Notes under the pieces: model-generated
Databases searched by the model: none
The model's input: only the letters and a program-made list of their open reading frames with translations
What the model was told of the DNA's origin: nothing
Shown here: in pieces, positions 1-37,744 of the stretch
How the letters are laid out: each line of letters opens with the position of its first letter
Position numbering within the stretch: the stretch's first letter is position 1
Position numbers and translations under genes: made by a program
Assembly (NCBI GenBank): GCA_016281085.1
Contig: JAEEHY010000175.1
Span: 1 to 37,744 of the forward strand
From: Lachnospiraceae bacterium
GTDB lineage: Bacteria > Bacillota > Clostridia > Lachnospirales > Lachnospiraceae
DNA: 37,744 bases
Reading direction: 5' to 3'

Positions 1-141
1 AACTATTCAGAACAGGCTCAAAATACTACGTATTTTTCGCTGTTTTGGATTCATCCAATACATATATTTATAAAATATGCCCCTTACAAGCAAGCTTGAC
101 GGTTCATATTTTAAAATATATGTGCTGTTCTGAATAGTTAC
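1..141 (-). repeat. Dispersed ~142-bp MITE-like element, copy 1 (first base outside window)
   Basis: Reverse complement aligns over its full length with the copies at 6260, 12558 and 31792. Terminal inverted repeats are (G)TAACTATTCAGAACAG / CTGTTCTGAATAGTTAC. Confidence 0.9.
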
Positions 142-146
142 CAAAT

Positions 147-167
147 AAAAAAACTGCCTTACGGCAG
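147..167 (-). terminator. Rho-independent terminator of rpmB
   Basis: On the minus strand, ctgcc-gtaa-ggcag is followed by a run of T (plus strand aaaaaaactgccttacggcag), just downstream of the rpmB stop. Confidence 0.85.
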
Positions 168-194
168 CTCTTTTATCCGAATTGATAAATATTA

Positions 195-380
195 TTACGC
201 GCGTTCAACCTTGCCTGACTTCAAACAGTTAGTGCAAACATGAAGCCTTGTGGGGGTTCCGTTAACCTTACATTTAACCCTCTTAACATTTGCATTGAAA
301 ATTCTGTTTGATCTTCTATGTGAATGACTAACATTGTTTCCAAAATGAACGCCTTTTCCACAAATATCACACTTTGCCAT
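195..380 (-). CDS. rpmB: 50S ribosomal protein L28
   Basis: MAKCDICGKGVHFGNNVSHSHRRSNRIFNANVKRVK... is the typical L28 sequence. Start set at MAKCDICG with aggagg upstream; the ORF track starts 3 codons earlier. Confidence 0.97.
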   Translation of the reverse strand: MAKCDICGKGVHFGNNVSHSHRRSNRIFNANVKRVKCKVNGTPTRLHVCTNCLKSGKVERA

Positions 381-608
381 CGGTCGCACCTCCTTACATA
401 GTCATTATTATACTCTGATCGCAAACTCCGCAACAAAATGTATTCTATCAGATGTTTTTTATAAATGCAAGCGTAAATAAGTAAAAGATTAAAAAATCTA
501 AGTTTTCTTTTGTTGACAAACAGTGTATAATATATAAGCGTATGTTTTGGCAGACAACAGACAATGCAGCAAATGTCTGTTAAGAAAGAGGGAAGAGGAG
601 GAACTTTC

Positions 609-965
609 ATGAAGGGTTACATTAAAACGCAGGTCGGCAATGTCAGTATAGATACGGAAGTTATCGCCCAGTATGCAGGTTCTGTTGCTGTTGAATGCTT
701 TGGAATAGTAGGCATGGCTGCTGTTAACGTTACAGACGGAATAGTCAAGCTTCTGAGGAAGGATAAGCTTACAAGGGGTATTAACGTTACACTCAAGGAT
801 AACCAGCTTACACTTGACTTCCATGTAATAGTTGCATATGGGGTAAGCATCAAGACAGTGTGCGACAATCTCATAAGCAATGTTAAATATAAAGTAGAAG
901 AGTTTACAGGACTTGGCATTGAGAAGATAAATATTTATGTCGAGGGTGTAAGGGTAATTGATTAA
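609..965 (+). CDS. Asp23/Gls24 family envelope stress response protein
   Basis: MKGYIKTQVGNVSIDTEVIAQYAGSVAVECFGIVGMA... has the Asp23/Gls24 (DUF322) pattern. The gaggagg RBS favours ATG 609 over the ORF-track start at 564. Located upstream of a DAK-domain gene, as usual. Confidence 0.92.
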   Translation: MKGYIKTQVGNVSIDTEVIAQYAGSVAVECFGIVGMAAVNVTDGIVKLLRKDKLTRGINVTLKDNQLTLDFHVIVAYGVSIKTVCDNLISNVKYKVEEFTGLGIEKINIYVEGVRVID

Positions 966-980
966 GGAGGAGTAACACAA

Positions 981-2798
981 GTGAGTTCGAATACGATCGA
1001 CGCTAAAATGTTGTCGAAGATGTTTTTAACAGGCGCCAAGTCACTCGAAGCCAGAAAGGCCTGGATTAATGAGTTGAATGTTTTTCCGGTTCCTGACGGC
1101 GATACGGGCACCAATATGACGCTGACCATTATGACGGCGGCCAAGGATGTTGCCGCGATGGGCAGGATAGAGATGGAACCGCTGTGTAAGGCGATAGCTT
1201 CAGGATCGCTAAGGGGAGCGAGAGGCAATTCGGGTGTCATACTTTCACAGCTTTTACGAGGATTTACCAAGGGCGTAAGAGATAAGGAATATATTGACAT
1301 CCCGACACTTGCAAGTTCATGTAACAAGGCTGTGGAGACCGCTTACAAGGCTGTAATGAAGCCAAAGGAGGGTACAATACTTACCGTGGCCAGAGGAGTT
1401 GCCGAGAAGGCGACCGAGCTGTGTGATACCACGGAAGATATGTCAACATTTCTTGAGGAACTCATCAAACATGCTGAGCATGTGCTGTCAAGAACACCGG
1501 AAATGTTACCTGTTCTTAAGCAGGCAGGAGTTGTTGATTCGGGCGGACAGGGACTCGTCGAAATATTAAAGGGTGCGTATCAGGCTTATCTGGGAAACGA
1601 AGTTGTATTTTCCGTAGAGGAAGACGAACTGCCGGCTATGACTTCGGACCGTGGATATGAGGTTCAGGCCAACTTTGAAATAAAATACGGATACTGTACC
1701 GAGTTCATAGTTATGCTTGATAAGGTATTTAATGCAAAGAATGAGCAGGATTTTAAGAATTTTCTTGAAACAATAGGCGATTCCATAGTTTGTGTCGCGG
1801 ATGAGGATTATGTAAAGGTTCATGTGCATACAAACGATCCCGGACTGGCTATCCAGAAGGCTCTTACCTACGGTGCTCTTTCAAGGATCAAAATAGATAA
1901 CATGAGGGAGGAGCATCAGGAGAAGCTGTTTAAGATGTCGAAGAACTCATCCGGACAGACTACATATGAGGAAATATCCGGAAAAACGCCGCAGGACAAT
2001 GCAGATAACAATGAAGCAGTCCGTTCACGCGATGATATGCGTGAAATAACCGGTATATCCGACAAGATGGGTAATAAGAAGAGCACGGATGTTAATGATG
2101 ATGCGGGCAGCAAGGATCAGGCCGATGCCGGCGAACACAAAAATATAGGATTTATATCTGTTTCAATGGGAGATGGACTTAACGGGATATTTAAGGGACT
2201 CGGCGTAGACCGGATCATATCCGGCGGACAGACCATGAACCCGAGTACTGAGGATATGCTCCGTGCGGTAAATGAGATAAATGCGGATAATATCTTCATT
2301 CTTCCCAACAACAAGAATATCATTATGGCCGCAAATCAGGTCAAATATATGGTGGAAGACAAGAAGATTTATGTTATACCGACAAAGACCATACCGCAGG
2401 GTATCACGGCACTTATAAATTATACCTCGGATATGAGCGCAGATGATAATGAAGAGGCAATGAACAGAGCCATTGCAGATGTCAAGACCGGTCAGGTTAC
2501 ATATGCGGTAAGGGATACCGTGATCAATAATATTGAAATAAAGCAGGGAAATATTATGGGTATCGGTGATAAAGAAATACTTGCCGTGGGTGATATTGTG
2601 GAAGATACAGCATTGAAAATGATAGACAATATGGTCAGCGATACATCTGAGCTTATAAGCATTTATTACGGACGCGATACGGATGAACAGGATGCGGGTG
2701 ATTTCCTGCGCAGTGTTGAGGATAAGTTCCCGCAGTGTGATGTGGAGATGCATTTTGGCGGTCAGCCGATATATTACTACGTGGTTTCGGTGGAATGA
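981..2798 (+). CDS. fakA: DAK/DhaL domain fatty acid kinase-like protein (FakA/YloV family)
   Basis: GTG start after aggaggag. N-terminal DhaL motifs NVFPVPDGDTGTNM and GARGNSGVILSQLLRG; C-terminal FakA-type domain. Context asp23-fakA-recG. Confidence 0.92.
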   Translation: MSSNTIDAKMLSKMFLTGAKSLEARKAWINELNVFPVPDGDTGTNMTLTIMTAAKDVAAMGRIEMEPLCKAIASGSLRGARGNSGVILSQLLRGFTKGVRDKEYIDIPTLASSCNKAVETAYKAVMKPKEGTILTVARGVAEKATELCDTTEDMSTFLEELIKHAEHVLSRTPEMLPVLKQAGVVDSGGQGLVEILKGAYQAYLGNEVVFSVEEDELPAMTSDRGYEVQANFEIKYGYCTEFIVMLDKVFNAKNEQDFKNFLETIGDSIVCVADEDYVKVHVHTNDPGLAIQKALTYGALSRIKIDNMREEHQEKLFKMSKNSSGQTTYEEISGKTPQDNADNNEAVRSRDDMREITGISDKMGNKKSTDVNDDAGSKDQADAGEHKNIGFISVSMGDGLNGIFKGLGVDRIISGGQTMNPSTEDMLRAVNEINADNIFILPNNKNIIMAANQVKYMVEDKKIYVIPTKTIPQGITALINYTSDMSADDNEEAMNRAIADVKTGQVTYAVRDTVINNIEIKQGNIMGIGDKEILAVGDIVEDTALKMIDNMVSDTSELISIYYGRDTDEQDAGDFLRSVEDKFPQCDVEMHFGGQPIYYYVVSVE

Positions 2799-2824
2799 CC
2801 GCAGATGGCAGTTAACCGGTTACG

Positions 2825-4861
2825 ATGATGGATGACAACAGAGATATTAAAGATTTAAAGGGAATAGGCGATAAAACAGCAAGTCTATACCATAAGGTCG
2901 GCATATATACATATGGCGACCTTATGTGTTATTATCCCAGGGATTATATGAAATATGATCCTCCGGTGACGCTTAGCAATGACCGGATCGGATCCTTTGT
3001 TTTTGCGCGTGTCAGGCTTAACAGCAGACCGCTTATGAGAAAGGCCGGCAGAATGGCGGTTGTCTCTGCGCAGGGGACGGCAGACGGCGGTGAAGTAAGG
3101 GCTGTATGGTTTCATATGCCATATCTGACCCGATCATTAAGATCCGGAAGTGAATACATATTTGCAGGTGAGCTGAAGAAGAACGGACAGTATTTCTCTT
3201 TTGAGCAGCCTCTTATCTTTTCGACAGAGGAGTATGAAAGGCTGAAAGATACATTACAGCCTATTTATCCACTGACGAAAGGACTTACCAACAATGCGGT
3301 GAAAAAGGCCGTAAAGCAGGTGCTTTCATCATATAAAAATGATGATATGATATCGGGGATCAGGCTGTCGGATGCTCTGAACGGTATTCATTTTCCAAAG
3401 AACACGGAAGAACTCAGGATATCAAGAGAGGCTTTGGTTTATGATGAATTTCTGTTGTTTATTTTGAGGCTCAGGCTCCTTAAGGAGGATAATGAAAGAG
3501 CGGTTAATTCGTTTGATATAGTCAGATCGGACAAAGTACACAATATAATGGAGTCTCTTCCGTACAGCCTTACGAAGGCTCAGATAAAAGCCTTTAATGA
3601 TGTTGAGAAGGATATGACCGGCAGACATTCCATGAGCAGGCTTATACAGGGTGATGTGGGCTGTGGTAAAACAATAGTGGCGATACTTGCATGCCTCACG
3701 GCTGCCCTTTGCGGGTATCAGTGTGCGGTAATGGTACCTACGGAAATCCTTGCCTCACAGCATTATGCTTCGTTTATGTCATTGATCGAACAGTATAATA
3801 TGGATGTTCAGGTCTGCCTGCTTACGGGGTCTATGAGTGCGGCATCCAAAAGGGAAGCCTTAAAGAAGATCGAAAACGGAGAAGCAGGTATTGTAATAGG
3901 GACACATGCACTCTTTCAGAGCAGGGTATCATACAGGAACCTTGCCCTTGTGGTGACTGATGAGCAGCACAGGTTCGGTGTCAGACAGAGAGGATTTCTT
4001 GTTGATAAAGGTGAAGCGGGGGTGCCGCATGTGCTTGTTATGAGTGCCACTCCCATACCCAGAACTCTGGCGATCATGATCTATGGTGATCTGGACATAT
4101 CCGTTATAGATGAAGTGCCGGCAAGAAGACTTCCGGTTAAGAACTGTGTGGTCGGAACATCATACAGAAATAAAGCATATGATTTCATACAAAAAGAGGT
4201 TTCCAATGGACATCAGGCTTATGTTATCTGCCCTTTGGTAGAGAAAAATGAGGAGCTGGATCTTAAGGATGTTGAGACATATACGCAGGAACTGAGAAGC
4301 TTACTGCCGTCATCGATAAGCATAGCATGTCTGCATGGCCAGATGAAGCCTGCAAAAAAAGATGAAGTGATGAAGGATTATCTGGAAGGGCGTGTGGATG
4401 TGCTCGTTTCAACAACAGTGGTTGAAGTTGGAGTAAATGTTCCCAATGCCACAGTGATGATGATAGAGAATGCTGAACGCTTCGGCCTTGCACAGCTGCA
4501 TCAGCTCAGAGGACGCATCGGAAGGGGAGATGCTCAATCCTATTGTATTTTTATAAATTCAAGCGACAGCGAAAAGAGCATGAACCGGCTTTCTGTCCTT
4601 AACCGTTCAAATGACGGCTTTTATATTGCCTCCGAAGATCTCAAGCAACGAGGTCCCGGTGATATGTTCGGAATAAGGCAGAGCGGAGATATGCAGTTTA
4701 AGCTGGGAGATGTTTTCACAGACGCATCCGTACTTGAAAGAGCGTCAAAGGATGCATCCGGAATCCTTGAAAATGATCCGGATCTTTCCCAAAAAGAAAA
4801 TGCACATATAAGGGAACGGATCGATAAGCTGAACGAAGTCGCCGATATACATGCATTATAA
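2825..4861 (+). CDS. recG: ATP-dependent DNA helicase RecG
   Basis: RLIQGDVGCGKT Walker A, TDEQHRFG (DEQH-type), MSATPIPRTL, QLRGRIGRG. Confidence 0.97.
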   Translation: MMDDNRDIKDLKGIGDKTASLYHKVGIYTYGDLMCYYPRDYMKYDPPVTLSNDRIGSFVFARVRLNSRPLMRKAGRMAVVSAQGTADGGEVRAVWFHMPYLTRSLRSGSEYIFAGELKKNGQYFSFEQPLIFSTEEYERLKDTLQPIYPLTKGLTNNAVKKAVKQVLSSYKNDDMISGIRLSDALNGIHFPKNTEELRISREALVYDEFLLFILRLRLLKEDNERAVNSFDIVRSDKVHNIMESLPYSLTKAQIKAFNDVEKDMTGRHSMSRLIQGDVGCGKTIVAILACLTAALCGYQCAVMVPTEILASQHYASFMSLIEQYNMDVQVCLLTGSMSAASKREALKKIENGEAGIVIGTHALFQSRVSYRNLALVVTDEQHRFGVRQRGFLVDKGEAGVPHVLVMSATPIPRTLAIMIYGDLDISVIDEVPARRLPVKNCVVGTSYRNKAYDFIQKEVSNGHQAYVICPLVEKNEELDLKDVETYTQELRSLLPSSISIACLHGQMKPAKKDEVMKDYLEGRVDVLVSTTVVEVGVNVPNATVMMIENAERFGLAQLHQLRGRIGRGDAQSYCIFINSSDSEKSMNRLSVLNRSNDGFYIASEDLKQRGPGDMFGIRQSGDMQFKLGDVFTDASVLERASKDASGILENDPDLSQKENAHIRERIDKLNEVADIHAL

Positions 4862-4882
4862 AATAGTATTTGATTGATAAAT

Positions 4883-5239
4883 TCAGATGAATTTCTTTAT
4901 GGTTTCTATGGCTACATCTGGATCGTAGGGCTTCTGGATGAAATCCACGGCACCGAGCTTCAGGGCTTCCATTATCTTATCCTTCTGTCCCGCAGCACTC
5001 ACCATGATAACTTTCTGATCCGGATATTTCTCACGTATTTGCTTCAATGCTTCCATGCCGTCCATTTCGGGCATTGTTATATCAAGTGTGACAAGATCCG
5101 GTGTATTGGTTTCGAGGAACTGAAGAGCTTCAATACCGTTTCCGGCATTTCCGATCACTTCTAATCCTGCGTTCTTGAGAGAACCGGCGAGCATCTTTCG
5201 CATTGTGCGCGAATCATCAACAATAAGTATTGTACTCAT
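4883..5239 (-). CDS. cheY: CheY-like single-domain response regulator
   Basis: MSTILIVDDSRTMRKML, phospho-acceptor LVTLDITMPEMDG, conserved Ser/Lys in VSAAGQ and IQKPY. Start set at MSTILIVDD rather than 5254. Confidence 0.93.
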   Translation of the reverse strand: MSTILIVDDSRTMRKMLAGSLKNAGLEVIGNAGNGIEALQFLETNTPDLVTLDITMPEMDGMEALKQIREKYPDQKVIMVSAAGQKDKIMEALKLGAVDFIQKPYDPDVAIETIKKFI

Positions 5240-5274
5240 TGGTACATCCTCCATGAATAATTGATATTGTATGA

Positions 5275-6168
5275 CTAAGATTCCTCGACCGTGAAATTGT
5301 CTGAAAGAATAACCGACAATGTAATGCTTTTATCAAAAACATGGAGAGGAACATTTATTATATCTTCTGAATTAACTGTATTGTTTCCTATATGGTAATG
5401 AGGTGCGACCATATCAATATTTATAAACCTGTGACTTATATCTGTGGCAAATATACCGTTTATACAGTTGATAAGTTCACATATTGAATCAAGCGCATCA
5501 TCCATATCTTCTATGTATTCGGAACCTGCGAAACCGACAGCGGTCTTCATTAAAGTATCCGTATCTCCCGAAATCGCAAGAAGGAGATTGAAATCACCGT
5601 GAGAAGCCTGATAACAAAGGTTCTCGCATATGAGCTTATCACTTGTGTAAGGACGCTCAAGATAAACATGATAATCAACAAGCCTTGAAAGAGTTCTTAT
5701 CGCAACACCGATAAGTTCCTTGGCATAGGGCGGAAGATCATACAGATAAATAGGTACGATCCTGTCTATATCACAGCTCTTGAAATCCTCCATATCGGTC
5801 AAGGTATATCCGTTATCCTGCTGAAAATCATTAAGAAGATCAACAATCTCGTTCATTGTAATGAACTTAAGATCGACAGCGGACTGTACAAATGAAAGGA
5901 ATCCGTTCCCCTGAAGCGTGAGCAGCCTTGATACCTGATTGTCCGTAAGATAACCCTTTTCAACCGCAAGGTCACCAAAACGCTTGTCGGTAAGCGACTG
6001 CAGCTTGTTTATTTCCTCTACCTGTGACGGAGTCATAAGGTTTTCAGACTCGGCGATCATACCCAGACGTACGCGTTTTCTGGCCTGAAGATCAAATATC
6101 TTCTCAAGACTTTCGGGACCTATTTTACCGCTTCTAACCAGATAATCAGCCAAAATACGATCAAACAT
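5275..6168 (-). CDS. CheX-like chemotaxis phosphatase domain protein with MshEN/GspE-N-like N-terminus
   Basis: C-terminal DALDSICELINCINGIFATDIS carries a CheC/CheX-type E-x-x-N helix. The N-terminus has tandem RLGxxA...LxxxQ and RFGDLAVEKGYLTDNQVSRLLTLQ motifs. Directly upstream of cheY on the same strand. Confidence 0.7.
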   Translation of the reverse strand: MFDRILADYLVRSGKIGPESLEKIFDLQARKRVRLGMIAESENLMTPSQVEEINKLQSLTDKRFGDLAVEKGYLTDNQVSRLLTLQGNGFLSFVQSAVDLKFITMNEIVDLLNDFQQDNGYTLTDMEDFKSCDIDRIVPIYLYDLPPYAKELIGVAIRTLSRLVDYHVYLERPYTSDKLICENLCYQASHGDFNLLLAISGDTDTLMKTAVGFAGSEYIEDMDDALDSICELINCINGIFATDISHRFINIDMVAPHYHIGNNTVNSEDIINVPLHVFDKSITLSVILSDNFTVEES

Positions 6169-6207
6169 AATGTTTCTCCTTTAGACAAACAATTTTGTAC
6201 ATATATA

Positions 6208-6236
6208 ATAATAGCAAAAATATTACGCAACTTCAA
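6208..6236 (-). promoter_or_regulatory. Putative sigma-A promoter of the CheX-like/cheY unit
   Basis: Minus strand TTGAAG-N17-TATTAT, upstream of the 5275-6168 gene. Confidence 0.45.
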
Positions 6237-6259
6237 TGAATAAGTTGGTTTTATTTTAT

Positions 6260-6401
6260 GTAACTATTCAGAACAGCACAAATATTTTAAAATATGACTC
6301 TCATGCTAGCATGAAAGAGGCATGTTTTATAAATATTTGTATTGGATGAATCCCCAAAAGCGAAAAATACGAAGTATTTTGAGCCTGTTATGAATAGTTA
6401 C
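6260..6401 (+). repeat. Dispersed ~142-bp MITE-like element, copy 2
   Basis: GTAACTATTCAGAACAG ... CTGTTATGAATAGTTAC, with an internal hairpin around the palindrome tcatgctagcatga (6301-6314). Confidence 0.9.
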
Positions 6402-6470
6402 AATTTTAATATAATCCGACCCCATAATTTGTTGTGTGAAAATTTGTTCGTACAATAATTGGTGTTTTTC

Positions 6471-6498
6471 TTGAAAAATAACAAAACTATGTTATAAT
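6471..6498 (+). promoter_or_regulatory. Putative sigma-A promoter of the topoisomerase operon
   Basis: TTGAAA (6471-6476), N16, TATAAT (6493-6498), about 113 nt upstream of the ATG at 6611. Confidence 0.7.
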
Positions 6499-6610
6499 GT
6501 TATATGTTTTTGAGGATGTGGGAGTATATTTGTTTCATTTTATGTCTTTGGCCTGGTGCAAATGACATATATATGAACAAAAGAGGAATAATGTCATAAG
6601 GGGTAAAGGT

Positions 6611-8530
6611 ATGGCAAATAAAGTTACATATGATGCAAGCAGTATCACAGTTCTTGAAGGTCTTGAGGCTGTCCGCAAGCGTCCGGGAATGTATATAGGT
6701 AGCGTGACGACCAAGGGACTAAATCACCTGATTTATGAAATTGTAGACAATTCCGTTGATGAGCACCTTGCCGGGTTCTGCTCGGAGATAAAGGTTACTC
6801 TTGAAGCAGACGGGTCCGCGACGATCGAGGATAACGGCAGGGGAATACCCGTTGGTATGCATGAAAAGGGAATGAGCGCCGAAAGACTGGTTTTTACCAC
6901 TCTGCACGCAGGCGGTAAGTTCGATGATTCCGTTTATAAGACCAGCGGAGGACTGCACGGAGTAGGTTCATCGGTCGTAAATGCTCTTTCCGAATACCTT
7001 GATATAGAGGTGAGACGTGAGGGCAAGGTTTTTCACGACAGATACAGCAGGGGAGTTCCCACGGTCGAGCTTGAAGACGGATTACTTCCCGTGATCGGCA
7101 GATCACGTACTACGGGTACCAAGATCAATTTCCTTCCGGATGATACCATTTTTGAGAAAACCAGGTTCAAGGAAGAGGATATAAAGAGCCGCCTGCATGA
7201 GACTGCATATCTCAATCCCGAACTTACGATTATATTTACGGATAACAGACAGGAGATTCCCGAGACTGAGACCTTTCATGAAGAGGACGGTATCATTGGC
7301 TTTGTCCGTGACATGAACCGTAATGAAGAAGCAATACATGAGCCGGTATTTTTCAGGGGCGAAGCAGACGGAATAAAGGTTGAGGTTGCATTCCAGTATG
7401 TTAATGATTTTCATGAGAATGTGCTGGGTTTCTGTAACAACATATACAATTCGGAGGGCGGAACCCATCTGACGGGCTTCAAGACGATGTTCACCAATGT
7501 CATGAACAATTACGCCAGGGAGCTGAATATCCTTAAGGAGAAGGATGCCAATTTCACCGGTGCCGATATAAGAAACGGAATGACTGCGGTTGTCTCGATA
7601 AAGCATCCGAGTCCGCGCTTTGAAGGCCAGACAAAGACCAAGCTGGACAATCAGGACGCAACCAAGGCAGTAGCCAAGGTCACGGGAGATGAAGTCGTAA
7701 GATATTTTGACAGAAACCTTGAAGACTTAAAGGCTGTCATCGCATGTGCCGAAAAGGCTGCCAAGATAAGAAAGACCGAGGAAAAGGCCAAGACCAATAT
7801 GCTCACCAAGCAGAAATACAGCTTTGACAGCAACGGCAAGCTGGCCAACTGCGAGAGCAGGGATGCTTCCAAATGTGAGATATTCATAGTCGAGGGTGAC
7901 TCGGCGGGCGGGTCGGCAAAGACTGCGAGAAACCGTATGTATCAGGCCATACTTCCGATCAGGGGTAAGATACTGAATGTGGAGAAGGCAACCATAGACA
8001 AGGTACTGGCCAATGCCGAGATAAAGACCATGATATATGCATTCGGCTGCGGTTTTTCGGAAGGATACGGAAATGACTTTGATATCACCAAGCTCAGATA
8101 TGATAAGATAATCATCATGGCTGATGCCGATGTGGACGGAGCCCATATTTCGACTCTTCTCCTGACACTGTTTTACAGGTTTATGCCGGAGCTTATATAT
8201 GAAGGACATGTATATATAGCAATGCCGCCCCTTTATAAGGCTATGCCCAGGAAGGGGAAGGAGGAATACCTGTATGATGACAAGGCTTTGTCGGAGTATC
8301 GCAAGTCTCATACCGATTTCACGCTTCAGCGTTATAAGGGACTCGGTGAAATGGATGCCGAACAGCTGTGGGAGACAACGCTGGATCCACAAAGGCGTAT
8401 GCTTAAGCAGGTTGAAATAGAGGATGCGCGTCTGGCAAGTAACACGACAGAAATGCTTATGGGTAATGAAGTTCCGCCGAGGAAGGCTTTCATATATAAA
8501 CATGCACGTGATGCGGAACTTGATATTTGA
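6611..8530 (+). CDS. Type IIA DNA topoisomerase subunit B (GyrB/ParE family; DNA gyrase or topoisomerase IV subunit B)
   Basis: GLEAVRKRPGMYIGS, EIVDNSVDEHLAG, VYKTSGGLHGVGSSVVNALS, IVEGDSAGGSA, PLRGKILNVEKA-like IRGKILNVEKA, RYKGLGEMDAEQLWETT. Confidence 0.95.
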   Translation: MANKVTYDASSITVLEGLEAVRKRPGMYIGSVTTKGLNHLIYEIVDNSVDEHLAGFCSEIKVTLEADGSATIEDNGRGIPVGMHEKGMSAERLVFTTLHAGGKFDDSVYKTSGGLHGVGSSVVNALSEYLDIEVRREGKVFHDRYSRGVPTVELEDGLLPVIGRSRTTGTKINFLPDDTIFEKTRFKEEDIKSRLHETAYLNPELTIIFTDNRQEIPETETFHEEDGIIGFVRDMNRNEEAIHEPVFFRGEADGIKVEVAFQYVNDFHENVLGFCNNIYNSEGGTHLTGFKTMFTNVMNNYARELNILKEKDANFTGADIRNGMTAVVSIKHPSPRFEGQTKTKLDNQDATKAVAKVTGDEVVRYFDRNLEDLKAVIACAEKAAKIRKTEEKAKTNMLTKQKYSFDSNGKLANCESRDASKCEIFIVEGDSAGGSAKTARNRMYQAILPIRGKILNVEKATIDKVLANAEIKTMIYAFGCGFSEGYGNDFDITKLRYDKIIIMADADVDGAHISTLLLTLFYRFMPELIYEGHVYIAMPPLYKAMPRKGKEEYLYDDKALSEYRKSHTDFTLQRYKGLGEMDAEQLWETTLDPQRRMLKQVEIEDARLASNTTEMLMGNEVPPRKAFIYKHARDAELDI

Positions 8531-8550
8531 TATATAAACAGGGAGTGGAA

Positions 8551-10803
8551 ATGGCAGTAATATCAGAAGACGAACAGATAATAAAAACCGAGTTCTCGGA
8601 GGTAATGAGGAAGTCATACATTGACTATGCCATGAGCGTTATTATTTCAAGAGCGCTTCCGGATGTACGTGACGGACTTAAGCCGGTCCAGAGACGTACC
8701 CTGTATGATATGTATGAACTTGGTATACGTTACGACAGACCTTACAGGAAGTCTGCACGTATCGTCGGTGATACAATGGGTAAGTATCACCCCCATGGCG
8801 ACAGTTCGATCTATGATGCGCTTGTGGTAATGGCGCAGGACTTCAAGAAGGGTATGACGCTGGTTGACGGTCATGGTAATTTCGGATCCATCGAAGGCGA
8901 CGGTGCTGCTGCAATGCGTTACACCGAAGCAAGGCTCGAGAAGGTCACACAGGAAACAATTCTTGCCGATCTTGATAAGGATGTTGTTGATTTTGTCCCC
9001 AATTTCGATGAAACCGAGAAGGAACCGGCAGTCCTTCCGGCCAAGATCCCCAATCTGCTGATAAACGGTACTGAAGGAATTGCGGTAGGTATGGCTACCA
9101 ATATGCCGCCTCACAACCTTGCCGAGGTTGTGGAAGGAGTTAAGGCGTACATTAAGAATCCCGATATAACGACTGCGGAACTGATGGAATATATTCCCGG
9201 TCCGGATTTCCCAACCGGCGGTATCGTTGTCAATAAGGATGAGCTGCTTGAAATATACGAGACCGGTGTCGGCAAGATCAAGATCCGCGGCAAGATTGAA
9301 TATGAAAAGGGCAAGGCCGGCAAGACCAGGCTTGTAATAACCGAGATCCCCTATACGATGATAGGAGCGAATATCAGCAAGTTCCTCACGGATATAGTGG
9401 CTCTGATAGATTCCAAGAAAACTAATGACATAGTGGATATTTCCAATCAGTCCAGCAAGGAGGGGATCCGTATTGTCCTTGAGCTTCGTAAGGATGCCGA
9501 TGTTGAGAACCTGAAGAACATGCTCCTTAAGAAAACAAAGCTTGAGGATACCTTCGGTGTCAATATGCTTGCGGTTGCTGACGGAAGGCCGGAAACACTC
9601 GGATTAAAGGATATAATAAGGCATCATGTTAATTTCCAGCGCGAGATAAGGACAAGGAAGTACAGAAATCTTCTGAATAAGGAACTTGACAAGAAGGAGA
9701 TACAGGAGGGTCTTATAAGGGCCTGCGATATCATAGATCTTATCATAGAGATACTCAGAGGATCGAAGGATGTTAAGATGGCCAAGGCCTGTCTTACATC
9801 AGGAAATACCGAGGGAATTAACTTTAAGTCACGCATCAGCAGGAAGATGGCGGAGCAGCTTGACTTTACAGACAGACAGGCTGAAGCAATACTTTCAATG
9901 AGATTGTATAAGCTCATAGGTCTTGAACTTGAGGCGTTGATCAAGGAGCATGAAGAGACTCTTAAGAATATTGAGGCATACAAGGATATAATCACCAATC
10001 CAAAGACCATGGACAGGCTCATTGTTAAGGAGCTTGACAGTTACAGGAAGGAGTACGGACGCGAACGCAGGACATCAATAGAAAATGCTGCAGCCGTAGT
10101 TTTTGAAGAGAAAAAGGTCGAGGAGACTGAGGTCGTATTTCTTATGGACCGTTTCGGATATGCCAGAACCATAGATACGTCTGTTTACGAGAAGAACAAA
10201 GAAACGGTCGATGAAGAGAATAAGTATGTATTCCATGTAATGAATACAGGACGTGTCTGCCTGTTTACCAATACGGGTATGCTGCACAGCATCAAGGTCG
10301 TGGATCTTCCGCACGGAAAGCTCAGGGATAAGGGCATACCGGTCGACAATGTCAGCAATTACAGTTCTGCCAATGAGATCATAGTATACGCCGGTGATCT
10401 CAAGGAGATAATCATGCAGAAGCTTTGCTTCGCGACAAAGAAATCAATGCTGAAGCATGTATACGGAACCGAATTTGATATCACGAAGCGTTCGGTAGCG
10501 GCAACGGGGCTTAACGAAGGCGATGAGGTGATAGCCGTGTTCCCGATAATAGATGAACGTAATATAGTACTTCGTACAAGGGACGGATACTTCCTCAAGT
10601 TTCCGCTTGATGAGATACCTCTTAAGAAAAAAGGAGCAGCGGGAGTCCGCGGCATGAAGCTGGTTGGCAATGATGAGGTTACCGATGTTTATCCGCTGAC
10701 CAACGGAGTTGAAGTGACTATCGATGTTAACGGAAAGAGGATAGAGCTCAACAAGCTAAAGCTCGCAAAGCGTGATGCAAAAGGAACCAAGGTAAGGACT
10801 TAG
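8551..10803 (+). CDS. Type IIA DNA topoisomerase subunit A (GyrA/ParC family)
   Basis: [49 protein letters not shown], active-site region [11 protein letters not shown]. No canonical GyrA box seen. Start set at MAVISEDEQ (RBS gggagtgg). Confidence 0.95.
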
Positions 10804-10825
10804 GATATACGGATGGTGAGGTAGG

Positions 10826-11389
10826 ATGAGAGTAATAGCGGGTAGTGCCAGGAGGCTGCAGCTGAAAGCTCCTGCAGGTTATGATACGCGGCCGACGTCG
10901 GACAAGGTAAAGGAAACGCTGTTTAATATACTGATGCCGTATATTTACACGGATACTGTTTTTCTTGATCTGTACAGCGGAAGCGGAGCCATAGGGATCG
11001 AAGCCCTGAGCAGAGGTGCCGGTCGTGCCGTATTTGTTGAGAGAGGAAAGGATGCGCTTTCATGCATCAAAGAGAACCTTAATACGACACATTTCACGGA
11101 CAGGGCCAGGATAATGGCTTCGGACGTTCTGTCCGCCCTTCACAGGCTTGAAGGAAACGATAAATTTGATATTGTTTTTATGGATCCGCCCTATGGGAAC
11201 GGTTTTGAAAAGGCAGTGCTTGAATATCTGAGCACATCGGGACTTGTAAAAGACGATGCTCTTATAGTGATCGAAGCTTCGAATGATACCGACTTTGATT
11301 ATGTTTCTTCGTTGCCGTATGAGATCGTCAAATATAAGAAATATAAGAATAACTGTCACCTGTTTTTGAAATGTTTTAAGAAGAACTGA
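10826..11389 (+). CDS. rsmD: 16S rRNA (guanine(966)-N(2))-methyltransferase RsmD
   Basis: [16 protein letters not shown]...[42 protein letters not shown]. Confidence 0.96.
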
Positions 11390-11420
11390 AAATACAGAGT
11401 TTGAGAGATGGAGAGCGCAT

Positions 11421-11927
11421 ATGAAGAGAGCAGTATACCCCGGAAGCTTTGATCCCGTAACATACGGACATATTGATATCATAAAAAGAGCTGCTGAGAT
11501 ATTTGACTGTCTGGAAGTCAGTGTTTTGAACAACAAAGGTAAAACTCCGTTGTTTTCTGTTGATGAACGTGTTAGTATAATTAAAGAAGTGACAAAGGAT
11601 ATGCCCAATGTTACTGTCGGAAGCTACGACGGTCTGCTGGTTGATTACTGCAGGAAAAATGATGCGGGGGTTATAATAAGGGGACTTCGCGCGATCACGG
11701 ACTTTGAATATGAACTTCAGCTTGCACAGACCAACCGCAAGCTTGGTGAAAATGTAGATACTATCTTTCTGACGACAAGTCTTGAATATGCATATCTCAG
11801 CTCATCGACCGTTAAGGAGGTGGCCAGCTTTGGCGGCGATATAAGTAAGTTTGTACCGCCATTCATAGCTGACATGATATATAAAAAGTATGGAACAAGG
11901 AGTGAGGAGAGGATAAATGAGCAGTAA
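11421..11927 (+). CDS. coaD: Pantetheine-phosphate adenylyltransferase
   Basis: [48 protein letters not shown]. Confidence 0.97.
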
Positions 11928-12555
11928 GATTGAACAGATAATTGATGAAATCGAGGATTTTATAAGCGGATGCAAGTTCCAGGCTTTCTCAGGCGCCAAT
12001 ATCATTGTGGACAAAGAGCATCTTGAAGAGCTTTTAAGGGAACTCAGGATGAAAACTCCCGATGAGATCAAGCGCTATCAGAAGATCATAAGTAATAAGG
12101 AAGCCATCTTAAATGATGCCAAGGAGAAGGCCGAGGCTATGATCAATGAAGCTCAGATACACACTGATCATATGGTAAATGAGCATGAGATCATGCAGCA
12201 GGCATATGCACAGGCAAACGAGGTTGTACAGCAGGCTGTTTCACAGGCACAGCAGATACTCGATACTGCGACCAATGATGCGAACGGCATACGGCAGTCT
12301 GCCATGAAATATACCGATGATATGCTGGCTGAACTGCAGGGAATAATAAAGACGGCAATAGGTGATGCCCAGTCGAAATACACGGGATTGCTGGAGCGTC
12401 TTAAGAACTGCGAGACGATAATAGATAAAAACAGGTCGGACCTGTATCCGCAGGTGGAGCTTGAAAAAGAGATCGCATCGATTGAGGGAACATCAAATAA
12501 GTCTAAGCTGTCTAAAACAGGCGGTATAAGTCTTGATATGCTGAATAATAAATAA
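11917..12555 (+). CDS. Coiled-coil protein, function unknown (ATPase/DivIVA-like annotation class)
   Basis: ORF overlaps the coaD 3' end. Long Ala/Gln-rich heptad region ([13 protein letters not shown]...[32 protein letters not shown]). Confidence 0.75.
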
Positions 12556-12557
12556 TG

Positions 12558-12700
12558 GTAACTATTCAGAACAGGCTCAAAATACTTCGTATTTTTCGCT
12601 GTTTTGGATTCATCCAATACATATATTTGTAAAACATGTCCCTTACATGCGAGCATGACGTGCCATGTTTTAAAATATATGTGCTGTTCTGAATAGTTAC
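12558..12700 (-). repeat. Dispersed ~143-bp MITE-like element, copy 3, flanked by 8-bp direct repeats
   Basis: GTAACTATTCAGAACAG ... CTGTTCTGAATAGTTAC, flanked by aaataatg at 12550-12557 and 12701-12708. Confidence 0.93.
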
Positions 12701-12740
12701 AAATAATGTAACTATTCTGTTTATTTTGGAAGTGCATCAT

Positions 12741-14201
12741 ATGAGTTTATTAAAGGATATAGAGCCGAAAAATGTATTTCGTTTTTTTGAAGAAATCTGT
12801 GCGATCCCGCATGGATCGGGAAACCTGGACGCAATAGCAGCTTACTGTGTTTCGTTTGCCAAAGACAGAAATCTTCAATATATTCATGATGAATTTAACA
12901 ATGTATTCATAAGTAAACCGGCAACCGAAGGCTGTGAAGACAGTGCTCCGTTATTGCTGCAGGGTCATCTTGATATGGTCTGTGAAAAGAACATGGATTC
13001 GGATGCAAGGTTTGATTTTGCGAAGGATCCGCTTAAGCTTGCAGTTATGGATGATTACGTGTATGCAAAGGGCACAACGCTTGGCGGGGATGACGGTATT
13101 GCCGTGGCCTACATGCTCGCGATCCTTGATGATGACAGCATCAGGCATCCGGCTCTGGAATGTCTGTTTACAGCCGATGAAGAAACGGGTATGAGCGGTA
13201 TGTCATCATTTGACTGCTCCGTTATCAAGTCCAAAAGAATGATCAATATTGACAATGAAACGGAAGGCGAGGTTCTGGCCAGTTCCGCAGGCGGGAGAAA
13301 GGTTAAATGTATGCTGCCCGTGAGATATCATGAGAGCAGCGGCCTTGCGTACGATATTGTCATATGCGGTCTGCTGGGAGGTCACAGCGGTTCCGAGATA
13401 GATAAATATCGCGGAAATGCCAATCTTCTCATGGGAAGGCTTCTCCATCATTTAAGAGGAAAGATCAATTACGAGCTTTATTATCTTAAAGGCGGTCTGC
13501 AGGATAATGCCATACCAAGAGAAGCCAAGGCATCCGTACTCATAGATGAAAAGGACTCGACAAGATTTGAGGATCTTATCACTGAGTTTGAGCTGAATAT
13601 TATAAGCGAATACAGAAAGATCGAAAATAATATCACCATATACAGTGAATGCAGGGGAACGATAAGTACAAGTGTACTCAGTCCCAAGACGCAGGAACGG
13701 GTCATCTTTCTTCTTATGACCATTCCCGACGGAATTGAAAAGATGTGTCCCGAGGCCCAGAGCGTGGTCCAGACATCTTCAAATGCAGGGATAGTCCGGT
13801 TAAGAGAAGCATATTTCGAGGTTATAATCAGTATAAGAAGTTCAATTTCCTCGGAGAAACGCGCTTTGAGTGATAAGATCCAGTATCTTACAGAGACTAT
13901 CGGCGGGGAATTTGTCGTTGAATCGGATTATCCGGCATGGGAATACAGGGAACGCTCAAGGCTGAGAGATCTGGTGAGCTCCTGCTATATGGAATTGTAT
14001 GACCGTCATCCGAAGATCACTTCCATTCATGCGGGTCTTGAATGCGGTATTATATTTGATAAGGTCAAGGGGATCGATATTGTTTCCTTCGGACCTCAGA
14101 TAGAGGATATTCATACACCCAAGGAGAAGCTCAGTATAAGCTCGACAGAGCGTACATGGCGGCTGTTGTTAAAAATATTGGAGAAATGTATTGATGAGTG
14201 A
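12741..14201 (+). CDS. pepD: Aminoacyl-histidine dipeptidase / M20C family peptidase (PepD-like)
   Basis: MSLLKDIEPKNVFRFFEEICAIPHGSGNLDAIAAY, LLQGHLDMVCEKN, TLGGDDGIAVAYMLAILDD, LFTADEETGMSG, HAGLECGI. Confidence 0.9.
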   Translation: MSLLKDIEPKNVFRFFEEICAIPHGSGNLDAIAAYCVSFAKDRNLQYIHDEFNNVFISKPATEGCEDSAPLLLQGHLDMVCEKNMDSDARFDFAKDPLKLAVMDDYVYAKGTTLGGDDGIAVAYMLAILDDDSIRHPALECLFTADEETGMSGMSSFDCSVIKSKRMINIDNETEGEVLASSAGGRKVKCMLPVRYHESSGLAYDIVICGLLGGHSGSEIDKYRGNANLLMGRLLHHLRGKINYELYYLKGGLQDNAIPREAKASVLIDEKDSTRFEDLITEFELNIISEYRKIENNITIYSECRGTISTSVLSPKTQERVIFLLMTIPDGIEKMCPEAQSVVQTSSNAGIVRLREAYFEVIISIRSSISSEKRALSDKIQYLTETIGGEFVVESDYPAWEYRERSRLRDLVSSCYMELYDRHPKITSIHAGLECGIIFDKVKGIDIVSFGPQIEDIHTPKEKLSISSTERTWRLLLKILEKCIDE

Positions 14202-14916
14202 GTTGATAAGGCTTGACAGATATGTTTCAGAGTGCGGTGTTTTGAGCCGCAAGCAGGCAGTACCGGCAATTAAGGCCGGAAGAGTCACTGTTGATGGTGA
14301 AGTTGTAACTGTTCCCGGTTTCAAGATAAGTGAAGATGCCGGGGTGACTTTGGATGGTAATGAACTTTCCTACAGCAGATATTCGTACTATATGCTTTAT
14401 AAACCCGCGGGATGTGTAAGTGCGGTAAAGGACAAGCTCAGTGATACTGTTATAGGATATCTTAAGGATGTGAAAACAACCGGACTGTTTCCGGTGGGAC
14501 GTCTTGACAAGGATACTGAAGGTCTTCTTCTTATCACAAATGATGGTCAGCTGTGTCATGATCTTATATCACCGGGGAAGCATGTTGAGAAGACTTATTA
14601 TGTTGTTGCTGACATAAGCCTTCCCGACAATGCGGCTGACGAATTTGAAAGGGGTATTGATATCGGTGATGATGAAATATGCCTTCCGGCGGTTCTTAAG
14701 CCTTCGGCTCTTATTGACGGTTATGAAGGTCATGCTTATGAACTGACCATAACCGAGGGACGTTTCCATCAGATCAAACGAATGTTTTACAGATATGGTG
14801 CCAGGGTAGTCTATCTTAAACGTCTGTCGGTAGGAGGCGTTAAGCTGGATGAAGCATTAAAGCCCGGTGAATTCCGCAGGCTGAACGAAGAGGAGCTCAG
14901 GCTGCTGGGCAAATGA
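14194..14916 (+). CDS. Pseudouridine synthase, RsuA/RluB/E/F family
   Basis: S4-like N-terminus RLDRYVSECGVLSRKQAVPAIKAGRVTVDG; FPVGRLDKDTEGLLLITNDG; ITEGRFHQIKRMF. Confidence 0.92.
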   Translation: MSELIRLDRYVSECGVLSRKQAVPAIKAGRVTVDGEVVTVPGFKISEDAGVTLDGNELSYSRYSYYMLYKPAGCVSAVKDKLSDTVIGYLKDVKTTGLFPVGRLDKDTEGLLLITNDGQLCHDLISPGKHVEKTYYVVADISLPDNAADEFERGIDIGDDEICLPAVLKPSALIDGYEGHAYELTITEGRFHQIKRMFYRYGARVVYLKRLSVGGVKLDEALKPGEFRRLNEEELRLLGK

Positions 14917-14937
14917 TATATAGGGCGTGAACTTTTT

Positions 14938-15522
14938 ATGAAAAAAAACAAAGGTGAATGGGGTTATGTGAATTACCAGCGTAAGAGAGTTATGCTCATT
15001 ACGCTGGTTCTCTATATTTGTGCGATAGGTATTTATCTGTTCGGATATTACACGACACATACCACAAAAAACATATGGACAATAATAGCCATACTCAGTA
15101 TTCTTCCGGCAAGCAAAAGCATGGTAAATCTTATTATGTTCATGCGGTTTAAATCTTTAAAAACAGAAATATTCGATTACTATTCTTCGGCGATAAAGGA
15201 TATTCCGGCAATCTATGAGGCCCCTTTCACAACATATGAGAAAACATATTTCGTGGATGTTCTGACGTGCAGAAGCAATACGGTGACGGTATGCTATCTG
15301 GGTAAGCCTTCCGGGAAAGGCGATCATGAAAAGGATATGAAGGGCTTAAAGGAACATCTTTTAAATGTTCTTAAGAACGACGGCTTCAGGGAGTGTACGG
15401 TTAAGCTCTATGATGATCCGGATGCATTTATAAGGCGTATCAATGAAATCAACTCAAATCTGAAGTCGGAGGATGTATCCGAAAGTCCGATGCTGAATAC
15501 CCTGAGAGCCGTAATACTCTGA
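14938..15522 (+). CDS. Hypothetical membrane protein with two predicted N-terminal TM segments
   Basis: Uninterrupted ORF between two pseudouridine synthase genes. Hydrophobic segments VMLITLVLYICAIGIYLFGYY and IWTIIAILSILPASKSMVNLI. Confidence 0.7.
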   Translation: MKKNKGEWGYVNYQRKRVMLITLVLYICAIGIYLFGYYTTHTTKNIWTIIAILSILPASKSMVNLIMFMRFKSLKTEIFDYYSSAIKDIPAIYEAPFTTYEKTYFVDVLTCRSNTVTVCYLGKPSGKGDHEKDMKGLKEHLLNVLKNDGFRECTVKLYDDPDAFIRRINEINSNLKSEDVSESPMLNTLRAVIL

Positions 15523-15585
15523 TCTGATGAAAAGTATATAGCCGCATAAAAGCAGAGAAACATCAAATCATGGGAGTCAGAACAA

Positions 15586-16599
15586 ATGAGGGAATTCGTG
15601 ATATCAAAGGATGAGCAGGGAGTAAGGCTTGATAAACAGCTTCTGAAGATACTGAATAATTCCGGTTCCGGTTTTATCTACAGGATGTTAAGGAAAAAAA
15701 ACATCACCTTAAATGATGCCAGAGCTTCGGGTAGTGAAAGACTTAAGAGCGGCGATGTTATAAAGATATATTTTTCCGAGGATACATTTAACAGGCTGTC
15801 ATCGAAAAGGGTATCGGAAGAGATACAGGGCTACAGCCTGCCGGCAAAGAAATATGAAACAGAAAAGCTCATCATTTACGAAGATGACAATTTTATGATA
15901 TTAAACAAGCCATCCGGACTTCTTTCTCAAAAGGCAGGAAAGGATGACTTTTCTTTAAATGAACTGTGCATTGGATATCTTATGGATAAGGGTCTTTTAA
16001 GCAGTGAATCTCTGCTTATGTTCAAGCCTTCGGTTTGTAACAGACTTGACCGTAATACATCCGGGATCGTTATATTTGCCTGTAATTATGCTGCTGCCAG
16101 AACAATAAATGAAGCACTTTATCAAAGAACAATACATAAATACTATTTATGTATCGTAAAGGGAGCCATAAAGAAGGAAGGCTCAAAGAAAGGTTTTCTG
16201 ATAAAGGATGAAAAAACCAATTCCGTTGTGATCGATGAAAAGAACGGAGGCGAAGGCAGGCAGATAGAAACGGCGTACAGACCTCTTGTATATAATAATG
16301 ACAATACACTTCTTGAAGTGGAATTGATCACAGGCCGGTCACACCAGATAAGAGCACAAATGGCTTCCATCGGACATCCGCTTCTTGGTGATAACAAGTA
16401 CGGAGATAAGGTTCTGAACAGGAAATATCATGATGTATTACAAGGGACTTCGCAGCTTCTTCATGCATATAAGCTTGTAATACCGGAGGATGCCGAAGGC
16501 GTGCTTAAAGAAGTGGCAGGTACAGTCTTTAAGGCTCCGTTACCGCCGGAGTTCATAAATATGTGTGATCGTCTTGGACTTAAATACGATGCGGAGTGA
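15586..16599 (+). CDS. Pseudouridine synthase, RluA family (RluC/D-like)
   Basis: S4-like N-terminus VRLDKQLLKIL; NKPSGLLSQKAG; VCNRLDRNTSGIVIFA; LITGRSHQIRAQMASIGHPLLGDNKYG. Confidence 0.93.
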   Translation: MREFVISKDEQGVRLDKQLLKILNNSGSGFIYRMLRKKNITLNDARASGSERLKSGDVIKIYFSEDTFNRLSSKRVSEEIQGYSLPAKKYETEKLIIYEDDNFMILNKPSGLLSQKAGKDDFSLNELCIGYLMDKGLLSSESLLMFKPSVCNRLDRNTSGIVIFACNYAAARTINEALYQRTIHKYYLCIVKGAIKKEGSKKGFLIKDEKTNSVVIDEKNGGEGRQIETAYRPLVYNNDNTLLEVELITGRSHQIRAQMASIGHPLLGDNKYGDKVLNRKYHDVLQGTSQLLHAYKLVIPEDAEGVLKEVAGTVFKAPLPPEFINMCDRLGLKYDAE

Positions 16600-16664
16600 G
16601 ATTTGCCATATCCAAAGTACGTTTTTGAACATTGACTCATCATAGAATAAGGAGACCTTAGATC

Positions 16665-17198
16665 ATGCCCACATGGAACAGCAGGGGCCTCAGAGGGTCT
16701 ACTCTTGAGGATCTTATAAACAGAACAAATGACAAATACAGGGATAACAGGCTGGGATTAATACAGAAGATACCCACACCGATAACTCCGATCAATATCG
16801 ATAAGGCAAATAAACAGATAACACTTGCGTATTTCGATCAGAAAAGTACCGTCGATTATATCGGAGTCGTACAGGGTATACCGGTGTGTTTCGATGCAAA
16901 GGAATGTGCAAAAGAAACGTTTGCACTTGCCAATATACATGAGCATCAGGTTGCGTTCATGAATGAATTCGAAGAACAGGGAGGCATAGCCTTTTTCCTT
17001 GTGTATTTTTCTTCTTTGGATATATTTTATTATCTGAAGCTTTCGAAGCTGATGGAATTCTGGAACCGCATGTTGGAGGGAGGAAGGAAGAGCTTTAGGT
17101 ATGAGGAATTGGACGAAGCATATATTATAAAACACAAGCATGGTGTCATGGTGCCTTATTTCGATCTTTTGAATAAGGATCTGCAGGAAAGAGATTAG
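16665..17198 (+). CDS. recU: Holliday junction resolvase RecU-like
   Basis: WNSRGLRGSTLEDLINRTNDKY, STVDYIGVVQGIPVCFDAKECAKETFALANIHEHQVAFMNEFEEQGGIAFFLVYF matches the RecU catalytic fold motifs. Confidence 0.88.
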   Translation: MPTWNSRGLRGSTLEDLINRTNDKYRDNRLGLIQKIPTPITPINIDKANKQITLAYFDQKSTVDYIGVVQGIPVCFDAKECAKETFALANIHEHQVAFMNEFEEQGGIAFFLVYFSSLDIFYYLKLSKLMEFWNRMLEGGRKSFRYEELDEAYIIKHKHGVMVPYFDLLNKDLQERD

Positions 17199-17201
17199 GA
17201 C

Positions 17202-17230
17202 TTGACACGGGACAGGTATTTTAATATAAT
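17202..17230 (+). promoter_or_regulatory. Consensus sigma-A promoter of the his operon
   Basis: TTGACA (17202-17207), N17, TATAAT (17225-17230): perfect hexamers and perfect spacing. Confidence 0.88.
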
Positions 17231-17232
17231 TT

Positions 17233-17252
17233 CGTGGTAATTCATTACCACG
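17233..17252 (+). promoter_or_regulatory. Candidate operator palindrome over the his transcription start region
   Basis: cgtggtaattcattaccacg: 9-bp perfect arms, beginning 3 bp after the -10 hexamer. Confidence 0.65.
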
Positions 17253-17282
17253 TTATCACACTAAAGTAAGGACGGATTAACA

Positions 17283-18464
17283 ATGCAGAAAAAACTGATC
17301 CACACTCCCGAGGGCGTACGGGATATCTACGGAGATGAATTCAGGCATAAGCTGCTCATACAGAGGAGGCTGAATGACCTTATCAACAGATACGGTTATG
17401 AGGATATACAGACACCGAGCTTTGAATTTTTCGATATTTTTTCCGGTAACATAGGAACAATACCGTCAAAGGAGCTGTATAAGTTCTTTGACAAGGAAGG
17501 GAATACTCTTGCCCTGCGTCCCGATTTCACTCCGTCGATCGCAAGGGCGGCCGCCAAGTATTTTGCAGAGGAAACGCTTCCTATACGTTTCTGTTATACA
17601 GGCAGCACATTTAACAATGCTTCGGATTATCAGGGAAGGCTTAAGGAAAGTACGGAGATAGGTGCCGAGCTCATAAATGACGGAAGTGTTGATGCCGATG
17701 TCGAAGTTATTCTTATGACAACAGAGGCGCTTAAGCTTGCGGGTCTGAATGATTTTCAGATCAGTATAGGCAACCTTGAGTTCTTTAAGGGCCTGTGTGC
17801 CGAGCATGGTATAGATGAAGACAATGAGCTGATGCTGCGCGAAATGATAAATGACAAGAACCATTTCGGAACACTTGATATACTGGATTCACTTGAGCTT
17901 AAGGATAATGTAAAGGAGATATTCGGACGTATGCCTTTGCTTTTCGGAGGTATCGATGTTCTTAACGAGGCTTCAAGCTATGTTACCAATGAGCGTTCGC
18001 GTGCCGCCATCAGCCGTTTGGAGGCTATATACGACCGTCTTAGGATAAACGGCTGTGAGAAGTATGTTTCCTTCGATCTTGGTATGCTCAGCAAGTACAA
18101 TTATTATACCGGCATCATTTTCAGAGCATACACATACGGGAGCGGAGATGCTATAATAAAAGGTGGTCGTTATGACAATCTGCTCAGCGAGTTCGGAAAA
18201 GAAGCTCCCGCCGTGGGCTTCTGTATCCAGCTTGACCAGCTTATGTCAGTGCTTAACAGACAGAAGATAACGGCTGAGGAAACAGGGAGAGAGAGCTTCC
18301 TGATAATATATGATGAGAGCTCATATCCCGGGGCCTATGAGGAGGCTGACAGGCTCAGGAAAGGAAACGGTACGGTCGTCCTTATGAGCGAGGAAACACT
18401 GGGCGGAAGGGATATAGGCACCTACGCAGAAAACCGCAGATTAAAGATAATGGATTTAAGATAA
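17283..18464 (+). CDS. hisZ: ATP phosphoribosyltransferase regulatory subunit HisZ
   Basis: HisRS-like core: TPEGVRDIYGDEF, ALRPDFTPSIARAAA, KYNYYTGIIFRAYTYGSGDAIIKGGRYDNLL; followed by short-form hisG. Confidence 0.95.
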   Translation: MQKKLIHTPEGVRDIYGDEFRHKLLIQRRLNDLINRYGYEDIQTPSFEFFDIFSGNIGTIPSKELYKFFDKEGNTLALRPDFTPSIARAAAKYFAEETLPIRFCYTGSTFNNASDYQGRLKESTEIGAELINDGSVDADVEVILMTTEALKLAGLNDFQISIGNLEFFKGLCAEHGIDEDNELMLREMINDKNHFGTLDILDSLELKDNVKEIFGRMPLLFGGIDVLNEASSYVTNERSRAAISRLEAIYDRLRINGCEKYVSFDLGMLSKYNYYTGIIFRAYTYGSGDAIIKGGRYDNLLSEFGKEAPAVGFCIQLDQLMSVLNRQKITAEETGRESFLIIYDESSYPGAYEEADRLRKGNGTVVLMSEETLGGRDIGTYAENRRLKIMDLR

Positions 18465-18497
18465 AGACCAAAATGGTCTGACAGATAAAGGGGCATT

Positions 18498-19133
18498 ATG
18501 AATTATATTACGTTTGCGCTGGGCAAGGGAAGGCTTGCCGATAAAACACTTAAGCTGCTTGAGGAGATCGGAATAACCTGTGAGGAAATGATGGATAAAT
18601 CCACAAGGAAGCTGATATTTGTAAATGAAGAACTTAAGCTTAAGTTCTTTCTGGCAAAGGGACCGGATGTTCCGACTTATGTTGAATACGGTGCCGCGGA
18701 TATAGGTGTGGTGGGAAAGGATACGATCCTTGAAGAGGACAGGAAGTGTTATGAGGTTCTGGATCTCGGCTTCGGTAAATGCCGTATGTGCGTGTGCGGA
18801 CCCGAATCATCGGCAGAGCTTCTTAAGCACCATGAAATGATCAGGGTTGCCACCAAATATCCGCATATAGCCAAGGATTATTTCTACAACAGGAAGCATC
18901 AGACGGTTGACATAATAAAGCTGAACGGGTCCATCGAACTGGCACCCATTGTCGGCTTGTCGGAGGTAATAGTGGATATTGTCGAAACGGGTTCAACACT
19001 TAAAGAAAACGGACTCAAGGTACTTGAGGAAGTGTGCCCCCTGTCGGCAAGGATGATCGTCAACCAGGTCAGCATGAAGATGGAAGCCGAAAGGATAAAC
19101 AGGATCATCAGAGATATAAAGGAGAAACTATGA
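18498..19133 (+). CDS. hisG: ATP phosphoribosyltransferase catalytic subunit (short form)
   Basis: ITFALGKGRLADKTLKLL, AADIGVVGKDTI, IVDIVETGSTLKENGL. Confidence 0.96.
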   Translation: MNYITFALGKGRLADKTLKLLEEIGITCEEMMDKSTRKLIFVNEELKLKFFLAKGPDVPTYVEYGAADIGVVGKDTILEEDRKCYEVLDLGFGKCRMCVCGPESSAELLKHHEMIRVATKYPHIAKDYFYNRKHQTVDIIKLNGSIELAPIVGLSEVIVDIVETGSTLKENGLKVLEEVCPLSARMIVNQVSMKMEAERINRIIRDIKEKL

Positions 19134-20428
19134 GGATCGTAAAGCTTACGGAAGAAACACGAAGAAATATAGTGAAGGATCTTTTAAAAAGAAGCCCTTC
19201 ACAGTATACCGAATATGAGGAGACTGTTAAGGAAATAATCAATGATGTAAGGGAAAACGGAGATGAAGCCCTGTTCAGGCTCACACTGAAGTTTGATAAA
19301 TGCAGCCTTGACTCTGAAAGCATAAAAGTAACAAAGGAAGAGATCGACGAGGCTGTAAACGGTTATGACAAAGAACTTATCGGAGTTATGGAAAGAGCTG
19401 CCGCAAATATAAGAGCATATCATGAGAAGCAGAAGCAGAACAGCTGGATCGATACTAAGGAAGACGGTTCCATTCTGGGACAGAAGATTACTCCCATTGA
19501 AAAAGTAGGAGTATACGTACCGGGCGGAAAGGCAGCATATCCTTCCTCCACACTTATGAACATAATACCGGCATCGGTAGCGGGAGTAGACAGAATAGTC
19601 ATGGTAACGCCGGCCGGTGCGGACGGTAAGGTCACTGCCGCGACGCTTGTAGCCGCGCACATAGCCGGAGTGGATGAAATATATAAGGTTGGCGGGGCGC
19701 AGGCAATAGCTGCCCTTGCATTCGGAACAGATATAATACCGAAGGTTGATAAGATCGTAGGACCCGGCAACATCTTCGTGGCATTGGCCAAGAAGGCAGT
19801 ATTCGGCCATGTCAGCATAGACAGTATAGCGGGCCCCAGCGAGATACTTGTGATTGCCGATGAAACTGCCAATCCAAGGTATGTAGCTGCCGATCTCCTT
19901 TCACAGGCAGAGCATGACCAGCTTGCATCCTCGATCCTTATCACGACATCAAGAGAGCTGGCAGATAAGGTAAATGCCGAGATAGACGGATTTACCGCCG
20001 AACTTGAACGAAGTGAGATCATACTTAAGTCTCTTGAAAACTACGGATATATACTGATAGCCGATGACATCGATGAAGCCTGCAGGACCGCAAACGAGAT
20101 AGCCTCGGAGCATCTCGAGATACTTACGAAAGATGCCTTCAATGTTATGACCAAGATACGTAACGCAGGAGCGATCTTTATCGGTGAGTATTCATCCGAG
20201 CCACTCGGGGATTATTATGCGGGACCCAATCATGTATTACCGACAAACGGAACGGCTAAATTCTTTTCGCCCCTTTCGGTTGATGCATTTATAAAGAAGT
20301 CAAGTATAATATCGTACTCGTGTGATGCGCTCAGGGAAGCGGCCGATGATATAATGTCATTTGCGATATCAGAGGGTCTTACAGCACATGCCAATTCGAT
20401 AAAGGTAAGGTTTGATGATTTGGGCTGA
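19130..20428 (+). CDS. hisD: Histidinol dehydrogenase
   Basis: VGVYVPGGKAAYPSSTLMNIIPA, GGAQAIAALAFGT, VGPGNIFVALAKK, AGPSEILVIAD, GPNHVLPTNGTAKF. Start set at MRIVKL (ATGA overlap with hisG); the ORF-track 5' extension is rejected. Confidence 0.97.
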   Translation: MRIVKLTEETRRNIVKDLLKRSPSQYTEYEETVKEIINDVRENGDEALFRLTLKFDKCSLDSESIKVTKEEIDEAVNGYDKELIGVMERAAANIRAYHEKQKQNSWIDTKEDGSILGQKITPIEKVGVYVPGGKAAYPSSTLMNIIPASVAGVDRIVMVTPAGADGKVTAATLVAAHIAGVDEIYKVGGAQAIAALAFGTDIIPKVDKIVGPGNIFVALAKKAVFGHVSIDSIAGPSEILVIADETANPRYVAADLLSQAEHDQLASSILITTSRELADKVNAEIDGFTAELERSEIILKSLENYGYILIADDIDEACRTANEIASEHLEILTKDAFNVMTKIRNAGAIFIGEYSSEPLGDYYAGPNHVLPTNGTAKFFSPLSVDAFIKKSSIISYSCDALREAADDIMSFAISEGLTAHANSIKVRFDDLG

Positions 20429-20476
20429 CACATATTTAATTTGTCGTATCAAAAGTAAACAGACGGAGATATATAT

Positions 20477-21070
20477 ATGAGTGAACAAAGAATAGGAAAG
20501 GTTAAGAGAGATACTAAGGAAACCCAGATAAGCCTTGAGCTTAATCTGGACGGGAAAGGCGATGCTGAGATCGAAACAGGGATCGGCTTTTTCGATCACA
20601 TGCTGGAAGGCTTTACCAAGCACGGTCTGTTCGATCTTAAGCTTAATGTATCGGGCGATCTTCATGTGGACGGACACCACAGTGTTGAGGATACAGGTAT
20701 AGTTCTCGGTAATGCGATACGCAAGGCTGTCGGCTCCAAGAAGGGGATCAAACGATACGGATATATGATACTTCCGATGGATGATGCACTTGTACTCTGT
20801 GCGATCGATCTGTGCGGAAGACCGTATTTTTCTTATGAGGCCGCATTTGATACCGAAAAGATCGGATATCTTGATACGGAGCTTATACGGGAGTTCTTCT
20901 ATGCGGTAAGTTATTCGGCTATGATGAATCTGCATATAAAGGTCATATCCGGGACCAATTCGCATCATATTGCGGAAGCAATGTTTAAATCATTTGCCAA
21001 GGCACTTGATATGGCTGTAAGCTATGATGAACGCATCAGTGATGTGTTGTCTACGAAAGGAACACTCTAA
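20477..21070 (+). CDS. hisB: Imidazoleglycerol-phosphate dehydratase
   Basis: ETGIGFFDHMLEGFTKHGLFDL, DGHHSVEDTGIVLGNAIRKA, SGTNSHHIAEAMFKSFAKAL. Confidence 0.97.
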   Translation: MSEQRIGKVKRDTKETQISLELNLDGKGDAEIETGIGFFDHMLEGFTKHGLFDLKLNVSGDLHVDGHHSVEDTGIVLGNAIRKAVGSKKGIKRYGYMILPMDDALVLCAIDLCGRPYFSYEAAFDTEKIGYLDTELIREFFYAVSYSAMMNLHIKVISGTNSHHIAEAMFKSFAKALDMAVSYDERISDVLSTKGTL

Positions 21071-22344
21071 TGGCACAAAAGATGATCATTCCCTGCCTGT
21101 ATCTTAAGGACGGCAGGCTTTATGAAGACTTTAGCGACGAAACAAAGATAAGCGACGATCCTGTCGGTTATGCTATGAAATGCTGCAATCTCGGAGCAGA
21201 TATGCTCATAATCTTCGATCAGTCATATGATGACTCATCCCATGATGAAGCCCTTCATATCATGAGGGAAATAAACAGAAGTGTGGATATACCGGTCATC
21301 GGTGCCGGTAATATCAAGAGGAGCGAGGATGTAAAGAAGATACTTTACGCAGGCTGCCGTTATGCCGCTCTTAATCTTGCGAAACAGGACAATATAGATC
21401 TTATAGAAGAGGTCAGCAAGCGTTTCTCAAAGGATAAGATATTTGTCTGTGCCGATGCGCTTGAGCAGGTACTTGAATCTATCGATCTTATAAGGGAATA
21501 CACCTACGGAGTGTTATTACTTAATGATAATGTTGCCGATTCCTATAAGGGGCTTAAGTTAATTCCCATAACAGGAAGCTGTGACGAGGACCAGGCTGTA
21601 CAAATACTCGGAAATGACTGTGTTATAGGCATTTCCGGACGATTTGCCAATGATAACACTCAGGGGCTTCGTGCAGTTAAAAACCGGCTGAATGACAGGG
21701 GGATCGATACCTGTATTTTTAAGAGTCCGTACAGATTTGATGATTTTAAAACCAATTCGGACGGTCATATTACCGTTGTGGTTCAGGATTATAAGACAAA
21801 TGAAGTACTGATGGTTGCTTATATGAATGAGGAAGCCTACAATAAAACTATTGAAACCGGCATAATGACATATTATTCAAGAAGCAGAAATGAACTGTGG
21901 GTAAAGGGCGATACATCGGGTCATTATCAGTATGTTAAATCGCTCACAGCCGACTGCGATATGGATACAATACTTGCAAAGGTGGCCCAGATAGGGAACG
22001 CCTGTCATACGGGAAGCTATTCCTGTTTCTTTAATGATATCGTTCATGTTGATCAGAAGGCAGTTAATCCGTTGACCGTATTCGAGGATGTATATAAAGT
22101 AATAATTGACAGAAAAAACAATCCCAAGGAAGGTTCGTATACCAATTATCTCTTTGACAAGGGTATCGACAAGATACTCAAAAAGGTCGGCGAGGAAGCA
22201 ACGGAAATAGTTATTGCAGCCAAAAATCCCGATAAGGAAGAGGTTAAATATGAGATAGCCGATTTCCTGTATCATGTTATGGTACTGATGGCGGAATGCG
22301 GGCTTGACTGGACAGATATCACCAAGGAACTGGCTAACCGTTAA
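21070..22344 (+). CDS. hisIE: HisF-like TIM-barrel domain fused to bifunctional HisIE (phosphoribosyl-AMP cyclohydrolase / phosphoribosyl-ATP pyrophosphatase)
   Basis: N-terminus IIPCLYLKDGR...IPVIGAGNI resembles HisF. HisI motif ADCDMDTILAKVAQIGNACHTGSYSCFF; HisE motif KILKKVGEEATEIVIAAKN. Confidence 0.93.
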   Translation: MAQKMIIPCLYLKDGRLYEDFSDETKISDDPVGYAMKCCNLGADMLIIFDQSYDDSSHDEALHIMREINRSVDIPVIGAGNIKRSEDVKKILYAGCRYAALNLAKQDNIDLIEEVSKRFSKDKIFVCADALEQVLESIDLIREYTYGVLLLNDNVADSYKGLKLIPITGSCDEDQAVQILGNDCVIGISGRFANDNTQGLRAVKNRLNDRGIDTCIFKSPYRFDDFKTNSDGHITVVVQDYKTNEVLMVAYMNEEAYNKTIETGIMTYYSRSRNELWVKGDTSGHYQYVKSLTADCDMDTILAKVAQIGNACHTGSYSCFFNDIVHVDQKAVNPLTVFEDVYKVIIDRKNNPKEGSYTNYLFDKGIDKILKKVGEEATEIVIAAKNPDKEEVKYEIADFLYHVMVLMAECGLDWTDITKELANR

Positions 22345-22368
22345 CGGGAATGAGCAAACGGAGCATAT

Positions 22369-24231
22369 ATGATTAAGACCGCTTTAAGCGAAGAGATTTT
22401 ACTTACTATAGAGAAGCCTGCCAGATATACAGGTAACGAAGTAAACAGTGTTTACAAGGATAAGAACATGGTTGATGTAAGATTTGCCATGTGTTTTCCC
22501 GATGTTTACGAGATCGGTATGTCGCATCTGGGAATACAGATACTTTACTCCATGTTCAACACTTTTGATGATGTATGGTGCGAACGTGTATATTCTCCGT
22601 GGGTTGATCTTCACAGGATCATGAAAGAGAGAAATATACCTCTTTTTGCCCTCGAGTCCCAGGATCCGGTTTACATGTTTGATTTTCTGGGTATTACCCT
22701 GCAGTACGAAATGTGTTATACAAATGTGCTGCAGATACTTGACCTTTCACATATCCCGCTGATGGCCGCGGACAGGACAGAGGAACATCCGATAGTTATA
22801 GGCGGAGGCCCGTGTGCCTACAATCCTGAGCCACTTGCGGATTTCTTTGATATATTCTATATAGGTGAAGGGGAGACCGCGTACAGGAAGCTTATCGACC
22901 TGTACAGGAAGTATAAAAAGAGCGGTATGAGCAGAAGGGAGTTCCTTCGTAACGTTTCACACATAAGCGGAATGTATGTTCCCTGCCTGTATGAGGCAGG
23001 GTATGATGATGACGGAATACTCAATTCATTTGAACCTGTGTATCCCGATGTCCCGAGGACCATCCGTAAGGAAATAGAAATGAATATGTCGGATACATAT
23101 TATCCGGTGAAACCTGTTGTCCCTTTCATCAAGGTCACGCAGGACAGGGTGACCCTGGAAATACAGCGCGGCTGTATAAGAGGCTGTCGTTTCTGCCAGG
23201 CAGGCATGATATATCGTCCCGTAAGGGAAAGGGATGTGGAACTGTTGAAATCCTATGCGGTTGAAATGCTTGATAATACGGGACATGAGGAAATATCGCT
23301 GAGTTCCCTGAGTTCAAGTGATTATTCAGGGCTGGAGGAGCTCGTTAACTTTCTTGTGGATCATGCAGATAAAAAGAAACTTAACATTTCCCTGCCGTCG
23401 TTAAGGATAGATGCATTTTCTCTGGATGTTATGAGTAAGATCCAGGATATCCGTAAGAGTTCGCTTACATTTGCTCCCGAAGCCGGCTCGCAGAGACTGA
23501 GGAACGTCATTAATAAGGGACTCACCGTTGATGACATTATGGAGGGTGCAACACAGGCTTTCCTGGGCGGATGGACAAGGGTTAAGCTGTATTTTATGCT
23601 TGGGCTTCCCACCGAAACGGAAGAGGATATGCGCGGGATTGCCGAGCTTTCCAACGAGATAGCGAAGCTTTACTATGAACTGATCCCCAAGAGCGAGAGG
23701 AAGGGAAGGGTACAGATCATATCATCTACTTCATTCTTTGTACCCAAACCGTTTACACCCTTTCAGTGGGCATCGATGAATACCAAACAGCAGTTTCTTG
23801 ATAAAGCTCACTTTGTGAATGACTGTATGCATGAACAGTTAAACAGCAAAAGTATTAAATACAACTACCATGAGGCTGATGTGAGTGTTCTTGAAGGAGT
23901 GTTTGCAAGAGGTGACAGACGTCTTTCAAAGGTACTGGTTGAAGCCTACAAAAGAGGCTGCCTGTTTGATGCATGGACCGAAACCTTCAGGGAAGAGCCA
24001 TGGCTTGATGCCTTTGATGCCTGCGGTATTGATGTTGCTTTCTATACATCCAGGGAACGTTCGACAGATGAACTTCTTCCGTGGGACATGATAGATGTCG
24101 GTGTGAGCAGGGAATTTTTAAAAAGAGAATGGGACAATGCGTTAAACGAAAAGGTTACTCAAAACTGCCGGGCCGGATGCTCGGGATGCGGAGCAAGGGT
24201 CTTTGGCGGAGGTGTATGCTATGAAGGTTAG
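22369..24231 (+). CDS. B12-binding-like radical SAM protein (TIGR03960 type)
   Basis: RADSAM signature IQRGCIRGCRFCQAG; downstream DUF2344 partner; GCSGCGARVFGGGVC C-terminus. Confidence 0.9.
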   Translation: MIKTALSEEILLTIEKPARYTGNEVNSVYKDKNMVDVRFAMCFPDVYEIGMSHLGIQILYSMFNTFDDVWCERVYSPWVDLHRIMKERNIPLFALESQDPVYMFDFLGITLQYEMCYTNVLQILDLSHIPLMAADRTEEHPIVIGGGPCAYNPEPLADFFDIFYIGEGETAYRKLIDLYRKYKKSGMSRREFLRNVSHISGMYVPCLYEAGYDDDGILNSFEPVYPDVPRTIRKEIEMNMSDTYYPVKPVVPFIKVTQDRVTLEIQRGCIRGCRFCQAGMIYRPVRERDVELLKSYAVEMLDNTGHEEISLSSLSSSDYSGLEELVNFLVDHADKKKLNISLPSLRIDAFSLDVMSKIQDIRKSSLTFAPEAGSQRLRNVINKGLTVDDIMEGATQAFLGGWTRVKLYFMLGLPTETEEDMRGIAELSNEIAKLYYELIPKSERKGRVQIISSTSFFVPKPFTPFQWASMNTKQQFLDKAHFVNDCMHEQLNSKSIKYNYHEADVSVLEGVFARGDRRLSKVLVEAYKRGCLFDAWTETFREEPWLDAFDACGIDVAFYTSRERSTDELLPWDMIDVGVSREFLKREWDNALNEKVTQNCRAGCSGCGARVFGGGVCYEG

Positions 24232-24913
24232 GATCAAATTCGCCAAGGAAGGAACCATGAAGTTCATAGGGCATCTTGACATAATGCGTTATTTCCAAAA
24301 GCTGTTAAGAAGATCCGATATTCCCATAGCTTATACGACGGGAATGAGTCCGCATCAGGTAATGTCGTTCGCAATGCCTCTGGGGATAGGAGTTGAAAGT
24401 GATGCGGAGTATGTTGACATTGAAATAACAGAACGGATATCATCTGAAACCGCTATCCGGAGAATGAACGATAACAATGTGGAAGGAGTAAGGATACTTT
24501 CGTTTAAAGAGCTGCCGGAAAATGCGGATAATGCGATGGCCAGTATCAGAGCAGCCGATTATGAGGTGCGCTTCAGACAGGGATATGCACCTGATTTTCC
24601 GTTTATGAAGAAGCTTGAGGATCTTTATGAAAAGGATACAATACCGGTTCTGAAAAAAACGAAGAAGAGTGAGACGATAGTTGACATAAAACCCGGAGTT
24701 TATTCTTTTGGCGGTGATGACGAATGTATTAAGATGTGTCTTTCATGCGGAAGTATGCTTAATATAAAGCCTGAGCTGGTTGTCGGAGCCGTCTTTGAGA
24801 GTGAGAACAGAGAATTAAATGAATTTGCTCTGCTGATAAGAAGAAAAGAAATATACACAATGATAAATGATGTACTAACAAGTCTTGATGAAATAGGAGG
24901 GAGCATCCAATGA
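24221..24913 (+). CDS. Radical SAM-linked protein, DUF2344/TIGR03936 family
   Basis: MKVRIKFAKEGTMKFIGHLDIMRYFQKLLRRSDIPIAYTTGMSPHQVMSFAMPLGIGVES. Start set at MKVRIKF; the ORF track starts 6 codons earlier. Confidence 0.9.
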   Translation: MKVRIKFAKEGTMKFIGHLDIMRYFQKLLRRSDIPIAYTTGMSPHQVMSFAMPLGIGVESDAEYVDIEITERISSETAIRRMNDNNVEGVRILSFKELPENADNAMASIRAADYEVRFRQGYAPDFPFMKKLEDLYEKDTIPVLKKTKKSETIVDIKPGVYSFGGDDECIKMCLSCGSMLNIKPELVVGAVFESENRELNEFALLIRRKEIYTMINDVLTSLDEIGGSIQ

Positions 24914-26070
24914 ATGAACAGAACATTATAATCACAAGGTACAATGACTCGATACTGTTTATGAGTACGGACGGGGACAGACCGCTGGAATATCAGCTCT
25001 TCAAAAAGGATGAAGATACGATCGGTAATATATATGTATGCGAGATCAAGGAACAGGTTCCCAATATTGGTGCTTGTTTCATAAATTACGGTGACGGAAA
25101 GACCGGCTTCCTTAAGAGTAACAAATACAGAACGGGTGAAATGGTTGCTCTTCAGCTGAAAAAAAGAGGCAATAAGGATAAGGCTCCGGTGTTTACAGAT
25201 GAGCTTTCTCTGAGCGGTATCTATACCGTTATTACCAATGCAAATAAGGATTTTGCAATATCCAAAAAGCTTTCGGATGAGAGACGCAAGGAACTCAGAA
25301 GATTATACGGAGTATTTTTGAGTGATCTTGAATATGGTATTACTTTAAGAACCAATTGCATAGGCGCAGGCCTTCGTGATGTTCTTTCCGAGGCTGACAC
25401 ACTGGCGGGAAATATGGACGAAATTCTGAGTTCGGCTGATAAAAGGACATGCGGAAGCATACTGTACAAGACCGAAAACGAATGGATCAAGTACTGCTTT
25501 AACGCCAATACAACCTCACTTAAGAAGATAATTACCGATGATGAGGAAATCTATGAAAGCCTGAAAGCCGATGTTATCGGAACACTTAAGAGTTCCAATC
25601 CCAACATAACACTTGAAAAGTATTCGGGTAAGCTTCTTCCGCTGAGTAAGCTGTACTCCATAGATAAGGGACTGGAAGAGGCAACGGCTAAAAAGGTATG
25701 GCTTAAATCAGGAGGCTTTTTGTATATAGAACAGACCGAAGCTCTGAATACGATAGATGTAAATACCGGAAAAACAACCGGGACAAAGGATAAGGAAACA
25801 ACATTTTTTGAAACAAATCTTGAAGCAACGGAAGAGATATGCAGACAGATAAGACTCCGTAATCTGAGTGGTATAATCATAATCGATTATATTAATATGG
25901 CGGATGAGGAGAATCTTAAGCATCTGATCAAAAAGCTCAGGGAGTTGATCGCTCTTGATACGGTGAAGACCGACTTCCATGATGTAACAGCCCTTTCACT
26001 TGTTGAACTTACCAGACAGAGGGTACGTGAACCGTTGGCGGAACAGATGAAAAAGGCAGAAGAAAAATAG
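24910..26070 (+). CDS. rng: Ribonuclease E/G family protein, short C-terminus
   Basis: S1-like region VCEIKEQVPNIGACFINYGDGKTGFL; catalytic LNTIDVNTGK and GIIIIDYINM; ends LVELTRQRVREPLAEQMKKAEEK*. Confidence 0.92.
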   Translation: MNEQNIIITRYNDSILFMSTDGDRPLEYQLFKKDEDTIGNIYVCEIKEQVPNIGACFINYGDGKTGFLKSNKYRTGEMVALQLKKRGNKDKAPVFTDELSLSGIYTVITNANKDFAISKKLSDERRKELRRLYGVFLSDLEYGITLRTNCIGAGLRDVLSEADTLAGNMDEILSSADKRTCGSILYKTENEWIKYCFNANTTSLKKIITDDEEIYESLKADVIGTLKSSNPNITLEKYSGKLLPLSKLYSIDKGLEEATAKKVWLKSGGFLYIEQTEALNTIDVNTGKTTGTKDKETTFFETNLEATEEICRQIRLRNLSGIIIIDYINMADEENLKHLIKKLRELIALDTVKTDFHDVTALSLVELTRQRVREPLAEQMKKAEEK

Positions 26071-26086
26071 TTCTTTGAGGTAGAAA

Positions 26087-28738
26087 ATGGCTGAACTGTC
26101 ACCAATGATGCAGAAATACCTTGAGACAAAGGAGGAGTATAAGGATTGTATCCTCTTTTACCGCCTGGGTGATTTCTACGAAATGTTCTTTGATGATGCT
26201 ATAACTGCATCCAGGGAACTTGAACTTACATTAACAGGAAAACAGTGTGGACTTGAGGAAAGGGCTCCGATGTGCGGAGTTCCTTTTCATGCTGTGGAGG
26301 GTTATCTTAACAGGCTTATATCAAAGGGTTATAAGGTGGCCATATGCGAGCAGGTGGAGGATCCCAAGCTTGCAAAAGGGCTTGTGAAGCGGGAAGTCAC
26401 AAGAATAGTCACTCCGGGAACCAATCTTGACATGAATTCCCTGGAAGAAACAAAGAACAACTATCTTATGTGCATTTCATATATTGCGGACAGATTCGGA
26501 GTCGCGGTATGTGATGTGACAACGGGTGAATTCCTGTCAACCGAAATAGACAGCGGACGCAGGCTTTGTGATGAAATATACAAGTATTCACCTGCCGAGA
26601 TCATATGCAATGATCCGTTTTTCGTGTCCGGAGTGGATATTGATGAGCTTAAATACAGGCTTTCGGTTGCCGTTTATCCGGTTGAGGCATGGTATTTTGA
26701 CGAGGAGCTGTGTGAACGAAGCATAAAGGAACATTTCGGCGTTAACAATGTAAGCTGCTTTAATCTTGAACAGCGTGACTGTGCGCTCATAAGCTCAGGT
26801 GCGCTCCTTCAGTATCTTCATGAAACACAGAAGAATTCACTTGCGCAGATCCGTACCATAAAAACCTATGATGTTTCCTGGTATATGGTCCTTGACTCTG
26901 CCACAAGAAGAAACCTGGAACTGACCGAGACTATAAGGGACAAACAAAAAAGAGGCTCTCTGCTGGGAATCCTGGACAGGACCAAAACGGCAATGGGTGG
27001 CAGGGCCTTAAGATCGATGATTGAGAGACCTCTCATTGACAGAACGGCTATAAACGACCGTCTTGATGCGGTAAGTGAGCTGCTGAACAATGCCATAACA
27101 AGAGAAGAAATACGTGAGTATCTGAATCCCGTATATGATCTTGAACGTCTGATGAGCCGCGTGGTATATAAGTCAGCGAATCCGAGAGATCTTATTGCAC
27201 TTGGGTCTTCTCTTGAAATGCTGAAGCCGATAAAACAGCAGTTGGCTGATTTTAAGTCGGATGTTCTTAAGAAGCTGTATGAGGATCTTGATACTCTTGA
27301 GGATCTGCATGAACTTATAGGGGCTTCAATATCAGATGAACCTCCTATTCAGATAAAAGAAGGCGGGATCATACGGGAAGGATACAATGAGACCGTTGAT
27401 TCATTAAGAAATGCGAAACGGGAAGGAAAGAGCTGGCTTGCGGATCTTGAGGCCAGGGACAGGGAACGAACCGGGATCAAGAATCTCAAAATAAAATATA
27501 ACAGGGTTTTCGGATACTATTTTGAAGTGACCAACTCCTTCAAAGAGCTTGTTCCGGATGATTATATAAGAAAACAGACACTGACCAATGCGGAAAGATA
27601 TACTACTGATGAATTGAAAGAGCTGGAAGATACCATCCTGAATTCAGAAGAAAAGCTTTTTTCTCTTGAGTATGATCTGTTCTGCGAGATCAGGGACACA
27701 CTGTCCGGGAATATTGAAAGAATACAACAGAGTGCCGGCGTGATAGCAAGCCTTGATGCACTTGCCTCCTTTGCATATGTTGCGGAGAAAAACCAGTACT
27801 GCAGGCCGAAGATAAATGAAAAGGGTATCATTGACATAGAAAAAGGGCGTCATCCGGTTGTTGAGAAGATGTTGAGCTCGGATATGTTTATTACCAACGA
27901 TACTCATCTTGACAATAAGGATAACCGTATATCAATAATAACCGGTCCGAATATGGCCGGCAAATCCACCTACATGAGGCAGACGGCGCTAATAGTACTT
28001 ATGGCGCAGATAGGTTCTTTTGTGCCCGCATCCAAAGCAAATATCGGAATAGTGGACAGGATATTCACGCGTGTCGGGGCTTCTGATGATCTTGCAAGCG
28101 GACAGAGTACATTTATGGTTGAAATGGCTGAGGTTGCGAATATTTTAAGAAATGCAACCCAGAACAGTCTCCTTATACTTGATGAGATAGGACGAGGTAC
28201 CTCAACCTTTGACGGATTGTCAATTGCATGGGCTGTTGTGGAATACATATCAAATCCCAAGCTCCTTGGTTCCAAAACACTGTTTGCAACACACTATCAT
28301 GAGCTTACCGAGCTTGAAGGCAAGCTTAATTCGGTCAATAACTACTGTATAGCGGTAAAGGAGCAGGGTGACAATATAGTATTCTTAAGAAAGATCGTCA
28401 GAGGTGGTGCTGATAAGAGCTACGGAATACAGGTTGCAAAGCTGGCCGGAGTACCCGATGCAGTGATCGAGCGTGCAAAGGAAATAGTAGATGAGCTTTC
28501 CGACAATGATATTGCCATAAACGTACGCAGCATAGCAGATAAGAAGGACAGCCGGAAGAGAAACGTAAAGAGGCTTGATGAGGTCGATCTTAATCAGATG
28601 TCTCTGTTTGATACAGTGACCGATGATGATGTCATAAATGAGATCAAGGAACTGGATATTAATAATCTGACTCCCATGGAAGCGATGAACACCCTGAGTA
28701 AGCTGCAGAATAAGCTTGTAAACCGGTGGACATATTAA
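26087..28738 (+). CDS. mutS: DNA mismatch repair protein MutS
   Basis: GDFYEMFFDDA mismatch-binding motif; ITGPNMAGKSTYMRQTALI; LILDEIGRGTSTFDGLSIAWAVVEY; FATHYHELTELE. Confidence 0.98.
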   Translation: MAELSPMMQKYLETKEEYKDCILFYRLGDFYEMFFDDAITASRELELTLTGKQCGLEERAPMCGVPFHAVEGYLNRLISKGYKVAICEQVEDPKLAKGLVKREVTRIVTPGTNLDMNSLEETKNNYLMCISYIADRFGVAVCDVTTGEFLSTEIDSGRRLCDEIYKYSPAEIICNDPFFVSGVDIDELKYRLSVAVYPVEAWYFDEELCERSIKEHFGVNNVSCFNLEQRDCALISSGALLQYLHETQKNSLAQIRTIKTYDVSWYMVLDSATRRNLELTETIRDKQKRGSLLGILDRTKTAMGGRALRSMIERPLIDRTAINDRLDAVSELLNNAITREEIREYLNPVYDLERLMSRVVYKSANPRDLIALGSSLEMLKPIKQQLADFKSDVLKKLYEDLDTLEDLHELIGASISDEPPIQIKEGGIIREGYNETVDSLRNAKREGKSWLADLEARDRERTGIKNLKIKYNRVFGYYFEVTNSFKELVPDDYIRKQTLTNAERYTTDELKELEDTILNSEEKLFSLEYDLFCEIRDTLSGNIERIQQSAGVIASLDALASFAYVAEKNQYCRPKINEKGIIDIEKGRHPVVEKMLSSDMFITNDTHLDNKDNRISIITGPNMAGKSTYMRQTALIVLMAQIGSFVPASKANIGIVDRIFTRVGASDDLASGQSTFMVEMAEVANILRNATQNSLLILDEIGRGTSTFDGLSIAWAVVEYISNPKLLGSKTLFATHYHELTELEGKLNSVNNYCIAVKEQGDNIVFLRKIVRGGADKSYGIQVAKLAGVPDAVIERAKEIVDELSDNDIAINVRSIADKKDSRKRNVKRLDEVDLNQMSLFDTVTDDDVINEIKELDINNLTPMEAMNTLSKLQNKLVNRWTY

Positions 28739-28804
28739 GGGATAGCCTGAACGGATTAAGTTCATTCACTATAATGAAACAAGAAGCAGTTATAAGGATT
28801 GATC

Positions 28805-30877
28805 ATGGAAAGAAACATACTTGTTCTTGATAAAAATACCATAGACAAGATCGCCGCCGGTGAGGTTGTCGAACGTCCGATGTCAGTCGTAAAGGAGCTG
28901 GTTGAGAATTCGATAGATTCGAATGCCACTGCGATCACCGTTGAGATAAAGGATGGCGGAACATCCTTTATACGTGTTACGGACAATGGCTGCGGTATAC
29001 CCAAAAGCGAGGTTAAGACAGCCTTTTTAAGACATGCCACAAGCAAGATACGAACTATAGAAGACCTTATAAATGTCGGAAGTCTCGGTTTCAGAGGTGA
29101 GGCTCTGTCAAGCATTGCGGCTGTATCGAAGGTTGAACTGCTTACAAAAACAGAGGATGAATTCACAGGCACCAGATACTGTATAGAGGGGTCCCGTGAA
29201 ATGAGTTTTGATGATGTCGGCGTACCCGAGGGAACTACATTTATCGTAAGAGCCTTATTTTATAACACGCCGGCCAGAAGGAAATTTTTAAAGACGCCCC
29301 AGACAGAGGGAAGCTACGTATCGGATTATATGGAAAAGGTAATGCTGTCCCATCCGGGAATAGCATTTAAGCTTATAATAAATGGCAATACCAGGCTGCA
29401 GAGCTCCGGTAACGGTGAGATACCGGACATAATTTACGGACTGTACGGTCGTGATATGGTAAACGGGCTGCTGCCTATAGATATCACTGACGGAGACATT
29501 ACAATAAGAGGATATGTATGTAAACCGGAGCTTTCAAGAGGAAACCGGAGCTTCGAGATATACTACGTAAACAATCGTTATATCCAGAGTACTGTTATAA
29601 GACGTGCATTGGATGAAGCATATAAGCCCTATCTGATGCTTCATAAATATCCGGTTGTTTTCCTTTATATCGGTATTTCACCGGAGCTTATTGATGTAAA
29701 TGTTCATCCGGCCAAAAAGGAGATACGTTTTCTTGAAGGCGCGCAGCTGTACGATCTTCTTGTTGACGGTATAAGAGATGTGCTTTCACACAAAGAGCTG
29801 ATCCACGATATGCACGAGGAAGAAAGAAATAACGAAAGGGAAAAGATATCACCTGAAAGGACCAGACCGGAGCCGTTTGAGACACAGAGTATATTCGGTT
29901 TTGACTCACGTAAGGATAATAATACCGATAACAGCGGATATGAAAATCATGGCGGCGGTACTACCGGATATATTGATGCGGGAAGAACTCCCGACTATGT
30001 AAAAGAAGAGGGCACTTACAGACCGAAACATACCGAAGAATACAGGACCGTACCCGCATATAGGGATATTACAGCCATCAATGTTTCGGATGATACAGAT
30101 ATAAATGTATCCAGTGAAGCGAAGGCTTACGATGCTGAAAAAGAAAACGGAGCAAAGATCTTAGAAGCGGATGAAAAGGACAGAAATAATTCCGGCGGCA
30201 ATGAGTATGAACAGCTGTCAATGTTTGAACACGGGTTCCTGAGTGAAGAGGGAATACGAAAACACAGGATCATAGGCCAGCTGTTTGAAACCTACTGGCT
30301 GGTCGAAATGGACAATAAACTGTACATAATCGATCAGCACGCAGCTCATGAAAAGATTAAATACGAGCGTCTTATCAGGCAGTTTGCAGAAGGTGAAGTG
30401 CACTCACAGATGTTGAATCCTCCGATCATCGTCACTCTGAGTAAAAGCGAGGAAGCCGTACTGGATAAGTACTCGGATAATTTCAGGAAGGTCGGTTTCG
30501 AGATAGAACAGTTCGGCGGTAATGAATATTCCATACGTGAGATACCTACAGAACTGTTCGGCCTGAGAGCGGATGAATACTTCCATGATCTTATGGATGA
30601 GCTTATGAACGACAAACAGTCAAGAAACATAGATGCGATCGATCACAGGATCGCCACAATGGCATGTAAGAGCGCAGTCAAAGGCAATAACAGGATTTCA
30701 TATGAAGAGGCTGCCGCTCTTATTGATGAATTACTTACTCTTGACAATCCGTTCAACTGTCCTCACGGAAGACCCACCATAATATCATTCACAAAGAATG
30801 AGGTGGAAAAGATGTTTAAACGTATCGTGACATATGGAGATGCGCAGAAATGGATAAAAGTCCCCTGCTTATATTAA
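28805..30877 (+). CDS. mutL: DNA mismatch repair protein MutL, endonuclease type
   Basis: IDKIAAGEVVERPMSVVKELVENSIDSNAT, GFRGEALSSIAAV, DQHAAHEKIKYER endonuclease motif, CPHGRPTI. Confidence 0.97.
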   Translation: MERNILVLDKNTIDKIAAGEVVERPMSVVKELVENSIDSNATAITVEIKDGGTSFIRVTDNGCGIPKSEVKTAFLRHATSKIRTIEDLINVGSLGFRGEALSSIAAVSKVELLTKTEDEFTGTRYCIEGSREMSFDDVGVPEGTTFIVRALFYNTPARRKFLKTPQTEGSYVSDYMEKVMLSHPGIAFKLIINGNTRLQSSGNGEIPDIIYGLYGRDMVNGLLPIDITDGDITIRGYVCKPELSRGNRSFEIYYVNNRYIQSTVIRRALDEAYKPYLMLHKYPVVFLYIGISPELIDVNVHPAKKEIRFLEGAQLYDLLVDGIRDVLSHKELIHDMHEEERNNEREKISPERTRPEPFETQSIFGFDSRKDNNTDNSGYENHGGGTTGYIDAGRTPDYVKEEGTYRPKHTEEYRTVPAYRDITAINVSDDTDINVSSEAKAYDAEKENGAKILEADEKDRNNSGGNEYEQLSMFEHGFLSEEGIRKHRIIGQLFETYWLVEMDNKLYIIDQHAAHEKIKYERLIRQFAEGEVHSQMLNPPIIVTLSKSEEAVLDKYSDNFRKVGFEIEQFGGNEYSIREIPTELFGLRADEYFHDLMDELMNDKQSRNIDAIDHRIATMACKSAVKGNNRISYEEAAALIDELLTLDNPFNCPHGRPTIISFTKNEVEKMFKRIVTYGDAQKWIKVPCLY

Positions 30878-31815
30878 CGGGTCCGACCGGTGTCGGTAAA
30901 ACCGAATTGTCCATAAAGCTCGCAAAAAGGCTTGACGGTGAAATAATATCGGCTGACAGCATGCAGGTATACCGGCATATGGATATAGGGACAGCCAAGA
31001 TCACAAAAGAAATGATGCAGGGGATACCTCATCATCTGATCGATGTGCTTGAGCCTACGGAAGACTACAACGTTTCAAGGTTCAAGGAGGAGGCCTTAAG
31101 GGCAATACAGGAGATCCTGTCGCGTGACAGGATACCCATAATAGTGGGTGGTACGGGCTTTTATATACAGGCGCTTCTGTATGATATTGATTTTACGGAT
31201 AATGCACAGACTCCGTACAGAGAGGAACTGTTCCGGCTTGCAAAAGAGAAGGGGAACGGATATCTGCATGATGAGTTGAAAAAATGTGATCCCGGTGCGG
31301 CAGGATATATTCATGCCAATGACATTAAAAGGGTTACAAGGGCTCTTGAATTCTTTCATGAAACAGGTAAGAAGATCTCCGAACATAACGAGGAGGAAAG
31401 GAAACGGGAATCTCCGTATGATTTCAGATATTTTGTTCTGAACCGGCCGCGGGATCTTCTGTATGAGCGTATCAACAGACGTGTTGATGATATGATCAGG
31501 GCAGGCCTTGTAAATGAAGTAAAGCAGCTTCTTGAGATCGGATGTGACGGCTCAATGGTGTCGATGCAGGGACTGGGATACAAAGAGATAATAGATTATC
31601 TTGAAGGTAATATAACCCTGGAAAATGCGATAGATACAATAAAACGCGATACAAGACATTTCGCCAAGAGACAGCTTACATGGTTCAGGCGTGAGCGTGA
31701 TGTGATCATGATAAACAAGGACGAATTTGATTATGATGATGAGAAGATACTTGAATTCATAATGAAGTATTTTGAGCCTGTTCTGAATATGGTAACTATT
31801 CAGAACAGCACATAA
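30850..31815 (+). CDS. miaA: tRNA dimethylallyltransferase; C-terminal codons lie in repeat sequence
   Basis: LILTGPTGVGKTELSIKLAKRL, ISADSMQVYRHMDIGTAK, IPHHLID, IIVGGTGFYIQALL. The 3' end overlaps repeat copy 4. Confidence 0.97.
   Translation: MDKSPLLILTGPTGVGKTELSIKLAKRLDGEIISADSMQVYRHMDIGTAKITKEMMQGIPHHLIDVLEPTEDYNVSRFKEEALRAIQEILSRDRIPIIVGGTGFYIQALLYDIDFTDNAQTPYREELFRLAKEKGNGYLHDELKKCDPGAAGYIHANDIKRVTRALEFFHETGKKISEHNEEERKRESPYDFRYFVLNRPRDLLYERINRRVDDMIRAGLVNEVKQLLEIGCDGSMVSMQGLGYKEIIDYLEGNITLENAIDTIKRDTRHFAKRQLTWFRRERDVIMINKDEFDYDDEKILEFIMKYFEPVLNMVTIQNST
31764..31789 (+). repeat. Partial end of the dispersed element (26 nt)
   Basis: gaagtattttgagcctgttctgaata is identical to the distal end of the full copy at 31792-31933. 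Confidence 0.85.
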
Positions 31816-31933
31816 ATTTTAAAATATGATGTGTCATGCTTGCATGTAAACAGCATATTTTATAAATTTATGTATTGGATGAATCCAAAACAGCGAAAAA
31901 TACGAAGTATTTTGAGCCTGTTCTGAATAGTTA
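31792..31933 (+). repeat. Dispersed ~142-bp MITE-like element, copy 4
   Basis: GTAACTATTCAGAACAG...CTGTTCTGAATAGTTA, same internal architecture as the other copies. Confidence 0.92.
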
Positions 31934-31961
31934 AAAGAAACAATCAGAAAGAGGTAAGGAT

Positions 31962-33260
31962 TTGGAGATAAACGAATTATACAGACAGTTGGATATAGAT
32001 GATGATGTGTATGAGTATTCGTGTGCCAAGCTGGCCGGATTAAAGGACAGATTTGACAGGATAGACGAAACAGCCGAATTCAATCAGCTGAAGGTACTTG
32101 ACGCCTTAAGAGAGTGCCGGGTTTCCGAGGCATGTTTTTCAATGTCGACGGGATACGGTTACAATGATATCGGAAGAGATACTCTTGAAAGGGTGTATGC
32201 TCATATATTTAAAACGGAGGATGCGCTGGTGCGTCCGCAGATCACGTGTGGAACTCATGCCCTGAACGTGGCTCTGTCCTCAAATCTTCGTCCGGGTGAT
32301 GAACTGCTTTCGCCTGTAGGTAAGCCCTATGATACGCTCGAGGAGGTTATAGGCATAAGGCCCTCCTGCGGATCGCTTAAGGAATACGGAGTAAGTTACA
32401 GGCAGGTGGATCTTAAGGAAGATGGCAGTTTTGATTATGACGGAATAAGAAATGCGATAAATGAACGTACCAGAATGGTTACGATACAGAGATCCAAGGG
32501 ATATCAGACAAGACCTACGCTTTCGGTCGGAGAAATATGCGAGCTCATATCCTTTATAAAAGGAATAAAGAAGGATGTCATATGCATGGTCGATAACTGC
32601 TACGGTGAATTCGTGGAAAGGACCGAGCCTTCACAGGGAGGTGCAGACATGATAGTAGGCTCCCTTATAAAGAACCCGGGAGGCGGTCTTGCACCGGTAG
32701 GCGGTTATATAGCAGGTACAAGGGAATGTATTGAGAAGGCTGCCTACAGGCTGACGTCTCCGGGACTCGGCAAAGAGGTGGGCGCGTCATTAAACGTTAT
32801 CCAGAGCTTTTATCAGGGACTGTTTCTTGCCCCGACTGTGGTAAGCTCGGCGCTGAAGGGAGCCATCTTCGCAGCAAACATGCTGAAGGGGATCGGGTTT
32901 TCAGTGTATCCGGAACCTGAAACCGAAAGACATGATATAATCCAGGCGGTTACACTTGGAAGTGCCGAGGGAGTCATATCATTCTGTAAGGGCATACAGG
33001 CAGCAGCACCGGTTGACAGCTTTGTAACCCCGGAGCCATGGGCGATGCCCGGATATGATTCGGATGTGATAATGGCTGCAGGTGCGTTTGTTTCGGGGTC
33101 TTCGATCGAACTGAGCGCGGACGGACCGATAAAAGAGCCTTATAATGTGTATTTTCAGGGGGGACTTACTTTCCCTCATGTCAAATACGGTATAATGCGT
33201 GCCGTTCAGCAACTGAAAAACGACGGACTTGTCAAGCCTTATGTATTCAATATATCTTGA
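31962..33260 (+). CDS. Methionine gamma-lyase/aluminum resistance family PLP-dependent protein
   Basis: TTG start. MSTGYGYNDIGRDTLERVYAHIF, RPQITCGTHALNVALSSNLRPGDELL, DNCYGEFVE, GSLIKNPGGGLAPVGGYIAG; located downstream of miaA. Confidence 0.88.
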   Translation: MEINELYRQLDIDDDVYEYSCAKLAGLKDRFDRIDETAEFNQLKVLDALRECRVSEACFSMSTGYGYNDIGRDTLERVYAHIFKTEDALVRPQITCGTHALNVALSSNLRPGDELLSPVGKPYDTLEEVIGIRPSCGSLKEYGVSYRQVDLKEDGSFDYDGIRNAINERTRMVTIQRSKGYQTRPTLSVGEICELISFIKGIKKDVICMVDNCYGEFVERTEPSQGGADMIVGSLIKNPGGGLAPVGGYIAGTRECIEKAAYRLTSPGLGKEVGASLNVIQSFYQGLFLAPTVVSSALKGAIFAANMLKGIGFSVYPEPETERHDIIQAVTLGSAEGVISFCKGIQAAAPVDSFVTPEPWAMPGYDSDVIMAAGAFVSGSSIELSADGPIKEPYNVYFQGGLTFPHVKYGIMRAVQQLKNDGLVKPYVFNIS

Positions 33261-33343
33261 CATTTCGGGACATAAGTTTAAAATATAAATATTCGGTTAA
33301 ACAGGACCCGGTCGGTCTTCATATTCCCCGTAAAAGGGGATTT

Positions 33344-34042
33344 ATGGATATAAAACATTTAACACTTAAGGAAATGCCCGCGGATGACCGTCCTTATGAG
33401 CGGTTCATGAAATACGGAGCGGGAGCTTTGTCGGATTCCGAACTTCTTGCAATTATTGTAAAGACCGGATGTAAAGGCAGGACAGGTATTGATGTTGCAA
33501 GAGAACTCTTGACATGTGCTGACGGATCTTCTTCGCTGCTGAATCTTTTCAGGCTGAGCATACAGGATATGAAGGATATTGACGGTGTGGGTGAAGTGAA
33601 GGCAATAACACTTAAATGTGTTGCGGAAATTGCCCGCAGGCTTTCCGGAGCGCAATACAGGGAACGTGTTAAGCTTGATGAACCGGCAACAGTTGCGGCA
33701 ATGTATATGGAGACGATGCGTCATCTTGAATATGAACAGATAAGGATCGTTTATTCGGATGGGGCACAGCGTATTATATGTGATGAGGTCATTTCAAACG
33801 GAACAGTAAATAAAGCCCTTGTTTCAGTACGGGATATATTTATAAAGGCACTTGAACATAAGGCGGTCGGACTTATAATGCTGCACAATCATCCGAGTGG
33901 CGATCCGACACCGAGCAATGAAGATATCAGTATCACACGAAAGCTTTCAAGTGCAGGCAGTTTGATGGATATAGGATTAATTGATCATATTATTATCGGG
34001 GACGGACGTTATATAAGCCTGTTGGAGCAGGGTGTAATTTAG
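33344..34042 (+). CDS. radC: RadC/JAB domain DNA repair-like protein
   Basis: LTLKEMPADDRPYERFMKYGAGALSDSELLAIIVKTG, MLHNHPSGDPTPSNEDISIT, GLIDHIIIGDGRYISL. Start set at MDIKHL; the 29-codon 5' extension lacks supporting features. Confidence 0.94.
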   Translation: MDIKHLTLKEMPADDRPYERFMKYGAGALSDSELLAIIVKTGCKGRTGIDVARELLTCADGSSSLLNLFRLSIQDMKDIDGVGEVKAITLKCVAEIARRLSGAQYRERVKLDEPATVAAMYMETMRHLEYEQIRIVYSDGAQRIICDEVISNGTVNKALVSVRDIFIKALEHKAVGLIMLHNHPSGDPTPSNEDISITRKLSSAGSLMDIGLIDHIIIGDGRYISLLEQGVI

Positions 34043-34063
34043 TCCGTGATCAGGAGGTTGGAT

Positions 34064-35083
34064 TTGTCGACAAGCGCATTTGGCATAGATCTTGGTACTT
34101 ACAATATAAAGATTTACAACGGTTTCAATGAAACCATCACTTCACAGAAGAATATCATTGCGATACAGAAGATAATGAACAAGAAGAATCTGTTCGCATA
34201 CGGAGACCATGCATTTGAGATGTATGAGAAGGCTCCGCAGAATATAAGTGTTTCTTTTCCGGTTATAAACGGCGTGATCGCTGACATTAACCATATGCAG
34301 ATCCTCCTGCGCAATTTCATTAATGATGCGATGAACAACAATATAAGAAGTGCAGATTACTACATTTCCGTTCCGACTGACATAACAGGCGTGGAAAAAA
34401 GAGCCTTCTATGACCTTGTAAAGGAATCAAACGTTAAGGCGCGAAATATCTATATTGTTGAGAAAGCGATCGCGGACGGTGTGGGACTGGATGTGGATGT
34501 TGTCAACTCACAGGGGATACTTGTCGTTAATATAGGCTATGAAACCACGGAAATATCCATACTGTCAATGGGTGGAATTGTGCTCAGCAGGCTTATTAAG
34601 ATAGGCGGAAAGAAGTTTGATGAAAGCATAAGAAACATCATACGTAAGGAATACAATCTGCTTGTAGGGATCAAGACGGCGGAAAAGGTTAAGATCGCAC
34701 TCCCCAAGCTTGAGGAGAATAAGGAGGATGCCGTTGTATACGGCAGGGATATCGTAACGGGACTGCCCGTTGAAAGAAGTATCCCCGTAAATCTTATCGA
34801 GAAGGCCATGAGTGAGAACTTTGAGACAATAATCGACAGTGTACGTGTTATCCTTGAACGTACGCCCCCTGAGCTCGGTGCCGATATTTACAGAAAGGGC
34901 ATCTTTTTGACAGGCGGCTCGGCCGGGATAGGAGATCTTCATGAGCTTATTGCAAAGAGTACCGGACTTAAGGTTAATTTTTCCGTGAACGGTGAGGAGA
35001 GCGTTGCATACGGCCTGTCACAGATAATCAAGACAGAGAGCCTCCGTTCCGTTGTAAGTACAATGCAGGATGTTGAGTATTGA
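34064..35083 (+). CDS. mreB: Rod shape-determining protein MreB family
   Basis: FGIDLGTYNIKIY, actin-fold motifs VVNIGYETTEISILSMGG, GIFLTGGSAGIGDLHELI. The aggagg at 34052-34057 points to a TTG start at 34064 (ORF track 34046). Confidence 0.92.
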   Translation: MSTSAFGIDLGTYNIKIYNGFNETITSQKNIIAIQKIMNKKNLFAYGDHAFEMYEKAPQNISVSFPVINGVIADINHMQILLRNFINDAMNNNIRSADYYISVPTDITGVEKRAFYDLVKESNVKARNIYIVEKAIADGVGLDVDVVNSQGILVVNIGYETTEISILSMGGIVLSRLIKIGGKKFDESIRNIIRKEYNLLVGIKTAEKVKIALPKLEENKEDAVVYGRDIVTGLPVERSIPVNLIEKAMSENFETIIDSVRVILERTPPELGADIYRKGIFLTGGSAGIGDLHELIAKSTGLKVNFSVNGEESVAYGLSQIIKTESLRSVVSTMQDVEY

Positions 35084-35101
35084 GTTCGCTAAGAGGATAT
35101 A

Positions 35102-35965
35102 ATGGCAAGAAAAGGATACGGAAGAAATAAGATTTCTATCCCTTCTAAATATATTTTTTTAATATTGTCAATTCTGTGTGTAGGCATGATGCTTATTTCA
35201 TTTACCACGGATTTCGTAACCGGACCCGTTGAAACGGTGGCCGGTTATATTATAGTACCGTTTCAAAAGGGGATAGCCTCTGCGGGAGGTTGGCTTACCG
35301 GCAGGTCCGAGAATATCCGAAAGATCAATGAACTAAATGAGGAAAACAGGGAATTAAAGGAAAAGGTCGATGAACTTACCATACAGATAAACGACCTGAC
35401 CAGGGACAAGTATGAGCTTGCGGAGCTTCGAAGTCTTTTTCTTCTTGATGAGCAGTATACCGATTATGATAAGGTCGGTGCAAGGGTGATCGGGAAGGAT
35501 ACCGGTAACTGGTATTCCAATTTTGTTATTGACAAGGGCAGTAACGACGGCATTAAGACTGATATGAACGTAATGGCCGGTACCGGTCTTGTGGGAATAG
35601 TAACAAAGGTAGGACCCAACTGGGCCAGTGTACGCTCCATAATAGACGATACGAGTAATCTGAGCGGAATGGTAATGTCCACATCGGATACACTGGTTGT
35701 GAGTGGGGACCTGGAACTGATGGATGAAGGTTATATCCGTTTCTCACAGCTTATTGATGAAGAAAACAAGGTGATAAAGGGAGATCAGGTAGTCACCTCC
35801 GCGATCAGCAACAAATATCTTCCGGGTATATCGGTCGGTTATATTTCCGAGATAGAGACGGATGCAAACAATCTCACCAAATCAGGATATATAACCCCGG
35901 TTGTGGATTTCAAGAAGCTTGGTACGGTACTTGTCGTAACCGAGCTTAAGGAGACGATGGATTAA
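35102..35965 (+). CDS. mreC: Rod shape-determining protein MreC
   Basis: N-terminal TM, coiled coil (INELNEENRELKEKVDELTIQINDL), then a beta domain with VIGKDTGNWYSNFVIDKGSNDGI and MNVMAGTGLVGIVTKVG. Confidence 0.95.
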   Translation: MARKGYGRNKISIPSKYIFLILSILCVGMMLISFTTDFVTGPVETVAGYIIVPFQKGIASAGGWLTGRSENIRKINELNEENRELKEKVDELTIQINDLTRDKYELAELRSLFLLDEQYTDYDKVGARVIGKDTGNWYSNFVIDKGSNDGIKTDMNVMAGTGLVGIVTKVGPNWASVRSIIDDTSNLSGMVMSTSDTLVVSGDLELMDEGYIRFSQLIDEENKVIKGDQVVTSAISNKYLPGISVGYISEIETDANNLTKSGYITPVVDFKKLGTVLVVTELKETMD

Positions 35966-35966
35966 T

Positions 35967-36473
35967 ATGTTAAGAAGAATAGTTGTCTTTCTTATGATAA
36001 TAACCGGATATCTTCTTCAATCCACTCTGTTCAGTGCATTTACGATAGCCGGTATAGTTCCCAATATACTTATGATAATAACTTCGGCCTTTGGGCTGAT
36101 GAGAGGAAAAAGAGAAGGGATGTTTGTCGGTTTTGTTGCCGGTCTGCTGGTGGATGTTTTTTTCATGAACATCCTTGGCTTTTTTGCTCTTGTTTATATG
36201 ACAATAGGTTATCTTAACGGATTTTTCAGAAGTATTTTCTATCCGGAGGATATTAAGCTGCCAATGATAATGATAGGAAGCAGCGAGCTTTTGTACTGTT
36301 TTATCTGCTACATCTTTCTGTATCTGTTAAGAGGCAGGATGCATCTTGGGTACTATTTTATACACATTATGATACCGGACATAGTATATACCGTATTGAT
36401 AACATTTATTCTTTATAAAGGGATTCTGTTTATCAACGAACGTCTTGAGGAATATGAAATCGGGAGAAGCTAG
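35967..36473 (+). CDS. mreD: Rod shape-determining protein MreD
   Basis: Small polytopic membrane protein between mreC and PBP2: PNILMIITSAFGLMRGKREGMFVGFVAGLLVDVFF. Confidence 0.9.
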   Translation: MLRRIVVFLMIITGYLLQSTLFSAFTIAGIVPNILMIITSAFGLMRGKREGMFVGFVAGLLVDVFFMNILGFFALVYMTIGYLNGFFRSIFYPEDIKLPMIMIGSSELLYCFICYIFLYLLRGRMHLGYYFIHIMIPDIVYTVLITFILYKGILFINERLEEYEIGRS

Positions 36474-36475
36474 GC

Positions 36476-37744
36476 TTGCTTGCGGATATTAAGGAATGGA
36501 TCAAAAACGTTATATTTTCTCGACTTTTTCTGCTCACTATAATTATAGGAGCTTTGTTTTTTGTACTTGTACAGAAGCTCTTTGTTCTTCAGATCATAAA
36601 CGGTGAGGATTATCTTAACAACTTCACTCTGACCATTAAGAAGGAAATATCACTTCCCGGTGCCCGCGGTAATATATACGACCGTAACGGTAATCTTCTT
36701 GCATACAACGAGCTGGCCTATTCCGTCACCATAGAAGACAATTATGAGGCGACCTCGGATAAAAATCTTCTTCTTAACGATACGATAATCAGAACGGTGA
36801 ATATAATCGAGAGCTGCGGTGATGAGGTAAACAACGACTTCAAGATCGTAATAAACAGGTTCGGACATTATGAGTATGTTGTTTCCGATACCAGACTGCT
36901 TCGTTTTCTCGCAGATGTTTACGGTCATGCCAAGCTTGATGAACTGACTGAAGAGGAACGTAATTCCACGGCTATTGATGTGATACGTTATCTGTGTTCC
37001 AAGGAAAGATATCAGATAGGCACCATACGTAAAAATGAGGAGGGGGAAGATGAATTCTTGCCCATGCAGGGATACTCGGAAGAGGAGATCCTTAAGATAA
37101 TCACAGTCCGTTATGCGATGAGCACGAACAGCTATCAGAAATATCTGTCCACAGTTATCGCATCCCAGGTAAGTCCGGAAACAGTTGCGGCGATCTTGGA
37201 GTGTTCAAATGAGCTTCAGGGTGTCAGCATTGCGGAGAATATGCTGAGGCGATACAACGATACGCAATATTTTGCTCATATTATAGGATATGTAGGAAAT
37301 GCATCCACAGAGGATCTTGAAGAGCTGTCTGCATCGACCACCCATGAATATGATATGACGGATATTGTAGGTAAAGCCGGAATTGAGAAGACAATGGAGG
37401 ACTATCTCCAGGGTAAAAAAGGACGTGATGTTGTATTTACAGATAACGTCGGAAAGATACTTGAAACAGATTCCCATGAGGATCCTGTTGCCGGTCAGGA
37501 TGTGTATCTTTCTATAGATTCGGATCTTCAGAAGGCTGTCTATAATATGCTCGAGCAGAAGCTTGCCGGAATACTTGTGACCAAAATAATAAACATGAAG
37601 GAATACAATAACAGTGAAGTCAAATCTTCCAAGATGATGATTCCCATAGACGATGTTTATTATGCACTGGTCAACAACAACGTGATCGATATCAATAAGT
37701 TTGCCGAGCCGAATGCCCATACATATGAAAAGCAGGTATATGCC
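36476..37744 (+). CDS. Penicillin-binding protein 2-like, N-terminal part (truncated by window end)
   Basis: Manual reading frame from TTG 36476 stays open for 423 codons: LADIKEWIKNVIFSRLFLLTIIIGALFFVLVQKLFVLQIINGEDYL...ISLPGARGNIYDRNGNLLAYNELAYSV...GKAGIEKTMEDYLQGKKGRD. Confidence 0.9.
   Translation, partial: MLADIKEWIKNVIFSRLFLLTIIIGALFFVLVQKLFVLQIINGEDYLNNFTLTIKKEISLPGARGNIYDRNGNLLAYNELAYSVTIEDNYEATSDKNLLLNDTIIRTVNIIESCGDEVNNDFKIVINRFGHYEYVVSDTRLLRFLADVYGHAKLDELTEEERNSTAIDVIRYLCSKERYQIGTIRKNEEGEDEFLPMQGYSEEEILKIITVRYAMSTNSYQKYLSTVIASQVSPETVAAILECSNELQGVSIAENMLRRYNDTQYFAHIIGYVGNASTEDLEELSASTTHEYDMTDIVGKAGIEKTMEDYLQGKKGRDVVFTDNVGKILETDSHEDPVAGQDVYLSIDSDLQKAVYNMLEQKLAGILVTKIINMKEYNNSEVKSSKMMIPIDDVYYALVNNNVIDINKFAEPNAHTYEKQVYA

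Follow-up and report, generated by a model that had tools for sequence, protein, structure and literature searches.

The window, a stretch of 37,744 nucleotides of Lachnospiraceae DNA analysed at its full length, contains four copies of a repeat of 141 to 143 bp, and these copies are non-autonomous mobile elements of the MITE type. The best explanation overall, to which we assign a probability of roughly 0.8, is that the repeat is a MITE that carries a structured RNA, that this RNA is homologous to, though divergent from, Clostridiales-1 RNA, and that its fold is under purifying selection. A previous sequence-only reading of the window had proposed selection on a folded structure, leaving open whether the structure is RNA or a DNA cruciform; mobility of the element and kinship with Clostridiales-1 RNA were absent from it.

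Each copy is a DNA transposon of the MITE type: its inverted ends are 17 bp long, its target duplication is 8 bp, and a transposase would mobilize it in trans. Its cargo would be a structured RNA whose multi-branch fold, containing hairpin A, a second hairpin and hairpin C, is closed by pairing between the ends. The analysis demonstrates the mobility, the homology, the covariation and the strand bias. We infer that the element is transcribed; on this view, the compensatory changes in hairpin A result from purifying selection that maintains the fold of one strand's transcript.

Layout and mobility of the element

The elements are approximately 142 bp in length and have inverted ends GTAACTATTCAGAACAG and CTGTTCTGAATAGTTAC. 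Copy 2 (6260-6401, + strand, 142 bp) resides in a divergent intergenic region (6168-6611) directly upstream of gyrB, with gyrB on one side and a minus-strand gene on the other. On the + strand it includes the left terminal inverted repeat (6260-6276, GTAACTATTCAGAACAG), hairpin A (6278-6340), a small second hairpin (6342-6355, TTGGATGAATCC(CC)), hairpin C (6360-6384) and the right terminal inverted repeat (6385-6401), which has one mismatch (CTGTTATGAATAGTTAC). The second hairpin is degraded in copy 2 and is GNRA-like in other genera, and hairpin C has the form GCGA-AAAATAC(GAA)GTATTTT-GAGC, with tandem G.A mismatches and a GNA triloop. Copy 2 matches R1, a covariance model built from the element, with 150 bits in its own genome.

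Hairpin A is the hairpin that the sequence-only reading had reported at 6277-6352; the hairpin is real, but the interval given for it extends into the beginning of the small hairpin that follows. In copy 2 it consists of an outer 10-bp stem, a 1-nt bulge, a 9-bp stem, a variable upper stem and a 4-bp apical stem, and its tetraloop is CUAG in copy 2 and CUUG in most copies. All arm variants that had been quoted for the four copies are present in the sequence. The upper stem, which had been overlooked, is the most variable part: it reads ACC../..GGG in copy 1, CTCT/AGAG in copy 2, GCAC../..GGGA in copy 3 and TGT/ACA in copy 4.

Copy 1 (1-141, - strand, 155.5 bits) is truncated by the contig end and has hairpin A at 60-123. 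In copy 3 (12558-12700, - strand, 169 bits) this hairpin is at 12619-12682, and in copy 4 (31792-31934, + strand, 165.7 bits) it is at 31810-31873. The insertion of copy 4 adjoins an end fragment of another copy, the fifth and destroyed one in the window, of which a right-end portion is left (31764-31789, + strand, 96-100% identity to the right end).

The whole element, as RNA or as DNA, is predicted to fold into a closed multi-branch structure in which the terminal repeats pair and enclose hairpin A, the small hairpin (TTGGATGAATCCAA) and hairpin C. The predicted RNA folds of the whole of copy 2 (-48.1 kcal/mol, z = -8.8) and copy 4 (-51.6 kcal/mol, z = -8.4) were not equalled in stability by any shuffled sequence, and the DNA fold is equally extreme (z -10).

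The source assembly, a MAG of 3.26 Mb in 414 contigs (87.8% complete, 7.4% contaminated), has 155 matches to the 17-bp inverted ends with at most one mismatch, versus none for a reversed control pattern. R1 gives 96 raw matches in this genome, opposite-strand echoes included; with the weaker of these echoes and split long forms removed, we estimate that there are about 65 to 70 loci. Many contigs of this assembly (G000) break exactly within a copy (C227:1, C146, C124, C148, C263, C168, C347 and C407), so the repeat limits assembly and the number of copies is a lower bound.

Of the 67 complete copies in this genome and its relatives, 30 are flanked by perfect 8-bp target duplications, where 0.55 would be expected, and border repeats of other lengths show nothing comparable in these copies. 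Copy 3 has a perfect 8-bp duplication (AAATAATG, at 12550-12557 and 12701-12708). Its site is empty in the sister species G516, whose flanks are 90% identical and which has one AAATAATG versus two in the window. The duplication of copy 2 has decayed (TATTTTAT/AATTTTAA, 6/8). The same left end is found in eight other Lachnospiraceae MAGs, mostly from the rumen, and 52 of 53 copies are outside long ORFs. Searches of phage and plasmid collections returned no match.

The copies are modular. In those of 232 bp, two additional hairpins separate hairpin A from the second hairpin, and copies of 189 or 279 bp have an extra hairpin before the right end. The long forms (232-279 bp) include L031 (398-629), L033 (448-726), L068, L073, L079 and L086. 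The loops of their extra hairpins are GCGAGG..TTCGAGC and AATGAGG..TTCGAATT, and the second of these matches the UGAG/CGAA hairpin of Clostridiales-1 RNA. In L032 and L084, one loop additionally contains a nested GC-rich hairpin. Derivatives of ~45 bp in the same genome (L074, L072 and L075, in contigs C207, C171 and C212) consist of the two inverted ends, the hairpins having been deleted.

IS66-family transposons share with the element ends that begin GTAA and an 8-bp duplication, although the element, unlike them, has no transposase. IS66 parentage was nevertheless rejected: the ends and the duplication length fit, but no IS66 with the ends of the element is among those sampled. GTAACTATTC ends were detected at none of 29 Lachnospiraceae IS66 loci, nor at the one IS66 in the same genome as the window, whose ends (GTAAGCGCTTAATAATACCGCG) are unlike those of the element. 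A non-exhaustive search of the IS66 sample and the retrieved loci gave no autonomous partner with the same ends. The sole candidate for a long autonomous element between two ends with matching duplications was AT-rich and was judged to be a chance occurrence. A literature search on MITEs and IS66 in Lachnospiraceae found nothing relevant.

ERIC and Correia/NEMIS repeats resemble the element in being palindromic and MITE-like, with lengths of about 100-160 bp and folding transcripts. They differ in that they occur in other taxa and have other ends, and in that the element is not preferentially oriented with respect to genes. BOX elements of Streptococcus pneumoniae are also modular, multi-copy, intergenic and without transposase; their RNA has strong secondary structure, and some of their internal modules are optional (PMC3049150). 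The likeness considered here is one of architecture. Unlike that of BOX, the fold of the element has been conserved in many genera and on two transposon chassis.

Covariation and the strand under selection

We aligned 41 distinct hairpin A sequences from the same genome and its relatives (the close set). One upper-stem gap in the MAFFT alignment was mis-registered. Double-sided changes occur in 18 of 29 pairs, amounting to 113 double-changed cells versus 37 in shuffles, and the covariation score is 0.251, versus 0.018-0.093 for slid partners, whose registers collapse. After re-registration, the cells comprise 1057 Watson-Crick, 17 G.U, 7 A.C and 84 G.A. We also used a tree-aware null in the style of R-scape, in which FastTree substitutions are redistributed over columns and pairs are scored with a G statistic with average-product correction. 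This gave E < 0.05 for 6 of the 29 structure pairs, and for none of 2051 other column pairs.

R1 matches 104 of 299 Lachnospiraceae genomes and, across the order, 19 of 196 genomes, five of which belong to other families. The cross-genus set (alignment A4) contains 81 sequences from ~47 genera and was fitted to R1. The stems of these sequences have little sequence in common, but their architecture is kept. Over the whole fold, 56 of 57 pairs have double changes and 91.9% of cells pair; the covariation score is 0.655, versus 0.07-0.10 for slid partners, and the tree-aware null leaves 49 of the 57 structure pairs significant and none of 9673 others. Since this alignment was fitted to the model, the close set is the cleaner test of covariation. 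In L138, L179 and L190, which represent two species, a longer insert (CAAGCTGCGACGCGAAGCTAGTCCTTTAGGGCTTG) takes the place of the apical CUUG loop of hairpin A.

Within subfamilies that several MAGs have in common, many copies are identical, and shared ancestry among a few subfamilies might therefore produce an artefactual covariation. However, covariation was detected with phylogeny controlled, and the same architecture occurs with unrelated stem sequences in ~47 genera, which leaves this explanation a negligible probability. The distal segment of the element, which had been described as almost invariant, fits that description among close copies only; in L192 and in other genera it varies, and compensatory changes are found there too.

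The strand carrying the signal can be recognized from imperfect pairs. On the sense strand of hairpins A to C, G.U pairs outnumber A.C by 77:20 in counts of column x genus, which are not fully independent events, and hairpins A and C have 81 G.A mismatches versus 13 that are C.U. The terminal stem has a milder excess of G.U over A.C (37:21), which means that alignment bias, or an RNA function of the terminal stem, may account for some of the asymmetry. When the loop of hairpin A is swapped for the same AAAA on both strands, the sense strand is the more stable in 39 genera and the antisense strand in 7 (p 1.8e-6). G.U counts in unconstrained minimum-energy folds lean weakly to the sense strand (26 versus 15 genera, p 0.12), so that most of the case for asymmetry comes from the aligned-pair and loop-neutral tests. 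Of the 81 sequences, 59 (36 genera) have CUUG as the apical loop, and the variants are CUCG, UUUA, CUAG and UUCG. Because cruciform extrusion and arm copying are strand-symmetric, this one-stranded signal points to RNA, and so favours one side of the choice that the sequence-only reading had left open.

The hairpin might instead act as DNA, in the form of a cruciform or a single-stranded hairpin recognized by transposase or host factors, so that complementarity is kept at the DNA level. The element is a transposon and its DNA fold is as extreme as its RNA fold; GNA triloops and tandem G.A mismatches are stable in DNA as well. However, a cruciform extrudes both strands, and equal numbers of G.T and A.C, and of G.A and C.T, would be expected in place of the excesses observed. 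Moreover, the inverted ends and the 8-bp duplications indicate a DDE mechanism that acts on double-stranded, not single-stranded, DNA. We therefore consider a DNA function very unlikely as the source of the pattern. Neutral arm copying was also weighed, as polymerase template switching within a quasi-palindrome copies one arm onto the other (PMC8794818) and makes compensatory changes without selection. Some neighbouring pairs do change as blocks (TATGAAC.. versus TACAGGG..), and isolated A-U/U-A flips are common. However, this process predicts strand-symmetric, perfectly complementary arms, and it would erase purine mismatches and bulges between covarying pairs. The pattern observed is instead one of conserved purine-purine mismatches and bulges with a strong single-strand bias, to which arm copying is blind, and of a CUUG-type tetraloop that stays fixed while its stem changes. 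Arm copying may contribute mutations yet be insufficient alone, and as a neutral account of the whole pattern it is very unlikely. Selection on the folded structure, as originally proposed, is largely borne out by the covariation that persists under the tree-aware null and by the evidence against arm copying.

Kinship with Clostridiales-1 RNA

Judged by covariance-model matches, the element is homologous to Clostridiales-1 RNA (Rfam RF01699), an orphan candidate sRNA, from which it has diverged. A 2010 listing classed this candidate as probably an RNA, and as neither cis-regulatory nor a riboswitch (Weinberg 2010, PMC2864571). At the gathering threshold (48 bits), Rfam has no match in the window, and the kinship surfaced in a permissive Rfam search on relatives of the element. 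Among these, L116 scores 44.1 bits, L123 39.9 bits and L341 51.7 bits, the last being above the cut-off of 48. Two loci in the same genome as the window score 32.0 bits (L033, a longer copy) and 59.9 bits (L235, with borders GTAACTATTC/GAATAGTTAC), and L116 and L235 have the same ends as the window elements. R1 in turn matches the RF01699 loci L235 (5e-8), L231 (6.5e-6) and L210 (1.3e-4), such that the covariance models of the two RNAs match each other's loci. Other weak Rfam matches, for example to microRNA families of plants and animals, were put down to chance.

Both RNAs have a closed multi-branch fold with a closing stem, a first hairpin with an apical GCUUGC, and a last hairpin with a G.A-rich internal loop and a C(GNA)G loop, to which hairpin C is related. 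The UGAG/CGAA hairpin of Clostridiales-1 RNA is missing from the 142-nt window type and is an optional module in copies of 232-279 nt. The window type also differs from classic RF01699 RNAs in falling below the Rfam cut-off, and in having GTAACTATTC ends and 8-bp duplications, as opposed to TGATGYYRGGGTCAAAAG ends and 5-bp duplications.

RF01699 RNAs are present in 112 of 200 Lachnospiraceae genomes, many of which have several copies. Classic loci (L202-L231) were taken from 30 Lachnospiraceae genomes. Their copies are bounded by TGATGYYRGGGTCAAAAG...CTTTTGACCCCAACATCA and have a duplication of ~5 bp in 11 of 20 cases versus 1.3 expected, the borders and duplication length having been chosen from a scan. 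Classic Clostridiales-1 RNAs are mobile elements of a second type. Since the ends and duplication lengths of the window-type and classic elements differ, one RNA core is carried on at least two transposon chassis. In the literature covered, a search for Clostridiales-1 RNA in connection with transposons found no paper. Some relatives of the RNA core in other genera (L287, L298, L341, L342, L344, L351, L354-L356 and L360) have closing stems unrelated to GTAACTATTC, such as GAGCCATGC/GCATGGCTC, and perhaps represent further chassis or non-mobile copies.

The element belongs to a known kind, a MITE combined with an orphan structured RNA, to which it adds a variant and, plausibly, a route to something new. 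Since 2010 Clostridiales-1 RNA has remained an orphan candidate, and it appears here, with its relatives, as mobile multi-copy cargo. The question thereby shifts from the host gene that it regulates to the benefit that it brings to a mobile element. Mobility explains the abundance of such repeats in gut and rumen Lachnospiraceae genomes, and, for a major family of gut bacteria, the element provides a system that is abundant and testable.

Gene context and possible roles of the RNA

No promoter or rho-independent terminator of its own was recognized in the element. We recorded the orientation of neighbouring genes for 53 copies of the close set, 26 of the cross-genus set and 26 RF01699 RNAs. 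The downstream gene is in the sense orientation versus not in 27 versus 24, 16 versus 9 and 12 versus 12 cases, respectively, and the upstream gene in 15 versus 32, 12 versus 13 and 14 versus 12. The gene upstream of the left end thus mostly points away in the close set only.

In other bacteria, BOX-like repeats have effects on the genes with which they are co-transcribed (PMC3049150). Copies of the element are close to genes, and its folded RNA might act in cis on co-transcribed genes in the manner of BOX, ERIC or Correia repeats, through stability, attenuation or RNase III cleavage. However, the three sets have no consistent sense relation to their neighbours, which disfavours cis-regulation of host genes as the reason for selection. 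In many copies the selected strand runs antisense to the genes on both sides, and this would be hard to explain if the RNA acted in cis, a role that we consider unlikely.

Our working guess, which is tentative, is that the RNA carried by the MITE acts in trans or on propagation of the element, for example as a stable element-encoded sRNA, and not as a cis-regulator of neighbours. A bolder and rather doubtful proposal is that the Clostridiales-1 class is a transposon-borne RNA with at least two unrelated sets of ends that acts in trans for its element by helping, choosing or controlling the transposase. If true, the class would be a new kind of RNA-assisted mobile element, not a host sRNA.

Isolated single ends (GTAACTATTCAGAACAG) also occur directly upstream of apparent start codons in the same genome as the window, for example at L053 (C59:9017), L081 (C260:971), L078 (C237:1030) and L087 (C325:7053). 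These are remnants that are possibly used in leaders.
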